Part shown: positions 1 through 64,000 of the stretch, piece after piece
How positions within the stretch are numbered: position 1 is the stretch's first letter
Layout of the letters: each line of letters opens with the position of its first letter
NCBI RefSeq assembly: GCF_029029525.1
Contig: NZ_JAKJSC010000006.1
Coordinates: 62,001-126,000, forward strand
Length of the DNA: 64,000 nucleotides
Direction: 5' to 3'
DNA from: Labilibaculum sp. DW002
GTDB lineage: Bacteria; Bacteroidota; Bacteroidia; Bacteroidales; Marinifilaceae
Made by a program: the position numbers and the translations under genes
The notes under the pieces: model-generated
What the model saw: only the letters and a program-made list of their open reading frames with translations
What the model was told of the DNA's origin: nothing
Database searches by the model: none

Positions 1-268
1 TTTTTTCAAAAGAAGTACCTGTTTACAGAATCCTCAAAGCCTATAATTGAAGGCCTAATGAACTAAAATTACGTAATTTCCATGAAATCATCTGATATTT
101 AAGAAATTAATTTGCTTCATCAAATGAATTAGCCATTTGGTCATAATGGTTTACGTTCGCCCACACGATTTTTAATCAAATATTGGCTTGCAAAAAGTAT
201 TTTAAGCTGATGACAATCTTTCTATTTCAAAGCTATCTCACAGAATAATAAAAACTTACACAATTACC

Positions 269-287
269 TTTGTAATCTGTTTGTAAT
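269..287 (+). promoter_or_regulatory. Pho-box-like direct repeat upstream of Na/Pi cotransporter
   Basis: TTTGTAAT occurs at 269-276 and again at 280-287, a spacing of exactly 11 bp. PhoB-type response regulators bind tandem repeats with this helical period. The position about 80 bp ahead of the probable -7 box, in front of a phosphate transporter, suggests a phosphate-regulated operator. The repeat differs from the E. coli consensus (CTGTCAT), so this is an inference. Confidence 0.35.
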
Positions 288-365
288 AATTTTTTAAGCT
301 TATTTTTACCTTGTCTTAATACTGAATTAACATTGCCAAAAATTAGAGATTCTATAAATATCTTC

Positions 366-373
366 TATTTTTG
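366..373 (+). promoter_or_regulatory. Bacteroidota-type -7 box for Na/Pi cotransporter
   Basis: TATTTTTG matches TAnnTTTG exactly and lies 50 bases before the ATG. No clear TTG is visible at the usual -33 spacing, which would fit a promoter that depends on an activator such as a Pho-type regulator. Confidence 0.4.
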
Positions 374-423
374 CGACCTTATTGAAACTAATCAATTGAA
401 AAACAAATAAATTTAGACTAATT

Positions 424-2118
424 ATGAATTACGGTTTAGGTGATTTCCTGACACTCATCGGATCCTTAGGGTTATTTCTTTATGGGATGAAATTAATGAG
501 TGAGGCTTTACAAAAGGTAGCCGGAGAGAAAATGAGATCGATTCTGTCGGCAATGACATCAAATCGTGTGAAGGGTGTTATGACTGGTGTGTTAATTACA
601 GCATTAATTCAGTCATCATCGGCAACTACAGTAATGGTAGTTAGTTTTGTAAATGCAGGCTTACTATCCTTAGTAGAGTCGGTTGGTGTAATTATGGGTG
701 CGAATATTGGTACCACTATTACAGCTTGGCTAATTTCCTTATTAGGATTTAAAGTTAGTATGAGCGCCATCTCTTTACCATTAATAGGTTTGAGTTTACC
801 TTTATTATTCTCTGGAAATCGTTCGAGAAAGAACTGGGGAGAGTTGGTAATCGGTTTTGCCTTATTATTCATAGGTCTTCAGTTTCTGAAGGAATCGATG
901 CCGGACATCAAAAATAACCCGGCAATATTAAATTTTCTGACTGCTTATACTGATTTAGGTTTTGGGTCGTACTTATTATTTGCAGGTATTGGTACCGTGC
1001 TTACCGTTTTAATTCAATCCTCATCGGCTACAATGGCACTTACTTTGGTTATGTGTAACAGTGGATGGATCAGTTTTGAGATGGCAGCAGCCATGGTACT
1101 TGGTGAAAATATTGGTACAACAATTACAGCTAACCTTGCTGCAATGGTAGCTAATACATCTGCCAAAAGAGCTGCTCGTGCTCACTTGATATTTAATACC
1201 GTAGGTGTTCTTTGGATGTTGATGGTTCTACCTTATTTCCTTGAAAGTGTAGCTTGGGTTAGTCAAAATTTCTTTGGACAAGGCAATGCATTTACCGATG
1301 CTGCAGCTGTACCCGTAACTTTATCCTTATTCCATACAGGATTCAACATTCTTAATGTTGTGATTATGATTTGGTTTGCTAATCTTATTGTGAAAGTAGT
1401 AACCAAATTAGTTCCAGTAAAAGAAGATGCGGAAGAAGAATTTAAACTTCAGCACATTAAAACGGGTACACTTTCTACTCCTGAGGCTTCTTTATTCTTG
1501 GCAAAACAAGAAATTAGCACCTATGTAAAGAGTACGAAAAAAATGTTTAGCTATACCAAGCAAGCATTTAACGAAACCAACGATAAAACTTTTAATAAGT
1601 TATTCGATAAAATTTCAACACGAGAAGATGAAAGTGATGATATGGAAGTGGAAATTGCTAATTTCCTTACCTCTGTTTCTGAAACTCGTTTGAGTACTGA
1701 AAACTCGGAACGTGTGCGTGCTTATTTTAAAATGGTAAGTGACATTGAAAGTGTTGGTGATTCGACCTTAAATCTTGCGAAAGCAATGAAGAGAAAGCGT
1801 GAGCAAAAAGCTTGGTTCCCTCAAGAATTAAGAGACAATATCAACAAGATGTTTGAGCATGTAGATGAAGCTCTTGACATGATGCACGAGAATACTAAAA
1901 TGGAATTTTCGGAAGTTCGCATTAAGAAAGCTTGGGAAATTGAGCGTGAAATCAACGATTACAGAACGGCTCTTAAAACGGAGCATTTAGCAAATGTTGA
2001 GGAAAACAAATACAAGTATCAAGCTGGTATTATTTACAACGATATGTTCTCTGAGTGTGAAAAAATCGGTGATTACTGTATCAATGTAAGTGAAGCAATC
2101 AACGAGATTAAGGAATAA
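424..2118 (+). CDS. Na/Pi cotransporter family protein with PhoU-like C-terminus
   Basis: Inner-membrane sodium/phosphate symporter of the NptA/PNaS (SLC34-like) family. The family's duplicated QSSSAT motif is present twice (IQSSSATT near residue 63 and IQSSSATM near residue 197), each followed by a GxNIGTTIT motif (GANIGTTIT and GENIGTTIT), so both inverted repeats of the transport core are intact. About eight hydrophobic segments fill residues 1-335. The remaining 225 residues are helical and PhoU-like, a usual arrangement for bacterial members of 550-600 residues. The gene stands alone between a promoter region with a Pho-box-like repeat and a bidirectional terminator. Phosphate uptake or export balance is the likely role; direction cannot be read from sequence. 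Confidence 0.93.
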   Translation: MNYGLGDFLTLIGSLGLFLYGMKLMSEALQKVAGEKMRSILSAMTSNRVKGVMTGVLITALIQSSSATTVMVVSFVNAGLLSLVESVGVIMGANIGTTITAWLISLLGFKVSMSAISLPLIGLSLPLLFSGNRSRKNWGELVIGFALLFIGLQFLKESMPDIKNNPAILNFLTAYTDLGFGSYLLFAGIGTVLTVLIQSSSATMALTLVMCNSGWISFEMAAAMVLGENIGTTITANLAAMVANTSAKRAARAHLIFNTVGVLWMLMVLPYFLESVAWVSQNFFGQGNAFTDAAAVPVTLSLFHTGFNILNVVIMIWFANLIVKVVTKLVPVKEDAEEEFKLQHIKTGTLSTPEASLFLAKQEISTYVKSTKKMFSYTKQAFNETNDKTFNKLFDKISTREDESDDMEVEIANFLTSVSETRLSTENSERVRAYFKMVSDIESVGDSTLNLAKAMKRKREQKAWFPQELRDNINKMFEHVDEALDMMHENTKMEFSEVRIKKAWEIEREINDYRTALKTEHLANVEENKYKYQAGIIYNDMFSECEKIGDYCINVSEAINEIKE

Positions 2119-2156
2119 ATTAAGCTTTTGGCTATTAGTTGTTAGCTTTTAGATAT

Positions 2157-2191
2157 AAAAAAATCCTCGCCACATGGCGGGGATTTTTTTT
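2157..2191. terminator. Bidirectional terminator
   Basis: The stem AATCCTCGCC/GGCGGGGATT with loop ACAT has an A-run on the left and a T-run on the right. It can end the Na/Pi gene on the plus strand and the convergent C_GCAxxG_C_C gene on the minus strand. Confidence 0.85.
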
Positions 2192-2208
2192 ATATCTGAC
2201 AATTTGTA

Positions 2209-2652
2209 TTACTCTTTTGTTATCAATTCAATTAATTTAACCGAATCGGAAATACACTTGGAACAGATGTTCTTTTTCATATCCTTATCCTGAAATTCCC
2301 TCTCTCCTTCTCGTGTTTTAAAATCACAATTCAAAATTGTCTTGCAGTCGAGTGAACCATGCAAAGATTTGAAGTAAAGGCTAAACCTTTCAATCATTTC
2401 ATTCGTGGCATTTCTAGCATCAACATTATCCGCATATTTCTTAGAATTGTAAATACCCAATACCATAAAAGATCCTGTAACTGCGCCACACGTCTCTTGC
2501 ATTTTTCCCATTCCTCCACCAAAACCCGCAGATACGGATAATGCCATTTTTGGATCAAATTCCAAATAATCAGAATAAGCAGTCAGTAAAGACTGGGCAC
2601 AATTCATCCCATTGTAAAACGAATGGATGGCTTTTTCTTTAATTTCTTCCAT
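2209..2652 (-). CDS. C_GCAxxG_C_C family protein
   Basis: A 147-residue protein of the C_GCAxxG_C_C family (putative redox-active, cysteine-rich). The sequence shows NCAQSLL near residue 17, AGFGGGMGKMQETCGAVTG near 42-60 and the C-terminal pair CKTIL...CSKC, so the spaced cysteines that define the family are present. No signal peptide is visible; it should be cytoplasmic. Biochemical function is not established for the family; metal or redox cofactor binding is inferred from the cysteines. It stands alone and converges on the phosphate transporter gene. Confidence 0.85.
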   Translation of the reverse strand: MEEIKEKAIHSFYNGMNCAQSLLTAYSDYLEFDPKMALSVSAGFGGGMGKMQETCGAVTGSFMVLGIYNSKKYADNVDARNATNEMIERFSLYFKSLHGSLDCKTILNCDFKTREGEREFQDKDMKKNICSKCISDSVKLIELITKE

Positions 2653-2707
2653 CAGAATAATTTATATCTTTAATTGGGTATAAAGATAAGCATATTACTA
2701 AACGATA

Positions 2708-2730
2708 AAAGCCCACCCGAAGTGAGCTTT
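2708..2730 (-). terminator. Terminator at end of mannoside operon
   Basis: AAAGC-C-CAC / GTG-A-GCTTT stem around a CCGAA loop. It is the degenerate partner of the hairpins at 5694 and 16105, and lies just downstream of the decayed GH92 tail. The homology between the 2.7 and 5.7 kb copies includes the hairpin. Confidence 0.65.
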
Positions 2731-2751
2731 AATCATTACTAATCTTATCAA

Positions 2752-2893
2752 TTACTTTTGAACTATTCCCCACTCCTCATTCGGCTCAGTTCCCATTTCC
2801 AACTCTAACTTCCCACCTTTTAGTAATTCGCTAGCTGGAAATTTAAAGTCCTGTAAAGTCTTTCCATTTAGCTGACTGAACGTATTTATTCAA
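2752..2893 (-). pseudogene. Decayed duplicate of the GH92 3' end
   Basis: Read on the minus strand, this stretch matches the last ~47 codons of the GH92 gene at 5742-8870, roughly 85% by eye. The first part (NKYVQSAK) is broken by a 5-base deletion relative to the parent. The last part is still open: GKTLQDFKFPASELLKGG..., then ...EPNEEWGIVQK and a stop, parallel to ...EPNKDWGIVK in the parent. The homology continues into the terminator hairpin. The GH3 stop codon (GAA TAA) is formed inside its first bases, where the parent has AACAAATAC and this copy AATAAATAC. The two copies lie in direct orientation about 2,990 bp apart and bracket the GH3 gene. Confidence 0.85.
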
Positions 2894-5552
2894 CAGTTAA
2901 AATCGTTTTCAACCTAATATCATTTGACGAAGCACCTACCATTAATCTGAAATCTCCAGGCTCTACCACCCATTTCATTTCTTTATTAAGCAATTGCAAA
3001 AGTTTAGGAGTAACTTCAAATGATACCTCTTTGCTTTCTCCCTTTTTAAGGTGAAGTCTTTGAAAGCCTTTTAGCGCTAGTACTGGTTGTGAAACTGATG
3101 ACATAACATCTTTAATGTAAAATTGTACTACCTCATCTCCATCGTATTTTCCTGTATTCATAACAGTTAAACGTAATGTTGTGCTCTCAGTATTATTGAT
3201 TGTGTTTTTATCAATCTTTATATCACTGTATTTAAAATTTGTATAACTCAATCCATAACCAAATGGGAACAATGGTTTTCCTGTTAAGTTTACATAATTG
3301 TCACCTCTACCAGTCGGTTTGTGATTGTAATATAAAGGCAACTGTGATTCATGAACTGGAAAGGTTATAGGCAATCTTCCTGCTGGATTGTAATCGCCAA
3401 ATAGAATGTCTGCAACAGCATTACCACCTTCATCACCTCCGTACCACATATCTACAATAGCTGGTACATCGTTAATCCAATTTTGCATGGTAATTGCGCT
3501 ACCACCTGTTAGAACAACAACAACCGGTGTTCCTGTTTTTGCCACAGCTTTTATTAATTCTTCCTGATGACCTAGTAAAGAAAGATATGCTCTGTCTCTA
3601 AATTCACCTTCTTCAATTCCAACACATACAACAGCTACATCTGATGATTTTGCCATAGAAGCAGCCTTTGCAATTTTATTCTGCCAGTTATTTTCGACTC
3701 CTGCATTCCACACCATTTTAAACACTACATTTCCAGTAGTCTCAAAAAACTCAACTTTAAGATCATAAGTTTTGTCTTTCTCGAAGTAATAAGGTGTAGT
3801 TATTTGCTGTACTGTTTGTTTTCTCCAATTGTCAATTACCAATTCGTTGTTAATATATACTCGGTAGCCATCATCACCATCAATTCCAATATCAAACTTT
3901 CCAGTTTGAGGTGCTTGTAACTTTCCAGTCCATCGAGCCGAATAGTAGTCGTAATTAATTATATTTTTATCTGGCGAATATAATGTCCAACCAAAGTGTA
4001 TATTTTTATCTACTCTTGATAATTCTGGTGTACCCTCCAAGCTAATATTATTGAAATATTCGGCTTTTAAACCAGCTTCTTTTTTACCATTATTAATATG
4101 AAAAAACTGTTCAGCAGGTATTGTTAAAAATTCCTGAGTAGTACGTTCTGATCCTTTGGCATAAGATACTTTAACATTTTCCCCTAGTTTGTTTTTAATT
4201 CCTTGTAAAACACTTACAGGATTATTTCCTGGACCTGAATAACCACCAAGTCTAGCCTCGTTAGCATCCGGACCAATAACAGCTATCGATTTTATATTTT
4301 TATTTAAAGGAAGTGTTTGCTCATTATTTTTTAGTAAAACAATAGATTCTAAAGCCGCTTCTTTAGCTAGGTTTCTGTGCTTTTTAAATCGATCTTTCTG
4401 ATTTGGTATTTCTACATAAGGGTTTTCAAACAAACCTAATTTAAATTTTGCATGTAACACACGTCTTACAGCCTCATCTACAGCTTTTTCATCAACCATC
4501 CCTTTTTCGAAAGCTTCATAAAAGGAAGGATAAGCTTCGTATGCTACTTCAAAAATAACATCCAATCCATTTTCTATCGATTGTGCTCCGGCTTCAGCAT
4601 TATCTTTAGCTGTTGCATGAAGTGGATTAAAAAGAGGTAATGAGCACGCATCGGAAATAACAAAACCATCAAAACCCCAGTCTTGCTTTAGCTTTTTATT
4701 CAATAACCAATTGTTGGCAGCTGCCGGTTCGCCGTCAATAGAATTGTAAGCTGTCATAACCGACCATGCATTAGCTTCCTGAAAACTTGCTTTGAAGGCG
4801 GGGAAATAAATTTCCTCTAATAAACGTTCGTTAAAATGAATTGGATAAGAATCTCTTCCTCCATCTCCAACATTCGCTACAAAGTGTTTTGGGGTAGTAA
4901 TAATGCCCATTTCTTCGAAAGTAGAAATGTAAGAAACAGCCATCTTGGTTGTTAAAAAAGGGTCTTCTCCGTAAGTCTCTTCCACACGTCCCCATCTTGC
5001 ATCTCTAGAAATATTAATAACTGGTGAAAGAATTTGACGAATACCTCTTGCCTTAACTTCTTTGGCAATAGCTAAAGAAATACTATCCATTAAATTAGTA
5101 TTCCATGTAGCAGCTAATCCAATAGCTTGTGGAAATGCGGTTGCATCTTTTCGTACCAATCCATGAAGTGCCTCATCAAAAAGAATAATCGGAATTCCCA
5201 AGCGAGTTTCTTCCATGAAATATTTCTGAATATCATTCGCACGTTTTGCCGTTTCTATTACAGTTCCGCCACCAGAATAATCTAAGATCTGGGTTCTTCC
5301 AGTTCCCGAAGAAGTTTTTGTATGAACTTGAAATCCAAAAATACCATTCTTGTATTTTTCTTTTCCTTCACTCAAATCTCCAGCAAGCATAAACAACTGC
5401 CAAAATTTTTCTTCAACTGTCATTCTTGACAATAAATCATCAACCCGCTTTTCAATTTTTAGGCTTGAATTTTTATATCCTGGTAGATTATCTTTCTTCG
5501 TACATCCAAAAAATACTAGAGTTGCTAACAGCAACAGGTAAATTTTTTTCAT
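2886..5552 (-). CDS. GH3 glycoside hydrolase with inserted PA14 domain, lipoprotein
   Basis: Secreted lipoprotein (signal peptide, cysteine 17 in FFGC) of glycoside hydrolase family 3, 888 residues. The GH3 N-terminal barrel covers about 35-370, with KHF near 222 and the nucleophile Asp near 301 in GFVISDAC. The alpha/beta sandwich domain follows and is split by a PA14 domain at about 493-620 (GLKAEYFNN...GDDGYRVYINNELV), a known GH3 layout linked to carbohydrate binding. An FnIII-like domain ends the protein. GH3 enzymes usually act as beta-glucosidases, beta-xylosidases or related exo-enzymes; the substrate here is unknown. It is the last gene of the mannoside operon, 189 bp after a GH92 gene with a terminator-like hairpin between them, so expression may be lower or uncoupled. 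It sits between direct repeats of the GH92 tail, suggesting later insertion. Confidence 0.92.
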   Translation of the reverse strand: MKKIYLLLLATLVFFGCTKKDNLPGYKNSSLKIEKRVDDLLSRMTVEEKFWQLFMLAGDLSEGKEKYKNGIFGFQVHTKTSSGTGRTQILDYSGGGTVIETAKRANDIQKYFMEETRLGIPIILFDEALHGLVRKDATAFPQAIGLAATWNTNLMDSISLAIAKEVKARGIRQILSPVINISRDARWGRVEETYGEDPFLTTKMAVSYISTFEEMGIITTPKHFVANVGDGGRDSYPIHFNERLLEEIYFPAFKASFQEANAWSVMTAYNSIDGEPAAANNWLLNKKLKQDWGFDGFVISDACSLPLFNPLHATAKDNAEAGAQSIENGLDVIFEVAYEAYPSFYEAFEKGMVDEKAVDEAVRRVLHAKFKLGLFENPYVEIPNQKDRFKKHRNLAKEAALESIVLLKNNEQTLPLNKNIKSIAVIGPDANEARLGGYSGPGNNPVSVLQGIKNKLGENVKVSYAKGSERTTQEFLTIPAEQFFHINNGKKEAGLKAEYFNNISLEGTPELSRVDKNIHFGWTLYSPDKNIINYDYYSARWTGKLQAPQTGKFDIGIDGDDGYRVYINNELVIDNWRKQTVQQITTPYYFEKDKTYDLKVEFFETTGNVVFKMVWNAGVENNWQNKIAKAASMAKSSDVAVVCVGIEEGEFRDRAYLSLLGHQEELIKAVAKTGTPVVVVLTGGSAITMQNWINDVPAIVDMWYGGDEGGNAVADILFGDYNPAGRLPITFPVHESQLPLYYNHKPTGRGDNYVNLTGKPLFPFGYGLSYTNFKYSDIKIDKNTINNTESTTLRLTVMNTGKYDGDEVVQFYIKDVMSSVSQPVLALKGFQRLHLKKGESKEVSFEVTPKLLQLLNKEMKWVVEPGDFRLMVGASSNDIRLKTILTVE

Positions 5553-5693
5553 GGTATTTTATTAAAATTTGAACTTTTAATGTCAGTCTGTTCTTGTCTG
5601 TTCTGCAATATTAATTAATCATGCTTAGTTTTGGATTAAAATCCGATTAACCCGTTATTTTTTTAATTAATTCTTGCATTCTGAAATGGAAAT

Positions 5694-5713
5694 AGCCCAC
5701 CCGAAGGTGAGCT
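5694..5713 (-). terminator. Internal terminator or attenuator between GH92 and GH3
   Basis: AGC-C-CACC / GGTG-A-GCT hairpin with CGAA loop and one C.A mismatch, directly after the GH92 stop. It probably reduces read-through from the mannosidase genes into the GH3 gene. Confidence 0.6.
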
Positions 5714-5741
5714 TTCTTATCTATTAATTTATTGAATACTT

Positions 5742-8700
5742 TTATTTAACGATTCCCCAATCCTTATTAGGCTCAGCTCCCATTTCCAGCTCTAACTTAC
5801 CGCCTTTTAGCAATTCGCTTGCAGGAAATTTAAAGTCCTGTAAAGACTTTCCATTTAACTTGGCTGATTGAACGTATTTGTTCAAACGAGATGCATTTTT
5901 TGCTTCAATTACAAACTTCTCTCCTCTTCCATATCTGTTTCCTAAGTCGATTTCAACCTTCTCAAATAATGGACTGGCAATTTCATACACTGGTTCTGTG
6001 CTACACCCACCATCTGTTTGGAATAAACCTAAAGATGCCATCACCAACCAGCCACTCATTTGTCCTTGATCCTCATCGCCTAAATAAGCATTCGAAACGC
6101 CTATGCCGTAGTATCGATCCATAATGGCTCTGCTCCATTTTTGTGTTAACCAAGGTTTTCCAACCCAGTTAAACAAAAATGCAAAATGCATCGATTGTTG
6201 ATTTCCTTGCATTACCGGATAGTTCCAATACTGATCATTCAGCCCGTTGTAACGTGTTTTATCGCTTTCTGTGAATCCCCAATCCAAACGCTCAATAAAT
6301 CGATCTTTACCAATTGCTTCGGCTAAAGCAGGAACATCTTGTGGAACAAAATAGGTCAATTGCCAAGCATTTCCTTCCACATAATGATGATTAGCTCCCG
6401 ATTTGTACGGATCAAAATCTGCTTTCCAGTTTCCTTTTGCATCCTTCATACGAGCAAATCCCATCTCCTTATCGATGATATTTTTCCAATAATATCCTCG
6501 TTTTAAGAATGTTTTATAATCGGCTTTTTTGCCCAATGCTTTTGCAAACTGCGAAACCGTCCAATCATCATATGAATATTCCAAAGAATTTGAAAAACGT
6601 CCCTCATCGTAAGGTACATAACCATGTTTCAGGTAAGTAACTAAATCGCGGTTACCTGCAAATCCACCTCCAACTTTTCTCGCTGGTGTTGTTTGCATTT
6701 TTTTAACCGCTTCGTAAGCTTTATTTACATCGTAATCTCTAATTCCCATTTGGTAAGCACCTACAATTAATGGAATTTCATGTTCTGCTACCATCACAGG
6801 AACGTATTCCATTCCTGCAGGACCTTTAGCCAACCAACCATTGGCGTCATACATGGCCAGTTGCGATTTCACCCAACGATTACTCCATTCTGGTGTTACT
6901 AAATTCCAAAATTGATTTAGGTTCCAGAATGTATTCCAAAAAGCATCACAACCTAAAGCCGGTGAAGAAGGATCTTCCAACTGTCTAACCTTTTCATCTG
7001 CATCTCTCCATTCACCATTTACATCAGAGAAAATATTTCGACTACAAATAGAACGATACATTGCATTGTAAAAACGCTTTTTTTCGCCTCTATCATTGGT
7101 CGAAATCTTCACTCGACCCATTAATTTATTCCACTCTGAAACATGATAAGCTCTTACTGCATCAAAACTCCACTTGAAAGGATCAGAAATTTCTTTTTGC
7201 AAATTCTCAGCAGCATTGGCAATACTTACGTAAGAAATACCTGTTCGAACCTGAACCTGATTTCCTTCGTGTTTATTGAACTCAACATAAAATCCAGCAT
7301 CCTTAGGATTTTTACGTGAGATTTTTGTTGATTCAATTAAAGCATCATCTATCCAAGCACCGGCTTTTGCAATTGGCTGATCAAACTCAATTACAAAGAA
7401 AATTTTATATTCCTGATCGATTCCTCCAGCCCAGGTATTTTCAGTTAACTGATGAGAAAATCCTTCAATTCGTGTATCACTTACCTGAGTGATTTCCACC
7501 TCTTTGTTTTGATAGGTGTATTCGCAAGGAATTTGCAAATCAATCAAAATTCTGTTCTCCAAAGAATCTGGGAAAGTATATCGCTGAAATCCACATCGTG
7601 TTGTCGAAGTCAACTCAGCCTTGATGTTGTAGTCGGTTAATTCAACGGTGTAATATCCCAATGGTGCTTTTTCACTCGCCTTATCAATTCGTGAACGATA
7701 ACCACTATCAGGCTCTTTCTCATCACCCACCTTTATTTTCAAAGGACCATTTGTTGGCATAATTCCCAATCCTGCAACCGTCCATTCGTGAATATGACTA
7801 AAACATCCAATTGATTCGAAATTTGGCTCGTATCCTCCTTGCCAAGCCGCGTTCTGGTTATCCGGACTCAACTTTACCATGCTAAATGGCATCCATGGCC
7901 CTGGAGCAATCATCCAACGTGAATGACCAGTTCCCATCTTCGTATCTACATATTCAGCCGAAGTAATCGAATCGCAAGCCATTCTATGAACCTTGCCAGA
8001 CTCTACTTCAACATCATCAACTAAAATTTTATACTTACTATTTACCTCAGATTCCACAGCTGGCATAGGCGCTTCAAATTGATATCGTCCTTTCTCAACA
8101 GTTTCGCTAAATATCTCATCACCATCTAGTAAAACCTTTATCTCTGGCTTACCCGATAAATGCTCAACATCAACCAACATAGCTTGATAAGAACTTCCAT
8201 CTACATCTATCTCGTAATCAGCAGGCGAAACACCACGCAAGTGAATTAACTTATCTTCAACAAGCTTAACGTTCCCAGGACCTTCTAGTTTAATTTGATC
8301 GAATTTCAACCATGATCCTTCAATTGTGCTTAAAGAAATCTCATTTCCTCCTTTTTTAATTAGTTGCTTAGGAATTGGTATTTCAATCAGATACTCCGAT
8401 GAATCTTTAGGAGAAACATCAATTTTTGAATCTTCATTAATCACAGGAAGTCTATATTTCCATGATTTTCCATTTACTGAAACCTTAAAAAGCGGTAAAT
8501 CTTTTGAATTGCAATCCAAAACATCAACTGTCAATTTCCATTCTCCCGATTTTGAAAGTTTTTCAACTCCAAACAAAATATTTAAAGTACTTGATCTCCA
8601 ACCTGAAGTTCCCCATGTTCCACCCCAAGTATCACTAATACCTGGAATAATGTATGGCCAATCGGTATTTTCATTTGATGTTCCAACTAGGAAATACTTG

Positions 8701-8870
8701 TCTTCCCAGCCAAAATCATGAGCGATGTAATCTTTGTATTCATTGTTAGACAAAGCAAATTCTGATGCAGAATTATTGTTCTCACCTATTTGCCAAATTG
8801 TCTTATTTTTTGGTGTACATGCAGAAAATAGCATGCTTACTATCAGTATTAAAAAAGATAAGTTTTTCAT
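5742..8870 (-). CDS. GH92 alpha-mannosidase with N-terminal beta-sandwich domain, lipoprotein
   Basis: Exo-acting alpha-mannosidase of family GH92, 1042 residues, far longer than the usual ~750. Lipoprotein signal with Cys18 (LFSAC). Residues ~20-200 form an extra domain starting TIWQIGENNNSASEF and containing WGTSGWRSSTLNI; this resembles the CBM-like third domain of rhamnogalacturonan lyases (PL4), so it may bind carbohydrate. The GH92 core starts near 305 (YVDTKMGTGHSRWMIAPGP). The general-acid motif VEGNAWQLTYFVPQD is near 830 and GDEDQGQMSGW near 930, both typical of calcium-dependent GH92 active sites. It follows the isomerase gene by 10 bp. A decayed copy of its 3' end lies beyond the GH3 gene. 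Linkage specificity (1,2, 1,3, 1,4 or 1,6) cannot be read from sequence. Confidence 0.92.
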   Translation of the reverse strand: MKNLSFLILIVSMLFSACTPKNKTIWQIGENNNSASEFALSNNEYKDYIAHDFGWEDKYFLVGTSNENTDWPYIIPGISDTWGGTWGTSGWRSSTLNILFGVEKLSKSGEWKLTVDVLDCNSKDLPLFKVSVNGKSWKYRLPVINEDSKIDVSPKDSSEYLIEIPIPKQLIKKGGNEISLSTIEGSWLKFDQIKLEGPGNVKLVEDKLIHLRGVSPADYEIDVDGSSYQAMLVDVEHLSGKPEIKVLLDGDEIFSETVEKGRYQFEAPMPAVESEVNSKYKILVDDVEVESGKVHRMACDSITSAEYVDTKMGTGHSRWMIAPGPWMPFSMVKLSPDNQNAAWQGGYEPNFESIGCFSHIHEWTVAGLGIMPTNGPLKIKVGDEKEPDSGYRSRIDKASEKAPLGYYTVELTDYNIKAELTSTTRCGFQRYTFPDSLENRILIDLQIPCEYTYQNKEVEITQVSDTRIEGFSHQLTENTWAGGIDQEYKIFFVIEFDQPIAKAGAWIDDALIESTKISRKNPKDAGFYVEFNKHEGNQVQVRTGISYVSIANAAENLQKEISDPFKWSFDAVRAYHVSEWNKLMGRVKISTNDRGEKKRFYNAMYRSICSRNIFSDVNGEWRDADEKVRQLEDPSSPALGCDAFWNTFWNLNQFWNLVTPEWSNRWVKSQLAMYDANGWLAKGPAGMEYVPVMVAEHEIPLIVGAYQMGIRDYDVNKAYEAVKKMQTTPARKVGGGFAGNRDLVTYLKHGYVPYDEGRFSNSLEYSYDDWTVSQFAKALGKKADYKTFLKRGYYWKNIIDKEMGFARMKDAKGNWKADFDPYKSGANHHYVEGNAWQLTYFVPQDVPALAEAIGKDRFIERLDWGFTESDKTRYNGLNDQYWNYPVMQGNQQSMHFAFLFNWVGKPWLTQKWSRAIMDRYYGIGVSNAYLGDEDQGQMSGWLVMASLGLFQTDGGCSTEPVYEIASPLFEKVEIDLGNRYGRGEKFVIEAKNASRLNKYVQSAKLNGKSLQDFKFPASELLKGGKLELEMGAEPNKDWGIVK

Positions 8871-8880
8871 TTTATATGGA

Positions 8881-10662
8881 TTATTTCATGAATGCTTTAA
8901 CGACCATTATTTCTTCTTCGGATTCATTGATGATTTTATAAGATCCGGCTGCAGCAGGAATTACGAATGTTTCTGCATAATTAAATTGCTGTCTCATCCC
9001 ATTTTCCGTTTCTACAATTATACTTTTCCCCTCAACCAGTGAAAGTACATTGCATCTATTTTCTGTGTTGATAGCGACTTCTGTATTAAAGTGATATCGA
9101 TGCACATCGTAAGTGTGTTTATCGTGAGTTAGCAAATGATATTGTTTCCAATCTTTACCTTCCTCCAACAAATAAGGATGAGATATTAATTTGTTTTTCA
9201 CATATTGACCTTTGCGATCGAAATTCAAATTCTCCATTCCTCTTTCAACATTAATTGGACGAGGTTTTCCATCGAAATCGACACGTAACCAATCGTACAT
9301 TTTAAAGGTGAAAATATAAGGTGTTGTGCTAATTTCAAGTACCAAATTATCGGTTCCCGATCCATGAATGGTTCCCGGAGGAATCAAGAACAGATCGTGC
9401 TTATTCGAATCATGAATTTGTACATGCTTGGTAATATCAATCTCTTTTTTATTCTGATAACTGAATTGTAAATCGGCTTCAAATTTTTTCGGATCGATAT
9501 CCTCCTGAAATCCCAAATAACACTTGGCATCTTTACCAGAATCTAGAATATAATAGGTTTCTTCCTGAGTAAAACTCTCCCCAAAATGTTCTTTGATGTA
9601 TTCTGGCTGTGGATGACATTGAATGGAGAGGTTTCCTCCATCAAAAGTATCTAGAAAGTCAAATCGGATCGGAAATTCGTATCCGTATTGCTCCGAATGC
9701 TTACCCATTACCGCTTCTGTTTCTTGAAACATGATGCAATCGAAAGAGACTTCCAATAAATTTCCGCTACTCTCAAACAACAATCCGTTTTCTGGCACTA
9801 TCAACTCAAAAGACCAAGCATAATTGACAACTTCTTTATTTAGTCCATCAATTTTATCCATTACCCATTGGCCTCCCCATGCTCCTGGCTCGAACCAAGG
9901 ACGAACGCGGAAAATATTGTTTGCCATTTTTCGCAGGCCTTCACGCAAGGAATCTCCCTTCATCCAGGTAATTACATCCAAGCGCTGTTCATCTACAACA
10001 AAATCAATTTTAGGAAGAAGTGCCTGTTTGTGTTCATTCAAAACGATCCAATCGACAAAATAAAAGCGTTTGTACATCGGTTTGTTCTCGAATGGCGTAC
10101 TAGCTCCTAAATTGGTAATGCTTTGCGCACGAGCTCTAAATTGCAGTTCATTCTTTGGCAAATCAATGTAAATTAACTTGCCTTCCCAATTGGCCAAGGA
10201 AGCTCCCGGACCATAAATAATATTGATATCTGCTTCAGCATTTTGATCTAAACTTTCTAACTTTTGCTGATTAAAGAAATCCGATAAGGAAATGCTAGCT
10301 TTAGTTCCAAAAATTGGATTGTCACCACCTAAAAATGGCTCAATTAGTTGATCAATTTCAGCTTCTGCTTTCATTGCTGATTCAACATTTGCCCAATTCA
10401 CCTTTTTACCTAAAGACTTGAATTGAGCATTTAGATCTTCCTTCATCTGATCGTAGAAAACACCTACATATCCATCAATGATTATATTTTTCTCATTTTG
10501 CAATTCTTGAGCCAAGTGCTCAAAACCAACTTCAATCTTTCCATTTTCCATCTGCAGAGACGGATACAAATCGTATTTTCCTTTTTCTGTCTCACTTCTC
10601 TGAAGCGGAAGTAAGTATTGATCTGATTTTCTCTTATTTTCTATCATCCTATTATTTTTCAA
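8881..10662 (-). CDS. manA: Mannose-6-phosphate isomerase, class I, long form
   Basis: Cytoplasmic cupin-type phosphomannose isomerase converting mannose-6-phosphate to fructose-6-phosphate. At 593 residues it is about 200 longer than classical ManA. Residues ~1-180 form an N-terminal extension ([32 protein letters not shown]) of unclear role. The cupin core carries the zinc-site region ([10 protein letters not shown]) and [13 protein letters not shown]; the C-terminal part resembles the second jelly roll ([15 protein letters not shown]). No signal peptide is present. The annotated start overlaps the preceding glycosidase gene by 11 bp; a second ATG at 10647 would remove the overlap. Its place between two secreted mannosidases is strong evidence that mannose is the released sugar. 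Confidence 0.88.
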
Positions 10663-11944
10663 CTTCTTCTTCTAACATCTCAATCGCCTTGTACAATACG
10701 CCTGCCGAACCACGGAACGTTCCCGATCCTGTTGGCTCATTTTTCTGTGTATACCACTCGTAAAAACCATCGTTCACAACTACTCTGTTTGTCATTGGCT
10801 GTAATTGCTCAAACGCTTCTTTTACAAATCCATATTTTACCAATTGCTGAATCATTCTTGCTCCAAACCAAGTCCAGTCGCCTCCATTCTGATAACCGTA
10901 AGGATACATTCCTTTGTTCTCAAAAGATCCTTCTGGATAAGGAGGATACATGGTTAAGCCAATAGAACCAGCTCCAGAAGCTTTTACATTGGCAATCATT
11001 TTGTTCAAGGAAACTTTAATCTGATCTTTATTTAATAAACCTGCTTCTATCGCTACGGCTGTTCCACCATGATAGAAAATCTCATTTTCATTAAAACTTT
11101 CAGGAAAAGGAGAACCATCCAAATAAACATGAGGAATAAACTTTTTATTTTCATTATCCCAAAGATATTTCATGGTATTTTTTGCAAGATCATTTCTAAC
11201 CAATCTCCATTTTCCTTCTTTCGAAGGATCCAATTCCAATAAGTTGTCTATAGCAATTAAAAACATTGCATTGTCGTAAATGTCAACACAATACTTGGTA
11301 TCCTCAGTAATGTAAACTCCCCAAGGGTGGCAATGTTGAACGTCGCCCCAATCGGAAGTCGTTGCTCCCCAAATCATTCCATGTTCTTTACTCCATCGGT
11401 GATTCAATAGAAATTCCATAGCCCATTCCATGCGATCGGCAACGGTTTTATCGCCTATTTTCTCTTTCAAGAAATTCTTATCTCCAGTTTTTTGAACGTA
11501 CTTGTAAACTGCCTGAACCAAAGATGCTTCGTGATCTGTCTCAACCGTGTTTTTATGACCGCAATAAGTTGGTTCCAAATCATTGTAGATGTATGTGTAT
11601 CCACCTTCAACATCTACGGCCTTTTCTTTCGGAATAAATCCATCAATAATGTTTCCATCATCCCCTTGCAACCTAAAAAATACCCGCAGGTTTTCCTTGA
11701 GTTCTTCTTTGGGATATACTTCTGCTGATAGTTCGATAAAAGTATTGTAATCGCGAATCCATACTTCGCCATATCCATCACCTGCATTAAAACCGGTTTT
11801 TACCACTTCCAATGCTTTCTTTTTCACGAAAGCGAAGTCTTCATTCTCCAATATCGACTTCTTCAATTCTTCGCTTATTTTTGAATTGTTCCCACAACTT
11901 ACCAAAACAAGCAAGCTCAAAAGCAAGCCACAAATCTTTTTCAT
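10652..11944 (-). CDS. (alpha/alpha)6-barrel glycosidase, lipoprotein, family uncertain
   Basis: Predicted secreted glycosidase of about 430 residues. I chose the ATG at 11944 because it gives a clean lipoprotein signal ([18 protein letters not shown]); the ATG 30 bases upstream adds ten polar residues and overlaps the GH92 stop. The body has features of six-hairpin glycosidases: [38 protein letters not shown], and the C-terminal [13 protein letters not shown]. Acidic residues in WIRDYNT, TSDWGD and GGDWTW are candidate catalytic groups. It resembles GH63/GH37/MGH1-like or GH125-like enzymes only in general layout, and I cannot assign a family. Its operon context predicts action on manno-oligosaccharides or N-glycans. 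Confidence 0.75.
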
Positions 11945-11966
11945 ATTCAGTGATTTAGTATATTTT

Positions 11967-14270
11967 CTAATCATTTTTCTTTTTGAATTCCAGTCTTGCT
12001 CCTTTGATTAAATCTTTGAATGAAACAGAATTATTCTCCAGTACTTTTCCATTCAATTTTACTGATTCAACCAAGAACCTTTCTGGCGAATTGTTTTCCA
12101 CTTTTATATGAATGCTTTTTCCAGAGTAATAATCAGGGTTTAGCTGAATCGTTATTTCATCAAAAGCCGGACTGCCAATTTGCATGCTTGGATTTTCGCC
12201 AGATAAGCCAGCCACATCAAACAAACCAATAGAAGCCATTACATACCAAGCCCCCAATTGCCCCTGATCCTCATCTTGTCCGTAACCATATCCGTGAATT
12301 GGATCGGAACCATAAAATTCGTTGCAGATTGTTCTTGTCCAGAATTGTGTTTTTTCTGGCTCTCCAGAGAAATTATACAGCCAAGGAATATGCAAACTAG
12401 GTTGATTTCCATGATTGTAAATGGTTTTAACACCTGCAAAAGCATTAATTTCTTTACCTCCACCAAAACCATTCTTTCGAGACGCTATAAATATCGAATC
12501 CAATCGTTCATTGAATCGTTCATTACCAATCTTTTCTACTAATTTTTGGGGTTCATGAGGCACATAAAAAGTGTATTGCCATGAATTTCCTTCCTGAAAA
12601 CCTCTCCATGGCTCTAAGGGATCGAAGTCAGAAATAAACATTCCATTTTCATCTTTCGGACGAATAAAACCGATAGAAGAATCAAATATATTTTCCCAAT
12701 TTCCAGAGAGTTTCATCAACTGATTGTACTCCTTTGTCTTATTCATTTGCTTTGCAAATTGGGCAACAGCATGTGCCGAAAAGGAATATTCCAGCACATG
12801 AGACGCAGAAAATGCACTCGCCTCCGGAATCTCTCCCCACTCTTCCTGATGTGGAATAAATCCGTTCTCCAAAAAGCTTTTCACATCCATTTTCCCGGCG
12901 CCAAGCGGTCGGTTTTCCCAGCCTAATTCATTCGCTAATGCTGCTTTAAATGCTAAATCGGTATCGTAATTTCTGATACCACAATTGTATGCAGAGGCGA
13001 TTATGAGTCCGACATAATTGGTTCCAACACCAGAAACATATCGGCTATTTGCTAAGCCATCGCTAAACCAACCTGTATCTTTGTACACTTGCAAATGTGT
13101 CTGCACAAAGTCATTGTAATATTCAGGCCAAGCCAAGGTCCAAAGTTGTGTTAGATTCCAAAAAGCTCCCCAAACCGCATCGGTATTGTAGAAATTAAAT
13201 TGTGGCGTTCCATCTTCGTTTAACGGAAGTTGCCCAATGGTGCCGTCATTTTTTGGGTAAGTTCCGTTTACATCATTAGCCAATCCTCTTCCTAATAATG
13301 CATGATACAAACCTGTGTAGAACTTAACTTTATCAGTTTCAGATTCTCCTTTAATAAGAATCTTGTTTAATTCGGTATTCCAGATATGATTTGCATCTTC
13401 TTTAGCTTCTGCAAAAGCTTTCCCTTCAGCCATTAAGTTTTCACGGGCATTCTCAACGGATGTGTAAGATAGAGCCAATTGAACTTCGATTGTTTCCGCT
13501 TCCTGTGTTGTAAATGAAAAATAGAAACCTGCTCCTTTTCCAGATATTTCAGATTGATTCGCAATAATTGAATCACCTCGAAACACGCCAAATTCAGTCA
13601 TTTCTTTGTTCAATTTGGCAACAAAATACATGTTTACAGTTGAGCCCTTCTGATACTTTTTTACATATTCTGGTGCTGTTTCTACCCATCCTTCCACAGT
13701 ATACTCATCAATTCGTTTTACTTCTGCATCAACAACTTTACCACTTTCACCTTGCTGATTTCCAATATCAAACAACAAATGTGCTTTTTTATTGGCTGGA
13801 TATGTGTACTGGTGAATTGCTACTCGTTTGGTAGCTGTTAATTCTGCAGTTATATCGTAATCGGCTAAATCGACTTTATAATAACCCGGCTGTGCAATTT
13901 CCGATTCTTTCTTGAATCTTGATCGGTAGCCCAAATCAGGATTCTCTAATTTTCCGGGAGTCGTAATCAATTTCCCATTTGTAGGCATTAGCACAATACC
14001 ACCCAATTGAAATTCATGAACATTTGCAAATCCTTCAATAGATTCATGTCGATCATCGTAACCAACTGCTTCCCAACCCCAATTGTTTCCATAATGACCA
14101 TTGGTTGTTGGTGCTGGCTTTGCCATTCCGAATGGAAGAGCAGCTGGTGTGTAAAAAAACCACCGGCTATGTGCTGTTCCAATGTTAGGATCAACATATT
14201 TTACCAAATCCTCTTTGGTAGAACATGAACTAACTACTAATAACAACATTAAACCAACAAAACAATTCAT
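11967..14270 (-). CDS. GH92 alpha-mannosidase, lipoprotein
   Basis: Second GH92 exo-alpha-mannosidase of the operon, with the usual family length (about 767 residues). The start at 14270 gives an ordinary lipoprotein signal (MNCFVGLMLLLVVSSC). The in-frame ATG at 14336 adds 22 residues that spoil the signal peptide and would place the ATGTTYRAACAT operator inside the gene. The core begins at LVKYVDPNIGTAHSRWFF; the acid motif is QEGNSWQYTFYVPHEP, followed by GQDEDQGQLGAWYVMASIG. It lacks the N-terminal sandwich domain of the other GH92. The two paralogues probably differ in linkage preference. It lies downstream of the ROK kinase gene with a 77-bp gap holding a candidate operator. Confidence 0.92.
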   Translation of the reverse strand: MNCFVGLMLLLVVSSCSTKEDLVKYVDPNIGTAHSRWFFYTPAALPFGMAKPAPTTNGHYGNNWGWEAVGYDDRHESIEGFANVHEFQLGGIVLMPTNGKLITTPGKLENPDLGYRSRFKKESEIAQPGYYKVDLADYDITAELTATKRVAIHQYTYPANKKAHLLFDIGNQQGESGKVVDAEVKRIDEYTVEGWVETAPEYVKKYQKGSTVNMYFVAKLNKEMTEFGVFRGDSIIANQSEISGKGAGFYFSFTTQEAETIEVQLALSYTSVENARENLMAEGKAFAEAKEDANHIWNTELNKILIKGESETDKVKFYTGLYHALLGRGLANDVNGTYPKNDGTIGQLPLNEDGTPQFNFYNTDAVWGAFWNLTQLWTLAWPEYYNDFVQTHLQVYKDTGWFSDGLANSRYVSGVGTNYVGLIIASAYNCGIRNYDTDLAFKAALANELGWENRPLGAGKMDVKSFLENGFIPHQEEWGEIPEASAFSASHVLEYSFSAHAVAQFAKQMNKTKEYNQLMKLSGNWENIFDSSIGFIRPKDENGMFISDFDPLEPWRGFQEGNSWQYTFYVPHEPQKLVEKIGNERFNERLDSIFIASRKNGFGGGKEINAFAGVKTIYNHGNQPSLHIPWLYNFSGEPEKTQFWTRTICNEFYGSDPIHGYGYGQDEDQGQLGAWYVMASIGLFDVAGLSGENPSMQIGSPAFDEITIQLNPDYYSGKSIHIKVENNSPERFLVESVKLNGKVLENNSVSFKDLIKGARLEFKKKND

Positions 14271-14277
14271 TGTTCTA

Positions 14278-14289
14278 ATGTTTGAACAT
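14278..14289. promoter_or_regulatory. Candidate GntR operator before GH92
   Basis: Perfect palindrome ATGTT-TG-AACAT, eight bases upstream of the preferred GH92 start. The same 12-mer lies at 16028-16039 at the gntR promoter. Its occurrence at only these two spots among the starts I examined in this operon makes it the best candidate binding site for the adjacent GntR protein. Confidence 0.5.
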
Positions 14290-14347
14290 ATAGAAAAACA
14301 CACTTTTACAAAACCTATTACAGTATTCATTATCATATCGTTATCGA

Positions 14348-15283
14348 TTACATGTGTTGTAATTGAGTTTTAACAGATTGCCAAAATTCCTCACCTAACA
14401 GTTGTGCTCCTCCAACAAAAGCAGCAGATTCTTGCAAATCTGAATATTCAACTCTTACGTCTAAGCCTTCCTTCTTAAACTGTTCATTCATGGCTCCATC
14501 GAACAAATTGGATGCTTTCGAAATATTACCTCCAAAAACCACTGTTTCAACCTTAAATTTCTTTATCCATGGAGAAAGAAGTAGTGCTAACTTCTCACCA
14601 AAATCTACAAACAATTCCTTTGCTTGTAAATCTTCTATTGCCAAATCCGCAATTTCCTTTACACCTGTCAATTTTGTTCCCGTACGCTCAAAATATCGAT
14701 TTAGAAGTCCTCTTGTAGAGAAATAATCATCAGCGATGCCTTTTTCGAAAGGTAGATGCCAAATACATCCATTTTCAGGTACTGTATCCTCAACTATGAC
14801 CGGAATTCCATCCGACAAGAAAGCAGAGCCTAAACCGGTTCCTAAGGTGATTGCCAAATTTTTTTTAGTGCCACTTAGTTTACCAGAGAAATATTCTCCT
14901 ATGGCAAAAGCTGTAGCATCATTTATAAAACGAATTGGTACTTCATCCAGTTTCAACAATTGCTGCAATTCTGACTCTACATTCACATTATTCAAGTTCT
15001 GAAACTTCCCATTTAATCCAGAGAATAAACCAATACCATTCACGTAATCGAAAGGTCCAGGCATCGCAATACCAATTCCCTCTATCTGTTCTCCGTCAAG
15101 CTTACCAATACACGTTTGTAAAAGGCGGGCAAAAGCAGAAACAATTTCCTCCTTGCTAGCTTGGTTATTTAAAGCAGAGTGAGAAAAGCTTTCTTCAAGT
15201 AATTTTCTGCTATTCAGATCATAGGCTGCACAACTAATGTGACTTCCTCCAACATCTACTCCAATCGAAATCTTATTATTCAT
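14348..15283 (-). CDS. ROK family sugar kinase
   Basis: Cytoplasmic ROK-family kinase of 311 residues, probably phosphorylating hexose (mannose by context) with ATP. The phosphate-binding motif IGVDVGGSHIS is at residues 6-16, GIGIAMPGPFDY near 85, FINDATAFAIGEY near 130 (catalytic Asp of NDA) and LAITLGTGLGSAFL near 160. The Cys-rich zinc motif CxCGxxGCxE typical of ROK proteins is missing; VPENGCIWHLPF stands in that region. No helix-turn-helix is present, so it is a kinase rather than a repressor. It follows gntR by 6 bp. Mannokinase followed by the isomerase gives a complete path from free mannose to fructose-6-phosphate. Confidence 0.88.
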   Translation of the reverse strand: MNNKISIGVDVGGSHISCAAYDLNSRKLLEESFSHSALNNQASKEEIVSAFARLLQTCIGKLDGEQIEGIGIAMPGPFDYVNGIGLFSGLNGKFQNLNNVNVESELQQLLKLDEVPIRFINDATAFAIGEYFSGKLSGTKKNLAITLGTGLGSAFLSDGIPVIVEDTVPENGCIWHLPFEKGIADDYFSTRGLLNRYFERTGTKLTGVKEIADLAIEDLQAKELFVDFGEKLALLLSPWIKKFKVETVVFGGNISKASNLFDGAMNEQFKKEGLDVRVEYSDLQESAAFVGGAQLLGEEFWQSVKTQLQHM

Positions 15284-15289
15284 GCTAAA

Positions 15290-16018
15290 CTATCTTGTAA
15301 TGGTTATTGAATAGGTAAATTTTTCAGCGATGTAAAAACCAATATTGTATTCCAACGGTCTGTTGCCTGGATCGGAAACATAACGCTCACGAACCAAAAT
15401 TGGATCTCCTTTTTTAATTTGTAGACGATCTGCTGTAATTTTAGATGCTAATTTTGCCTTAATTTCTTCTTTTGAAATAGATGGAACCACATTGTATTGA
15501 TTCTCCAAAATGCTGTAAAGCGGTTTGGTAAAATCTTCATTCCCTGTCATTCCAATTCTTGGATGAAAATAGCTTTCGAAGAATACAAAAGGTCCATCTT
15601 TAAAGCCTCTTAGTCGAGACAAACAAAGAATTTTCTCACCTTCCGGAATATTAAAAAAGCTAGCAATTTTAGCTGATACTTTTACCCATTTAGCTTCAAT
15701 CAAAAAATTCACAAAATCAACTCCTTGATCAGACATTTCTTGCGTAAAACTTCCCCAACTATCTAAATTTGTAGTAATTCCCTTCTCTGCAACCTTCGTT
15801 CCAATTCCTTTCTTGCGGATCAATAATCCTTCGTATTCCAACTTATTAGTTGCTTGGCGTAAAGTATTTCTAGAAATCCCCAAACGTTTCGCCAAATCAA
15901 CTTCCTTTGGCAAAAATCCACCATTTTTATATTCAGGGAGTTCCATCATTTCTCTTAGCAAGCTCTCTACCTGAGCATGCAAAGGAAGCGGACTGTTATG
16001 ATCTATCTTTAATTCCAT
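15290..16018 (-). CDS. GntR/HutC-family transcriptional regulator
   Basis: Winged-helix repressor of about 242 residues with a GntR DNA-binding domain (PLHAQVESLLREMME, LGISRNTLRQATNKLEYEGLLIRKKGIGT) and a C-terminal UTRA ligand domain (residues ~90-240, ending EYNIGFYIAEKFTYSITI). I prefer the ATG at 16018. In-frame ATGs further upstream fall inside or beyond a perfect -7 box and a palindromic operator, so they would lie at or before the transcription start. It is the first gene of the mannoside operon and the operator spans its own start region, implying autoregulation. The ligand is probably a phosphorylated sugar, as for other UTRA proteins, but this is inferred. Confidence 0.88.
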   Translation of the reverse strand: MELKIDHNSPLPLHAQVESLLREMMELPEYKNGGFLPKEVDLAKRLGISRNTLRQATNKLEYEGLLIRKKGIGTKVAEKGITTNLDSWGSFTQEMSDQGVDFVNFLIEAKWVKVSAKIASFFNIPEGEKILCLSRLRGFKDGPFVFFESYFHPRIGMTGNEDFTKPLYSILENQYNVVPSISKEEIKAKLASKITADRLQIKKGDPILVRERYVSDPGNRPLEYNIGFYIAEKFTYSITITR

Positions 16019-16027
16019 TTTGTACAT

Positions 16028-16039
16028 ATGTTTGAACAT
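16028..16039. promoter_or_regulatory. Candidate autoregulatory operator of gntR
   Basis: Perfect palindrome ATGTT-TG-AACAT, identical to 14278-14289. It starts directly downstream of the -7 box at 16042-16049, overlapping the expected transcription start, the position expected for a repressor site. Confidence 0.55.
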
Positions 16040-16041
16040 GT

Positions 16042-16071
16042 CAAATTTATACAATAAAATTTAATTTCCAA
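16042..16071 (-). promoter_or_regulatory. Promoter of gntR and the mannoside operon
   Basis: On the minus strand TTGG (16071-16068), then 18 bases, then TAAATTTG (16049-16042), an exact TAnnTTTG -7 box with good spacing. Transcription would start about six bases on, inside the operator. Confidence 0.6.
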
Positions 16072-16104
16072 TATTATTCTTTTCCCAGAATTTACGACAC
16101 AAAA

Positions 16105-16128
16105 AAAGCTCACCCGAAGGTGAGCTTT
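16105..16128 (-). terminator. Terminator of the ATP synthase operon
   Basis: Perfect AAAGCTCACC / GGTGAGCTTT stem with CGAA loop, 43 bases after the atpG stop and followed by a T-run on the minus strand. Confidence 0.85.
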
Positions 16129-16170
16129 GCAGCAATTATAAATTGTTTTAATATGGTCTTTTAAACTAGC

Positions 16171-17043
16171 TTAGTTCGCTAGTGCATTTGCTCCGGACAC
16201 AATCTCAAGTATTTCATTTGTAATAGCAGCCTGACGAGCTTGATTATAATGCAATTTAAGGTCTTGAATCAAGTCACTAGCATTATCGGTCGCTTTATGC
16301 ATCGATGTCATTCGAGCGCCGTGTTCTGATGCTATAGAGTCCAATATAGCTCCAAAGAATTGTGTTTTCAGAGATTTAGGAATTAAATTTTCCAAAATCT
16401 CTTCCTGATTTGGTTCAAAAATATATTCACTTTGTGTGTCATTATCTTCAGCTGACTGAACAACTGGTAAAAATTGCTCATTGGTTAAGATCTGAACACC
16501 AGCATTTTTAAATCGGTTATAAACCAGTTCAACTTTATCATATGTTCCAGCTACAAAATCTTGCATTACAGAAGATGCTATCGCAGAAACATTTTTAAAA
16601 TTCAACTCATTGTAAACTTCATTATGCTCACCAATCACATTTAAGCTCTTGCGAAGAATTTCATATCCTTGTTTTCCAATGGCTAAAACATGCAGAGAAC
16701 CTTTCTCATTCTGCTCCTTGTAGACACCTCTCGCAAGTTCGTTAACGCGCTTAAATACATTAGAATTAAAAGCACCACACAAACCTTTATTCGATGTTAT
16801 AGCAACTAATAAAACTTTATCAGTCTTACGCTCTCCGCCATAAATATTTTCTTCAGAATCGCTTAAACTACCTGATAAACTTCCAAGAATTTCTTGCAAT
16901 TTATCAGCATAGGGACGAATTTGAACAATTGCATCCTGAGCTTTCTTCAGTTTGGCAGCCGATACCATTTTCATTGCAGCAGTAACCTGTTTGGTTTTCT
17001 CTACAGATGATATTCGGGTACGTATTTCCTTTAAATTGGCCAT
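16171..17043 (-). CDS. atpG: ATP synthase subunit gamma
   Basis: Central rotor stalk of F1, 290 residues. The N-terminal coiled-coil strand (LKEIRTRISSVEKTKQVTAAMKMVSAAKLKKAQ) and the C-terminal partner helix (EHGARMTSMHKATDNASDLI...LHYNQARQAAITNEILEIVSGA) are both typical. The segment TSNKGLCGAFNSNV is well conserved. It is the last gene of the operon, 89 bp after atpA, and is followed by a strong hairpin terminator. The position is cytoplasmic, inside the alpha/beta ring. Confidence 0.97.
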   Translation of the reverse strand: MANLKEIRTRISSVEKTKQVTAAMKMVSAAKLKKAQDAIVQIRPYADKLQEILGSLSGSLSDSEENIYGGERKTDKVLLVAITSNKGLCGAFNSNVFKRVNELARGVYKEQNEKGSLHVLAIGKQGYEILRKSLNVIGEHNEVYNELNFKNVSAIASSVMQDFVAGTYDKVELVYNRFKNAGVQILTNEQFLPVVQSAEDNDTQSEYIFEPNQEEILENLIPKSLKTQFFGAILDSIASEHGARMTSMHKATDNASDLIQDLKLHYNQARQAAITNEILEIVSGANALAN

Positions 17044-17132
17044 TTACAATATTTTGGGCTCTTGGTAGAAAGCCTTTGGTTTTTAGCTATTAAACTAAAA
17101 ACCAAGAACAATCAACTTTAAGCTTTTATACT

Positions 17133-18734
17133 TTATTTATATTTTGCAGAAATTTCAGCAGCAACAGATTTCATAACATCCTGTGCTTCTTGAGTATATT
17201 TTCCTGCTCCCAACTCGCTTAAAACATCTTTGTGCTTCAAGTCCATCAAATCAATAAAATCAACTTCAAATTCTTTTACTTTTTCTACAGGAACATCTCT
17301 TAAAAGTCCTTGGGAACCACAGTAAAGAATAGCTACTTGCTTATCAACAGTTACTGGAGAATATTGACCTTGCTTAAGAATCTCAACATTTTTAGCACCT
17401 TTGTTTAGTACAGATAATGTTGCCGCATCCATATCAGAGCCGAACTTGGCAAAAGCCTCAAGTTCACGATATTGTGCCTGATCAAGTTTCAAAGTACCTG
17501 CCACCTTCTTCATCGATTTAATCTGAGCATTACCCCCCACACGCGATACCGAAATACCTACGTTAATAGCCGGACGAATACCTGCATTAAATAAATCTGA
17601 CTCAAGGAAAATCTGTCCATCTGTAATCGAAATTACATTGGTTGGTATATAAGCGGATACATCACCTGCCTGAGTTTCAATAATTGGAAGTGCAGTTAAA
17701 GAACCGCCACCTTTAATAATTGATTCTCCATTCTCATCCTTAGCCTCAACTAAACTTTTTGGTAAATCATTCATCTGACGAGCAATATCGTCAGAATCGA
17801 TAATTTTTGCCGCACGCTCTAATAATCTTGAGTGAAGGTAAAATACATCACCTGGATATGCCTCACGCCCTGGTGGACGACGAAGTAGTAGAGAAACCTC
17901 ACGATACGAAACCGCTTGTTTCGATAAATCATCATAAATAATCAAAGCAGGACGACCTGTATCACGGAAAAATTCACCAATAGAAGCCCCTGCAAATGGT
18001 GCATAAAATTGGAGTGCAGCAGGATCAGATGCAGTTGCCATCACAATAGTTGTGTAAGCCATTGCGCCATGATCTTCTAATGTTTTAGCAATATTTGCTA
18101 CCGTAGAACCTTTCTGCCCAATTGCAACATAGATACAATAAACCGGCTCTCCTTTGTCGTAAAATTCCTTCTGGTTGATAATGGTATCAATCGCAATGGC
18201 AGTTTTACCTGTCTGACGGTCACCAATAATCAACTCACGCTGTCCACGGCCAATAGGAATCATGGCATCAACCGATTTTAAACCTGTTTGAAGAGGCTCA
18301 GTAACTGGCTGACGATACAAAACACCAGGTGCTTTACGTTCCAAAGGCATCTCATAAGTTTTACCTTGTATCTCACCCTTACCATCAACTGGTTCACCAA
18401 TGGTATTGATCACACGCCCTAACATACCTTCTCCCACATTAATGGAAGCAATACGTTTTGTTCGTTTTACTGTATCTCCTTCTTTAATACCCTGAGATTC
18501 GCCAAGCAATACAGCTCCAACATTATCCTCTTCAAGGTTGAGAACGATACCTAGAACTCCGTTCTGAAATTCGATAAGCTCGTTTGATCCAACGTGTGAC
18601 AAACCGTAAATACGGGCAATTCCATCACCCACTTGTAGTACGGTTCCAACTTCTTCAAGTTGTGCTTCGGTTTTAAGACCTTCTAATTGTTGTTTTAGAA
18701 TTTCCGAAACTTCAGCAGGTTTAATACTAGCCAT
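17133..18734 (-). CDS. atpA: ATP synthase subunit alpha
   Basis: Non-catalytic nucleotide-binding subunit of F1, 533 residues, slightly longer than E. coli AtpA (513). The Walker A loop [13 protein letters not shown] is near residues 170-182. The Walker B region is [13 protein letters not shown], and the signature [12 protein letters not shown] follows. The N-terminal 20 residues ([13 protein letters not shown]) would contact subunit delta. Gene spacing is 80 bp to atpH and 89 bp to atpG. The partner beta subunit (atpD) is not in this operon. Confidence 0.98.
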
Positions 18735-18814
18735 ATTTATACTATTTAAACAATTTATAGTGCCTTAAGTAATATCAATCTTACTGTGTTTAAAGGAAAA
18801 TTCCAATAAACACC

Positions 18815-19363
18815 TTATTTATTGTGATTTGAAAGTAATTCTCTTTTAATTTTATTCAACTGAGTGCTTACACTTGCATCCAATTGTTGATCATCAACAC
18901 GAAGTACAAAACCACCAATGATATCCTTATCCAGAACTTCTTCTAGCTCTATTTTTGAATCGAAAGCTTTCGACAAAAGAGTACTCAAATTTTCCTTACT
19001 ACCCTCTTCAATAGTTGTTGCGGAAGTAAGAGTCGCCGATAAAATTCCTTGATCTTTACGACACAAGGCTAAAAAATTTCGAGATATGTCCTTCAAATAA
19101 ATTTCCCTTCGATTTTTAACAACTAAATCTAAAAAATTTAGGGTAATCGCATTTATTCTATCTCCAAATATTTGCTTCATCGAAGCGCGTTTTTGAGATG
19201 TTTTAATGACCGGACTTTCCACCATCAGCCAGAAATCCTTCACTGTATTGCAAAGCTCATCAACAAGCTTCATATCAGTCACAATTGTGTCTAATACGTT
19301 CTTTTCTTTTCCTAACTGAAAAAGAGCTTTTGCATATCGAACCGAGATTTTACTTTCGTTCAT
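18815..19363 (-). CDS. atpH: ATP synthase subunit delta
   Basis: Peripheral-stalk (OSCP-type) subunit that links F1 alpha to the b dimer, 182 residues. The N-terminal six-helix domain starts ISVRYAKALFQLGKEK; the C-terminal region has SATTIEEGSKENLS...IIGGFVLRVDDQQLDASV, the usual IGG-xx-x-VxDxxxDxS delta signature. It lies between atpF and atpA with ~80-bp gaps on both sides. Confidence 0.96.
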   Translation of the reverse strand: MNESKISVRYAKALFQLGKEKNVLDTIVTDMKLVDELCNTVKDFWLMVESPVIKTSQKRASMKQIFGDRINAITLNFLDLVVKNRREIYLKDISRNFLALCRKDQGILSATLTSATTIEEGSKENLSTLLSKAFDSKIELEEVLDKDIIGGFVLRVDDQQLDASVSTQLNKIKRELLSNHNK

Positions 19364-19442
19364 ATCTTCTTAGATATTAGTCCCAAAAAAATTTCAGGAT
19401 AAGATATGAGATCTGCTTTAACAACTCCCACTCACTCTTTTA

Positions 19443-19937
19443 CTAATTCAACTTTACTTCGTCCATCAACTTTTTGAAATAATCCTTCTGTTGCTGGTCA
19501 TCAGCAAATTGCTGACGAAGAATTTTCTCTGCAATCTCTACTGAAAGCAAGGCAACCTGTGCTTTAATTTCACCCAGAGCAGCTGATTTTTCACTTTCAA
19601 TATTGATACGAGCTGATTCAATTACTTTATCCGCCTCAAGCGTTGCTTTTTGCTTAGCTTCACTAACCAAAGTAGCACCCAGCTCTTTTGCTTCTTTTAG
19701 CATTCCCTCACGCTCTTTTCTAGCCTCCTGAAGAATTCTTTCGTTGTTGGCTTGTAGTTTAGCCATCTCTTCTTTTGCACTTTCTGCAGAAAGAAGCGCC
19801 TCCTTAATAGAATCATTACGCTCTTCAATTGCATCAACAATCGAAGGCCATGCAAATTTCTTCAAAAGAAAAAACACACTTGCAAAAGCAATAAACATCC
19901 ATATGAAAGTTCCCAATTCGGGAGTTACTAAGCCCAT
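19443..19937 (-). CDS. atpF: ATP synthase subunit b
   Basis: Membrane-anchored peripheral stalk subunit, 164 residues. One transmembrane helix (residues ~8-27, LGTFIWMFIAFASVFFLLKK) is followed by a long charged coiled coil rich in Ala, Glu and Lys, and ends ILRQQFADDQQQKDYFKKLM. Length and layout match bacterial b subunits. It is the only b-type gene present, so a homodimer is expected. Confidence 0.96.
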   Translation of the reverse strand: MGLVTPELGTFIWMFIAFASVFFLLKKFAWPSIVDAIEERNDSIKEALLSAESAKEEMAKLQANNERILQEARKEREGMLKEAKELGATLVSEAKQKATLEADKVIESARINIESEKSAALGEIKAQVALLSVEIAEKILRQQFADDQQQKDYFKKLMDEVKLN

Positions 19938-20034
19938 AGTATTCTATATTAATTCACTTAAAGTGATGTTAACTTCAAATAATTACCACAATTTGCCGCA
20001 GACAATCTCTTATGGCAAATTGTGGATTATGCTA

Positions 20035-20334
<300 letters not shown>

Positions 20335-20353
20335 TTAAGGAGTAAATAAATTC

Positions 20354-21439
20354 TTAATGATCTTCTTCTACTGCCATTCCAAAATAAAGAGCAGATAAGA
20401 ACGTAAATACATAAGCTTGAATTAAGGCAACTAGAAGTTCAAGCACATTCATAAAAATAACGAAGCCTACAGAAATAACAGATGATCCCAGTCCAAGTGT
20501 AGAGCTCATTTCTCCAAAAATGAAAATTAAAGAAATGAATGACAATACAATAATGTGCCCCGCAGTGATATTTGCAAAAAGTCGAACCATCAATACAAAT
20601 GGTTTTGTCATCATACCCATTAGTTCAACCAATGGCATCAAAGGCACAGGATACTTCAACCACCAAGGTACCCCAGGAGTGTTAAAAATATGTTTCCAGT
20701 AATTCTTATTCCCATTCACTAAGGTAATAATGAACGTGAACAGAGCAAGTACCATTGTAATAGTAATATTACCGGTTACATTAGCTCCTCCAGGAATAAA
20801 TGGCATAAGTCCCATAAGATTATTTAACCAGATAAAGAAAAAAATGGTCAACAGGAATGGAACGAATTTTTTATATTTTTTTTCTCCAATTGCGGGTTTT
20901 GCAATTTCGTCAACTACAAAAACAATGATCGGTTCAAGCATGGATTGCATCCCTTTAGGTGCTTGTCCTTTTCTTTTGGTGTAGGCTTTCGCTACTGATA
21001 CAAATACCCATACTAGAATGAACATACTAATGAGCATGGCAACCACATTCTTAGTCATAGAAATATCAAAAGGACGCACTTGCTGTCCATTTACCATTTC
21101 GACTACTTTACCTCTGTATTCACCTTCTTTAGCTAATTCAAAACCATTATAAGATGAATGACCGTGATGAAACTTACTCGACATGAAGATATGAAAGCCT
21201 GAATGCTGAGAATAAACAATAACAGGTAAATGAGCCTTAAAATGAAAATCACCATATGAGAATACATGCCAATCGTAAGCATCGGCAATATGATCCATTA
21301 TAAAACTTCCCGGCTCGAACTTTTTCTTTTCATGTGTTTCATGAGAAGTATGTTCTTCATGCTTCTCTTCAGAAGCAAAAGTAGGTACAACAGTACTCAC
21401 AAGGAAAATAATCAACAGTAAACGGTAAATATGTTTCAT
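20354..21439 (-). CDS. atpB: ATP synthase subunit a with His-rich periplasmic N-terminus
   Basis: Stator channel subunit of Fo, 361 residues, about 90 longer than E. coli AtpB. It begins with a cleavable signal peptide (LLLIIFLVSTVVPTFAS), then a histidine- and acid-rich extracytoplasmic segment (EEKHEEHTSHETHEKKK, HHGHSS) to about residue 120. The a-subunit core follows, with the essential Arg in LMVRLFANITAGH and LIQAYVFTFLSALY near the C-terminus. Extended N-termini are usual for Bacteroidota AtpB; the density of His is notable. The gene is 61 bp upstream of atpE. Confidence 0.95.
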   Translation of the reverse strand: MKHIYRLLLIIFLVSTVVPTFASEEKHEEHTSHETHEKKKFEPGSFIMDHIADAYDWHVFSYGDFHFKAHLPVIVYSQHSGFHIFMSSKFHHGHSSYNGFELAKEGEYRGKVVEMVNGQQVRPFDISMTKNVVAMLISMFILVWVFVSVAKAYTKRKGQAPKGMQSMLEPIIVFVVDEIAKPAIGEKKYKKFVPFLLTIFFFIWLNNLMGLMPFIPGGANVTGNITITMVLALFTFIITLVNGNKNYWKHIFNTPGVPWWLKYPVPLMPLVELMGMMTKPFVLMVRLFANITAGHIIVLSFISLIFIFGEMSSTLGLGSSVISVGFVIFMNVLELLVALIQAYVFTFLSALYFGMAVEEDH

Positions 21440-21686
21440 ACGTAAAAAGACTTACTTTTAATAACTGCCAAACAATTTGGTTTGATATTAAACCCAAGCT
21501 ATCTATTTTTGGATTTATTTGATCTAATCTGCTTAATGTGTTAATCCAAACCCTATTTGAACTAACAATATTTTCAAGAATGATTACTCATTCACTTATT
21601 ACTTAAATCATCCAATAAAATATTGGTGATTCTCAATTTTGTCACCCAAATTTAATAAAAAAACTATTGCATGTGACTTTTTATAA

Positions 21687-22079
21687 TCATTTAACATTTC
21701 CAGACCTTAAAGTATTAGATAAAGTTACTACATCGTAAGCTGTATATACGATGTAACAAAATCCAAAATACAGGACAAAACTCAATGCATTCGCACGATC
21801 CAGCAAGACATAAACAATTACAAAGCTAAGATGTGCGAATAGTTTTATTCCGAACCAAGCCATGTAATTTGTATTGAAAACTCGAGGATTATTCTTAACA
21901 GAATTAAGCAATTTGTAATGCTGAAAGGAACTAAGTAGAAAAAAATACAAAATTACAAAAGGAAAAATATAATTAAACCAAGGCTCTAATATCGTCAAAT
22001 ACATCAGAACTGATATTGCCAATAGTACTCCGGATATGATTCCCAGATTTAGAATGTATTTTTTAATTGATTTTTCCAT
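21687..22079 (-). CDS. AtpI-like four-helix membrane protein
   Basis: A 130-residue integral membrane protein with four predicted transmembrane segments (about 10-30, 36-55, 73-93, 97-117) and few conserved motifs. Its position between the AtpZ-like gene (18 bp away) and atpB matches the AtpI-type accessory genes of other ATP synthase operons, which assist c-ring assembly. Sequence similarity alone is too weak for a firm call. Confidence 0.65.
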   Translation of the reverse strand: MEKSIKKYILNLGIISGVLLAISVLMYLTILEPWFNYIFPFVILYFFLLSSFQHYKLLNSVKNNPRVFNTNYMAWFGIKLFAHLSFVIVYVLLDRANALSFVLYFGFCYIVYTAYDVVTLSNTLRSGNVK

Positions 22080-22097
22080 GTTGATATTTAAATATGC

Positions 22098-22343
22098 TTA
22101 CTTATTTCTAAGCAAATCTTTTAAAGCAAAATAAAGAGATAAAACAACACCTAAAAAAGCTCCGATTATTGTAAAAAGAGGAAATTCTCGTTCTAAAAAT
22201 TCATCCAACTTCATTCCTCCGTACAAAACCAAAAGAATAATTATAATCATTTGAAAAGCAAGACCAGAATATTTTGCAATACTTCCAACCTGCTTTTTCC
22301 GCTTTCCAAAAGTGTCTATCCTATCCTTTTTATTTTTTTTCAT
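22098..22343 (-). CDS. AtpZ/AtpI family ATP synthase accessory protein
   Basis: Small membrane protein, 81 residues from the ATG at 22343. The basic N-terminus (MKKNKKDRIDTFGKRKKQ) precedes two transmembrane helices (YSGLAFQMIIIILLVLYGG and FPLFTIIGAFLGVVLSLYF) joined by the family motif GMKLDEFLE. The start overlaps the end of the bactofilin gene by 14 bases with AAAAGG just ahead, suggesting translational coupling. A longer frame from 22394 would lie entirely within bactofilin coding sequence. AtpZ proteins support magnesium entry or assembly of the ATP synthase in other bacteria. Confidence 0.82.
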   Translation of the reverse strand: MKKNKKDRIDTFGKRKKQVGSIAKYSGLAFQMIIIILLVLYGGMKLDEFLEREFPLFTIIGAFLGVVLSLYFALKDLLRNK

Positions 22344-22719
22344 CCTTTTTAGGAGCTTGTTCGCCCATTTTACATGTTCCTGTGAACTTGGCACCAGGCT
22401 CCACTGAAATTTTATCTGTAGCGATATTTCCTAAAATAACCGCTGTATTTTTAAGGTTAACCATTTCCGATGCCATGATATTTCCTTCAACACGGCCAGA
22501 AACGTCAATTGTTTTACACTTTACATCACCTTCAATTTTTCCAGTGTTTCCTACAACAACTTTTCCATTCACGTCCATTTTCCCATTTAGATATCCATCA
22601 ATTCGAATATCTCTAGATGCTTTAACATCACCTTTAATAGATGTTCCGTCACAGATTAAATTAACTGCGGTTGGCTGTACTTCGTTGTTTCTGCTCATTT
22701 TATTTTTTTTACTAAACAT
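22330..22719 (-). CDS. Bactofilin (polymer-forming cytoskeletal protein)
   Basis: A 129-residue bactofilin. The central beta-helix domain (residues ~17-110) shows repeating GDVKASRDIRIDGYLNG, GKVVVGNTGKIEGDVK, VSGRVEGNI, ILGNIATDKISVEPGA turns. A short N-terminal tail (NKMSRNNEVQPTAVN) and a Lys-rich C-terminus flank it. Bactofilins assemble into nucleotide-free filaments on the inner face of the membrane. It is the first gene of the unit that continues into the ATP synthase genes, a linkage also seen in other Bacteroidota. Confidence 0.92.
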   Translation of the reverse strand: MFSKKNKMSRNNEVQPTAVNLICDGTSIKGDVKASRDIRIDGYLNGKMDVNGKVVVGNTGKIEGDVKCKTIDVSGRVEGNIMASEMVNLKNTAVILGNIATDKISVEPGAKFTGTCKMGEQAPKKDEKK

Positions 22720-23054
22720 TTTATGATCGTATTGAAATATAATTTCGAGTATTATTAGTACTTATTTATCGCTAAGTCGGCAAATAAAAACCAAAACAAG
22801 ATTGAAAAACATCAGCAATTAGTAGCTATGATAAAGCGTCTACTCCATCGCTATTCTTTTCATCCTTAGTATTCAATCAACTCAATATTATTAAAAATAG
22901 TATCCCCATACGGGAAAAGATCTTGCAATACTCTAATGCAAGCCATACAAATATAAAAAATTGGATGAGAAATACCATTTAATTCAAACGATTACAAACA
23001 AAAAAAAGGCCTCCAAATTGGAGGCCTTAGTATATTTTAAAATCTGTTTTTGTC
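22720..23054. other. Intergenic region between bactofilin and fabH
   Basis: 335 bp without a gene. The left part should contain the promoter of the bactofilin-ATP synthase unit; a TATATTTG box on the minus strand at 22948-22955 matches TAnnTTTG but lies 230 bases from the start and lacks a clear -33 element. The right end holds the fabH terminator. Nothing else is recognised. Confidence 0.4.
23007..23030 (-). terminator. fabH terminator
   Basis: AAGGCCTCC / GGAGGCCTT stem with an AAATT-type loop and seven T residues following on the minus strand. Confidence 0.88.
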
Positions 23055-24053
23055 TTATTTAGGATCGTATCCCCATTTAATGAAGATTGAACCCCAAGTA
23101 AAACCGGCACCAAATCCTGATAGGATAATGTTGTCGCCTTTTTTCAGTTGGTTTTCCCATTCCCATAAACACAATGGAATTGTAGCTGAAGTGGTGTTAC
23201 CATATTTTTCAATATTGATCATCACCTTTTCTTTAGCTAAGCCCATACGTTTTGCAGTTGCTTCGATAATACGGTTATTAGCCTGATGAGGAACTAACCA
23301 TGCTAAATCATCTGCAGTCATATTGTGTTTCTCCATCATTTCAACAGATACATCAGCCATGTTAGATACCGCGTGTTTGAATACGTGGTTTCCTTCCTGG
23401 TAGATGAAGTGCTCGCGAGCATCAACTGTTTCATGACTTGCTGGTTTGCATGAACCTCCGGCTTTTTGATGCAAGTGCTTGCGACCAAAACCTTGAGTAT
23501 GCAACATCTCATCAATTATACCTACGTTCTCAGTTGTTGGTTCAAGAAGAACCGCTGCTGCCCCGTCACCAAAAATAGGACAAGTTTGACGATCAGTATA
23601 ATCAACAATTGATGACATTTTTTCAGATCCAACAATGATAACTTTCTTATACATTCCGGATTGGATGTATTTAGAACCTGTTGCCAGAGCAAAAAGAAAA
23701 CCTGAACAACCAGCATTCAAGTCGAAACTGAAAGCATTGTTTATGCCTAATTTATCGCTAATAATGTTTGCTGTAGCAGGGAATTGCATGTCTGGTGTTA
23801 CCGTAGCGCAAATCACCAAATCAACTTCTTCAGGAGAGGTATTGGTTTTTTCAAGCAATTGTGCAATTGCTTTAGCTCCCAATTCAGAAGAACCTTGTCC
23901 TTCGCCTTTTAGAATTCTTCTTTCTTTGATACCAATTCGGGTCATGATCCACTCATCGGTTGTATCAACCATGGTGCTCAGTTCTTGATTGGTAAGAATG
24001 TAGTCAGGAAGATAAGCCCCAACTCCTGTAATTACTGCGTTTATTTTTGTCAT
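23055..24053 (-). CDS. fabH: 3-oxoacyl-ACP synthase III
   Basis: Initiating condensing enzyme of fatty-acid synthesis, joining acyl-CoA to malonyl-ACP; 332 residues. The catalytic triad is visible: Cys116 in DLNAGCSGF, His in [10 protein letters not shown] (near 256) and Asn in [10 protein letters not shown] (near 287). The C-terminal [10 protein letters not shown] glycine-rich motif is intact. It lies downstream of rpmF with no plsX between them. A hairpin at 24212-24239 separates it from rpmF. Confidence 0.96.
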
Positions 24054-24211
24054 TACTATGCTTACTTAGTGTTTATCAGATAGATTCAGCTTTCTTCTAT
24101 ACAAATTCACATACTGCCGTAAGAGAACAGATTAAGAAATACGAGCATAAGCTGATCGTTTTCACTAAGTCCCCCTTAGAAAAGTTTATGAAAATGTATA
24201 ATAAGCAAAAT

Positions 24212-24239
24212 TGCTCCAAAGAATATTCTAAGGAGCAAA
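24212..24239 (-). terminator. Hairpin after rpmF
   Basis: TTGCTCC / GGAGCAA arms enclose the smaller palindrome AGAATATTCT and are followed by TTTTG on the minus strand. It may terminate or attenuate transcription between rpmF and fabH. Confidence 0.55.
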
Positions 24240-24276
24240 TTTACTATTGCGTTAAACCTTATCCGTAAGAATTAGG

Positions 24277-24462
24277 TTATGCTGTAACTTCTTTTTCAAT
24301 CGCTAATTTACCTCTATAGTATCCGCACTCAGGGCAAACAGTGTGGTATTTAGCAGTTGCTCCACAGTTTGAGCAAGATGCTAAAGTAGCAGGAGTCGCT
24401 TTAATATGAGTTCTTCTCTTATTTCTTCTCTGCTTCGATGTTCTGTGTTTTGGATGTGCCAT
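24277..24462 (-). CDS. rpmF: Ribosomal protein bL32
   Basis: 61-residue large-subunit ribosomal protein. The basic N-terminus MAHPKHRTSKQRRNKRRTH is standard, and the zinc-ribbon pair CSNCG (near 30) and CPECGYYRG (near 44) is complete, so this is the zinc-binding form. It lies 16 bp after the DUF177 gene, the usual arrangement. Confidence 0.97.
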   Translation of the reverse strand: MAHPKHRTSKQRRNKRRTHIKATPATLASCSNCGATAKYHTVCPECGYYRGKLAIEKEVTA

Positions 24463-24478
24463 TTTTCAACCTATTAAA

Positions 24479-25042
24479 CTATTTATTATCAATCAATTTT
24501 TTTAATTCACTCCATCTCGGATCAATTTCTTCTTTCTCCGAGTGTTCGTTTAGTTTTTGAATCATTTCTTCGTTGCAAGTGTTGAACCCATCTTCGTCGT
24601 CCGGATGGACAAAGCTTAAAGGTAAGCTAAGTGAAAACAACTCATAAATGTAATGTGCCGTCTCAAGTTCGTTTACTGCTTCTGAAATAACAATTACATC
24701 TTCTGCCAGTTCTTCGCTTTCATCTCCAAATTTCACGTAAACAGAGCTTTCGCCACTTATTTCCACATCCATTTGATCAAGACAACGATCACAGGCTATC
24801 TTCAATACCCCATCCAATTCAATGGTAAGAGTCATAACCAATGTCTTCTTTTCCAGTGTAACTTTCACTGAAACGTCAGTTTGGTATGCATCTTCCTCTT
24901 GAAAATGCTCAAAGAATTTCTCGTCAGCAGTGAATTCGAATTCATGACTGCCATCTTTTAATCCTTTGTAAGGAATCGTGTATTTTGCTAAATAATCCAA
25001 AATGCTCAAATAAAACTTTGCAAAAGTATAAAAATTAATCAT
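24479..25042 (-). CDS. DUF177/YceD family protein (23S rRNA accumulation factor)
   Basis: YceD-like protein of up to 187 residues, upstream of rpmF as in most bacteria; YceD homologues are needed for normal 23S rRNA levels. Features are YTIPYKGLKDGSHEFEF and the cysteine motif ACDRCLDQMDV, plus an acidic C-terminal part ending EEIDPRWSELKKL. The start is uncertain. A perfect -7 box TACTTTTG (25028-25021) overlaps the first codons, and family similarity begins near residue 18, so a TTG at 25009 may be the true start. Confidence 0.85.
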   Translation of the reverse strand: MINFYTFAKFYLSILDYLAKYTIPYKGLKDGSHEFEFTADEKFFEHFQEEDAYQTDVSVKVTLEKKTLVMTLTIELDGVLKIACDRCLDQMDVEISGESSVYVKFGDESEELAEDVIVISEAVNELETAHYIYELFSLSLPLSFVHPDDEDGFNTCNEEMIQKLNEHSEKEEIDPRWSELKKLIDNK

Positions 25043-25199
25043 ACGTCTTTACAAATTACAACATCTTTTTTGACATGACCAATCAATTATTAATCTGAAT
25101 GCCAGTTTCAATGCTTCAATTCCTATAAAAACGGGGTGCAAAAATAGGTAGATCTTTGGAGGTTTCAAAAAAAAACAAGCTATTTGAAATCCAATTGTT

Positions 25200-26345
25200 T
25201 CAATTTAGAGGTAAAATAATCCTGAAGACCGCACCACTACCCATTTCTGAACTTACAACAAATATTTTTCCTCGGTGATAATTTTCTATAATTCGCTTAG
25301 AAAGTGATAATCCTAAGCCCCATCCACGCTTTTTAGAAGTGAATCCAGGCTTAAAAATCGTTTTAAACTGATTTCTAGCTATTCCTTTTCCTGTATCACT
25401 AATGTCAATTATTAATTGATTTGCTTTGCTAGAAAGTGAAAATTTCAATTGACCTTTTCCTTCCATTGCATCGACAGCATTCTTAGATAAATTTTCAATT
25501 ACCCATGAAAACAATTCTTTGTTAATCGGAATTATTTCATTTTCTACATCTTCTTTTTCTAAACTATATTCAACTTTATCAGAGGTTCGCTTCTTTAAAT
25601 ATTCTATACTGCTATCCAAAACATCAACAATGTTGGAAAATTTAAGAACAGGTTTAGATCCTATTTTAGAAAAACGCTCTGCAATCACTTCTAAACGGCT
25701 CACATCCTTTGCCATCTCTTCTGATAGGTTTGAATCAATTTTACCATCTTTAATCAGCTCCATCCAAGCCATAAGAGAGCTTATTGGCGTTCCCAATTGA
25801 TGTGCAGTTTCTTTCGACATACCAAGCCAAACCTGATTCTGTTCTGCCGATTTTGAATAAGAAAAAGCCAAATAGGCAATTAGAATAAAAGTAATAATTG
25901 CGCCCAATTGAACGAATGGGTACCATGCCAATCGTTTTAGTAAGTTAGAATCGTCGAAATAGATATAGTTTTTGCCATTTACAAGATCAATTTCAATGGA
26001 ATGGTCCTCTTCCCTCATCTCTTTTAATCGCTTCTTTAAAATACGATCTTCTTGCTTTTCGGAGAAGGCAATATTACGGTGTGCAACAATATTGTCATCA
26101 TCATCTACCAAAATAACAGGTATGGTTTCATTCTCTTCCATAATCCTATTAATAAGACTTACATCTTGATTGGGATTTGCATCTAAACTGCGTAAACCAG
26201 CAGCCCATAACTCTACCTTTTTGACTTCTTCGTGAGCCAACTTATCCACCAGGTTACTGGTGTAAAAAATTGAGCTCAAAATAATTACAAGAGCAATCAG
26301 TAGAAAGTAAATTTTCCAATGACGGTTTTTAAGATAGATTTCCAA
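25200..26345 (-). CDS. Membrane sensor histidine kinase
   Basis: 381-residue histidine kinase. Two transmembrane helices (about 10-30 and 136-160) flank a ~100-residue extracytoplasmic sensor region with no recognised domain. The dimerisation/phospho-acceptor motif is SKETAHQLGTPISSLMAW (His near 181), a form common in Bacteroidota. The ATP-binding domain has ENLSKNAVDAM (N box), DISDTGKGIA (G1) and GWGLGLSLSKRI (G2). No response regulator is next to it, so its partner is elsewhere. It probably stands as a single gene. Confidence 0.9.
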   Translation of the reverse strand: MEIYLKNRHWKIYFLLIALVIILSSIFYTSNLVDKLAHEEVKKVELWAAGLRSLDANPNQDVSLINRIMEENETIPVILVDDDDNIVAHRNIAFSEKQEDRILKKRLKEMREEDHSIEIDLVNGKNYIYFDDSNLLKRLAWYPFVQLGAIITFILIAYLAFSYSKSAEQNQVWLGMSKETAHQLGTPISSLMAWMELIKDGKIDSNLSEEMAKDVSRLEVIAERFSKIGSKPVLKFSNIVDVLDSSIEYLKKRTSDKVEYSLEKEDVENEIIPINKELFSWVIENLSKNAVDAMEGKGQLKFSLSSKANQLIIDISDTGKGIARNQFKTIFKPGFTSKKRGWGLGLSLSKRIIENYHRGKIFVVSSEMGSGAVFRIILPLN

Positions 26346-26440
26346 GGTTTCGAGTTCTAAGGTTTCATTAAAGATAACGACAAATCTTCTGATTTCTTAT
26401 CCTCATTATTGAAAGCGTTTCAAATATCAAGAAATTGGGC

Positions 26441-27472
26441 TTATTTTTTTAGTTTTCCGTAAAAGTTCAAGACTGCTTCGGCATTTTCTTTTGGAGCATC
26501 TCTTTCAACCTGAAGCGGATGAATTGTTTGCCCCTTTCGCTTTTCCTGGCCATGCTTATAGGCCTTATCGTAATAAGTTAAGGTAATATCCGCGACAGCA
26601 TGAAAATCTCCTTTATCGAGGCTCTCAAAGGCATTTTTAACATTTAAACCACCTAGCCTTTTTTCAATTTTAAAAACCAAACCTTTCAACAGTTCAATAT
26701 CAAAGCAAGCATATTCCTTTACCAAGCGTTTAATTCGCTCTTCTTTCGGAACATCTAATCGAATCACCTCCGCTTTTCTCATTCTTCCAAATAAAACATC
26801 ATTAATCCGCACTGTTCCTACAGAATTGCTTTCATCTTCGATCCAAATTGGTCGATTAGCGTCAAATCCGGACCAAATCTTAGCTAGTTCGTTTTCAAAA
26901 TGTTCTGTCGTAGGCTGATCAGCTTGCCCTAATGCACCAAAAGCAGATCCTTTATGGTTGGCAATACCTTCAAGATCTAAAACTTGTTCGCCCATTTCAG
27001 TTAGCTTGTGCAAAACTTCAGTTTTACCGCTACCTGTGTAACCTCCAATTACAACCAATTCTGATTTCTCTTGAAACTGATCCCGATTATAGCTTCTGTA
27101 CGCCTTGTAGCCACCTTTTAACAAGTAAACCGTAAATCCAGCTGTTTCGAATAGCCAGGCCATGCTGCCGCTTCGCATTCCACCACGCCAGCAATGTATC
27201 AGGATTTCACCATCAACTGCAATTTTCTTGGCTCTTCTAACAAACACTGATAGCTTTGGGCCAACCAATTCTAAGCCCAGAAGTACGGCAGCATCTTTAC
27301 TCGAACGCTTATATTTTGTTCCGACTAGTGCACGTTCTTCATTGGTGAAAATTGGAATGTTGCAGGCACCGGGAATGTGCCCTTGCTCAAATTCAGCAGG
27401 TGTTCTCACATCGATAATCGGAATGTTTTTTCCTTTTTCCAGAAAATCTTTTGGATTAAGTACGGTAGCCAT
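26441..27472 (-). CDS. mnmH: tRNA 2-selenouridine synthase
   Basis: MnmH/SelU, 343 residues, which replaces sulfur by selenium at the wobble uridine of certain tRNAs using selenophosphate. The N-terminal rhodanese domain carries the active-site Cys in IHCWRGGMRSGSMAW, followed by LLKGGYKAYR. The C-terminal P-loop domain has GGYTGSGKTEVL and IWIEDESNSVG. All expected landmarks are present and length is normal. Its presence implies that the genome also encodes SelD; none is in the window. Confidence 0.95.
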   Translation of the reverse strand: MATVLNPKDFLEKGKNIPIIDVRTPAEFEQGHIPGACNIPIFTNEERALVGTKYKRSSKDAAVLLGLELVGPKLSVFVRRAKKIAVDGEILIHCWRGGMRSGSMAWLFETAGFTVYLLKGGYKAYRSYNRDQFQEKSELVVIGGYTGSGKTEVLHKLTEMGEQVLDLEGIANHKGSAFGALGQADQPTTEHFENELAKIWSGFDANRPIWIEDESNSVGTVRINDVLFGRMRKAEVIRLDVPKEERIKRLVKEYACFDIELLKGLVFKIEKRLGGLNVKNAFESLDKGDFHAVADITLTYYDKAYKHGQEKRKGQTIHPLQVERDAPKENAEAVLNFYGKLKK

Positions 27473-27538
27473 TTGTTCGTTTTATTTCAATAAAATAGCA
27501 CGTAGAATTTACGTGCTTATTTTTGTTATTTTCTTTTG

Positions 27539-28306
27539 TTAATCTTCTAGAAACTCTCCAAGAATGGAGCTTGCTCCTTTTGATCGATTTTCTCCAGCAG
27601 GAGATATCGCTTTTATTAATTTTCTAATTGGCATGGATTGCAACCAAACTTTTCCAGTTCCCTTTAAGGTTGCTAGAAACATACCTTCACCACCAAACAC
27701 CATGGACTTTAAACCGCCGGCTTTTTCTATTGAAAAATCAATACCTTCTTCAAAAGCTACGACACAACCTGTATCAACTCTTAGGGTTTCGTTATTCAAT
27801 TGTTTCTTTATAACAGTACCTCCTGCATGAACAAATGCTTTACCATCACCTTGCAGTTTTTGTAAGATAAAACCTTCGCCACCAAAGAATGTTGCTCCTA
27901 ATCTTTTATTGAAAGCAATACTGACCTTAGTTCCAAGAGCGGCACAAAGAAAACCATCCTTTTGAACGATTAGCGAGCCTCTTGACTGACTAAGATCAAT
28001 AGGCATAATTGTTCCCGGGTAAGGAGCAGAAAAAGCAACTTTAGCTTTTCCATAGCCTCTGTGTGTAAAGTGAGTTAGGAAAAGAGATTCTCCTGTAATC
28101 ATACGAGAACCGGCTGAAAGTAATTTGCTAAACAAACCAGCTTCCGGTTCAGAACCATCGCCCATTTTAGCTTCGAATTGAATGCCTTCTTCCATATAAG
28201 CCATTGCTCCAGCTTCGGCAATAACTGTTTCGTTCGGATCCAACTCAATTTCGACTAATTGAATGTCGTTACCGTATATTTTGTAATCTATTTCGTGTGA
28301 AGTCAT
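27539..28306 (-). CDS. AIM24/TIGR00266 family protein
   Basis: Beta-rich AIM24-type protein, 255 residues from the ATG at 28306 ([22 protein letters not shown]). An upstream in-frame start at 28342 adds 12 residues not seen in relatives. Typical family segments are [40 protein letters not shown] and [15 protein letters not shown]. No catalytic residues are known for this family, and the function is not established. No membrane segment is visible. Confidence 0.88.
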
Positions 28307-28313
28307 GTTATAA

Positions 28314-28370
28314 GAATTGTAAGTTATAATTCCGACAAGCATCGGAAATGAGATAAGAAAATTACAATTC
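28314..28370. repeat. Nested inverted repeats between rsgA and AIM24 gene
   Basis: Outer 9-bp arms GAATTGTAA (28314-28322) and TTACAATTC (28362-28370) enclose an inner TTCCGA/TCGGAA hairpin (28330-28347). On the minus strand the inner hairpin could act as a weak rsgA terminator, and the outer arms could form a longer stem. Confidence 0.5.
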
Positions 28371-28393
28371 CTAAGTAAGAAATCATAATTTTT

Positions 28394-29320
28394 CTAAATT
28401 CTATACTTGCTATCCTCATCTTCCATAATCATGCCCAAGTAGCTTTCGTATCGGGTCATGCTAATTTTTCCAATTTCGACAGCTTCCTTTACTGCACATT
28501 TAGGTTCGTGCATATGTGTACAATTGTTGAATTGACAGCTGTTTGATATTTTGAAAATCTCCAAAAAGAAATGAGACATTTCCTCTTTTTCCATATTAAA
28601 GGTTCCAAACCCTCTAATTCCCGGCGTATCTATAATATAGCCTCCAAAATCGAGCTCGAACATCTCTGAAAAAGTAGTTGTGTGTTTTCCTGAAGAATGA
28701 GATTCTGAAATTTCACCTGTTTTCAGTTCCAAACCTGGCTGTATGTGGTTGATTAGAGTTGATTTTCCAACGCCGGAATGACCAGAAAGCAAATTTATCT
28801 TGCCTTTTAATGCTTCTCTAATAATTTCTAAGTGTGTACCTTCTTTTGCGGATATTTCGTAACACTTGTAACCAATCGATTCGTAAATTCCTTTTAACTC
28901 AGCCAATCTTTCCATATCGTTTGGACGATAACGGTCAACTTTATTAAAAACCAAGTTTACCGGAATATTATAAGCTTCTGCAGCGGCCAGAAATCTATCG
29001 ATAAATGTTGTTGTTGTAAGAGGGTAATTAACTGTTACAATCAGAAAAGCGTGATCGATATTAGCTGCAATAATTTGGCTACTTTTTGAAAGATTAGTTG
29101 ATTTACGGATGATGTAGTTTTTGCGATCTTTAATCTTCACAATAACATTAGCATCCTTATCTTCGTTAAATTCAACAATATCGCCCACCGAAATAGGGTT
29201 AGTTGTTCGAATCCCTTCCATACGAAAACGTCCCTTTATTCTACAGTCATGAATTGTTCCATCACTTGTTTTAACGGTATACCAACTTCCTGTTGATTTT
29301 ATGACTAATCCTTCTTTCAA
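28394..29320 (-). CDS. rsgA: Ribosome small subunit GTPase RsgA
   Basis: Circularly permuted GTPase (YjeQ) that acts in late 30S maturation. An OB-fold domain (GLVIKSTGSWYTVKT, CRIKGRFRM) precedes the GTPase: NKVDRY (G4), then LSGHSGVGKSTLINHI (G1) and DTPGIRGF (G3). The C-terminal zinc knuckle is CQFNNCTHMHEPKC. I place the start at the TTG at 29320, giving KEGLVIKSTGSWY as the N-terminus, as in relatives. The upstream ATG at 29356 would place a perfect TACTTTTG -7 box inside the gene. Confidence 0.95.
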   Translation of the reverse strand: MKEGLVIKSTGSWYTVKTSDGTIHDCRIKGRFRMEGIRTTNPISVGDIVEFNEDKDANVIVKIKDRKNYIIRKSTNLSKSSQIIAANIDHAFLIVTVNYPLTTTTFIDRFLAAAEAYNIPVNLVFNKVDRYRPNDMERLAELKGIYESIGYKCYEISAKEGTHLEIIREALKGKINLLSGHSGVGKSTLINHIQPGLELKTGEISESHSSGKHTTTFSEMFELDFGGYIIDTPGIRGFGTFNMEKEEMSHFFLEIFKISNSCQFNNCTHMHEPKCAVKEAVEIGKISMTRYESYLGMIMEDEDSKYRI

Positions 29321-29337
29321 TGCGCTTATTTTTATTA

Positions 29338-29345
29338 CAAAAGTA
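29338..29345 (-). promoter_or_regulatory. -7 box of rsgA
   Basis: TACTTTTG on the minus strand matches TAnnTTTG and sits 18 bases before the preferred TTG start. It helps exclude the longer ATG start. Confidence 0.45.
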
Positions 29346-29473
29346 GTTGATTCCAAGCAATTTTAGACTATTTCCTTTCATTTTCTGATTTTTTAACAAA
29401 TCTCCTTTCACATTCTGGCCAATCAGGTATTTTCTTTTTTATCTTTATTCACTCCAAATAAAAAACATACGCT

Positions 29474-30241
29474 ATGCGAAAAATAATAAGTTACAATGTA
29501 AATGGAATTCGTGCCGCTTTAGGTAAAGATTTCATTGGCTGGATAAAGCAGGAAAACCCAGATATTCTTCTTATACAGGAAACTAAAGCACAACCTGAAC
29601 AGATCGAAACTCATCTTTTTGAAGAATTAGGTTATCATTGCTACTGGTTTTCTGCAGAAAAAAAAGGATATAGTGGCGTTGGTATCTTGAGTAAGATAAA
29701 GCCTGATCATGTTGTTATTGGTATTGACAATCCAAAATATGATGTAGAAGGAAGAGCTATTCGTGCTGATTTTGGAGATGTTTCTGTTTTTAGTACTTAC
29801 CACCCTTCGGGAACTACTGGAGGTCCTCGTCAAGATTATAAAATGGAATGGCTAGCCTATTTTCAAGAATACATTACTGAATTAAAAAAGGAAAGACCTA
29901 ATTTGATTATTGGTGGCGATTATAACATATGCCATAAGCCTATAGATATCAGTAGGCCAGAAAAAAAGAAAAACGTATCGGGCTTTTTACCCGAAGAAAG
30001 AGAATGGGTAAGTCAGTTTATTGATAATGGTTTTATTGACAGCTTTAGAGAGTTTGATCAATCTCCAGATAAATATAGTTGGTGGAGTTACAGAGCTGGC
30101 TCCAGAGGGAAAAACCTCGGCTGGCGTATCGATTACCATATGGTTAGCGAACCATTGCGTGACAAGCTAAAAGGAGCTTCTATTCTTGCAGATATCGTAC
30201 ACTCAGATCATTGTCCGGTTGTAGTTGAAGTTGATTTTTAA
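29474..30241 (+). CDS. xth: Exodeoxyribonuclease III
   Basis: ExoIII/AP endonuclease of the endonuclease-exonuclease-phosphatase fold, 255 residues; acts in base-excision repair. Motifs are SYNVNGIRAA (metal Asn), LLIQETKA (metal Glu), GVGILSK, GGDYNICHKPIDI (Asp/Asn pair) and IVHSDHCPVVVEV (catalytic Asp-His). No signal peptide. Length is normal. It is a single gene converging on the transporter gene, with a shared terminator. Confidence 0.95.
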   Translation: MRKIISYNVNGIRAALGKDFIGWIKQENPDILLIQETKAQPEQIETHLFEELGYHCYWFSAEKKGYSGVGILSKIKPDHVVIGIDNPKYDVEGRAIRADFGDVSVFSTYHPSGTTGGPRQDYKMEWLAYFQEYITELKKERPNLIIGGDYNICHKPIDISRPEKKKNVSGFLPEEREWVSQFIDNGFIDSFREFDQSPDKYSWWSYRAGSRGKNLGWRIDYHMVSEPLRDKLKGASILADIVHSDHCPVVVEVDF

Positions 30242-30259
30242 ATCCGTCAAATAATTATC

Positions 30260-30292
30260 AATCCCGAAGAGAATTCCTTTTCGGGATTTTTT
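30260..30292. terminator. Bidirectional terminator
   Basis: AATCCCGAA / TTCGGGATT stem with an 11-base loop and a T-run on the plus strand, 18 bases after the exodeoxyribonuclease stop and directly before the stop of the convergent transporter gene. Confidence 0.8.
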
Positions 30293-30295
30293 AAT

Positions 30296-31882
30296 TTATA
30301 TCATACTGACAAGTTGTACGCATACAATTAGAAAAACCATAGCAATAGGATAAACTGTTGCATAAGCAATAGCCTGAGCATTAGAGTCAGTCATACCGTC
30401 AACGGCAGCTAAACCTGGTGTACTGGTCATACTACCGGTAAGAGCACCCAATAAGTTAAGAAGGTTCATTTTAAGCCAATAGTGGCCGATTAATGTGGTG
30501 ATAATCATTGGGATTAATGTGATTCCTATGCCAACGCCGAACAAAACTAAACCAGATTCTTGGAATGTTTCAACTAAATGTGAACCTGCGCTTGTTCCAA
30601 CTACCGAAAGGAACATTAGTAAGCCTAGTTGACGAAGCAATTGATTCGCTGTTCCAGACATGGTCCATAAAACCGGACCCGTTTTTCCGATTCTACTAAG
30701 CACTAAGGCAACCATTAAGACGCCACCTGTTAATCCAAGCGAGAAGGTAAAATCATCCGAAAATGAAATCTTCAGCTTACCAACTAAAACACCTAATACG
30801 ATACCGGTTGCAATTGGGAAAAAGTCGGTGTCGGATAATTTTTTAACATCGTTACCAAAGAGATGACGAACGTTATTGATATTCCCGGTACCACAGGCCA
30901 CAATAAGCTTATCTCCAAAACGAATAATTGATTTTGAACTAGGAGCAATATCAATACCCGCTCTTCTGATTCGTGTGATTCGAGCATTGTAATTTGATAA
31001 TACATTTAGCTGGCCGATTGTCTTATTTACGACATCTTTATTGGTAACTAAAATACTTTCAACCACATAATCTACACTTAAAGGAATCTTTTCCTGAGTT
31101 TCCTCTCCAATAAGCAGTCTGGCTTTCTCAATAGCTTGTTCAGTTCCAATTAGCTTTACGATATCCCCTTTTTCAAGTCTTGTGGTAGGCAAAGGCACAA
31201 TTGTTTTTCCTTCATGCATTATTCGAGTAATGTTGGCTTGTGTCATAGCACGAACTTTTAGTTCACGTATGGTCTTACCAACTATCTTTTCATTTTCAAC
31301 AACAAAATTCTTATTGACTAATTCTGGATTCTGTTTTAAAATCTCTTCTTCTAATTTATCAGCCTCTTTTTTAATATTAACAGCAGTTAATTTTGGGTAT
31401 AACCTTACAAAAAGAATTACACCAATTACACCAAATGGGTAAGCAATACCGTAACCGATAGAAGCCATTGGTGATTGAGTAGTTTCAATAGCTGCAGCTA
31501 AACCAGGCGTACTGGTTAGTGAACCAGTTAATAATCCAATAGCAATATTCATATCGACTTGAAATACGATAGCTAATAAAAGGGTCACCAAAGATGCACT
31601 TCCTACCAAGATCAGAGCTAGTAAAATTAACTCTCTACCATTTTTTTGAAAGGATTCGAAAAATCCTGGTCCGGCTTGAATACCTATGGTGAAAATAAAT
31701 AGAGTTAAACCAATTTTTTGAATGTCAATAGGAATACTTACACCAAAGTGGCCAAATACAAGAGCGACAAAGATAACAGCAGAAACATCAAGAGAGATGC
31801 CTTTTATTTTAATGTTACCAATTATAAATCCGATTGCAACTATTAGAAATAGAACGAAATAACTTGATGATAATAAATCCAT
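30296..31882 (-). CDS. AspT/YidE family transporter with two TrkA-C domains
   Basis: 528-residue membrane protein of the aspartate:alanine exchanger family. The order is a membrane half (residues ~5-165), two cytoplasmic TrkA-C (RCK_C) domains (~195-265 and ~275-350), and a second membrane half (~360-528). The halves share the internal-repeat signature LLTGSLTSTPGLAAA and ALTGSMTSTPGLAAV, characteristic of AspT/YidE proteins. Substrate is not predictable; relatives exchange dicarboxylates or amino acids. It is a single gene. Confidence 0.92.
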   Translation of the reverse strand: MDLLSSSYFVLFLIVAIGFIIGNIKIKGISLDVSAVIFVALVFGHFGVSIPIDIQKIGLTLFIFTIGIQAGPGFFESFQKNGRELILLALILVGSASLVTLLLAIVFQVDMNIAIGLLTGSLTSTPGLAAAIETTQSPMASIGYGIAYPFGVIGVILFVRLYPKLTAVNIKKEADKLEEEILKQNPELVNKNFVVENEKIVGKTIRELKVRAMTQANITRIMHEGKTIVPLPTTRLEKGDIVKLIGTEQAIEKARLLIGEETQEKIPLSVDYVVESILVTNKDVVNKTIGQLNVLSNYNARITRIRRAGIDIAPSSKSIIRFGDKLIVACGTGNINNVRHLFGNDVKKLSDTDFFPIATGIVLGVLVGKLKISFSDDFTFSLGLTGGVLMVALVLSRIGKTGPVLWTMSGTANQLLRQLGLLMFLSVVGTSAGSHLVETFQESGLVLFGVGIGITLIPMIITTLIGHYWLKMNLLNLLGALTGSMTSTPGLAAVDGMTDSNAQAIAYATVYPIAMVFLIVCVQLVSMI

Positions 31883-31962
31883 TTAAGAAATCTTTTAAAT
31901 AATATGAAAACCAAGAGGCGATTCCCAACAAGAGCACAAAGGTAAAAATTCAAATGAAAAAA

Positions 31963-31987
31963 AGCGGTTGAATTTAATTCAACCGCT
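31963..31987 (-). terminator. pepE terminator
   Basis: AGCGGTTGAAT / ATTCAACCGCT stem with a three-base loop, followed by seven T residues on the minus strand. Confidence 0.88.
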
Positions 31988-32009
31988 CTAAATTATTATT
32001 TACTGATTC

Positions 32010-32720
32010 TTATTTCATCAAGAAATTAAAATCATCAGAAGCTTTTAATTCATATGGCTCAATACCATTTTTAAATATACGGCACTCTCTATCACCTATT
32101 AAACTGATTTTGCCATCCTCAACCAAGAACATGGTTGCTTCTCTTAAACCAGCTACATACATATCAGGGTTTAATACTAAGAACTCATTGATTCTATCTT
32201 CGCGAGTTTCTCCACCGTGTCCTTCCGGGTTTTTATCCAAATAGTGAGGATTAATTTGGAATGGGATCAGATTTAAAGCCTCAAAACCAAGAGGATCAAT
32301 AATTGGCATATCATTAGTCGTTTTAATTGTAGGGCAAGTTAAATTTGAACCAGCACTCCAGCCAATATAAGGTGTTTTACCATTGATTACTTTGTTACGA
32401 ATGGCATCAGTTAGATTAAATTTATGAACCATGTGTAAAAGGTTCCATGTGCTTCCACCACCAACAACAATAGCTTCCGCTTCTTCAACAGCTTTTATAG
32501 GATCTTCAAAACGATGTATAGATACAATATCGTGACCAACCTCGTTGAATCTATGCTTTACTTTTGCCTCATAATCATCAAAAGATACGGTAACACCAGC
32601 ATAAGGAATGAATAATGCCTTAATTGGTTTATCTCCTAAAAACTCTTTGATATTATTCTTTGGGTAATCTAAATATTCTTCACCAGGATTGGTTGAGTTA
32701 CTAATTAATAATAGTCTCAT
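32010..32720 (-). CDS. pepE: Dipeptidase E (peptidase family S51)
   Basis: Cytoplasmic aspartyl dipeptidase cleaving dipeptides with N-terminal Asp; 236 residues. The nucleophile Ser122 lies in YIGWSAGSNL, the glycine-rich strand is AIVVGGGSTWNLL, Asp137 is in TNDMP and His159 in INPHYLD, so the Ser-Asp-His set of E. coli PepE aligns. No signal peptide. Single gene. Confidence 0.93.
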   Translation of the reverse strand: MRLLLISNSTNPGEEYLDYPKNNIKEFLGDKPIKALFIPYAGVTVSFDDYEAKVKHRFNEVGHDIVSIHRFEDPIKAVEEAEAIVVGGGSTWNLLHMVHKFNLTDAIRNKVINGKTPYIGWSAGSNLTCPTIKTTNDMPIIDPLGFEALNLIPFQINPHYLDKNPEGHGGETREDRINEFLVLNPDMYVAGLREATMFLVEDGKISLIGDRECRIFKNGIEPYELKASDDFNFLMK

Positions 32721-32765
32721 TATTTTAAAATTTAGTTTAAGCTGATGTGTATTTCAGCTTTAAAT

Positions 32766-34772
32766 TTAATTATTTACTAAGGAAAGTAAGCTCTCTTTTT
32801 CAACAAATTCTAGATATTTATCATTGCCCATTGGTCTGCGAGGAATTATAAACGAAAAAGTACTTCCCTTATCCACTTCACTTTCGACCATCATTTGACC
32901 ATGGTTCTTCACTAGAAAATCTCGACATAAGGTAATTCCCAAGCCAGTACCTTTCTCATTTGCAGTACCATCTGTAGTTTTTCCTTCGTAGATATTCTCA
33001 ATCTGTTCTGGCATCATTCCAATACCATTATCAATTACTGAAATCTTAACAAAATACTCGCCTATTTCCGATTTAATTTCGATACTTCCCTCTTTGTGCG
33101 TGAATTTTATTGCATTGGAAATCAAATTCCTAAGAACCGTATTGATCATGTTCCAATCGACATATACTTCTACAGAAGCATTAGAACTTGTAAATAATTT
33201 AATCGATTTAATTTTAGCCAACTCAGCTAATAAACCGATGTTTGAATTAATTATTGAACTTGCATCAACCATTTGCAAATTAGCTGATATGGTTGAAGTT
33301 TGATTCTTTGCCCAAAACAATAAATTCTCTAACAACTCAAATGAGTTATCTGCCGAATGAAAGAGAGACACCAAAAATTCTGTTTTATCCTCTTCGCTTA
33401 GGTTTAATTCTTTATCGGTTAGCATCATGCGTAAACCATTGCTAATATTTCCAATGGATCCTCGTAAATCGTGAGCAATTAATGAGAACATTTTATCTTT
33501 CGTTTTATTGGCAGTTCTCAACTTATCTTCACTGTCTTTGAGACGTTTCATTGCTCCTATGAGCTCTTCCTGATGCTGACTAACCAAACGATTTCTCAAA
33601 TACAGTAATTCATTGTCTTTTAGGTTGTTTCGATATCTAAAAGTCAATAAGAAGATAACAACAAGTAAGACTAATAAAATTAGCAAACCAACTGTATATT
33701 GTCTATTGATCTCTAACTGTTGTGTTTGATTTTCGTCTCTCAACAATTGATTCTCTTGATTTTTCACATCTTCAATGTGTCTGGAATCCAAATCATCAAT
33801 TTTATTAGATAACTGTTCTGATGCTATCGAATCCTGATAAGCCTGAAGATTTTGATGCGCCAAAACTGACTTTTTATAGTTCCCCAATTTGGTGTAGTAG
33901 AGTGATAAATACTTGTAATAACCTCGAAATAATCTTTTAGAATTTAAATGAGAGGCAATCAAGTATCCTTTATCAAGATGATGTTTAGCTTTTTCTAATT
34001 CGCCATGATCCAAATACAATTCACTCATATTCAACTCGAACAAGCCGATTTTATTATTTGGAACTTTCGATTTGTAATAATCAACAGCTTCACGATAAGT
34101 TCGAATCGCTTTTAAGGTATCTCCCATTTCGGTATACAAACTTCCAATATCATTCAGAGCGTCACCAACAATTACTCTATGAGCCATTTTTTTACCCAAA
34201 GCCAAAGCTTCTTGCAGGTAATCCAAAGCTTGATCATGCCTATCAATCGCCTTGTAGTAGAGTCCTAGCAAATTTAAACAGCTTGCTATCCCTACTTTAT
34301 CATCAATATTTTCATAAATCTTTTTTGCTTCAAGCGTATAGGTATACGTCTTACTATATTTTCCTGATTGATAATAAACCGTGGCTAATTGACGGCTAAT
34401 ATCCGCCATGTCTTTTAGAAGTTTATGATCTTGAGCAAATCGATATGCTTTCAATAAATAATCCAGAGAGTTATCGTACTGGTTATCGATGTAGTAGGCA
34501 GTTCCTACATAATACATCGCTTTTATGATTTCGTTATCATATTCTAGGCTTTGAGCCAAAGCAAGTGCTTGCAATCCTTTAGCGATTCCTTCTCGAGGTT
34601 CTATTTCCCAATAAACCTTACTCATTTCAAGCAAAGTCTCCAATTTCTCTTGGCCGTACACATTTTCATAACGTTTATTCAAACTATCCAAACTTGTTTG
34701 AAAACCGGCGAAAGTAGGTAAGACAAGAAGAGCAGAAAAAAAACAAAATAAGAGTAGGGATTTCTTTTTCAT
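32766..34772 (-). CDS. TPR-containing sensor histidine kinase
   Basis: 668-residue hybrid of a secreted TPR sensor and a histidine kinase. After a signal peptide (LLLFCFFSALLVLPTFAG), residues ~35-320 consist of tetratricopeptide repeats (e.g. IASCLNLLGLYYKAIDRHDQAL). A coiled coil follows, then one transmembrane helix near 358-377. The phospho-acceptor motif is FSLIAHDLRGSIGNIS (His near 437), and the ATPase domain shows NLISNAIKFT, VIDNGIGM and GTGLGITLC. This layout is common in Bacteroidota; the signal is unknown. No response regulator is adjacent. Confidence 0.92.
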   Translation of the reverse strand: MKKKSLLLFCFFSALLVLPTFAGFQTSLDSLNKRYENVYGQEKLETLLEMSKVYWEIEPREGIAKGLQALALAQSLEYDNEIIKAMYYVGTAYYIDNQYDNSLDYLLKAYRFAQDHKLLKDMADISRQLATVYYQSGKYSKTYTYTLEAKKIYENIDDKVGIASCLNLLGLYYKAIDRHDQALDYLQEALALGKKMAHRVIVGDALNDIGSLYTEMGDTLKAIRTYREAVDYYKSKVPNNKIGLFELNMSELYLDHGELEKAKHHLDKGYLIASHLNSKRLFRGYYKYLSLYYTKLGNYKKSVLAHQNLQAYQDSIASEQLSNKIDDLDSRHIEDVKNQENQLLRDENQTQQLEINRQYTVGLLILLVLLVVIFLLTFRYRNNLKDNELLYLRNRLVSQHQEELIGAMKRLKDSEDKLRTANKTKDKMFSLIAHDLRGSIGNISNGLRMMLTDKELNLSEEDKTEFLVSLFHSADNSFELLENLLFWAKNQTSTISANLQMVDASSIINSNIGLLAELAKIKSIKLFTSSNASVEVYVDWNMINTVLRNLISNAIKFTHKEGSIEIKSEIGEYFVKISVIDNGIGMMPEQIENIYEGKTTDGTANEKGTGLGITLCRDFLVKNHGQMMVESEVDKGSTFSFIIPRRPMGNDKYLEFVEKESLLSLVNN

Positions 34773-34841
34773 GCCACTAATATACTATTTTATGACACAT
34801 AATTCAACATTCGTCAAAACTGATCTGTATATAAATAAAAA

Positions 34842-34866
34842 TGCCAGATCCTAGAAGAATCTGGCA
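34842..34866 (-). terminator. Terminator of the ECF-sigma operon
   Basis: TGCCAGAT / ATCTGGCA stem 22 bases after the stop of the outer-membrane protein gene. A short T-run follows on the minus strand. Confidence 0.8.
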
Positions 34867-34888
34867 TAATATTATTTATTATTTGGTA

Positions 34889-35977
34889 TTAGAATGTTAT
34901 CAAGGTAATTCCTACTGTAAATGGATCCAATTCAGGGCCATCATTTTTTTCGAATAGTCCATTTAAACCATAAGTAGCAAAAAAGTTTAGAGAACGATAA
35001 CCGACACGTACCTGCGCAGAATAACGAAGTGTATTTAAATTAAAATCGTCATGATCTTTGTCCTTGTGTTTGTTACCATTCGACTTGTATTTTATTTTGG
35101 TATGAGAACCTAAACGTAAACCTCCCACTACTCCTGCCGACATGTGGACTCTTCTGGTTTTATACTTAACTGGAATTTGAAATTCAAGAAGCAAAGGCAC
35201 CGTAAGATATAAGCTTGTTAATTTGCTTTTCTTTACTGACCAATCTGAGTCAATTGCGTATGGTTGAATTAAATCAGAACCACCTTTTTCCAAACTTATG
35301 TTCTGATCGAATCGATAATTATTCCACTCTAAACCTAAACCAGTAACCAAACCAATGGTGTTTCGTTCTTTTTGCAAGCCTATATCATATTGCAAAAAAT
35401 TCAAGTTTACGGCAAGAGACTTGGCCATATCCAAATCCATAAAGTCATTTTGTTCTGCAGGATACATACTATAATCTTCTTCAGCAAAACCATTTACACC
35501 CATCTCAAAACCAGCCCAATGTCCTCTAAAACCTTTTTCTTCATCAATAAAGAATTTATCTTGATCAGAATCCCATGGATGTACCTTTTGAATTCGAATT
35601 CGAGTACCATGCCAACCATCGATAATGTTAATTTGCTTGCCTCCAATTCTTATTTTAGTTGTATCACGGTCTTCTTCAAAACCAACCTTACCAATCTTTC
35701 CAATTTTAGCCTTAATCCCATTGTCACTTTCAACTACCTTCACGACATCTTTTTTCATGAATTTAACTTTGGTAGTATCCTCCCCGTAGCTTTTGGTTAC
35801 TTTATAAATTGTCTCTGTTCTATTTTTGGTATCAGATTTCTTCTTTTTGCTCGACCAAGAATCTTCAATTAATACCTTCTTTTTAATGCTGTCCGTTTTT
35901 ACAGTATCAACAACTACTTGAGCATTAATTCCGAAAACCAATAAAAAAGCTATACTTAGTAATAGTAATTTCTTCAT
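34889..35977 (-). CDS. Predicted outer-membrane beta-barrel protein of the sigma operon
   Basis: 362-residue exported protein (signal MKKLLLLSIAFLLVFGINAQ). After a charged, Lys-rich segment (~20-135), the C-terminal ~220 residues alternate short hydrophobic strands and turns (e.g. HWAGFEMGVNGF, SLYLTVPLLLEFQIPVK, SAQVRVGYRSLNFFATYGL) and end in GITLITF, an aromatic end suited to barrel insertion. It resembles PorT-like small barrel proteins; no function can be assigned. It is the third gene after an ECF sigma factor and its probable anti-sigma factor, 60 bp from the latter, so envelope stress or surface remodelling is a reasonable guess. Confidence 0.72.
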   Translation of the reverse strand: MKKLLLLSIAFLLVFGINAQVVVDTVKTDSIKKKVLIEDSWSSKKKKSDTKNRTETIYKVTKSYGEDTTKVKFMKKDVVKVVESDNGIKAKIGKIGKVGFEEDRDTTKIRIGGKQINIIDGWHGTRIRIQKVHPWDSDQDKFFIDEEKGFRGHWAGFEMGVNGFAEEDYSMYPAEQNDFMDLDMAKSLAVNLNFLQYDIGLQKERNTIGLVTGLGLEWNNYRFDQNISLEKGGSDLIQPYAIDSDWSVKKSKLTSLYLTVPLLLEFQIPVKYKTRRVHMSAGVVGGLRLGSHTKIKYKSNGNKHKDKDHDDFNLNTLRYSAQVRVGYRSLNFFATYGLNGLFEKNDGPELDPFTVGITLITF

Positions 35978-36037
35978 AACATTATTTTTTTCTTATTTCT
36001 AAGGGTAAGACGAAGTACTTGAGGAATAGTTACAGGC

Positions 36038-37078
36038 TTATTTAATTGTTTTTGAAAAACCGATTCCTTCACTCTTAAAATTCAATCTTGTTTTCTCAGT
36101 TACAGAATCATAGGTCCTTTCTAGTTTCACATTTTTACCTGCAATCTCTCCTATTTTATCAACACCATATTTTGCAATTGCATACAAAACTGAACTTTTC
36201 TTTTTAGGAGCACTCGATTTCCAAGACATACCCAATTGAGCCAATCCATTGTTTTGATCAACTGTTTCGATAGAAACTTTCTCTATCACTTTTAATTTAG
36301 GCTCAAAATTAGCCTTGTTCGAAAGAGCTGCGACCTTTACATTTGAACTTAGCACTGGCAAAGCAACTTTTTCGACTATTTTTTCAAAGTCTTTTGCAGG
36401 AACCTTTTTAGGACCGCTTAATTCTTGCAATTCCTTAACTAAACTCTTTGCTTCTTTTATTTTTTCTGCTTGAAAACCAGAATCCTTTTCTGGGTCAATA
36501 GAAGTCACCTTTTCAACAACTAGCTTTTCTACTTTAGTAGGCTCAGGCTGAACTTGAGAAATTGATTTGATACCCGTGTTTACATCTTCGTATTGGTAAA
36601 AGATGCTCCACAAGGAAAAAAGTAATAAAACCGAAGCGGCTGCTCCAATTCTTGAGAAATACCACCAAAAAGCAATCTTTCTTTCGTCCTTTTTTAACCC
36701 TTCCTTGTTCTCGAATACGACTTTATCATCAGGAATTAAAATCGTTTTTTGATAAGTATTACTCTCATTTTTAAATGTTTCATTTTTTTCTAAAAACAGA
36801 TCAAAAGCAATCTCATCATCAACCGATAAATCTCCCTCCAAACGAGCAATGCAAAAATCATCGAAACTATTTCTAAATGGAATCTCTTTAAGTGAATTAG
36901 GCTCTATTGACATACTTTCTTGAGCCACTTCCGGACACTCCATTTCCTCCAACTCCTCTTTTAGGTCTGGATTTTGGATCAGAAAAACCTCCAACTCATT
37001 CATTTGATCCGGATTTAAGGTTCCGTCCAAATAATCGAGAAAGAATTCCTCATAGTTATGTCTGGTAATTTTATTCAT
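36038..37078 (-). CDS. Membrane-bound anti-sigma-factor-like protein
   Basis: 346-residue protein. The N-terminal part has two similar helical blocks (residues ~5-45 and ~65-100: EEFFLDYLDGTLNPDQ and FDDFCIARLEGDLSVDDE), resembling anti-sigma zinc-finger-like modules but without the His-Cys-Cys zinc motif. One transmembrane helix lies near 146-166. A long Lys/Glu-rich extracytoplasmic tail of ~180 residues follows. Its position 7 bp after an ECF sigma gene supports a role in sequestering that factor. The duplicated N-terminal block and length are unusual. Confidence 0.7.
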   Translation of the reverse strand: MNKITRHNYEEFFLDYLDGTLNPDQMNELEVFLIQNPDLKEELEEMECPEVAQESMSIEPNSLKEIPFRNSFDDFCIARLEGDLSVDDEIAFDLFLEKNETFKNESNTYQKTILIPDDKVVFENKEGLKKDERKIAFWWYFSRIGAAASVLLLFSLWSIFYQYEDVNTGIKSISQVQPEPTKVEKLVVEKVTSIDPEKDSGFQAEKIKEAKSLVKELQELSGPKKVPAKDFEKIVEKVALPVLSSNVKVAALSNKANFEPKLKVIEKVSIETVDQNNGLAQLGMSWKSSAPKKKSSVLYAIAKYGVDKIGEIAGKNVKLERTYDSVTEKTRLNFKSEGIGFSKTIK

Positions 37079-37085
37079 TTTCTTT

Positions 37086-37571
37086 TTAAACTATCGATTC
37101 AATGCTACCAATGTATTCCTTCAAACTCTTCCGTGCTCGATAAATGTAAACCTTCACCTGAGACTCGCTTAAATTGGTAATCTTTGCTATCTCTGCATAA
37201 GAATAACCTTCGTAATCTCGCAGTAAAATAACCGACCGTTGCACATCCGACAAGCGTTTCAATGCCTCATCTAAGACTTCACTTAAGTCTGTATATTGCT
37301 CCGAATGAGCATATTTTCCTACATCAACATTTTCAAAATCTTCTTTTCTTTTTTCTCTTCTGATTAAATCAATCATTGTATGATATGCCGTTGTGTACAA
37401 ATACGACTTTACCTTTAAAAAATTAACTCCATCCACATTCCGCCACAATTTTTCGAAACTATCTTGCACAATATCCCTAGCTTTATCCTCATCTCTAATG
37501 TTTTTGAGGATAAAACGAAACATTCCATCAGCGTGCTGATCTACGGCTATATTGTATTCGTTTAGGTTCAT
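37086..37571 (-). CDS. ECF RNA polymerase sigma factor
   Basis: 161-residue sigma-70-family ECF factor. Region 2 is MFRFILKNIRDEDKARDIVQDSFEKLWRN and region 4 LSDVQRSVILLRDYEGYSYAEIAKITNLSESQVKVYIYRARKSL. No extra C-terminal domain. It is first in a three-gene unit with an anti-sigma-like gene and an outer-membrane protein gene. A TAAATTTG box (37592-37585) lies 14 bases before the ATG, giving a very short leader. Confidence 0.93.
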   Translation of the reverse strand: MNLNEYNIAVDQHADGMFRFILKNIRDEDKARDIVQDSFEKLWRNVDGVNFLKVKSYLYTTAYHTMIDLIRREKRKEDFENVDVGKYAHSEQYTDLSEVLDEALKRLSDVQRSVILLRDYEGYSYAEIAKITNLSESQVKVYIYRARKSLKEYIGSIESIV

Positions 37572-37584
37572 ATTTAGTGGCAGT

Positions 37585-37592
37585 CAAATTTA
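37585..37592 (-). promoter_or_regulatory. -7 box of ECF sigma operon
   Basis: TAAATTTG on the minus strand matches TAnnTTTG. No clear -33 TTG at normal spacing. The transcript would have a leader of about 8 bases. Confidence 0.4.
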
Positions 37593-37738
37593 AGACGACT
37601 AGCTATCTTGAAAAGTTACAGACATTTTTTATTATCTTCGATTTTGAAACCATTTTACTGATATTAATAAATTCTTCTTCGTTTTATTCCAACATCATAT
37701 TCATGATGAATTTCTAAATTTAAAAATTTCAACTCGAC

Positions 37739-38545
37739 ATGAGAAAAATATTTTTCATTCTTGCACTCATTTCCATTGCAATCACATCTTGTAAACCTAC
37801 TGAAAAGAATATTCAGACAAAGAATGCTAATGATCATCTCGTAATGGCAACGCTATGGTTTCAAAGAGCTTCTGAATGCAAAGCATTGTATTATCAAGCC
37901 TTTAATTTGGCAAAATTTTCATTGGACAAACAATTAGCCATTAACACTAATTCAAAACCAAAAGCTGTAGTTGTCGATATAGATGAAACTGTTTTAGACA
38001 ATAGTCCTTTTGAAACCAATTCGATTCGTACGGGTGAAGCTTTTACCGCTGCAGCTTGGAAAGAATGGGTTATAATGGCAAAAGCTGCACCAACGCCAGG
38101 TTCACTTGAGTTTTTAAAATATGCCGAATCGAAAGGTGTTGAAACCTTTTATATTTCAAACAGAAGTGTTGACGATATTGAGAAAACCATCCAAAATCTT
38201 CAGGCTTTTGGATTTCCTTATGCTGACAAAGACCATATCCTTTTAAAAAGCGATACAAGCATAAAAACCAAAAGAAGAAATCTAGTTAGTGAAAGTCATG
38301 AGATCTTAATTTTAGCTGGCGATAATATCGGCGATTTCGATGAAATTTTAGAAGATCGCTCAACAGCATTTGGCTTTGCAAAAGTTGATGACATGAAAGA
38401 ACAATTCGGTAAGCGTTTTATTGTGCTGCCTAATCCAATGTATGGCTCGTGGGAAAAAGAAGTACTAAAAAGTGAGAGAAAATTAAATGCTTCGGAAAAG
38501 GAGAATCTAAGGATTAAACAATTAATCGGTTACGAAGAATTGTAG
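37739..38545 (+). CDS. 5'-nucleotidase, lipoprotein e(P4) family
   Basis: Surface or periplasmic acid phosphatase of the HAD superfamily (class C, e(P4) type), 268 residues. Lipoprotein signal with Cys18 (IAITSC). The catalytic DxDxT motif is VVDIDETVLDNSPFE near 80, followed by TFYISNRS (motif II) and ILAGDNIGDFDE (metal-binding motif IV). A WFQRASECKALYYQ segment near 40 is typical of the family. It would dephosphorylate nucleotides or other phosphomonoesters outside the cytoplasm. Single gene ending in a strong terminator. Confidence 0.92.
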   Translation: MRKIFFILALISIAITSCKPTEKNIQTKNANDHLVMATLWFQRASECKALYYQAFNLAKFSLDKQLAINTNSKPKAVVVDIDETVLDNSPFETNSIRTGEAFTAAAWKEWVIMAKAAPTPGSLEFLKYAESKGVETFYISNRSVDDIEKTIQNLQAFGFPYADKDHILLKSDTSIKTKRRNLVSESHEILILAGDNIGDFDEILEDRSTAFGFAKVDDMKEQFGKRFIVLPNPMYGSWEKEVLKSERKLNASEKENLRIKQLIGYEEL

Positions 38546-38554
38546 TTGTATACC

Positions 38555-38582
38555 AAAGCCCGAATAAAAATTCGGGCTTTCT
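38555..38582 (+). terminator. Terminator of e(P4) phosphatase gene
   Basis: AAAGCCCGAAT / ATTCGGGCTTT stem with a short A-rich loop. Confidence 0.88.
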
Positions 38583-38616
38583 TCTTAAAGAAGTAAAGCG
38601 CCACAAAAAATAAAAT

Positions 38617-38624
38617 TATCTTTG
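38617..38624 (+). promoter_or_regulatory. -7 box of DUF4271 gene
   Basis: TATCTTTG matches TAnnTTTG and lies 33 bases before the ATG. No obvious -33 TTG. Confidence 0.4.
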
Positions 38625-38656
38625 TAAAAATCAATCCGACAAGTTCCTGATACAAA

Positions 38657-39538
38657 ATGGTGCAAAATAATTCACAAAATTCAACAGTAATACCGATTTC
38701 TGAATTAAATGATTCCCTAAGCAGGGAAACTATTTCGCCCATAAATGATACACTAAATAAAAGTATCGATTCGAGTTTAAAACTTACTTTTAGTACTTCC
38801 CAATCAGATTCTTTACTGATTTCTAATCCATCTCTTCAAGATACAATTGTGTCTGTACCGCGAAATTTTCAGGCTGAAAAAGGTGTTCCTATCACCTCTT
38901 TTAATAGTGATTGGATGGTTGGAGTCTTGCTTTTTGCTCTTGTTTTAATGGCTATTGTACGATTTTCTTTTAGCAAATACCTTTTTAAAGTTTTCGACTC
39001 CATTCTCAATTACCAAACGGCCTCTAATCTTCTCTCTGAAAAAAACATGCGAAATTTAAGAGGTTCTATCTTTTTAAACTTCTTATTCTTTGTGAACCTA
39101 GCTCTTTTTTTGGTTCAATATGCAGTTTACATTCTCTCTTTAAACCAGGAGAATAACAACTTTATCTTCTTTCTTTATTCATTCTTACTTTTAGTCGTAG
39201 TTTATAGTGGAAAAGCTATCATTATTCGCCTTATGGGATACATATTTGGTGCAATAAAGGAAGCTAAAGAGTACTTACATACCGTTTTTATCTATAATAA
39301 AAACCTTGGCCTATTCCTTTTGCCAATAACAATTAGTGTTCCATTTATAGCTCCGTATGCCACGCCAATGCTACTAAATTTCGGTTTATTTATCACCTTA
39401 ATATTCTATACTTTTAGGTTATTTAGAGGGTTTAAAATATTATTCCGCAAACATGTTTCTATATTTTATATGATTTTGTATCTTTGCGCTCTGGAAATAT
39501 TCCCTTTACTGATGATTTACAAATTATTAGTAGGATAG
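38657..39538 (+). CDS. DUF4271 membrane protein
   Basis: 293-residue inner-membrane protein. The first ~90 residues are polar and Ser/Asn-rich; the rest holds about six transmembrane helices (from WMVGVLLFALVLMAIVRF to the end). Family DUF4271 has no known function, but it occurs next to hemD in Bacteroidota, as here (44 bp upstream of hemD). The motif FSKYLFKVFDSILNYQTAS, just after the first helix, is typical. Confidence 0.85.
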   Translation: MVQNNSQNSTVIPISELNDSLSRETISPINDTLNKSIDSSLKLTFSTSQSDSLLISNPSLQDTIVSVPRNFQAEKGVPITSFNSDWMVGVLLFALVLMAIVRFSFSKYLFKVFDSILNYQTASNLLSEKNMRNLRGSIFLNFLFFVNLALFLVQYAVYILSLNQENNNFIFFLYSFLLLVVVYSGKAIIIRLMGYIFGAIKEAKEYLHTVFIYNKNLGLFLLPITISVPFIAPYATPMLLNFGLFITLIFYTFRLFRGFKILFRKHVSIFYMILYLCALEIFPLLMIYKLLVG

Positions 39539-39582
39539 GAGTAATAGAGTGGAAAATAATGTTTTAATTAAACAATATCGCC

Positions 39583-40335
39583 TTGAAAATCAAAACAATA
39601 TTAGTTTCGCAACCGAAGCCCCAAACGGAAAAATCGCCTTATTTCGATCTGGCAGAAAAGTACAACTTAAAAATTGATTTTCGCCCTTTCATTCAAGTTG
39701 AAGGTATAAGTGCTAAAGAATTTAGACAAGAGAGAATCAATATTCTTGATCATACTGCTGTTATTTTTACCAGTAGAACGGCTATTGACCATTTCTTTAG
39801 AATTGCAGAAGAAATGCGAGTAACGATTCCGGATGATATGAAATACTTCTGTATTTCAGAATCGACAGCTTTCTATCTTCAGAAGTATATTGTATACCGT
39901 AAGAGAAAGATTTTCTTTGGAGTTCGTGTTTTCGAAGATCTAATTGATACTATCGTTAAGCATAAAAAAGAGAAATTCTTATTACCTCTTTCAGACATTC
40001 ATAAGCAATCAATTCCTGCTTTGTTGAATAAGAGCAAAATCAAGTACACTAAGGCTATTCTTTACAAAACAGTAAGCAGTGATTTATCTGACTTAGCTGA
40101 TGTAAACTACGATATCCTTGCTTTTTATAGCCCTTCAGGAATCAAATCTTTAATGCAAAACTTCCCTGAATTTTCTCAGGATGGTACTGTAATTGCCGCA
40201 TTTGGTCCTTCAACTTCAAAGGCTGTAAAAGATGCAGACCTTCGTCTTGATATTCAGGCACCAATGCCACAGGCACCTTCTATGACTATGGCTTTGGACC
40301 AGTATATTAAAAAATTCAATAAGGACAATAAATAA
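39583..40335 (+). CDS. hemD: Uroporphyrinogen-III synthase
   Basis: 250-residue HemD, which cyclises hydroxymethylbilane to uroporphyrinogen III in haem synthesis. The fold is recognisable from TILVSQPKP, AVIFTSRTAIDHFFRI, YDILAFYSPSGIKSLMQ and VIAAFGPSTSKAVKDA. The start is a TTG: the only in-frame upstream ATG is followed at once by a stop, and KIKTILVSQP is the expected N-terminus. HemD sequences diverge strongly, so gene order (DUF4271 - hemD - rnpA) adds weight. Confidence 0.87.
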   Translation: MKIKTILVSQPKPQTEKSPYFDLAEKYNLKIDFRPFIQVEGISAKEFRQERINILDHTAVIFTSRTAIDHFFRIAEEMRVTIPDDMKYFCISESTAFYLQKYIVYRKRKIFFGVRVFEDLIDTIVKHKKEKFLLPLSDIHKQSIPALLNKSKIKYTKAILYKTVSSDLSDLADVNYDILAFYSPSGIKSLMQNFPEFSQDGTVIAAFGPSTSKAVKDADLRLDIQAPMPQAPSMTMALDQYIKKFNKDNK

Positions 40336-40365
40336 GAATCCTTTACTGATATAATAAAACAAAGG

Positions 40366-40391
40366 AAGGGGAAATTATTCCCCTTTTTTTG
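40366..40391 (+). terminator. Terminator between hemD and rnpA
   Basis: AAGGGGAA / TTCCCCTT stem followed by seven T residues, ending 16 bases before the rnpA start. Confidence 0.82.
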
Positions 40392-40406
40392 TCGATTTTT
40401 GTAATT

Positions 40407-40853
40407 ATGGTAGAAACGAATCGCTTTACATTTAAAAAAGCGGAAAGATTAACTCACAAGATCCTAATTGGAAAACTTTTTTCTGAAGGAAAAGGATTTA
40501 TCTGTTACCCTTTTCGAATTGTTTGGAAAGAAGCGAAATTGAATTCGGAATATCCAGCTCAAGTTGCCATTACAGTTGCAAAACGAAATTTTAAGAAAGC
40601 AGTTACCCGCAATCTTTTAAAGAGACGAATTCGAGAACTTTATCGTCTTAACAAAGGAGAATTTTACGAAGAGCTTGAACGCAAAGGTGCAAACATTGCA
40701 TTTATGGTAGTATATTTACCAAAAACAGTACTCAAAACTTCCGAAATGGAAGCCAAGTTCAAAAAAGCACTAAAGCGAATTCCAAAAGAATATGAAATGC
40801 ATTCTCAACCTTCTGATAAAGGTGATTCTATTCATCATGATACTGCCAATTAA
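40407..40853 (+). CDS. rnpA: Ribonuclease P protein component
   Basis: Protein subunit of RNase P, 148 residues from the ATG at 40407; a start 18 bases upstream would overlap the T-tract region and adds residues not seen in relatives. Signature segments are [48 protein letters not shown] (the RNR motif) and the C-terminal FKKALKRI. rpmH, its usual neighbour, is absent. Its 3' end overlaps yidD by 62 bp. Confidence 0.94.
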
Positions 40854-41034
40854 GTTTTATCAGTATGCTATTTCTCCTTTAACTCCATCTGCATGCAGAT
40901 ATACTCCTTCTTGCTCTAGCTATGCTATTCAAGCATTAAAAAAACATGGCCCTTTTAAAGGTACCTATCTTGCTATTAAGCGAATACTCTCTTGTAATCC
41001 TTGGGGAGGACATGGACATGACCCGGTTCCTTAA
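40792..41034 (+). CDS. yidD: Membrane protein insertion efficiency factor YidD
   Basis: 80-residue YidD, a small amphipathic inner-membrane-associated protein that supports insertion through YidC. The family core [20 protein letters not shown] and the C-terminal [13 protein letters not shown] are complete. The reading frame starts inside rnpA, overlapping by 62 bp; a shorter start at 40837 would leave a 17-bp overlap. The overlap and order rnpA-yidD are conserved. Confidence 0.94.
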
Positions 41035-41177
41035 CCCACAATAGATCCTATTTTTATATTTTAGCAAATTACTTAGAACAATTCTTAATAGATTCTCGTA
41101 GAAAAGAAACAGTACTTTTCTCTCATTCTCTAATTGCTGAATTTTAGTGCTATAGGGTTAACAAATGTTAAAGTGAA

Positions 41178-41206
41178 TTGTTTTAAAAAGGGAATAATTA
41201 TATTTG
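41178..41206 (+). promoter_or_regulatory. Promoter of C-terminal processing peptidase
   Basis: TTG (41178-41180), 18 bases, then TATATTTG (41199-41206), a full Bacteroidota promoter. Transcription would start near 41213, giving a leader of about 107 bases. Confidence 0.65.
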
Positions 41207-41260
41207 TTTAAGCCTACGTATTATTTTATGTACTCTAATTTGTAAATTCGTGAGATAGAG

Positions 41261-41274
41261 ATAGCGAAAGCTAT
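41261..41274 (+). other. GNRA-capped hairpin in leader of S41 peptidase mRNA
   Basis: ATAGC-GAAA-GCTAT is a 5-bp stem with a GAAA tetraloop, followed by the locally GC-rich CTGCGGGGAAGG. It lies in the predicted 107-base leader, 45 bases before the start codon. Confidence 0.4.
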
Positions 41275-41319
41275 ACTGCGGGGAAGGTTAATTTTACAAT
41301 CAAATTTAAACAAAAACAT

Positions 41320-43005
41320 ATGACGCTTCGAAGAAAATCGGGAGCCATCTGGATACTTGCTGTTTTACTTTTCTGTAGTGCAGCATTCTGGGGGTTTAGC
41401 AGGGATGAGAGAAATTTTGAAATCAGCAAAAATTTAAACATTTATTATACTTTATTTAGAGAACTGAATCTATTTTATGTAGATGAGATTGATCCGGGTG
41501 ACCTAGTAAAGAAAAGTATGGATGCAATGTTAACATCGCTAGACCCTTACACAACTTATATTTCTGAATCGGAAATTGAGGACTTTAAGTTAATGACAAC
41601 TGGAGAGTATGCTGGAATTGGATCTTTGATTAGCAAACATGGAGATCATGTTATAATTGCTGAACCCTACGAAGGCTTTCCTGCACATAAAGCAGGTTTA
41701 AAGGCTGGAGATATTATGCTTGAAATTAATGGCACTTCGGTTGTTAAAAAGTCTACTGAAGATGTTAGCAACCTTCTAAAAGGTCAGCCAAATGTTCCAC
41801 TAACCATTAAAGTTAAACGACCTGGTGTTGATAAAACATTAGAGAAAAAGTTTGTTCGTGAAAAAATTCAGTTAAAATCGGTTCCTTATTTTGGAATGAT
41901 TGCTGATTCGGTTGGGTACATTTATTTAAACCAATTTACCAATAAAGCTGCAGGAGAAATTAAAGTAGCATTAAGTGAGTTAAAAGAACAAAATGCGAAA
42001 TCTATTGTACTAGACTTACGAGGCAATCCAGGAGGATTACTTGATCAAGCAATTGAAATTGTAAATCTTTTTGTGAACAAAGGGGAAAATATTGTAGATA
42101 CAAAAGGTAAGGTTTCGAAATGGGACAAAAGCTACAAAGCCACAAAAACTCCTGTTGATGCAGAAATTCCTATTGTTGTATTGGTAAACAGAGGTTCTGC
42201 TTCTGCTTCGGAGATTGTTTCGGGAGCTATTCAAGACCTTGATAGAGGCGTTGTATTGGGACAAAGAACATTTGGTAAGGGATTGGTACAAACCACCCGT
42301 AATCTTACCTACAACGCTAAATTAAAGGTGACAACGGCAAAGTATTATATTCCTAGTGGAAGATGTATTCAAGCCCTGGATTATAGCAACAGAAATGAAG
42401 ATGGTAGTGTTGGTAAAATCGCTGATTCTTTATTGACTGAATACCATACAAAAAATGGCAGAACAGTATTCGATGGTGGAGGAATTCTCCCTGATATTAA
42501 ATTGGAAAGCGAAATGTATAGTAGTCTGTCTGTTAATCTAATCCGAAATTTCATGATATTTGATTATGCTACTTTGTATTCAAACACTCATGATAAGATA
42601 GCTGATTCAAAAGATTTTAAACTTAATGATCAGGAATTTTCAGATTTTACCAAGTTCATAAAAGAGAAAAAATTTGATTACAAATCGGAAAGTACTGAAA
42701 TTCTTGATGCACTTAAAAAAGCTGCTAAAGAAGAGAAGTACTACGATATTTCAACAGCTGAATTCGATGCTCTTGCAGCTAAAATTGCTCCAAACTTAGA
42801 TCGTGATTTGGTTCGATTTAAAGATGAAATTAGTGAATTGCTAGCTCATGAAATTGTAAAGAGATTTCATTATCAAAAAGGTGGTATTGAATACCAATTA
42901 CAAAATGATAAAACATTACAAAAGGCTATAGAAATTCTTGAAAACAAAACAGAATATACAGGAATTTTAGATGGTAGCATTGGTTTACACGCCTTCAACA
43001 AATAA
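41320..43005 (+). CDS. S41 family C-terminal processing peptidase
   Basis: 561-residue periplasmic or membrane-anchored protease. An N-terminal hydrophobic segment (IWILAVLLFCSAAFWGF) is a signal anchor. A PDZ domain covers ~95-180 (EPYEGFPAHKAGLKAGDIMLEINGTSV). The S41 domain has SIVLDLRGNPGG, the catalytic Ser in NRGSASASEIVSG and the Lys in FGKGLVQTTRNL, spaced 25 residues apart. The C-terminal ~150 residues are helical, as in other Bacteroidota CtpA-like enzymes. It cleaves the C-termini of envelope proteins. A strong promoter and a structured leader precede it, and a bidirectional terminator follows. Confidence 0.94.
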   Translation: MTLRRKSGAIWILAVLLFCSAAFWGFSRDERNFEISKNLNIYYTLFRELNLFYVDEIDPGDLVKKSMDAMLTSLDPYTTYISESEIEDFKLMTTGEYAGIGSLISKHGDHVIIAEPYEGFPAHKAGLKAGDIMLEINGTSVVKKSTEDVSNLLKGQPNVPLTIKVKRPGVDKTLEKKFVREKIQLKSVPYFGMIADSVGYIYLNQFTNKAAGEIKVALSELKEQNAKSIVLDLRGNPGGLLDQAIEIVNLFVNKGENIVDTKGKVSKWDKSYKATKTPVDAEIPIVVLVNRGSASASEIVSGAIQDLDRGVVLGQRTFGKGLVQTTRNLTYNAKLKVTTAKYYIPSGRCIQALDYSNRNEDGSVGKIADSLLTEYHTKNGRTVFDGGGILPDIKLESEMYSSLSVNLIRNFMIFDYATLYSNTHDKIADSKDFKLNDQEFSDFTKFIKEKKFDYKSESTEILDALKKAAKEEKYYDISTAEFDALAAKIAPNLDRDLVRFKDEISELLAHEIVKRFHYQKGGIEYQLQNDKTLQKAIEILENKTEYTGILDGSIGLHAFNK

Positions 43006-43031
43006 GAGATACAAGTAAAAATTGAAATAAA

Positions 43032-43066
43032 AAAGCTCATTCTTCCACTGGAGAATGAGCTTTTTC
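43032..43066. terminator. Bidirectional terminator
   Basis: AAAGCTCATTCT / AGAATGAGCTTT stem between the convergent S41 peptidase and GNAT genes, with A- and T-runs on both sides. Confidence 0.88.
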
Positions 43067-43080
43067 TTTTGTAACTACTC

Positions 43081-43521
43081 TTATTTTAATTCCATATGCA
43101 ATATCGGATAAGATTTACCTGAGGAATCTAATTCTGATCGATTATAGGTCCTAAAACCGAATTTTTCATAGAAGCCAACAGCCTGTTCATTCTCTTCATT
43201 TACATCAACTTTCTTCACTTCTAATTCATCAATGGCGTATTCTAATAGCATCTTCCCTACTCCATGTCCCCTCTCTTTAGGATGAATAAATAACATTTCA
43301 AGATTTTGCTCTGCAACACCCATAAAGGCAATAATATCTTTATTTTCGTTCTTCACACAGCTTAATTCCACCGCATCTAAATACACGTTCAGAATTAATG
43401 GTTTAAAATAGGCGATATCTGCTTCCTTTAGGAAATGATGTGTCCCACGTACTGAAGCTTCCCATAAATCAACAATTTCAGTATACTCAGACTGTTCTAC
43501 TTTTTCAATTCGAAAAACCAT
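43081..43521 (-). CDS. GNAT family N-acetyltransferase
   Basis: 146-residue GNAT enzyme. The acetyl-CoA loop is HPKERGHGVGKMLLEYAI, preceded by the beta-strand IIAFMGVAEQNLEMLFI, with EQAVGFYEKFGFRTYNR near the C-terminus. Similar to YjaB-type proteins; the acceptor is unknown. It follows the LytTR gene by 14 bp and may be co-transcribed with it. Confidence 0.88.
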   Translation of the reverse strand: MVFRIEKVEQSEYTEIVDLWEASVRGTHHFLKEADIAYFKPLILNVYLDAVELSCVKNENKDIIAFMGVAEQNLEMLFIHPKERGHGVGKMLLEYAIDELEVKKVDVNEENEQAVGFYEKFGFRTYNRSELDSSGKSYPILHMELK

Positions 43522-43535
43522 ATTTGTTTCACAAT

Positions 43536-44300
43536 TTATTTTTTCAAAGATTCTTTAACCTGTTTTCGATAAGTTCGCCCAATATTTAATGGAATATCTT
43601 CAACTAAAAGCTGATCGAAGGAAAAACTCTTAAGCTTGTCTTTATTAATTATAAAGGAGCGATGAATTCGTAAAAAACGATCAGGTAATATTTCTTCCAA
43701 ATTACTAATCTTTTCTTTCGTTTTTATCTTCTCTTTATTGGTATGAATAGTTACATAGTCCGCTAAACTTTCAATGTAAATGATATCAGTATACTTAATC
43801 TTGATGTTTTTCCGATTGGATATTACCTCTAAAAAAGCTTGTTTTAACTTTTCCTTTTCAAGCATAAAATCTTGTATAATTTGCTGTTTCTCTCTTATTT
43901 GTCGACTCATTAACAGAAAGGAACCAAGAAATACGATCAAATAGAGGATCACTGCCAGAAGAATTATATTCGAAGCATTGGGACTTAAATTTTTAAAGTT
44001 AAAATTACCTAAATAGACAAAAGAGAACATCAATACGATCATTTCAAGATACATAGATATAACTGCCGTGTATAAAGAATACAATCCAAACTGCAAGTAT
44101 TTCTTTTGCATATAATATCGTGGAACAAGGTAATAATTGAAAAAATATGAGGTACCCAATACAATAGGCAATAGCATACTTATAAAATAGAAGGCTGCAA
44201 GATTACTTCCCCAGGATACGCCAAAAACCACTGTTAATATGAGGATAACAAAAATCCAGTAAGAGATATGAAAATAAGGATTTGTCGATTTTCTATTCAT
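43536..44300 (-). CDS. Membrane-bound LytTR-domain transcriptional regulator
   Basis: 254-residue protein with four transmembrane segments in residues ~10-130, a short coiled coil (IREKQQIIQDFMLEKEKLKQ), and a C-terminal LytTR DNA-binding domain (~155-250: IIYIESLADYVTIHTNKEKI, RFLRIHRSFIINKDKL). There is no receiver domain, so this is a one-component membrane regulator, as seen often in Bacteroidota. It is transcribed divergently from the ExbB/MotA-like gene across a 222-bp gap, which makes that gene a candidate target. Confidence 0.88.
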   Translation of the reverse strand: MNRKSTNPYFHISYWIFVILILTVVFGVSWGSNLAAFYFISMLLPIVLGTSYFFNYYLVPRYYMQKKYLQFGLYSLYTAVISMYLEMIVLMFSFVYLGNFNFKNLSPNASNIILLAVILYLIVFLGSFLLMSRQIREKQQIIQDFMLEKEKLKQAFLEVISNRKNIKIKYTDIIYIESLADYVTIHTNKEKIKTKEKISNLEEILPDRFLRIHRSFIINKDKLKSFSFDQLLVEDIPLNIGRTYRKQVKESLKK

Positions 44301-44456
44301 TTGTAAAAACTTAATTATTATTTGCAGATTTAATTGCTACTTCCCTTCTGCAGCGGAAAAATTTGCTTACCCAGTAAATTTTCAACTAATTTAACTTAGA
44401 AATTAAAGATATCTAAACAAAGTCGATAAACGACAGCTTTAGAACTGTATTTGACC

Positions 44457-44488
44457 TTGCCTAAAAACCAGTGGTAGCATTAACTTTG
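44457..44488 (+). promoter_or_regulatory. Promoter of ExbB/MotA-like gene
   Basis: TTG (44457-44459), 21 bases, then TAACTTTG (44481-44488). The predicted transcript starts near 44495, 28 bases before the ATG. Confidence 0.5.
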
Positions 44489-44522
44489 AAGGTATTAGTA
44501 TTAACCTTTAAAATTGAAAAAA

Positions 44523-44903
44523 ATGAAAGACATGTTTTTTATGGGTGGCCCACTCTTTATGGGTATTCTTACCTTGCTTTTAGTAATTATGGTATCGTGG
44601 ATTACTTTCCATTTTATTCGGATCTATTTTTCTGAAAATCCATTGCAGGAAAACGCACTTCGGAAAATAAACTATGGAAAATCTATCGGTTTGTTTGCCA
44701 TGGTCTTTGGTATATTTGGTCAGTTACTCGGATTATACGATGCTTTTTCGGTAATAGAACAAATGGATAGTATATCTCCTAACCTGATTTATGGCGGAAT
44801 AAAAGTATCGATGATCCCCACATTTTACGGAATCATCATTTACCTTATTTCCATCCTATTGTGGTTTGTTGCCAGCTTTTTAATTGAAAAAAAATTGGAA
44901 TAA
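44523..44903 (+). CDS. Orphan MotA/TolQ/ExbB-like membrane protein
   Basis: 126-residue membrane protein with three transmembrane segments (about 4-27, 56-76, 95-118). The third-helix region NLIYGGIKVSMIPTFYGIIIYLISIL follows the TolQ/ExbB/MotA pattern (gGIKvALiPTfyGl), and GKSIGLFAMVFGIFGQLLGLYDAF matches the preceding helix. It is much shorter than ExbB or MotA and no ExbD/TolR/MotB partner is adjacent. The start is the ATG at 44523; a TTG nine bases upstream is less likely. It is probably regulated by the divergent LytTR protein. Confidence 0.8.
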   Translation: MKDMFFMGGPLFMGILTLLLVIMVSWITFHFIRIYFSENPLQENALRKINYGKSIGLFAMVFGIFGQLLGLYDAFSVIEQMDSISPNLIYGGIKVSMIPTFYGIIIYLISILLWFVASFLIEKKLE

Positions 44904-44960
44904 TATTGATATAAAAATCATTCCTAAATAAAGAAAGCACCACAGTAACGAATGCAGATC

Positions 44961-45147
44961 ATATTACGGTGCGCTGCACCTTTGTTTTATCTAAAATTGT
45001 GTATCTACAAATATTACGCAGCTCTGCCGCTTTATGTAATTGAAAATTCTGAGCAATATTGATTTTTATAAGGTGCAGAGCACCACAATATTTGTAGATA
45101 ATTTTAATTGAAAGGGATTTCAGGTACAGAGTACCGTCATTTTCATA
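44961..45147. repeat. Array of four REP-like palindromes in two inverted pairs
   Basis: Four related units with palindromic cores: GGTGCGCTGCACC (44968-44980), GCAGCTCTGC (45018-45027), GGTGCAGAGCACC (45072-45084) and GGTACAGAGTACC (45123-45135). Units 1 and 2 read ATATTACGG/C-core-CTTT on the plus strand. Unit 3 reads TATCTACAAATATT-core on the minus strand, matching the flank of unit 2. Unit 4 is also in minus orientation. The arrangement is forward-forward-reverse-reverse, so the whole 187 bases can also fold as one long inverted repeat. A 66-codon open frame across it is rejected as a gene. Confidence 0.75.
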
Positions 45148-45150
45148 AAA

Positions 45151-45182
45151 AAAGCTCATTCTTTTAACAGAGTGAGCTTTTT
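45151..45182 (-). terminator. polA terminator
   Basis: AAAGCTCA-TCT / AGA-TGAGCTTT imperfect stem 21 bases after the polA stop, followed by T-runs on the minus strand. Confidence 0.8.
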
Positions 45183-45202
45183 AATTTTCTATTTATGATT
45201 AA

Positions 45203-46608
45203 TTAATGCGCCTGTAGCCAGTTCTCTCCTACTCCCATATCTACAGTTAGTGGAACGCTTATTTTTACTGCATTCTCCATTTCCTCACGAAGAATAAGCT
45301 TCATTTGATCCAATTCTGATTTTAAGCAATCGAAGTTCAATTCATCATGCACCTGAATAAGCATTTTAGACTTCAGACCTTCTGCTTTCATGCGATTTGA
45401 TATACCAATCATTGCCAACTTAATAACATCGGCTGCAGAGCCTTGTACAGGCGCATTAATGGCATTTCGTTCTGCAACACTACGTACAATGGCATTACTC
45501 GAATTGATATCTTTTAAATAACGACGTCGATTCATCACAGTCTCAACAAACTCATCCTTACGCGCTACTTCGACACTTTTATCCATGAACAGTTTAACTC
45601 CTGGATAAGATTCAAAATAGCCTGTAATCAGCTCTTTTCCCTCTTTACGACTAATTCCTAATCGTTCTGCAAGTCCCCAAGCCGAAATACCATAAATAAT
45701 TCCAAAATTTGCCGTTTTTGCACGACTTCTCATGTCTTTACTTACCTCTTCAATAGGTAATTTGTAAATTTTAGCCGCTGTTGCCTGATGGAAATCGGCT
45801 GCATGATTAAAGGCATCAATCATAGCCTTATCCTCACTCATGTGCGCCATTAAACGCAACTCAACCTGAGAATAGTCAGCTGATAGGAATGTATGATTCT
45901 CATCAGATGGAATAAAGGCTTTACGCACATATCGTCCTTGTGGTGTACGAATAGGAATATTCTGAATATTTGGGTTGATCGAACTCAAACGACCCGTAGC
46001 AGCTTCTGCTTGTTTAAATGACGTATGAATACGACCTGACTTTTCATTGATGTATGTTGGAAGCGCTTCCACATAGGTTGAAATCAGTTTTTTTAGCGAT
46101 CTAAAATCCAAAATCTTCTGTATAATTTCGTGCTTGCCTTTTAATTTGGAAAGTACGGCTTCCGAAGTTGAATATTGCCCCGATTTCGTTTTTTTAGCTT
46201 TACTATCGAGCTCCATTGTATCGAACAATACTTCGCCCAACTGTTTTGGAGAAGCTACGTTAAAATCGACACCAGCCATTTCTTTAATTTCCTTCTCTAT
46301 GCCATCTACTTCTTCGTTCAGAACAATCGCATATTCTTTCAATGTTGGTACATCGATACTTACACCTGCAAATTCCATATCTGCCAATATGCTTAGCAAT
46401 GGCATTTCAATATTGTAGAACAAATCAATTAAGTTGTTCTCCTTCATTTTAGTCTCTAATTCATGCTTCAACTCAAGACTAAGAATTGTTTCTTCACAAA
46501 AGGAATCATGTTTCACTGGTTCTGGTTCCAATAGTAAACTCAATTGCTCTTTTTTCTTTTTCGACTTATCATCCGATTCAATTACCTGATAATTTAAGAC
46601 CGAATGTG
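45203..46608 (-). CDS. polA: DNA polymerase I, C-terminal part (after frameshift)
   Basis: This frame carries the polymerase domain of PolA and is separated from the N-terminal part by one missing base near 46608. Reading through in the lower frame gives FAFLAHSVLNYQVIESDD..., continuing into QLSLLLEPEPVKHD. Family A motifs are all present: SADYSQVELRLMAHMS (motif A), RSRAKTANFGIIYGISAWGL (motif B, O-helix) and IQVHDELNFDC (motif C). The end of the 3'-5' exonuclease-like domain also falls here. An internal TTG at 46543 could start a shorter product, but no promoter or ribosome site supports that. If the frame is restored, the gene encodes 924 residues, a normal length. Confidence 0.88.
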
Positions 46609-47976
46609 CTAGAAAAGCAAATCATGCTTCAATTCCGGTTGAATTAAATAATGTGCAATCATGGTATCAAAAATCGCACCTTTCAATTCCACCCCACACC
46701 AACGTAATGCCAAAATATCTCTTTTGATATCATGAGCAATCTTCACGATTTTTTCATCTTCAAAAATAAATCGAAATTCCTGAGCCACTTTTTTTGCTTC
46801 TTTGGCATCCTGAGGAAAAGGGACAAAAAATGAGCGGTTATTTTTGTAAGCAAAGGCTAATCCTAAGATTTGCGACTGATTGGGATCAACATCACTCAAT
46901 ATTGTTCTAAATGAAAAAGATTTTTGCACACATAAATCGGCTCGTAAATCAGCTCTAACTGCCGCATTATCAAGCACAAAAAAATTGCAAGTTAAGTCGT
47001 TTAAGTCCCTTAGAATCACCTCTTTATTCTCTTCTGTATCCTTGTCTGTAAATTTTTCATTCTCAGAAGGAAAAAGATCGCCTTGATTTTTGAAAACTCG
47101 TTCGGCTAAGGTGAAAAATTCCAATTCCTTAAAAATGGCTCTTAATTTGACTTCATCGAAATCTATCAATTTATAATTCTCTTCATCAAAATCTATTGGA
47201 GCATCCAAAGCTATTGTTGCCAAAACTCTCGAAAAACGAACTTGTTCTTTCGAATTCACAATATTTTCTTTCTGCTTACCTTTTAACTTATCAGTGTTTT
47301 CATAAATCCCATTTATCGATTTATAAGCTGTAAGAAGTTTTTGTGCTGTTTTGGGACCAATACCCGGACAGCCCGGAATATTATCGGCAGAATCACCCAT
47401 TAGTCCTAAATAGTCAATTATCTGCTCGGCAGTTTCTATCCCAAATTTTTCTTGAACTTCTGGTAATCCCCAAATTTCAACTTCTTTTCCAGATCGTTTC
47501 GGTTTGTACATGAATATATTTTCACTCACCAATTGGGCATAATCCTTATCGGGTGTCATCATGTAAACCGTGAAACCTTGTTTTTCTGCTTTCTTAGCCA
47601 AAGTTCCAATCACATCGTCGGCTTCATAACCCTCAACCTCAATTTCGGGAATATTAAAACCTTTAATTATTCTCTTGATATATGGCAAGGAGTTTCTTAA
47701 ATCATCAGGCATAGGTGGTCTATGTGCCTTATACTCCTTAAACATTTCGTGACGAAAAGTTTTGCCTGCCGGATCGAAAACAACGGCAATATGCGACGGC
47801 TTCTCTTTTTCAAGTACATTCAGTAGCGTATTGGTAAAGCCCAGCATGGCTGAAGAATTGATACCTGTAGATGTGTATCTTGGGTTCTTGATAAAGGCAT
47901 AATACGATCGGTAGATCAAAGCAAAAGCATCTAATAAAAATAACTTTTTACCCGAATTGGAACTTGATGAGTGCAT
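46609..47976 (-). CDS. polA: DNA polymerase I, N-terminal part (before frameshift)
   Basis: 455 residues that contain the 5'-3' exonuclease (FEN-like) domain and most of the 3'-5' exonuclease-like domain. Landmarks are LFLLDAFALIYRSYYAF, GYEADDVIGTLA, TPDKDYAQLV, GDSADNIPGCPGIGPKTAQKLL (H3TH) and FDTMIAHYLIQPELKHD. The frame ends at LLF-stop where relatives continue. The break lies at a short T-run (GATTTG); adding a single T restores the frame exactly. A very good promoter precedes the gene. Confidence 0.88.
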   Translation of the reverse strand: MHSSSSNSGKKLFLLDAFALIYRSYYAFIKNPRYTSTGINSSAMLGFTNTLLNVLEKEKPSHIAVVFDPAGKTFRHEMFKEYKAHRPPMPDDLRNSLPYIKRIIKGFNIPEIEVEGYEADDVIGTLAKKAEKQGFTVYMMTPDKDYAQLVSENIFMYKPKRSGKEVEIWGLPEVQEKFGIETAEQIIDYLGLMGDSADNIPGCPGIGPKTAQKLLTAYKSINGIYENTDKLKGKQKENIVNSKEQVRFSRVLATIALDAPIDFDEENYKLIDFDEVKLRAIFKELEFFTLAERVFKNQGDLFPSENEKFTDKDTEENKEVILRDLNDLTCNFFVLDNAAVRADLRADLCVQKSFSFRTILSDVDPNQSQILGLAFAYKNNRSFFVPFPQDAKEAKKVAQEFRFIFEDEKIVKIAHDIKRDILALRWCGVELKGAIFDTMIAHYLIQPELKHDLLF

Positions 47977-48004
47977 AAGATTCTAAATGTTAATTGTATT
48001 CAAA

Positions 48005-48034
48005 CAAAAGTACAAGATAATCGCGCAAGAGCAA
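48005..48034 (-). promoter_or_regulatory. polA promoter
   Basis: On the minus strand TTG (48034-48032), 19 bases, TACTTTTG (48012-48005), matching both elements of the Bacteroidota consensus. Leader of about 23 bases. Confidence 0.6.
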
Positions 48035-48145
48035 TTCTGAATGATTAATTATTAATGAATAATACCGAATTGTATTTGCCATCTAAGTTATTTTCCTCGC
48101 TATTATCTGAGATAGTAATTAAAACGATATAAACTGTTGGGTACA

Positions 48146-48170
48146 AAAAAACCTGAAATTTCTTCCAGGT
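48146..48170 (-). terminator. queD terminator
   Basis: ACCTG...CAGGT imperfect stem 25 bases beyond the queD stop, followed by seven T residues on the minus strand. Confidence 0.8.
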
Positions 48171-48194
48171 CAATAATAGTATCTTGATTGATAT

Positions 48195-48641
48195 CTAGTT
48201 ATCCTCGGCAAACCATTCAGCAAAAGAAGTTGCTGTTTCGTGAAGCTTTAAAGAATGTAATTTCACATCAGCAGGCAAACGCTTAACGATTCGATCTGCA
48301 AAATCAGTAATCATGTTCTCACATGTTGGCTGATAATCGAAAACAAAAAATCGCTCAAACATTTGTGGGATATTTAATTGTTCAAGCATTGGCGTTTTAT
48401 CGCTTAAAACAACAGCATGATCCAGTTTATCAACGATTTCAGCATTTACGATCTTTTTTAGATCTCCGAAATCCATTACCATTCCCAGTTTGGGATTATT
48501 CTCATCCGCAATAGGTTCTCCAATTACTGTTACGTAAAGAATATACGAATGCCCGTGAATATTCTTACACAGACCATCATAGTTCCACAGCGCATGCGCC
48601 ATTTCGAATCGAAACTCCTTGGTTAATCTAACTTTTGCCAT
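48195..48641 (-). CDS. queD: 6-carboxy-tetrahydropterin synthase QueD / PTPS family
   Basis: 148-residue zinc enzyme of the 6-pyruvoyl-tetrahydropterin synthase family, most likely QueD in queuosine/7-deazaguanine synthesis. Zinc ligands are His in FRFEMAHALWN and the HGH of NIHGHSYIL; Cys of GLCKNIHGH is the catalytic residue. VMDFGDLKKIV, DKLDHAVVL and PTCENMITDFADRI are family segments. No other queuosine gene is adjacent, so a PTPS role cannot be excluded. Confidence 0.9.
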   Translation of the reverse strand: MAKVRLTKEFRFEMAHALWNYDGLCKNIHGHSYILYVTVIGEPIADENNPKLGMVMDFGDLKKIVNAEIVDKLDHAVVLSDKTPMLEQLNIPQMFERFFVFDYQPTCENMITDFADRIVKRLPADVKLHSLKLHETATSFAEWFAEDN

Positions 48642-48658
48642 TTTTATTCTATATAAAA

Positions 48659-48682
48659 AAAACCAGTCTAAGCCGGTTTTTA
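48659..48682 (-). terminator. ArsR-family gene terminator
   Basis: AACCAG.../...CCGGTT imperfect stem just before the ArsR-family stop, with a long T-run on the minus strand. Confidence 0.7.
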
Positions 48683-48686
48683 ATTT

Positions 48687-48992
48687 TTATCCATGAGTAC
48701 AGTTGCTGATACAATCAACAATATTACTTAAGCTACAATGTTTTAAGAAGTAATAGGTGTTCTTTCCTTCACGTTTCGATTGCAAAACACCCTTATCTTT
48801 AAGAATACCCAAGTGGTGCGAAGTTGTTGATTGTTCAATATTCAACAATTCATGTATCTCAGTAACCGTTAATTTTTTTCCATCATCAAGATAACCAAGA
48901 ATAGCAATTCTCATAGGGTGAGCAATTGCCTTAAGCATATTGGCTGCCTGCTCTAATTTTTCCGGTTCTAATTCGCTAATTTTCATACACAA
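48687..48992 (-). CDS. ArsR-family transcriptional regulator
   Basis: 101-residue winged-helix protein with LKAIAHPMRIAILGYLDDGKKLTVTEIHELLNIEQSTTSHHLGILKDKGVLQSKREGKNTYYFL, a complete ArsR/SmtB fold. The usual CVC metal site of ArsR is absent, but the C-terminal tail has three Cys (HCSLSNIVDCISNCTHG) that could sense metal or redox state. No transporter is adjacent. ATG at 48986 is an alternative start. A -7 box and an AT-rich palindrome lie upstream. Confidence 0.88.
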   Translation of the reverse strand: MCMKISELEPEKLEQAANMLKAIAHPMRIAILGYLDDGKKLTVTEIHELLNIEQSTTSHHLGILKDKGVLQSKREGKNTYYFLKHCSLSNIVDCISNCTHG

Positions 48993-49019
48993 AACTTAAA
49001 CTTGTATTTAATAACTATG

Positions 49020-49027
49020 CAAATATA
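49020..49027 (-). promoter_or_regulatory. -7 box of ArsR-family gene with AT palindrome
   Basis: TATATTTG on the minus strand matches TAnnTTTG. The overlapping ATATA-TAAA-TATAT dyad (49023-49036 region) is a possible autoregulatory site. Confidence 0.35.
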
Positions 49028-49175
49028 TAAATATATTCGTAAATGAACAGCATATTCATATTGAAATAGTTAAATTTCTCGTTTTGTATATAATTTAGGT
49101 AAAGTCTTAATAAATACTAGAGTTCTGAATCCGAAAATTTTGAAACTTCAACCTTTTATGAGAACGATAAATTAT

Positions 49176-49183
49176 TAACTTTG
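49176..49183 (+). promoter_or_regulatory. -7 box giving a probably leaderless polyprenyl synthase transcript
   Basis: TAACTTTG ends six bases before the ATG at 49190. TTTT 18 bases upstream may serve as the -33 element. Start of transcription would coincide with the start codon. Confidence 0.5.
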
Positions 49184-49189
49184 GTTGCT

Positions 49190-50176
49190 ATGAATTTGAA
49201 GAAAACCAGTATAAGTGACATTAAGGCTCCTGTTAAAGAAGAGATGGATCAATTTGAAACCTACTTTAAGGATTCAATGAAAACCAAGGTACGCCTATTA
49301 AACGTCATTAACAGGTACATTATCAAACGAAAAGGCAAAGAAATAAGACCTATTTTAGTGTTCTTAAGCGCTAAGTTAGCTGGTACTATTAACGATTCTA
49401 CCTACACAGCTGCGGCCCTAACCCAGCTGCTACATACGGCAACTTTAATTCATGATGATGTAGTTGATGAAGCCTACGAAAGAAGAGGTTTTTTCTCTGT
49501 AAATGCCTTATGGAAAACAAAAGCTGCGGTATTGGTTGGTGATTTTCTTCTATCGAAAGGATTACTAATTGCTTTGGATAATAATGAATTTGGGCAATTA
49601 AAGGTCGTTTCTGATGCTGTTCGTGAAATGAGTGAAGGTGAGTTACTTCAGCTCGAAAAATCACGAAAGCTAAACATTACCGAAGAGGTTTATTTTGATA
49701 TTATTTATAAGAAAACGGCTAGTTTAATTGCCTCATGTACAGAATTGGGTGCTATTTCGGCTGGAGCAAGTGAAGAAGATCAGCAGAAGCTAAAACAATT
49801 TGGGTCACATCTTGGAATTGCTTTTCAAATGAAGGATGATTTATTTGATTACGAAAAACAAGGAACCATTGGGAAACCAACGGGTAATGATATCAAAGAA
49901 AAGAAGTTAACGCTTCCTTTGATTTATGCTTTAAGAAATATATCCGATAAGGATCGTCGTTGGGCTTTAAAAATTATCCGTAAACACAATAAAAACAAGG
50001 TAAAAGTTAACGAATTAATAAGTTTTGTTAAAGATAATGGAGGTATTGATTATACCAGTCAGAAAATGATTGAATACAAACAAAAAGCAATGAATATCTT
50101 ACATGAATTTCCAACTTCAGAAGCTAGAGAAGCATTAATTAATCTGGTTGATTATACCATTTCAAGAAACAAGTAA
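49190..50176 (+). CDS. Polyprenyl diphosphate synthase
   Basis: 328-residue trans-prenyltransferase (octaprenyl/heptaprenyl diphosphate synthase type) that builds the side chain of menaquinone. Aspartate-rich motif one is LIHDDVVDEAYERRG and motif two FQMKDDLFDYEKQGTIGKPTGND; GKEIRPILVFLSAKL binds the homoallylic substrate. The start is the ATG at 49190; a TTG nine bases earlier lies in the -7 promoter box and cannot be used. Chain length cannot be deduced with certainty. Confidence 0.93.
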   Translation: MNLKKTSISDIKAPVKEEMDQFETYFKDSMKTKVRLLNVINRYIIKRKGKEIRPILVFLSAKLAGTINDSTYTAAALTQLLHTATLIHDDVVDEAYERRGFFSVNALWKTKAAVLVGDFLLSKGLLIALDNNEFGQLKVVSDAVREMSEGELLQLEKSRKLNITEEVYFDIIYKKTASLIASCTELGAISAGASEEDQQKLKQFGSHLGIAFQMKDDLFDYEKQGTIGKPTGNDIKEKKLTLPLIYALRNISDKDRRWALKIIRKHNKNKVKVNELISFVKDNGGIDYTSQKMIEYKQKAMNILHEFPTSEAREALINLVDYTISRNK

Positions 50177-50181
50177 ACAGC

Positions 50182-52089
50182 TTATTGCAAAGGTAACTCT
50201 ACAAAAAATACACTTCCCTTTTCTACCGTACTTTCAACATAAATTTTCCCGTTATTCTGATCTACAAATTCTTTGCACAGAATTAGTCCCAAACCTGTTC
50301 CTGATTCTTCCTCAGTACCCATTCTGGTATAATTCGTGTCAATTCTAAAAAGTCTCTTCTGATTTTCGGCACTTATTCCAATACCATTATCTTCTATACT
50401 AAGGATAGCTTTGGATTGATTGTTCCTTATTTTTATTTTCACTTCACCACCAGGTCTGCTAAATTTCAAAGCATTAGAGTAAAGGTTGCGGATTACTGTA
50501 TCAATCATATACTCATCGGCAAATGCCATACTTCCATTGATAATATCAACACTTACCGCTATGTTCTTTTTATCAGCTTTTACTTTGTGCAGCAAAATAT
50601 TCGAAGTAACTATTTTTTGCAAATCGATTTGTTTTGGGTTAAGACTAATCTTACCCATTTGGGACCTACCCCATTCCAAAAGATTATTTAAAAGCTTAAA
50701 TTCTTGTGATGCTGAAGAATGAATGATTTCTGATGACTCGGCAATCTGTGCCTTCGACATCTCATTGCAATGAAGATATAGATTTTTTGCTATTGGCAAC
50801 AAGGCATTAAAGGGATTCTTTAAATCATGAGCAATAATTGAGAAAAACTTATCCTTAGTTTTAATCGCATCGTTTAAAGCTATTTCAGTTCTTTTTCGAA
50901 CACTAATATCTCTTGCAATTGCCATTAATGTTTCGCTCTCTCCTTCTGCATTAAACTCCGGAATTAATTGCCATTCAAAGTAGCGAATCTCATCATCAAG
51001 AGTTAAAGTAAAGTCAACACAATGCTGCTGTTTACTTTCAAAGGCTAAATTCATTTCTTGCTCCCAGAACTCACACATATCTGTTGGGAATCCCATGTCG
51101 AAATGTGTTTTCCCAATAAAAGCTTCTGGTTTTATATTCAGAACGGTATTGGAAGCAGAGTTAACAAAAATATGCTTATGATCTCTATCGAAACGCATAA
51201 TTAAATCGGGAGCATTTTCTACTAAGGTTCTAAAACGTTCCTCGCTCTCACTTAATTTATGCTCTGCAATTTTTCTTTTTTCAATATTTCTTATGGCAAC
51301 AAAATAGATTTTTGTATTCGCAAAACGATTAATATTGGCGCTTACCTCAACGGGAATTCTCTTACCACATTTACGAACTAAATTGGTTTCGAAAATTGCT
51401 GTTCCACTAATATCCATTTCATTCTTTCTCACAGTAAAATCTTCAGAATCAATAGGATCATCTATATCATTAACATTTAATTGAGCCAATTCCTTTTCCG
51501 AATAACCCAACATTTTACACAAGCGAGAACTAAATTCAATTAATTGACCTTTTTCATCATGAACAAGAAAAGCATCTCCCGCCGATTCAAATGTGTTTTT
51601 ATAAAATTCTTCTCTTTGCCCAACCCGATCAACCAAATGGTAATAACTAGAAATATCTTTACTCTGAACAATAATTCTTTCAACAGCACCATTTTTATTT
51701 AGTACCGGAGAAATGTATTTTTCTTCAAATTTTATTTTACTATTCTCCATGTATGATTTCAAAAAATGATCAGGCGCATTGCTCTCAATCACCTTCTCAA
51801 TCGTACATTCTTCACATGGCTTGTTTATATCATAAAAAACATTATAACACTTCTTTCCAATTAGCTCATTCCTTTGCATATTGGTTCCTTGTAAACGCTT
51901 ATCATTTACTTCCACCAAAGTATAGTTCGTGTCTATTACTGACACTGAATCATTAGCGTCATTTATTGAGATTCGATCAAGAAATTCCTCTGTAATAAAC
52001 TCTTGTGGAATCAGTCCACGTAATCTTTCTGCTTCGGTTTCCAGTTCTTGAATTCTCTTTTTTAGCAGATGGTGGGATTCGGTGTTCAT
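50182..52089 (-). CDS. Soluble multi-PAS histidine kinase
   Basis: 635-residue cytoplasmic histidine kinase without a transmembrane segment. Three PAS domains occupy about 35-150, 160-270 and 280-395. The first contains KKCYNVFYDINKPCEECTI, a Cys-rich PAS type that may bind a metal or sense redox. The kinase core has FFSIIAHDLKNPFNALLPI (His near 420), VIRNLYSNALKFS, IEDNGIGIS and GTGLGLILCKEF. It converges on the polyprenyl synthase gene with only five bases between them. No partner regulator is adjacent. Confidence 0.92.
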   Translation of the reverse strand: MNTESHHLLKKRIQELETEAERLRGLIPQEFITEEFLDRISINDANDSVSVIDTNYTLVEVNDKRLQGTNMQRNELIGKKCYNVFYDINKPCEECTIEKVIESNAPDHFLKSYMENSKIKFEEKYISPVLNKNGAVERIIVQSKDISSYYHLVDRVGQREEFYKNTFESAGDAFLVHDEKGQLIEFSSRLCKMLGYSEKELAQLNVNDIDDPIDSEDFTVRKNEMDISGTAIFETNLVRKCGKRIPVEVSANINRFANTKIYFVAIRNIEKRKIAEHKLSESEERFRTLVENAPDLIMRFDRDHKHIFVNSASNTVLNIKPEAFIGKTHFDMGFPTDMCEFWEQEMNLAFESKQQHCVDFTLTLDDEIRYFEWQLIPEFNAEGESETLMAIARDISVRKRTEIALNDAIKTKDKFFSIIAHDLKNPFNALLPIAKNLYLHCNEMSKAQIAESSEIIHSSASQEFKLLNNLLEWGRSQMGKISLNPKQIDLQKIVTSNILLHKVKADKKNIAVSVDIINGSMAFADEYMIDTVIRNLYSNALKFSRPGGEVKIKIRNNQSKAILSIEDNGIGISAENQKRLFRIDTNYTRMGTEEESGTGLGLILCKEFVDQNNGKIYVESTVEKGSVFFVELPLQ

Positions 52090-52146
52090 GAAAGTGTTAA
52101 CAATTTAATTGCGGTGTTAAATAAATCTATCGCAAGTAAATAAAAA

Positions 52147-52170
52147 AAAGCCGGAAAATATCCGACTTTT
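52147..52170 (-). terminator. deoC terminator
   Basis: AAAGCCGGA / TCCGACTTT stem with one mismatch, 20 bases after the deoC stop, followed by a T-run on the minus strand. Confidence 0.82.
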
Positions 52171-52190
52171 AGCTTAATTATTAATCTCTT

Positions 52191-53090
52191 TTAAAAATAT
52201 TTAATGTCTTTCTTTTCACCTTTCTCAATAAAATGAATTTCAGACAAAATATTGTTGGCTAAACTAGATGCTCCAATTCGCAAATATTCATTGTTCAACC
52301 ATTCTTCTCCTAAATTGTTTTTCGATACTGCAAAAAACTCGATGGCATCCTTTCCTGTTGAAATTCCTCCTGCAGGTTTAAATCCGACCATTCTTCCTGT
52401 CTTCTCGAAATACTCAGTAATTGCCTCAGTCATAATATAGGCAGCTTCTAAAGTTGCATTTACAGGAACTTTTCCTGTTGATGTCTTGATAAAATCAGCT
52501 CCAGCCTCCATAGCAATAATAGATGCTGTTCTAATATTCTCCGCTGTCTTAAGCTCTCCTGTTTCAAGAATTACTTTTAAATGTGCATTACCACAAGCTT
52601 CTTTCTGAATAGCAATTTCATCAAATACAGTTTGATAATGTCCTTCAAGAAAAGCGCCTATTGATATAACAATGTCAATATCGTTAGCTCCCTTTTCAAC
52701 AGCCATTTTACATTCCAATGCTTTAACTTCAACGTATGATTGAGAAGATGGGAAAACACCTGCTACAGAAGCAATTCTAACGCCCTCAGCTTTTAAGTTT
52801 TCATTTAATGTAGGTACTTGGTATGGATATACACAAATAGCGGCCACATTTGGCATGTCAAAATCATTCTGGAAGTTATTTACATTGTCAGCAAAACTTT
52901 TAGCCTTTGCATGTGTGTCTGTAGAGTTCAATGTCGTTAAATCTATGAAAGAAAAATTCTTTTTAAGATTCTCAACTGTGTACAAAGATTTAAAATCTTT
53001 ATCCAGAATTGATTTGACATTTTCTTTAACTTTTGCATCGCTAATCTTAAGATCGTAAGATTTTAAGATCTCTAAAATGTCTCTCTTCAT
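52191..53090 (-). CDS. deoC: Deoxyribose-phosphate aldolase
   Basis: Class I aldolase cleaving 2-deoxyribose-5-phosphate to glyceraldehyde-3-phosphate and acetaldehyde; 299 residues, somewhat longer than E. coli DeoC (259). The Schiff-base Lys is in GADFIKTSTGK, the second Lys in MVGFKPAGGIST, and ANDIDIVISIGAFLEG and IDLTTLNSTDTHAK are family segments. It runs alone, with no deoxynucleoside phosphorylase nearby. Confidence 0.94.
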   Translation of the reverse strand: MKRDILEILKSYDLKISDAKVKENVKSILDKDFKSLYTVENLKKNFSFIDLTTLNSTDTHAKAKSFADNVNNFQNDFDMPNVAAICVYPYQVPTLNENLKAEGVRIASVAGVFPSSQSYVEVKALECKMAVEKGANDIDIVISIGAFLEGHYQTVFDEIAIQKEACGNAHLKVILETGELKTAENIRTASIIAMEAGADFIKTSTGKVPVNATLEAAYIMTEAITEYFEKTGRMVGFKPAGGISTGKDAIEFFAVSKNNLGEEWLNNEYLRIGASSLANNILSEIHFIEKGEKKDIKYF

Positions 53091-53426
53091 CCTTCTAAAT
53101 TTTTAATTAGGATGGAGCGCCAAATCCTACATTTGTCGCTACACAGTGTAAATAAATAATAATAAACCAGTTGCGGACGTTTCCGCTGATTTTTCCATAG
53201 GTACAAAAGATTGCTCTCTTGTATATCTTAATACTTAAAGCACAAAACTAATTTATTTTTTACTCTTCCCCTATTTCTATATCATTAATTTATTTGAACT
53301 TAAGTTAAAAAAAGCCAAAGTCATCGTGATGATGACCCTGGCTTACTATCTAACTAAAAACGTAATTCTTTATTGTTTTGAAAATTTATACTTATAAATC
53401 TTGATCTGATTAATAGATATATTTTT
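53091..53426. other. Intergenic region between lipoprotein operon and deoC
   Basis: 336 bp with no gene. It holds the terminator of the lipoprotein operon (53313-53343) and the deoC promoter region; a TAGTTTTG box on the minus strand at 53250-53243 is a possible -7 element, 150 bases from the deoC start. Nothing else is recognised. Confidence 0.4.
53313..53343 (-). terminator. Terminator of the lipoprotein operon
   Basis: AGCCA-GTCATC / GATGAC-TGGCT interrupted stem followed by seven T residues on the minus strand, 84 bases after the last stop. Confidence 0.82.
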
Positions 53427-54815
53427 CTAATTACTATAGGTCTCGTCAAAAAGAACTATTGGCTTAACAATTTGATATTCCTTTTCAAATCCGCCTAAAT
53501 TTTTCTTTGCTATTTTAACCTTCGCATTTATTCTTGCATCTAGTCCCATGCTCATTTCAACAGATCCATCAACCTTTGTATTCAAAAAGCTTCCATGTAT
53601 CTCCGTATTAACGTAAGGAACCATATCAATAGTTATTCCGTTAACTCCGCAAATTTTAGCTTTAGTTCGAGGGAATATTTCAGCTCTTAAATTCGCATTT
53701 ACTTCACCCATAAACTGAGGTGTATAAAGCTCTTTATTAAATTCAAACTCATTTATGGCACTCCAACCTTTTTTCCTCTTGTATTTTGCCCCAAATTTAG
53801 AACTGATACTTGCATTGAAACCTGCTGTACATTGCAAAAACCCATTACTCTCAACTTTATATGCAGCCATAATATCTGTATCAACTGTTATTGCCAATAC
53901 ACAAGCACCAACATAATAGATAAATGTTCTTTTAAATACATTATTCATTAATTTTATCTCGTCTTCCCGTGTATAAGATTTGGCATATCTCATTAAAAAA
54001 TTGGCCTCTGCAAAAACATGTGGACTTACTGAAAATTCAAACTTTCTTAGTTTAAACCATTTCACTTTTGTTTTAAGACTAAAATCGGCACCATAATTAA
54101 TTTCTCCACTGGTGAGATAAATTCCACTTTTTTCAGAATAAGATTCTCCAGTTTCCTCATTAGTTATCTGTTCACTCTTCTCAAACAGAGTATAATTTTC
54201 AATTTTTTTACTAAAATTGATAGAGATTGTTTTTTTTGTATTTCCAAACATTTCAACCCCATCTATCTGTTCGTCATTAAAAACAGAACGAACAATTCTC
54301 CCTTCAGGCATATGATAAATCACACGCGCCGGATGAATTTTATTTCCATCTCTCAGTGCTTCATTTATCTCTTGTATGGTAGATGCTGTTTTAAGATCAA
54401 CGTCTTCAGTCATATCCGATACCAATTCAAAATCAGCATCTCTAAAAACTTCTTCAAAATCTGTTTCTTCAGTATGTACATTAATTATGTCGCCAATCGT
54501 ATCAACCTTGGCAACTTTTCTTAAAACTGCAAGCGTATCTAAATCAACAGATAAAATTGATGTATTCTCAATTTTATACTCTGCCATTTCAACCGATTCT
54601 AATGACATTTGCATCACTCCTGTTTCCTCGTCATAAGCCATTCCTTCATCTCCATTGGAATTGGCTAATTTACTATTATGAAGCAATAAAACATTCTCAT
54701 TAAGTTTAGCTGAAATTGCATTAACATTCTCTAAACTCGGATCAGAAAATTCATCTTTTTCACTACATGATACCAAAAGAGTAACCCCCAATAAAAAACA
54801 TAACTTTTTCAACAT
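53427..54815 (-). CDS. Lipoprotein of unknown function in PBP-C13 operon
   Basis: 462-residue exported lipoprotein (MLKKLCFLLGVTLLVSC, Cys17). I do not recognise a domain. Residues ~20-215 are acidic and mixed alpha/beta (e.g. VDLDTLAVLRKVAKVDTIGD). Residues ~215-462 are rich in alternating polar/hydrophobic strands (ISINFSKKIENYTLFEKSE, FEFSVSPHVFAEANFLMRYA, NANLRAEIFPRTKAKICG, VEMSMGLDARINAKVKIA), suggesting a large beta structure. One hydrophobic stretch (TFIYYVGACVLAITV) is near 310. It is the last gene of the four-lipoprotein operon, two bases after the 123-residue gene, so translation is probably coupled. It could be a substrate, scaffold or effector of the C13 peptidase; this is speculation. 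Confidence 0.7.
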   Translation of the reverse strand: MLKKLCFLLGVTLLVSCSEKDEFSDPSLENVNAISAKLNENVLLLHNSKLANSNGDEGMAYDEETGVMQMSLESVEMAEYKIENTSILSVDLDTLAVLRKVAKVDTIGDIINVHTEETDFEEVFRDADFELVSDMTEDVDLKTASTIQEINEALRDGNKIHPARVIYHMPEGRIVRSVFNDEQIDGVEMFGNTKKTISINFSKKIENYTLFEKSEQITNEETGESYSEKSGIYLTSGEINYGADFSLKTKVKWFKLRKFEFSVSPHVFAEANFLMRYAKSYTREDEIKLMNNVFKRTFIYYVGACVLAITVDTDIMAAYKVESNGFLQCTAGFNASISSKFGAKYKRKKGWSAINEFEFNKELYTPQFMGEVNANLRAEIFPRTKAKICGVNGITIDMVPYVNTEIHGSFLNTKVDGSVEMSMGLDARINAKVKIAKKNLGGFEKEYQIVKPIVLFDETYSN

Positions 54816-54817
54816 AA

Positions 54818-55189
54818 CTAATCATATTTAAGAATAACTGAAATATTTGTAATAACACCCTTTTGTAGTGGTTTTTCCATTGAAGAATTGCTAGTAGAAT
54901 TCGTTAATTCTTCTCCCTTTTCCACATTAAAAAAATAATAAACCTCTTGTAGATCGGTAAACAAACAAGTTCCTGTACTGTCGGTAGTCGCAATCATATT
55001 TTCCTCGCTATCCTCTATATTATACCAAGCATCGTAGGTTGTAAATAAAGTTACCGAAGCATCTTCTACCAAAACTCCATTTTCATCAAGTACAGTAAAC
55101 TGCAATTGAGGTGGGCTATCGACATAATTTGTTTTTTCACAAGCACTAAATGCAATAAGTGCAATTAATGCAATAACGATTTTCTTCAT
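54818..55189 (-). CDS. Small Ig-like lipoprotein in PBP-C13 operon
   Basis: 123-residue lipoprotein (signal ending LIAFSAC, Cys17). The mature part QLQFTVLDENGVLVEDASVTLFTTYDAW... with TTDSTGTCLFTDLQEVYYFFNVEKG has the layout of a carboxypeptidase-regulatory/SpaA-like beta-sandwich (xxDxxGxPVxxAxVxLF...TDxxGxxxFxxL). An Asn/Ser-rich loop (TNSTSNSS) follows. It is 14 bp downstream of the C13 fusion gene and two bases upstream of the 462-residue gene. Likely a structural partner at the envelope. Confidence 0.72.
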   Translation of the reverse strand: MKKIVIALIALIAFSACEKTNYVDSPPQLQFTVLDENGVLVEDASVTLFTTYDAWYNIEDSEENMIATTDSTGTCLFTDLQEVYYFFNVEKGEELTNSTSNSSMEKPLQKGVITNISVILKYD

Positions 55190-55203
55190 AACTAGTAAAT
55201 GTA

Positions 55204-57300
55204 TTATGGATTAAAAAATTCAGAAATCTGTAAATGAGGCATATTCCCATAATGTTCTTCATTATAAACCCCAACATGAGAACCATTTACCTTCTGGTTT
55301 AGATTTGTATACAGATCAGAAAACGAAATATCAGGGCTGTTTATCACCTCGCTCAAAAAATGGCTTGAAAAATTATCTGACAGCCAAACATTTAAATAAT
55401 TAGAGTATTTAATTGCCTTTGAAACCTCAAACTTATTTGCTGCAGTTATGCAAAGTATAGGAGATTCAAAATCAATCACCTCTCCCATTAATCCGCTATA
55501 GCACGATTCGAGAATAATTAACATGCGACGAAAGTTTCCCTTATTATTAAACGAGCTAAGACCTGCCTTAAATTCTTCTGGACTAATAAACTGTTGGTTA
55601 ATTGCATCGATCCTGAGACCTTCGGGGAAACCATGTCCTGCATTATAGAAAAGAATGTTAGACTGTTTAGTGGCCTCCAGAACTATTGGGGTATCTTTAC
55701 TTATATTCCCTGATAAAATATCAAAAATCATATCAGCATTTATATCTTTTAGAAAATAATCAATCTCGATATTTTCATATAAGTTATTGCCTTCGTTTTC
55801 AACCATAATAGAACCCTGATTTTTGTTTTTATCGTGAAATGCAATATCATCTTCTAGAATAAGAACAATATCATCATCAGAGACTCCATTTGCTTTTAAG
55901 TGCTGATACATTGCCAATACATCAGCTTGGTGGCGATAATTTTTCCAGCTTTTAGATGATGCAATCAGTAAAACTTTTAAATCCTTTTTTTCAGGTAAAT
56001 CGTAAGATTCTCCCGATTGTAAATCATCTATTTGACTGGCGTAAGTTCTCCAGGATGCAGATGTATTAGAGTATCTTTTATCTCCTTTATCTGAATAGTA
56101 ATTCAGACTAACAAAATTGCCCAAATTAACTTGCCAATGAGCATAAGTCGAATACAAAATATCAAGGAAAAAATCATTATCATATTCCAAAGAACTACTA
56201 GCGCCCATTATATCTGGCGATAATCCACTTTTAATATTTGCTAGAGTTTCGACAATTGACTGATCATCCCAAAATGCAGACTCACCTCTGCCGCTTACAA
56301 CTTTCTTAATGGAATCGTTTAATTTTTCACCACCTTCTCCTCCCGATTTTTCGATACCATAAGCCAATAGCATTAGTGCATCGTAAAGCTGAGCAGATGC
56401 CAGAAGAGGTTTTTCCCCGTATTTAATTTCATATTCTATTTCAAATCCACTTTTCGGATCAGGAATACAGACTGTTCCTTCAATCCCCTCTGCGTCTTCA
56501 CCCAATATATCAAGTAATTGAGGCATATAGGCCAAATCAGAAAACAAAAACTGACAATTATTCGAATCACTTTTCCAATTTTTTGCCATTTCCACGGCCT
56601 GATCTATATTTGAAGGAATACACACAATTAAATCAGGCTTAGAACTGAGGGCCGATTGCATTTCATTGCTTATATCTGTTTGTTCGGAATTATATTGTTC
56701 AACTCTTGTAACCTCTATGCCAATTTCTGCAGCATAAAATCCAAACCAGTTGTAAAATGACATGCCATACTGATCGTCTCCTGTTACAAGAGCTATGGAT
56801 TTAACATTCTTTTCTTTTGCTAATAAAACCAGGTTTTTACATTGAGAGATATCTGATTCTACAAATCTCCATATATAATCTTTACCCACATAAGCAGTGG
56901 TTATTTCACTGGATGAAGCTGTTGGAATAAAAAGAGGTTTCTTATTTTTTATAAAATAAGGTATTGATTTAAAAGCGTTAGCAGAAGTAAATGGGCCAAT
57001 AGCAGCAATAAAACTGGTATCCTTTGCTATCCTTTCTGCTAAATCATCAATATCTTCGGCCTGAGAATCAAACCATTCCAAATCAATTTTTTTACCTGCT
57101 ACGCCGTTATTTTCATTTATTGTTGTCTGAACCCACTCCAGGCTTCTCTCCCAATTGCTTTGCATAGATCCTGAAAGAGGCATAAATACGGCGACTTTAA
57201 ACGAAGATTCTAATGTATTTAAGTCCTCATCTATATCCTCTTTATTTTCGCACGAAAAACAAAGCATTAGAATTAATAATAAGTAGATATAATGTTTCAT
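55204..57300 (-). CDS. Lipoprotein: Leu/Ile/Val-type binding domain fused to C13 legumain-like peptidase
   Basis: 698-residue lipoprotein (LMLCFSC, Cys17). Residues ~34-400 form a type-I periplasmic binding protein of the LivJ class: VAVFMPLSGSMQSNWERSL, AAIGPFTSANAF, FIPTASSSEITT, YIWRFVESDISQ, SIALVTGDDQYGMSF, LYDALMLLAYGI. Residues ~440-640 form a caspase-like peptidase of family C13. WKNYRHQADVLAMYQHL and DDDIVLILEDDIA match the legumain/GPI8 core (NYRHQADxxxxYQxL, DExIxxMxxDDIA). The catalytic His556 is in FYNAGHG and Cys600 in LIILESCYSG, 44 residues apart, close to legumain. C13 enzymes cut after Asn or Asp, or act as transamidases. A binding module on the same chain suggests ligand-controlled proteolysis. 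No permease or ATPase is encoded nearby. Confidence 0.88.
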   Translation of the reverse strand: MKHYIYLLLILMLCFSCENKEDIDEDLNTLESSFKVAVFMPLSGSMQSNWERSLEWVQTTINENNGVAGKKIDLEWFDSQAEDIDDLAERIAKDTSFIAAIGPFTSANAFKSIPYFIKNKKPLFIPTASSSEITTAYVGKDYIWRFVESDISQCKNLVLLAKEKNVKSIALVTGDDQYGMSFYNWFGFYAAEIGIEVTRVEQYNSEQTDISNEMQSALSSKPDLIVCIPSNIDQAVEMAKNWKSDSNNCQFLFSDLAYMPQLLDILGEDAEGIEGTVCIPDPKSGFEIEYEIKYGEKPLLASAQLYDALMLLAYGIEKSGGEGGEKLNDSIKKVVSGRGESAFWDDQSIVETLANIKSGLSPDIMGASSSLEYDNDFFLDILYSTYAHWQVNLGNFVSLNYYSDKGDKRYSNTSASWRTYASQIDDLQSGESYDLPEKKDLKVLLIASSKSWKNYRHQADVLAMYQHLKANGVSDDDIVLILEDDIAFHDKNKNQGSIMVENEGNNLYENIEIDYFLKDINADMIFDILSGNISKDTPIVLEATKQSNILFYNAGHGFPEGLRIDAINQQFISPEEFKAGLSSFNNKGNFRRMLIILESCYSGLMGEVIDFESPILCITAANKFEVSKAIKYSNYLNVWLSDNFSSHFLSEVINSPDISFSDLYTNLNQKVNGSHVGVYNEEHYGNMPHLQISEFFNP

Positions 57301-57327
57301 AGGTGTTAAGATAAATGGTGTTTAGTA

Positions 57328-58311
57328 TTATTTCTGTTCCAGATATTCATTCTCCTTTCTGATAGCTTCATCCTTTCCATTTGTAACTATACCATTCAAG
57401 CTATTCTCAAAATAAGAATTAAGAAGAAATCCAGTATATGAGGATTCTAAATTATAAACTGTATGTCCGGTAGAATAACCTTCATCCTGATACTTTTGAA
57501 TACAGTTTAAAACAAGATTGTCGATATTCTTTGTTATGGAACCAATTATAGATTTGGGTGCATAATGCGACTGATCTGTATCAATCCCAATTGCAAGAGT
57601 TTTTGGATTTTCACGAATTACATTGAAAATTCCTAAATTTGAACCTCCTGCTGCTGCTACAACCAAATCGACATCATCAATTAAACTTCTAGTTAAATTT
57701 TCAGCCTCTTCCATCATGGAAAAGCCACTCACTCCCGAATCTAAATAATTAAGAGAAACATGTTTCCCTCCATTGGCTAAAAACCCATCGGAAAAGCCAT
57801 TATAACAATCCTTTAAGGTAGGCAGTGGCATGCCGGCAATAAATGCTGCGGTATCGCATAAATTAATTTCGGCCGCAGTTAATCCAGCTAAATATGCAGC
57901 ACCATAGAACGAAAAGCCTACAGACCAAATATCAGCATCAGTGCTCCCATCAAGTAATAGAATATCCTCATTTAAAAATTCATTTGAGTGCTTATCCATA
58001 ATGTCGGCATAGGCAACATCTCCTAGAATTAATAGTCTATTATAATCTGTGGTAATTATACTATCAATCATAAACTCTACTTCGCTAATATTTTCGGGGA
58101 ATAAATGATTTACAGATAGCTGATAGTCATATTTTGCCTGAACCACTCCTTTAAAAATATTATCAACATAAGAATCTCCAAGACCTCCTATCGAATAAAT
58201 AACGTCGATATTTGATGTAATTTCTGTTTCATCTTTTGAACAACTAAATACAATAACAGAAACTATACTTAGTATAATAATCTGTTTTAGCAATTTGATA
58301 TTAACACTCAT
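57328..58311 (-). CDS. BMP/PnrA-family substrate-binding lipoprotein
   Basis: 327-residue lipoprotein (IVFSC, Cys24) of the basic membrane protein / PnrA type, a family that usually binds nucleosides for ABC import. The fold is visible in IDVIYSIGGLGDSYVDNIFKGV, AFIAGMPLPTLKDCYNGFSDGF, DLVVAAAGGSNLGIFNVI and AIGIDTDQSHYAPKSIIGS. It is the first gene of the operon, 27 bp before the binding-protein/C13 fusion. No matching permease or ATPase genes follow, so it may act as an orphan sensor rather than part of an importer. Ligand unknown. Confidence 0.85.
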   Translation of the reverse strand: MSVNIKLLKQIIILSIVSVIVFSCSKDETEITSNIDVIYSIGGLGDSYVDNIFKGVVQAKYDYQLSVNHLFPENISEVEFMIDSIITTDYNRLLILGDVAYADIMDKHSNEFLNEDILLLDGSTDADIWSVGFSFYGAAYLAGLTAAEINLCDTAAFIAGMPLPTLKDCYNGFSDGFLANGGKHVSLNYLDSGVSGFSMMEEAENLTRSLIDDVDLVVAAAGGSNLGIFNVIRENPKTLAIGIDTDQSHYAPKSIIGSITKNIDNLVLNCIQKYQDEGYSTGHTVYNLESSYTGFLLNSYFENSLNGIVTNGKDEAIRKENEYLEQK

Positions 58312-58366
58312 ATTAATTATTGTTTAGTGTTTAAATGTGCGTGTCTTTGGGGTAAAATTTACAATA

Positions 58367-58374
58367 CAAATCTA
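58367..58374 (-). promoter_or_regulatory. -7 box of lipoprotein operon
   Basis: TAGATTTG on the minus strand matches TAnnTTTG, giving a leader of about 50 bases before the BMP gene. No clear -33 TTG at normal spacing, which would fit an activated promoter. Confidence 0.4.
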
Positions 58375-58581
58375 ATTTACGAGGTGAAAATATTGTTGAC
58401 TTAGGCTCATAAAAATTAAACATACAGAACACTGGCAACATGCATATTAAAGCAAATGTAGTAGAAGTGACGTACCCCCTTTTTGGACGTTTTTATAAAA
58501 CAGAAGGCGTTTTTTAAGTAAACCTGTCAGGTTTTAAGCGTGGTGGTTTTTGTGAGTATAGCTTGGAAGTTGACTATACTT

Positions 58582-58671
58582 ATAATTTTAAATTATCTAC
58601 CCCTCGTAATCCCGGAAGTTTTCGGGACGGGTACTCCTCCTTCCTTCGACTAAGCTCTAGAAACGAGGAGG
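58582..58671. repeat. Structured element with competing hairpins
   Basis: From left: an AT palindrome ATAATTT-T-AAATTAT (58582-58596), a CCCGGAA...TTCGGG hairpin (58611-58626), and ACGAGGAGG (58663-58671), which can pair with CCTCGT (58602-58607) or with CTCCTC (58634-58639). The two pairings exclude each other. It is GC-richer than its surroundings and lies just downstream of the TPR-LuxR stop, so it could be that gene's terminator or a dispersed palindromic repeat. Confidence 0.5.
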
Positions 58672-58699
58672 AAAAATTTAAGATGTAAGGATAAAAAAT

Positions 58700-60412
58700 C
58701 TAAAATTGCTGAAAGAAGCTGTTTAATTCTGTTTCTTCGGGCACATTTAGTTTTTTCCGCAAGCGGTGTCTGGCGGTTTCAACAGAACGGAGAGAGGTGC
58801 CGTTAATGGCTGCAATCTCTTTGCTGCTGAGGTTGAGCTTTAAAAAGGCTGACAAGCGTAGTTCCTTCGAGCTTAATGTAGAATGGTCTTTTGCCAGATT
58901 TTTATAAAAATCGATATGAACTTCTTTGAAACTCTTTTCAAAATCGCTCCAAACCTCATTCTTTTTGCTCACTCTAATTTCAGAAATCAATTTTTGGATT
59001 GCCTCCTTTAAGTCCGCTTTTTTAAGGTACTCCATAGCTCCTACTCGCTGCGATATCTCATTTAGTAAATTATCATTCTGAACAAAACGCAAAGCATTCA
59101 TTGTAAGTGTTTTGTTATGATGAATAATGTTATTTTGCAAAATGGCATTCTTATTTTTCATCTGATTTTGCTTTTGCAAAAACACCATTTTTCGCAATCG
59201 ATTAATCACAATGGCTACGATCAATAAAGTAATGGTAATCAGAAAAATCCCAATAAATAAAGTCAACCTAAAATGCCCTTTATGTCTTTCTTCTGAAAGT
59301 TGAGCTTCCTTTAACTCGTAATTGTATTTTGTTGTTAAGGCAGTAACTTCTTTATCTAAGTAACTCTTAAATAGGCTTTTCTCTACAAAGTATACTTTTT
59401 CCAGGTATTTTTTAGCCAAATGATAATCGCCTATAGAGTCGTACGAATCGGATAAATATTGATAAGTCTTGCGATAAATTTGAGGATACTCCTCTCCTTT
59501 TCTTATGCCTAATAATTGCTTGCCTGTTGTTATGGCTTTCTGAAATTGCCCTTTTTTCTGATAAGCACAGGTAAGATTATTACTAACGTTCACATAATTA
59601 GGGTAATCATCAAGCTCTTTAAAAGTTTGTGCAGCACGTCTCAAGTAAAAAACTGCAGTATCCGGCTCCAATCTATAATGCATCATAAAATGCCCCAACT
59701 GGTTGTAAGAAGATGCTTTTAAACTCTTTAAGTTATACTGCTCGGCAATTTGGGCAGATAGGCTGGTGTATTTAAATATTGAATCAAGGCGATTAAAATT
59801 TGGTATGTTGTATTCACTTTCACCTGTTATACATTCTTCATAAAAGGAAGCCAAGCGTCCATATAAATTGCACCTATTACGAACCGATAAGCCACTTTCT
59901 TTTAGTAAATCGTAAAGTAAATCGAAGCCAATTTTAAACTGTTTTTTTACCCGATGTGCTTCGGTTATTTTAAGTATGCAATAATGCTTCAGATCTTTAT
60001 TTTCAAATTTTTTTAATAATTCTAAAGCTTCTAGTAGTTCCGGTATTCCTTCATCAACATTAGAGTTTGATGACTTTATACTACCCAAAAGCATTAATAT
60101 TTTTGCCCTAACCACTATATTCTCAGGATAAGTGTGGTTAATCTCTTCCAAACAATTCGTAAGAATTAGTATTGTAGTATCTATGCTTTGTTGTTGACAT
60201 TTTGCATTGGCCTCCAAAAACTCAATTCTAATTTTTTGGAGATCGTTTAAGTCAGGGAGTTTTTTAAGATACTCAATACTATTTAAACAAGAATCGAAAT
60301 TGGTATGCAGGTACTGTTCTCCCCTAGCAAATATCGAATCAAAGTCCGTATTAGTTTGTGATAAAGAGAAAAATGGAAGAAAAAATAGAGATAGGTATAA
60401 GCTTAGCTTCAT
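58700..60412 (-). CDS. Membrane-anchored TPR protein with LuxR-type DNA-binding domain
   Basis: 570-residue protein. A signal peptide (LYLSLFFLPFFSLSQ) leads into ~330 residues of tetratricopeptide-like helices outside the cytoplasm (e.g. SSYNQLGHFMMHY, NVSNNLTCAYQKKGQFQKAI, TYQYLSDSYDSIGDYHLA). One transmembrane helix lies near 379-401 (LFIGIFLITITLLIVAIVI). A coiled coil follows, then a C-terminal LuxR/GerE helix-turn-helix (~505-560: LSSKELRLSAFLKLNLSSKEIA, SLRSVETARHRLRKKL). This one-component layout is common in Bacteroidota; DNA binding is by the cytoplasmic end. It lies directly upstream of the lipoprotein operon on the same strand and is the best candidate regulator. Confidence 0.9.
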   Translation of the reverse strand: MKLSLYLSLFFLPFFSLSQTNTDFDSIFARGEQYLHTNFDSCLNSIEYLKKLPDLNDLQKIRIEFLEANAKCQQQSIDTTILILTNCLEEINHTYPENIVVRAKILMLLGSIKSSNSNVDEGIPELLEALELLKKFENKDLKHYCILKITEAHRVKKQFKIGFDLLYDLLKESGLSVRNRCNLYGRLASFYEECITGESEYNIPNFNRLDSIFKYTSLSAQIAEQYNLKSLKASSYNQLGHFMMHYRLEPDTAVFYLRRAAQTFKELDDYPNYVNVSNNLTCAYQKKGQFQKAITTGKQLLGIRKGEEYPQIYRKTYQYLSDSYDSIGDYHLAKKYLEKVYFVEKSLFKSYLDKEVTALTTKYNYELKEAQLSEERHKGHFRLTLFIGIFLITITLLIVAIVINRLRKMVFLQKQNQMKNKNAILQNNIIHHNKTLTMNALRFVQNDNLLNEISQRVGAMEYLKKADLKEAIQKLISEIRVSKKNEVWSDFEKSFKEVHIDFYKNLAKDHSTLSSKELRLSAFLKLNLSSKEIAAINGTSLRSVETARHRLRKKLNVPEETELNSFFQQF

Positions 60413-60579
60413 TTAGATGCTTTATGATAGAATGATCATATTAATTTGAAAACATGAACACAAAACTAATAAATATATTGATTAATTTGTGCTTCAAATG
60501 ATTTGATATACCTCTATTAAATCAGATCTCAATAAAACATTATTTTAGCACTCTAACCACACTCCAGGTGCAAGGATAA

Positions 60580-60915
60580 TTACTTGAGTTTATCATTTTT
60601 TAGGTGACGCGTCTTATCTCTCTGTGATTTCTTCTCTATATTTTTTTGAAAAGCTTCATTTAAATCGACTCCCGTCTGATTTGCCAAACACATTAAAACC
60701 CATAAAACATCGGCCATTTCATCTGCTAAATCAACTTTTTTATCACTTTCCTTGAAAGATTGCTCGCCATATTTACGAGAAACAATACGAGCCACCTCAC
60801 CTACTTCTTCGGTTAAAATAGCCATATTGGTTAGTTCATTAAAATAGCGAACGCCATATTTTTTGATCCATTGATCGACCATTTCTTGAGCTTCCTTTAT
60901 TCCGATCTGATTCAT
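60580..60915 (-). CDS. MazG-like nucleotide pyrophosphohydrolase
   Basis: 111-residue all-alpha NTP pyrophosphohydrolase. The metal motif EEVGEVARIVSRKYG (ExxE) is followed by DLADEMADVLWVLMCLANQTG (ExxD), as in single-domain MazG/iMazG proteins. It would hydrolyse non-canonical nucleoside triphosphates. It is three bases after dtd, the conserved Bacteroidota order. Confidence 0.9.
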   Translation of the reverse strand: MNQIGIKEAQEMVDQWIKKYGVRYFNELTNMAILTEEVGEVARIVSRKYGEQSFKESDKKVDLADEMADVLWVLMCLANQTGVDLNEAFQKNIEKKSQRDKTRHLKNDKLK

Positions 60916-60918
60916 AGC

Positions 60919-61371
60919 TTATTCTTTGTTTTTAGTATCCATTACAATGGTAACTGGACCATCGTTAGTTAAAGAAACCTCCATTTCGGCACCAAACATT
61001 CCAGTTTCGACTTTTTTTCCAGATACCTTTTCCAAACAGGCAACAAAATTTTCATAAAGAGGTATTGAAACCTCTGGTTTTGCTGCTGCGATATATGATG
61101 GTCGATTTCCCTTTTTAGTTTTAGCATGCAGCGTAAACTGACTGATTGCCAGAATGTCTCCATCTACATCTATCAAAGATTTATTCATTACCTCATCTTC
61201 ATCATCGAAAATTCGAAGATTACAGATTTTTTTACTGAGCCATTCTGCATCATCCAAGCAATCTTCATTCTCAATACCCACCAAAACCATCAATCCTTTT
61301 TTAATTTGACCAATAATTTCAGAATCCACTCGCACTGACGCTTCCGTAACTCTCTGAATCACAACTCGCAT
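60919..61371 (-). CDS. dtd: D-aminoacyl-tRNA deacylase
   Basis: 150-residue DTD that removes D-amino acids (and glycine) mischarged on tRNA. The two active-site signatures are present: SQFTLHAKTKKGNRPS near residue 78-93 and the Gly-cis-Pro motif NDGPVTIVMDT near 135-145. MRVVIQRVTEASVRV is the usual N-terminus, fixing the start. Co-transcribed with the MazG-like gene. Confidence 0.96.
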   Translation of the reverse strand: MRVVIQRVTEASVRVDSEIIGQIKKGLMVLVGIENEDCLDDAEWLSKKICNLRIFDDEDEVMNKSLIDVDGDILAISQFTLHAKTKKGNRPSYIAAAKPEVSIPLYENFVACLEKVSGKKVETGMFGAEMEVSLTNDGPVTIVMDTKNKE

Positions 61372-61553
61372 AACTAAATATTTATTAAAATAACATTTTG
61401 AAATTCTCTCAAATATAAGCTTTTCCCTTTGATACCTAACGGATAACTAACTTGGGAAAAGCTTTCAAAGCACCCTATTGAAATTCAATCTAAATTAAGA
61501 TAATTCGCAAATAATAATCATATTTGTATATCAAAAAAACAAGCAAGACCAAT

Positions 61554-62537
61554 ATGTTATATTTTATCAGTTCATCGCATCAACCAGCTTTCAATTTAGC
61601 AACGGAGGAATATCTTTTAAAAAATTATGAAGAGGATTTCTTTTTTTTGTATTCCAACTGCCCTGCTCTAATCGTTGGAAAACATCAAAATACCTTAGCT
61701 GAAATTAACCTGGAAAAAACAGAGGAAGAAAACATTCCAGTTGTGAGAAGGCTCTCGGGAGGTGGAACGGTTTTTCATGATGAAGGAAATTTAAATTACT
61801 GCTTTATCAAGAAAGGTGAAAAAGGCAAGTTGGTAGATTTTCAGAAATACAGTCAGCCAATTATTGATACCCTACAAAAGCTAAGCGTAAATGCAAAATT
61901 TGAAGGGAAAAGTGATCTGACAATTGATGGAATGAAGTTCTCAGGCAATGCATCTCATATTTACAGAAGCAAAGTAATGCAACATGGCACCATGCTTTTT
62001 TCAAGCGATTTGAACCGCTTAAATAGCCTCTTAAAGGTAAATCCACTCAAGTTTAAGGACAGAGGTGTTCGATCGATTAGAAGTCGTGTAACTAACATCA
62101 GTGATCACCTATCCTCTCCTCTATCGCTCGATGCTTTTAGTAAACTGATTATTGAGGAGCTTCGATCCAATTTTCCTGATGCCAAAGCATTTGAACTAAA
62201 TAATTCTGATAAAGAAAAGATAGAAGTGCTCATGACAGAAAAATATAATAATTGGGAATGGAACTATGGCTACTCTCCTAATTATAGTTTTGAGAAACTT
62301 TCGAATTTTCCTGGCGGTAATATTTTAGAGGTAAAACTTAAAATTGAGAAAGGACTGATTCAAAAAGTTGAACTTGATGGTAATTGCATCCAATTTGATC
62401 AAATAAAATCCTTTGAAAACTTACTTCAGGACAACAAACACAACAAAAACACTGTTTTAAAGACACTTAAAGGACTCGATTTAGATGAATACTTTAATAA
62501 TTTAGATGAAAATCAGTTAATTAATGCACTTTTTTAG
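61554..62537 (+). CDS. lplA: Lipoate-protein ligase
   Basis: 327-residue ligase attaching free lipoate to E2 and GcvH proteins. The catalytic loop is VVRRLSGGGTVFHDEGNLNYCFI; LTIDGMKFSGNAS holds the lysine region, and the C-terminal accessory domain starts near residue 240. The start is the ATG at 61554 (MLYFISSSHQPAFNLATEEYLL); the longer frame would need a TTG inside a likely promoter box (ATATTTG at 61520-61526). Single gene. Confidence 0.92.
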   Translation: MLYFISSSHQPAFNLATEEYLLKNYEEDFFFLYSNCPALIVGKHQNTLAEINLEKTEEENIPVVRRLSGGGTVFHDEGNLNYCFIKKGEKGKLVDFQKYSQPIIDTLQKLSVNAKFEGKSDLTIDGMKFSGNASHIYRSKVMQHGTMLFSSDLNRLNSLLKVNPLKFKDRGVRSIRSRVTNISDHLSSPLSLDAFSKLIIEELRSNFPDAKAFELNNSDKEKIEVLMTEKYNNWEWNYGYSPNYSFEKLSNFPGGNILEVKLKIEKGLIQKVELDGNCIQFDQIKSFENLLQDNKHNKNTVLKTLKGLDLDEYFNNLDENQLINALF

Positions 62538-62596
62538 AAAATTTCGTCACTTCTTAGAAGACATTTTCACATAAACTTTTCAATTAACTAAACTGG

Positions 62597-64000
62597 TTAA
62601 TTGAAATATTTATAGACAGTTAAGGCCTTAGATTTTCCTAATTCTGTTTCCAGTTCTGCGATTGTGGCAATCCTCACATTATCTACCGACTTAAACCTTT
62701 GGATTAACTTCTGAACTGATTTTGGTCCAATTCCTTCAATTTTGTCCAATTCTGAGCTAATAAACGCTTTTGACCGTTTTTGTCGATGGAAAGTAATTGC
62801 AAAACGGTGCGATTCATTTCGCAGATGTTGAATGGTTTTAAGGGTTTCTGAATTCTTATCCAAATACAATGGATATGGATCACCGGGAAAATAGATCTCC
62901 TCCAATTTTTTAGCAATACCAATAACCGATATCTTTCCTCTAAGATCTAGCTTATCTAAACTATTTAAAGCTGCACCCAACTGTCCTTTTCCACCATCAA
63001 TTAAAATCAATTGTGGTAAGCTCTTTCCTTCTTCAAGTAATCTTCGATATCTTCTGTAAATAATTTCTTCCATGGAAGCAAAATCATTTGCTCCAACAAC
63101 GGTCTTAATATTAAAATGGCGATAGTCTTTTTTGAATGGTCGCGCGTTCCTAAATACAACACAAGATGCAACCGGGTGTGTTCCTTGAATATTAGAATTA
63201 TCAAAACATTCAATATGTACTGGTGCATCCTTTAGGCGCAAATCAGTTTTCATAGTTTGAACAATTCTATCAGAATGGGACTGTTTTAATGATTTATCAC
63301 CCTTCTTTAACTTCTCGAGACGGTAATATTTCACATTCCGAAGCGAAAGGTCAAGTAATTTTCGCTTGTCACCACGTTGAGGAACTATAAAACGTATATT
63401 CTGAATTGGCAAATCCAATTCAAATGGAACCAATATCTCTTTTGCAGTACTAAATATTTTCTGACGAATTTCGGTTATTGCCAAAGCCAATAAATCTTCT
63501 TTCGATTCATCCAGCTTTTTCTTCATCTCGATTGTGTGTGCTTGGATGATGGCACCATTTACAACTTTCAAGAAATTAACGTAAGCAAAATTCTCATCAT
63601 CTAGAATTGAATAAATATCAATATTATTAATTGAGGGATTTACAATGGTAGATTTACTTTGATATTTTGCTAGTAGTTCAAGTTTTTCTTTAATGATATG
63701 AGCTTCCTCAAATTTAAAATCAGCAGCAAGAATTTGTATCTTTTCCTTTAAATGAGAAGTAACAGTTCCAATATTACCTTTTAAAATATTACGAATATCT
63801 TGAATCGTTTGCTCATAGTTTTCTCTGCTCTCCTTCCCTACACATGGCGCCTTACAATTACCGATATGGTATTCTAAACAAACTTTAAACTTTAAATCGC
63901 TAATGCCTTCATCTGTTAATCGCAAGTTACACGTTCGCAATTGATATAAAGAACGAATCATATCCATCAAAATTCGAACCATCTTAACACTTGTATAGGG
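62597..64000 (-). CDS. uvrC: Excinuclease ABC subunit C (5' end outside window)
   Basis: UvrC of nucleotide-excision repair, cut by the right edge. The frame stays open to 64000, where the last codons read PYTSVKMVRILMDMIRSLYQLRTC, so the N-terminal GIY-YIG nuclease domain is mostly beyond the window. Seen here are the Cys cluster (CNLRL, CLEYHIGNCKAPC), the UVR motif for UvrB contact (FKFEEAHIIKEKLELLAKYQ), the RNase-H-like nuclease half (IECFDNSNIQGTHPVASCVVF, LILIDGGKGQLGAAL) and the C-terminal HhH region (LDKIEGIGPKSVQKLIQRF). The apparent ATG at 63982 is internal. Confidence 0.95.
   Translation of the reverse strand, partial: PYTSVKMVRILMDMIRSLYQLRTCNLRLTDEGISDLKFKVCLEYHIGNCKAPCVGKESRENYEQTIQDIRNILKGNIGTVTSHLKEKIQILAADFKFEEAHIIKEKLELLAKYQSKSTIVNPSINNIDIYSILDDENFAYVNFLKVVNGAIIQAHTIEMKKKLDESKEDLLALAITEIRQKIFSTAKEILVPFELDLPIQNIRFIVPQRGDKRKLLDLSLRNVKYYRLEKLKKGDKSLKQSHSDRIVQTMKTDLRLKDAPVHIECFDNSNIQGTHPVASCVVFRNARPFKKDYRHFNIKTVVGANDFASMEEIIYRRYRRLLEEGKSLPQLILIDGGKGQLGAALNSLDKLDLRGKISVIGIAKKLEEIYFPGDPYPLYLDKNSETLKTIQHLRNESHRFAITFHRQKRSKAFISSELDKIEGIGPKSVQKLIQRFKSVDNVRIATIAELETELGKSKALTVYKYFN

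What the first reader, a model, noticed from the sequence alone, without database searches (positions are those of the whole stretch)
55204..57300. Lipoprotein fusing a LivJ-type binding domain to a legumain/GPI8-like C13 peptidase
One chain carries a lipobox, a complete type-I periplasmic binding domain (~34-400) and a C13 caspase-fold peptidase (~440-640) with His556 (FYNAGHG) and Cys600 (LIILESCYSG). Segments NYRHQADVLAMYQHL and DDDIVLILEDDIA closely follow eukaryotic legumain. C13 peptidases are well known in eukaryotes and sparse in bacteria. I know of no described bacterial system in which a small-molecule receptor domain is fused directly to one. The simplest reading is ligand-gated proteolysis or transpeptidation at the envelope.
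Basis: partly seen in the sequence, partly recalled or inferred. Interest (0 to 1): 0.85.

Follow-up and report, generated by a model that had tools for sequence, protein, structure and literature searches.

The report
Sensor-fused legumain-like surface protease family
A bacterial envelope protein that joins a small-molecule sensor to a legumain-type protein cutter is real, is shared by many distantly related bacteria and some archaea, and usually comes with a second sensor protein, but what it cuts and senses has not been tested.

Summary
Window 55204-57300 (- strand) encodes 698 aa with a type-I binding domain (Peripla_BP_6, E 8e-29) and a C13 peptidase (E 7e-45). The AlphaFold model (pLDDT 92.7) superposes on human legumain (255 residues, 1.6 A) and LivK (337, 2.3 A). 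It is no one-off: a genome scan found 388 relatives, the best 80 from Bacteroidota, Myxococcota and other Deltaproteobacteria, Actinomycetota, Chloroflexota, Fibrobacter, Treponema and methanogens. Both catalytic residues are kept in 79 of 81 aligned members. In gut Bacteroidales the pair closes operons of variable lipoproteins, including MACPF proteins (13 of 87). The cassette is accessory: a same-species genome lacks it, and near-identical copies sit in different genera. Best reading: an Asn/Asp-directed surface peptidase controlled by two binding proteins (the fused domain probably for an alpha-amino acid) that processes surface lipoproteins. Gating, ligand and substrate are inference. My searches of open-licence papers listed none describing this architecture. 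New variant of a known kind; interest 0.74.

The parts
55204..57300 (-). Fusion protein: probable lipid-anchor Cys17, type-I binding domain ~33-400, linker ~401-438, C13 peptidase 439-698 (His556, Cys600)
57328..58311 (-). PnrA/Bmp-type binding lipoprotein, conserved partner (PF02608 E 1.8e-26)
   Evidence: same contiguous run in 73 of 87 loci
54818..55189 (-). 123-aa lipoprotein with weak Ig/CarboxypepD_reg-like similarity (all below curated cut-offs); 14 nt downstream of the fusion
   Evidence: 96.7% identical to the G417 copy, dS 0.40
53427..54815 (-). 462-aa lipoprotein, no Pfam family over cut-off; relatives in L032, L054, L097 and L103, all near the pair
   Evidence: AlphaFold failed (pLDDT 39)
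53312..53344 (-). terminator-like stem (14 pairs) plus T run after the last gene of the unit
   Evidence: consensus match only; 5 terminator-like sites found, 3.5 expected
58700..60412 (-). TPR protein with C-terminal HTH-like region (HTH matches below cut-off), 388 nt upstream; absent with the block in G438 but with flank-like dS, so an older neighbour rather than part of the exchanged cassette
53251..60627 (.). 7.4-kb block missing in the same-species genome G438 (about 90 bp in its place); blastn boundaries, not base-exact

Best explanation
The gene encodes a surface-anchored, Asn/Asp-directed cysteine peptidase of the legumain type whose activity or reach is set by an N-terminal Venus-flytrap binding domain and by a co-encoded PnrA-type binding lipoprotein. 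Steps. (1) Both proteins are exported, lipidated and, in Bacteroidota, shown on the cell surface (predicted). (2) The fused binding domain captures a small ligand, most likely an alpha-amino acid or a close analogue (inferred from conserved residues). (3) Binding changes the relation of the two domains, or of the fusion to its PnrA-type partner, and so switches or positions the C13 active site (inferred; the least supported step). (4) The C13 domain cleaves after Asn/Asp in nearby surface lipoproteins, of which the variable genes of the same operon are the first candidates, so maturing or shedding them (inferred). The catalytic machinery and the pairing are supported by sequence conservation; ligand, gating and substrate are not shown.
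For: Fold and dyad. S1 pocket: legumain Arg44, His45 and Ser216 (named in PMC4357240, passages read) correspond, by my reading of the alignment, to R456 (81 of 81), H457 (78 of 81) and S627 (81 of 81); the residue two before Cys is E or D in 81 of 81. H, C, R456, S627 and E/D598 all intact: 79 of 81. Binding site: S/T106, S/T129, D150, Y178 and D255 all kept in 72 of 81, at least four in 78 of 81; I recall these five as the amino-acid site of class C GPCR ectodomains. Among the best fold matches of this half are Leu-, Val- and pyroglutamate-bound binding proteins. Pairing: partner in the same contiguous run in 73 of 87 loci, directly upstream 68 times and downstream 5 times, often overlapping by 4-26 nt; 63 of 68 Bacteroidota loci (my count). 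Distances of fusion and partner correlate at r = 0.93 over 64 pairs, 0 of 2000 permutations as high. Surface: two or more acidic residues just after the lipobox Cys in 39 of 60 fusions and 36 of 50 partners with a recognised lipobox, against 56 of 211 other ORFs. In the window C-E-N-K-E-D (fusion), C-S-K-D-E (partner) and C-S-E-K-D-E (462-aa protein) hold the K-(D/E)2 export motif of Capnocytophaga, as quoted in PMC6222051 (passages read). Precedent: surface C11 clan-CD peptidases of Bacteroidales activate toxins and release surface proteins (PMC11169675, PMC9308784, passages read). Linker 18-31 residues in 81 members.
Against: No assay of any member was found. The position I equate with legumain Asp231 is Ser633 here and D in only 33 of 81, so the Asn/Asp preference may differ. 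The amino-acid assignment rests on recalled residues. Class C GPCR chains do appear among the PDB sequence hits of this half, but at E 0.11-0.76, where unrelated urocanate hydratases appear too, and several good fold matches bind hydroxybenzoates or phenylpyruvate. No Asn/Asp in the linker region is kept in more than 50 of 81, so autocatalytic release has no visible site. Outside Bacteroidota the partner is often missing: 10 of 19 loci of the scan have it, 4 of 11 archaeal regions and 1 of 6 Myxococcota regions of a later sample. Three of 88 members have lost a catalytic residue: L034, L093, L110. The window fusion's own lipobox did not fit my pattern. Shared descent alone will raise the fusion-partner correlation. 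The co-encoded lipoproteins vary so much that no common cleavage site is evident; I did not search for one systematically.
Confidence: 0.42

Rival explanations
1. Scavenging rather than signalling: the C13 domain digests exogenous protein at the surface and the two binding domains capture released amino acids or nucleosides, or simply hold the enzyme near its food.
For: Both partners are of solute-binding families; fold neighbours of the binding half include amino-acid-bound transport proteins. In L034 a TonB-dependent receptor, confirmed by Pfam, is adjacent.
Against: No ABC permease or TonB receptor among the 7 window genes scanned with Pfam; most neighbours in other loci were not scanned for transporters. 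A selective legumain-type pocket is a poor digestive enzyme. The binding domain is fused and the linker length is held.
Confidence: 0.22
2. Activator of co-encoded pore-formers: in a gut Bacteroidales clade the pair senses a competitor or host cue and cleaves the MACPF lipoproteins of its own operon to activate or release them.
For: MACPF-cluster genes lie in the same run in 13 of 87 loci, three or more copies in 10 of these loci, and within seven genes in 16 of 87; 7 of the 44 cluster members were scanned and all 7 exceed the Pfam MACPF cut-off. A surface clan-CD peptidase activates a two-component pore-former in Bacteroidales (PMC11169675, passages read).
Against: The window has no MACPF among the genes scanned, and most loci carry other lipoproteins or none of these families. 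Nine of the 11 such loci on the tree fall in one 13-row clade. No cleavage site was identified. The known activators are C11 enzymes.
Confidence: 0.2
3. Transpeptidase: like GPI8 or the plant ligases, the C13 domain transfers proteins onto an amine acceptor (lipid, glycan or peptide) at the surface.
For: The fold matches PIGK/GPI8 (8imx Z 35.4) and peptide ligases (VyPAL2 7f5j Z 35.9) almost as well as legumain; like GPI8 (recalled) there is no LSAM prodomain, as the chain ends with the peptidase.
Against: No acceptor or sorting signal was recognised, and I did not search for one systematically; a fold match does not separate hydrolase from ligase.
Confidence: 0.1
4. The peptidase half is mostly a scaffold or decoy.
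For: Some members have lost catalytic residues (L034 both, L093 His, L110 Cys).
Against: 79 of 81 keep the whole set; omega of the C13 half is 0.088.
Confidence: 0.04

Closest known systems
Legumain / asparaginyl endopeptidase (MEROPS C13, PF01650)
   Same: Fold over the whole peptidase domain (Z 37.3, 1.6 A), His-Cys dyad, Arg/His/Ser of the S1 pocket
   Different: Legumain is a zymogen with a C-terminal prodomain (PMC4357240); here the peptidase follows a binding domain, probably on a lipid anchor, without that prodomain
GPI8/PIGK (GPI transamidase)
   Same: C13 fold (8imx Z 35.4)
   Different: A lone binding-domain fusion; no transamidase subunit was recognised among the scanned neighbours
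LivJ/LivK-type amino-acid binding proteins (PF13458) and class C GPCR ectodomains
   Same: Fold (3td9 Z 37.2) and putative alpha-amino-acid site
   Different: Fused to a peptidase; no ABC permease among the 7 scanned window genes
PnrA/Bmp lipoproteins (PF02608)
   Same: The partner gene matches at E 1.8e-26; PDB hits Lbp and BmpD
   Different: Encoded as a pair with the fusion
C11 surface peptidases of Bacteroidales (fragipain, DpnA/DpnB)
   Same: Clan CD, surface lipoproteins; activate toxins and release surface proteins (passages)
   Different: Other family, cleave after Arg or Lys, with an activation loop; no sensor domain (recalled)
Small-molecule-gated clan CD domains of the C80 family (recalled)
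   Same: Idea of ligand control over a clan CD peptidase
   Different: Control site lies inside the peptidase and serves toxin autoprocessing; here it would be a separate Venus-flytrap domain

Membership tests
Peptidase family C13 (legumain) | Profile match over the whole domain | tested here: met
   PF01650 E 7.4e-45, profile positions 3-250 of 258
Peptidase family C13 (legumain) | Clan CD fold as in legumain | tested here: met
   7fqk Z 37.3, rmsd 1.6 A, 255 aligned, model pLDDT 92.7
Peptidase family C13 (legumain) | His-Cys dyad | tested here: met
   His556 and Cys600; 80 of 81 each
Peptidase family C13 (legumain) | S1 pocket Arg44/His45/Ser216/Asp231 | tested here: inconclusive
   R456, H457 and S627 conserved; the Asp231 position (aligned by eye) is Ser633 here and D in 33 of 81
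Peptidase family C13 (legumain) | Cleavage after Asn/Asp | not testable with these tools
   needs enzyme assay
Legumain proper (zymogen with LSAM prodomain) | C-terminal prodomain after the peptidase | tested here: not met
   Chain ends at residue 698, the end of the match to mature legumain
Type-I solute-binding protein, Peripla_BP_6 | Profile and fold | tested here: met
   E 8.2e-29; 3td9 Z 37.2, 2.3 A over 337 residues
Type-I solute-binding protein, Peripla_BP_6 | Ligand bound | not testable with these tools
   only residue conservation
Type-I solute-binding protein, Peripla_BP_6 | Delivers to an ABC permease encoded nearby | tested here: not met
   None among the 7 window genes scanned with Pfam, 50182-60412; genes further out not scanned
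PnrA/Bmp family (partner gene) | Profile match | tested here: met
   PF02608 E 1.8e-26; over the cut-off also in L106, L109, L043, L044, L031 and L032; L035 and L037 partners gave no Pfam hit and are assigned by alignment only
Bacteroidales MACPF toxin loci (BSAP kind) | MACPF gene in the unit | tested here: not met
   No MACPF match in the 7 window genes scanned; present in 13 of 87 related loci
Bacteroidota surface lipoprotein | Lipobox followed by an acidic export signal | tested here: inconclusive
   Cys17 followed by E-N-K-E-D holds K-(D/E)2 as defined in passages of PMC6222051, but the preceding residues did not fit my lipobox pattern; C in 74 of 81 members

The most novel reading that the evidence does not exclude
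An old prokaryotic surface sensor-protease-effector system: a two-receptor (amino-acid-type and PnrA-type) legumain module that, on sensing a small molecule, cleaves and deploys whatever lipoprotein effectors its operon carries. In gut Bacteroidales these include MACPF pore-formers, giving an extracellular, mobile analogue of caspase-controlled pore formation.
Probability: 0.17. Interest if true: 0.92.

Novelty: new variant of a known kind. Interest (0 to 1): 0.74.

Why it matters
Legumain and GPI8 are studied mainly in eukaryotes. Here is a large prokaryotic family, in bacteria and in methanogenic archaea, in which the same catalytic domain is physically joined to a receptor-type domain and often paired with a second one. 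If the binding domain controls the peptidase, it would be a directly testable ligand-gated surface protease, useful for understanding how gut Bacteroidales mature surface proteins, possibly pore-formers among them, and perhaps where the eukaryotic enzymes came from. Proteins, ligand panel and Cys mutant look straightforward to make, so the question can be taken to the bench.

Tried and rejected
Chance or mis-annotation of the fusion: rejected. A one-off chimera or assembly artefact: rejected. Virus or plasmid origin: 82 pattern matches in viral contigs, none encoding a relative; no match in phage records; PLSDB: 30 records match at under 60% identity, none over 80% of the query, and the 20 listed rows cover only the binding half; of the G402 cassette only a terminal stretch of about 100 bp matches 5 plasmid records, two of them annotated transposase there. 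A defence-system label: no PADLOC match for the three window proteins tested, one weak caspase match (4e-5) for L031. Autocatalytic split: no conserved Asn/Asp in the linker. Fold of the 462-aa neighbour: AlphaFold with four sequences gave pLDDT 39, not searched further. Rfam families in 50000-62000: none at gathering threshold. Bacteroides-type promoter pattern (recalled): 3 matches in the window, 4.1 expected. The phylum-wide sample found the full fusion in the own genome alone of 395, other matches listed covering the binding half; only two candidates per genome were scored there, so it undercounts. MACPF as a universal partner: rejected, 13 of 87 loci. PnrA partner as universal: rejected outside Bacteroidota. 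The hhalign comparison of neighbour families is dominated by short signal-peptide matches; I use only c3 with c5 (140 columns) and c7 with the MACPF N-terminus (119 columns). Three of 20 regions (L205-L207) gave no fusion ORF with my caller, probably because longer antisense frames displaced it; not followed up. Papers PMC2784779 and PMC12445089: passages read, nothing on a bacterial C13 fusion in them; PMC12853789: passages read, no C13 mentioned in them.
Full report
WHAT IS THERE. The window holds a 698-codon ORF on the minus strand at 55204-57300. Pfam places Peripla_BP_6 at residues 34-332 (E 8.2e-29) and Peptidase_C13 at 443-687 (E 7.4e-45). AlphaFold with an 81-member alignment gives a confident model (pLDDT 92.7, pTM 0.89; the N-terminal 30 residues and the linker at 401-430 are weaker). 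VIA-align superposes residues 438-698 on human legumain (7fqk, Z 37.3, 1.6 A, 255 residues) and 33-413 on Thermotoga LivK (3td9, Z 37.2, 2.3 A, 337 residues); GPI8/PIGK and plant ligases follow at Z 34-36.

SURROUNDINGS IN THE WINDOW. Upstream by 27 nt lies a PnrA/Bmp-type lipoprotein (57328-58311, PF02608 E 1.8e-26); 14 nt downstream a 123-aa lipoprotein; 2 nt further a 462-aa lipoprotein without a Pfam family over cut-off. A terminator-like stem follows at 53344-53312 (consensus only). A TPR protein with an HTH-like C-terminus lies 388 nt upstream of the PnrA-type gene on the same strand. The own genome has no other C13 match at E 0.001.

AN ACCESSORY CASSETTE. A genome of the same species, G438, matches the window at 91% up to 53250 and at 96% from 60628, with about 90 bp between: the 7.4-kb block is absent. 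Loss and gain cannot be told apart from this. G417, another genus of the family, has the block in the same place. There, synonymous divergence is 0.19 for the fusion, 0.24 for the PnrA-type gene, 0.40 and 0.73 for the two downstream lipoproteins, but 2.0 for the TPR gene and 1.1-2.1 for DeoC, dtd and MazG (high values are near saturation). So the pair and its downstream genes were probably exchanged more recently than the chromosomes diverged. Omega for the fusion is 0.10. A second example is sharper: a c5-lipoprotein/PnrA/fusion cassette is 99.4-100% identical in protein in G402, G398, G437 (two genera) and in L055, a Bacteroides metagenome bin, beside genes that look like transposases (not tested with Pfam, but the end of the cassette region matches plasmid records annotated transposase). 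In G398 the fusion is split into two frames. In the family survey 7 of 56 genomes have a strong match, 3 more a weak one. In the order survey 52 of 393 genomes match PF01650 at E 0.001, but only 7 do so at 1.8e-40 or better (8 hits, all in 700-782-aa frames); every other hit is at 6.9e-15 or weaker.

HOW WIDE. A scan of the genome-contig collection (84,980 species) with eight fusion proteins gave 463 candidate stretches, of which 388 encode relatives; the best 80 were kept, so statements by phylum concern those 80 only. In 79 of the 80 a fusion-length ORF was recovered (not in L081). Titles name Bacteroidota, Myxococcales and other Deltaproteobacteria, Acidimicrobiia, Leekyejoonella antrihumi, Coriobacteriaceae, Chloroflexi, Patescibacteria, Fibrobacter, Treponema, Methanoregula and Methanogenium. 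Most are metagenome bins, so single odd placements are weak. But of 150 genomes of the order of the Methanogenium bin, 16 have a C13 match and 15 have one below 1e-40 (17 hits, 16 of them in frames of 685 aa or more); six of these hits lie on five contigs of 2.5-3.2 Mb that look like whole chromosomes. In the phylum of the Myxococcales bin, 18 of 235 match, nine with a hit below 1e-25. On a tree of 81 members the window groups with environmental Bacteroidota, Myxococcota, archaea and others (19 rows), apart from a clade of 62 rows (59 Bacteroidota, 2 Fibrobacterota, 1 Spirochaetota), mostly host-associated by title (midpoint root, quick method).

CONSERVATION. In 81 aligned members His556 is kept in 80, Cys600 in 80, R456 in 81, H457 in 78, S627 in 81 and an acid at 598 in 81; H, C, R456, S627 and E/D598 together in 79. 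With the seven loci L031-L037 of the first alignment added, 3 of 88 have lost a catalytic residue: L034 (both), L093 (His), L110 (Cys). The binding half keeps S/T106, S/T129, D150, Y178 and D255 together in 72 of 81. I recall these as the alpha-amino-acid site of class C GPCR ectodomains; the correspondence rests on recalled residues, not on coordinates. Weak sequence hits to T1R and mGluR5 chains (E 0.11-0.76) are no better than those to unrelated urocanate hydratases. Fold neighbours include proteins bound to Leu, Val and pyroglutamate, but also to hydroxybenzoates and phenylpyruvate. SBP and C13 distances correlate at 0.83, as expected for long-joined halves, though shared descent alone would raise it. 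The linker from W417 to residue 443 is 18-31 residues.

THE PARTNER. A PnrA-type gene stands in the same contiguous same-strand run (gaps up to 300 nt) in 73 of 87 loci, directly upstream in 68 cases and directly downstream in 5, frequently with 4-26 nt of overlap. By my count from the maps and the labels that is 63 of 68 Bacteroidota loci and 10 of 19 others. Over 64 pairs with a full-length partner the two proteins' distances correlate at 0.93; none of 2000 permutations reaches it; shared descent contributes. In a later sample outside Bacteroidota, which took 11 of the 17 strong archaeal hits and 9 of 13 Myxococcota hits, the partner is adjacent in 4 of 11 archaeal regions (two regions are from one genome, and in L197 only part of the fusion is in frame) and in 1 of the 6 Myxococcota regions where my caller found a fusion (two of these six, L201 and L202, repeat the contigs of L049 and L045). 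The fusion is thus more conserved than the pair.

THE REST OF THE OPERON. In Bacteroidales the pair often closes operons of other lipoproteins. Over all 87 loci the same run holds MACPF-cluster genes in 13 (three or more copies in 10 of them), family c3 in 17, c5 in 14, c7 in 9, c11 (the window's 462-aa kind) in 4, c3 or c5 in 31; 43 of 87 have none of the seven neighbour families counted (some loci are cut by contig ends). Seven of the 44 members of the MACPF cluster were scanned with Pfam and all seven pass its cut-off. c3 and c5 are related by profile comparison over 140 columns, and c7 resembles the N-terminal part of the MACPF proteins over 119 columns. Acidic residues after the lipobox Cys, as in published surface export signals (PMC6222051, passages read; PMC5080379 seen only in a search listing), are common: 39 of 60 fusions, 36 of 50 partners and 32 of 39 MACPF proteins with a recognised lipobox, against 56 of 211 other ORFs.

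HOW IT PROBABLY WORKS. Shown by computation: a complete, conserved legumain-type active site joined to a conserved binding domain on an apparently exported chain, in Bacteroidota usually beside a second binding lipoprotein. Inferred: surface location; an amino-acid-like ligand; coupling of binding to catalysis; processing of nearby surface lipoproteins. The precedent that surface clan-CD peptidases of Bacteroidales activate toxins and release surface proteins (PMC11169675 and PMC9308784, passages read) makes the last step reasonable, but those are C11 enzymes acting after Arg or Lys. For the MACPF loci an activation role is attractive; for the window, without MACPF, it has no direct support.

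KNOWN OR NEW. C13 peptidases are tabulated for bacteria and archaea (PMC4357240, passages read). Nine literature searches were run, seven of them on this question; no listed title or abstract opening concerns a binding-protein/C13 fusion or a PnrA/C13 pair. The lists were capped (15 of 940, 15 of 20, 8 of 11), and the library holds open-licence papers only, so absence from print is not shown. I call it a new variant of a known kind: known domains, an apparently undescribed and widely conserved combination.

Noticed in passing
L034:7344-9557: Second fusion copy in G255 has lost both catalytic residues and sits beside a TonB-dependent receptor: a probable pseudoenzyme paralogue.
   Followed up: partly
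L172, L173, L176 and L055: c5-lipoprotein/PnrA/fusion cassette 99.4-100% identical across genera and beside transposase-like genes; in L176 the fusion is split in two frames.
   Followed up: partly
L200:4022-7386: In an archaeal locus the gene overlapping the fusion by 4 nt is not PnrA-like but a 406-aa protein whose best match is the fusion family itself.
   Followed up: no
L043:7479-9973: TPR-histidine kinase and LuxR-type response regulator directly upstream of the fusion/partner pair.
   Followed up: no
L031, L037, L068, L075, L091, L092, L115, L118, L119: MACPF-cluster lipoprotein genes, usually three of different length, in tandem before the pair: possibly a multi-component pore-former.
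   Followed up: partly
L121:321-938 and L085:2-349: These small c5 lipoproteins end in a CxxC...CxxC stretch that looks like a zinc ribbon, odd for a surface protein.
   Followed up: no
order survey: Many weak C13 matches (E 7e-15 to 1e-3) in the window's order, probably other clan CD peptidases.
   Followed up: no
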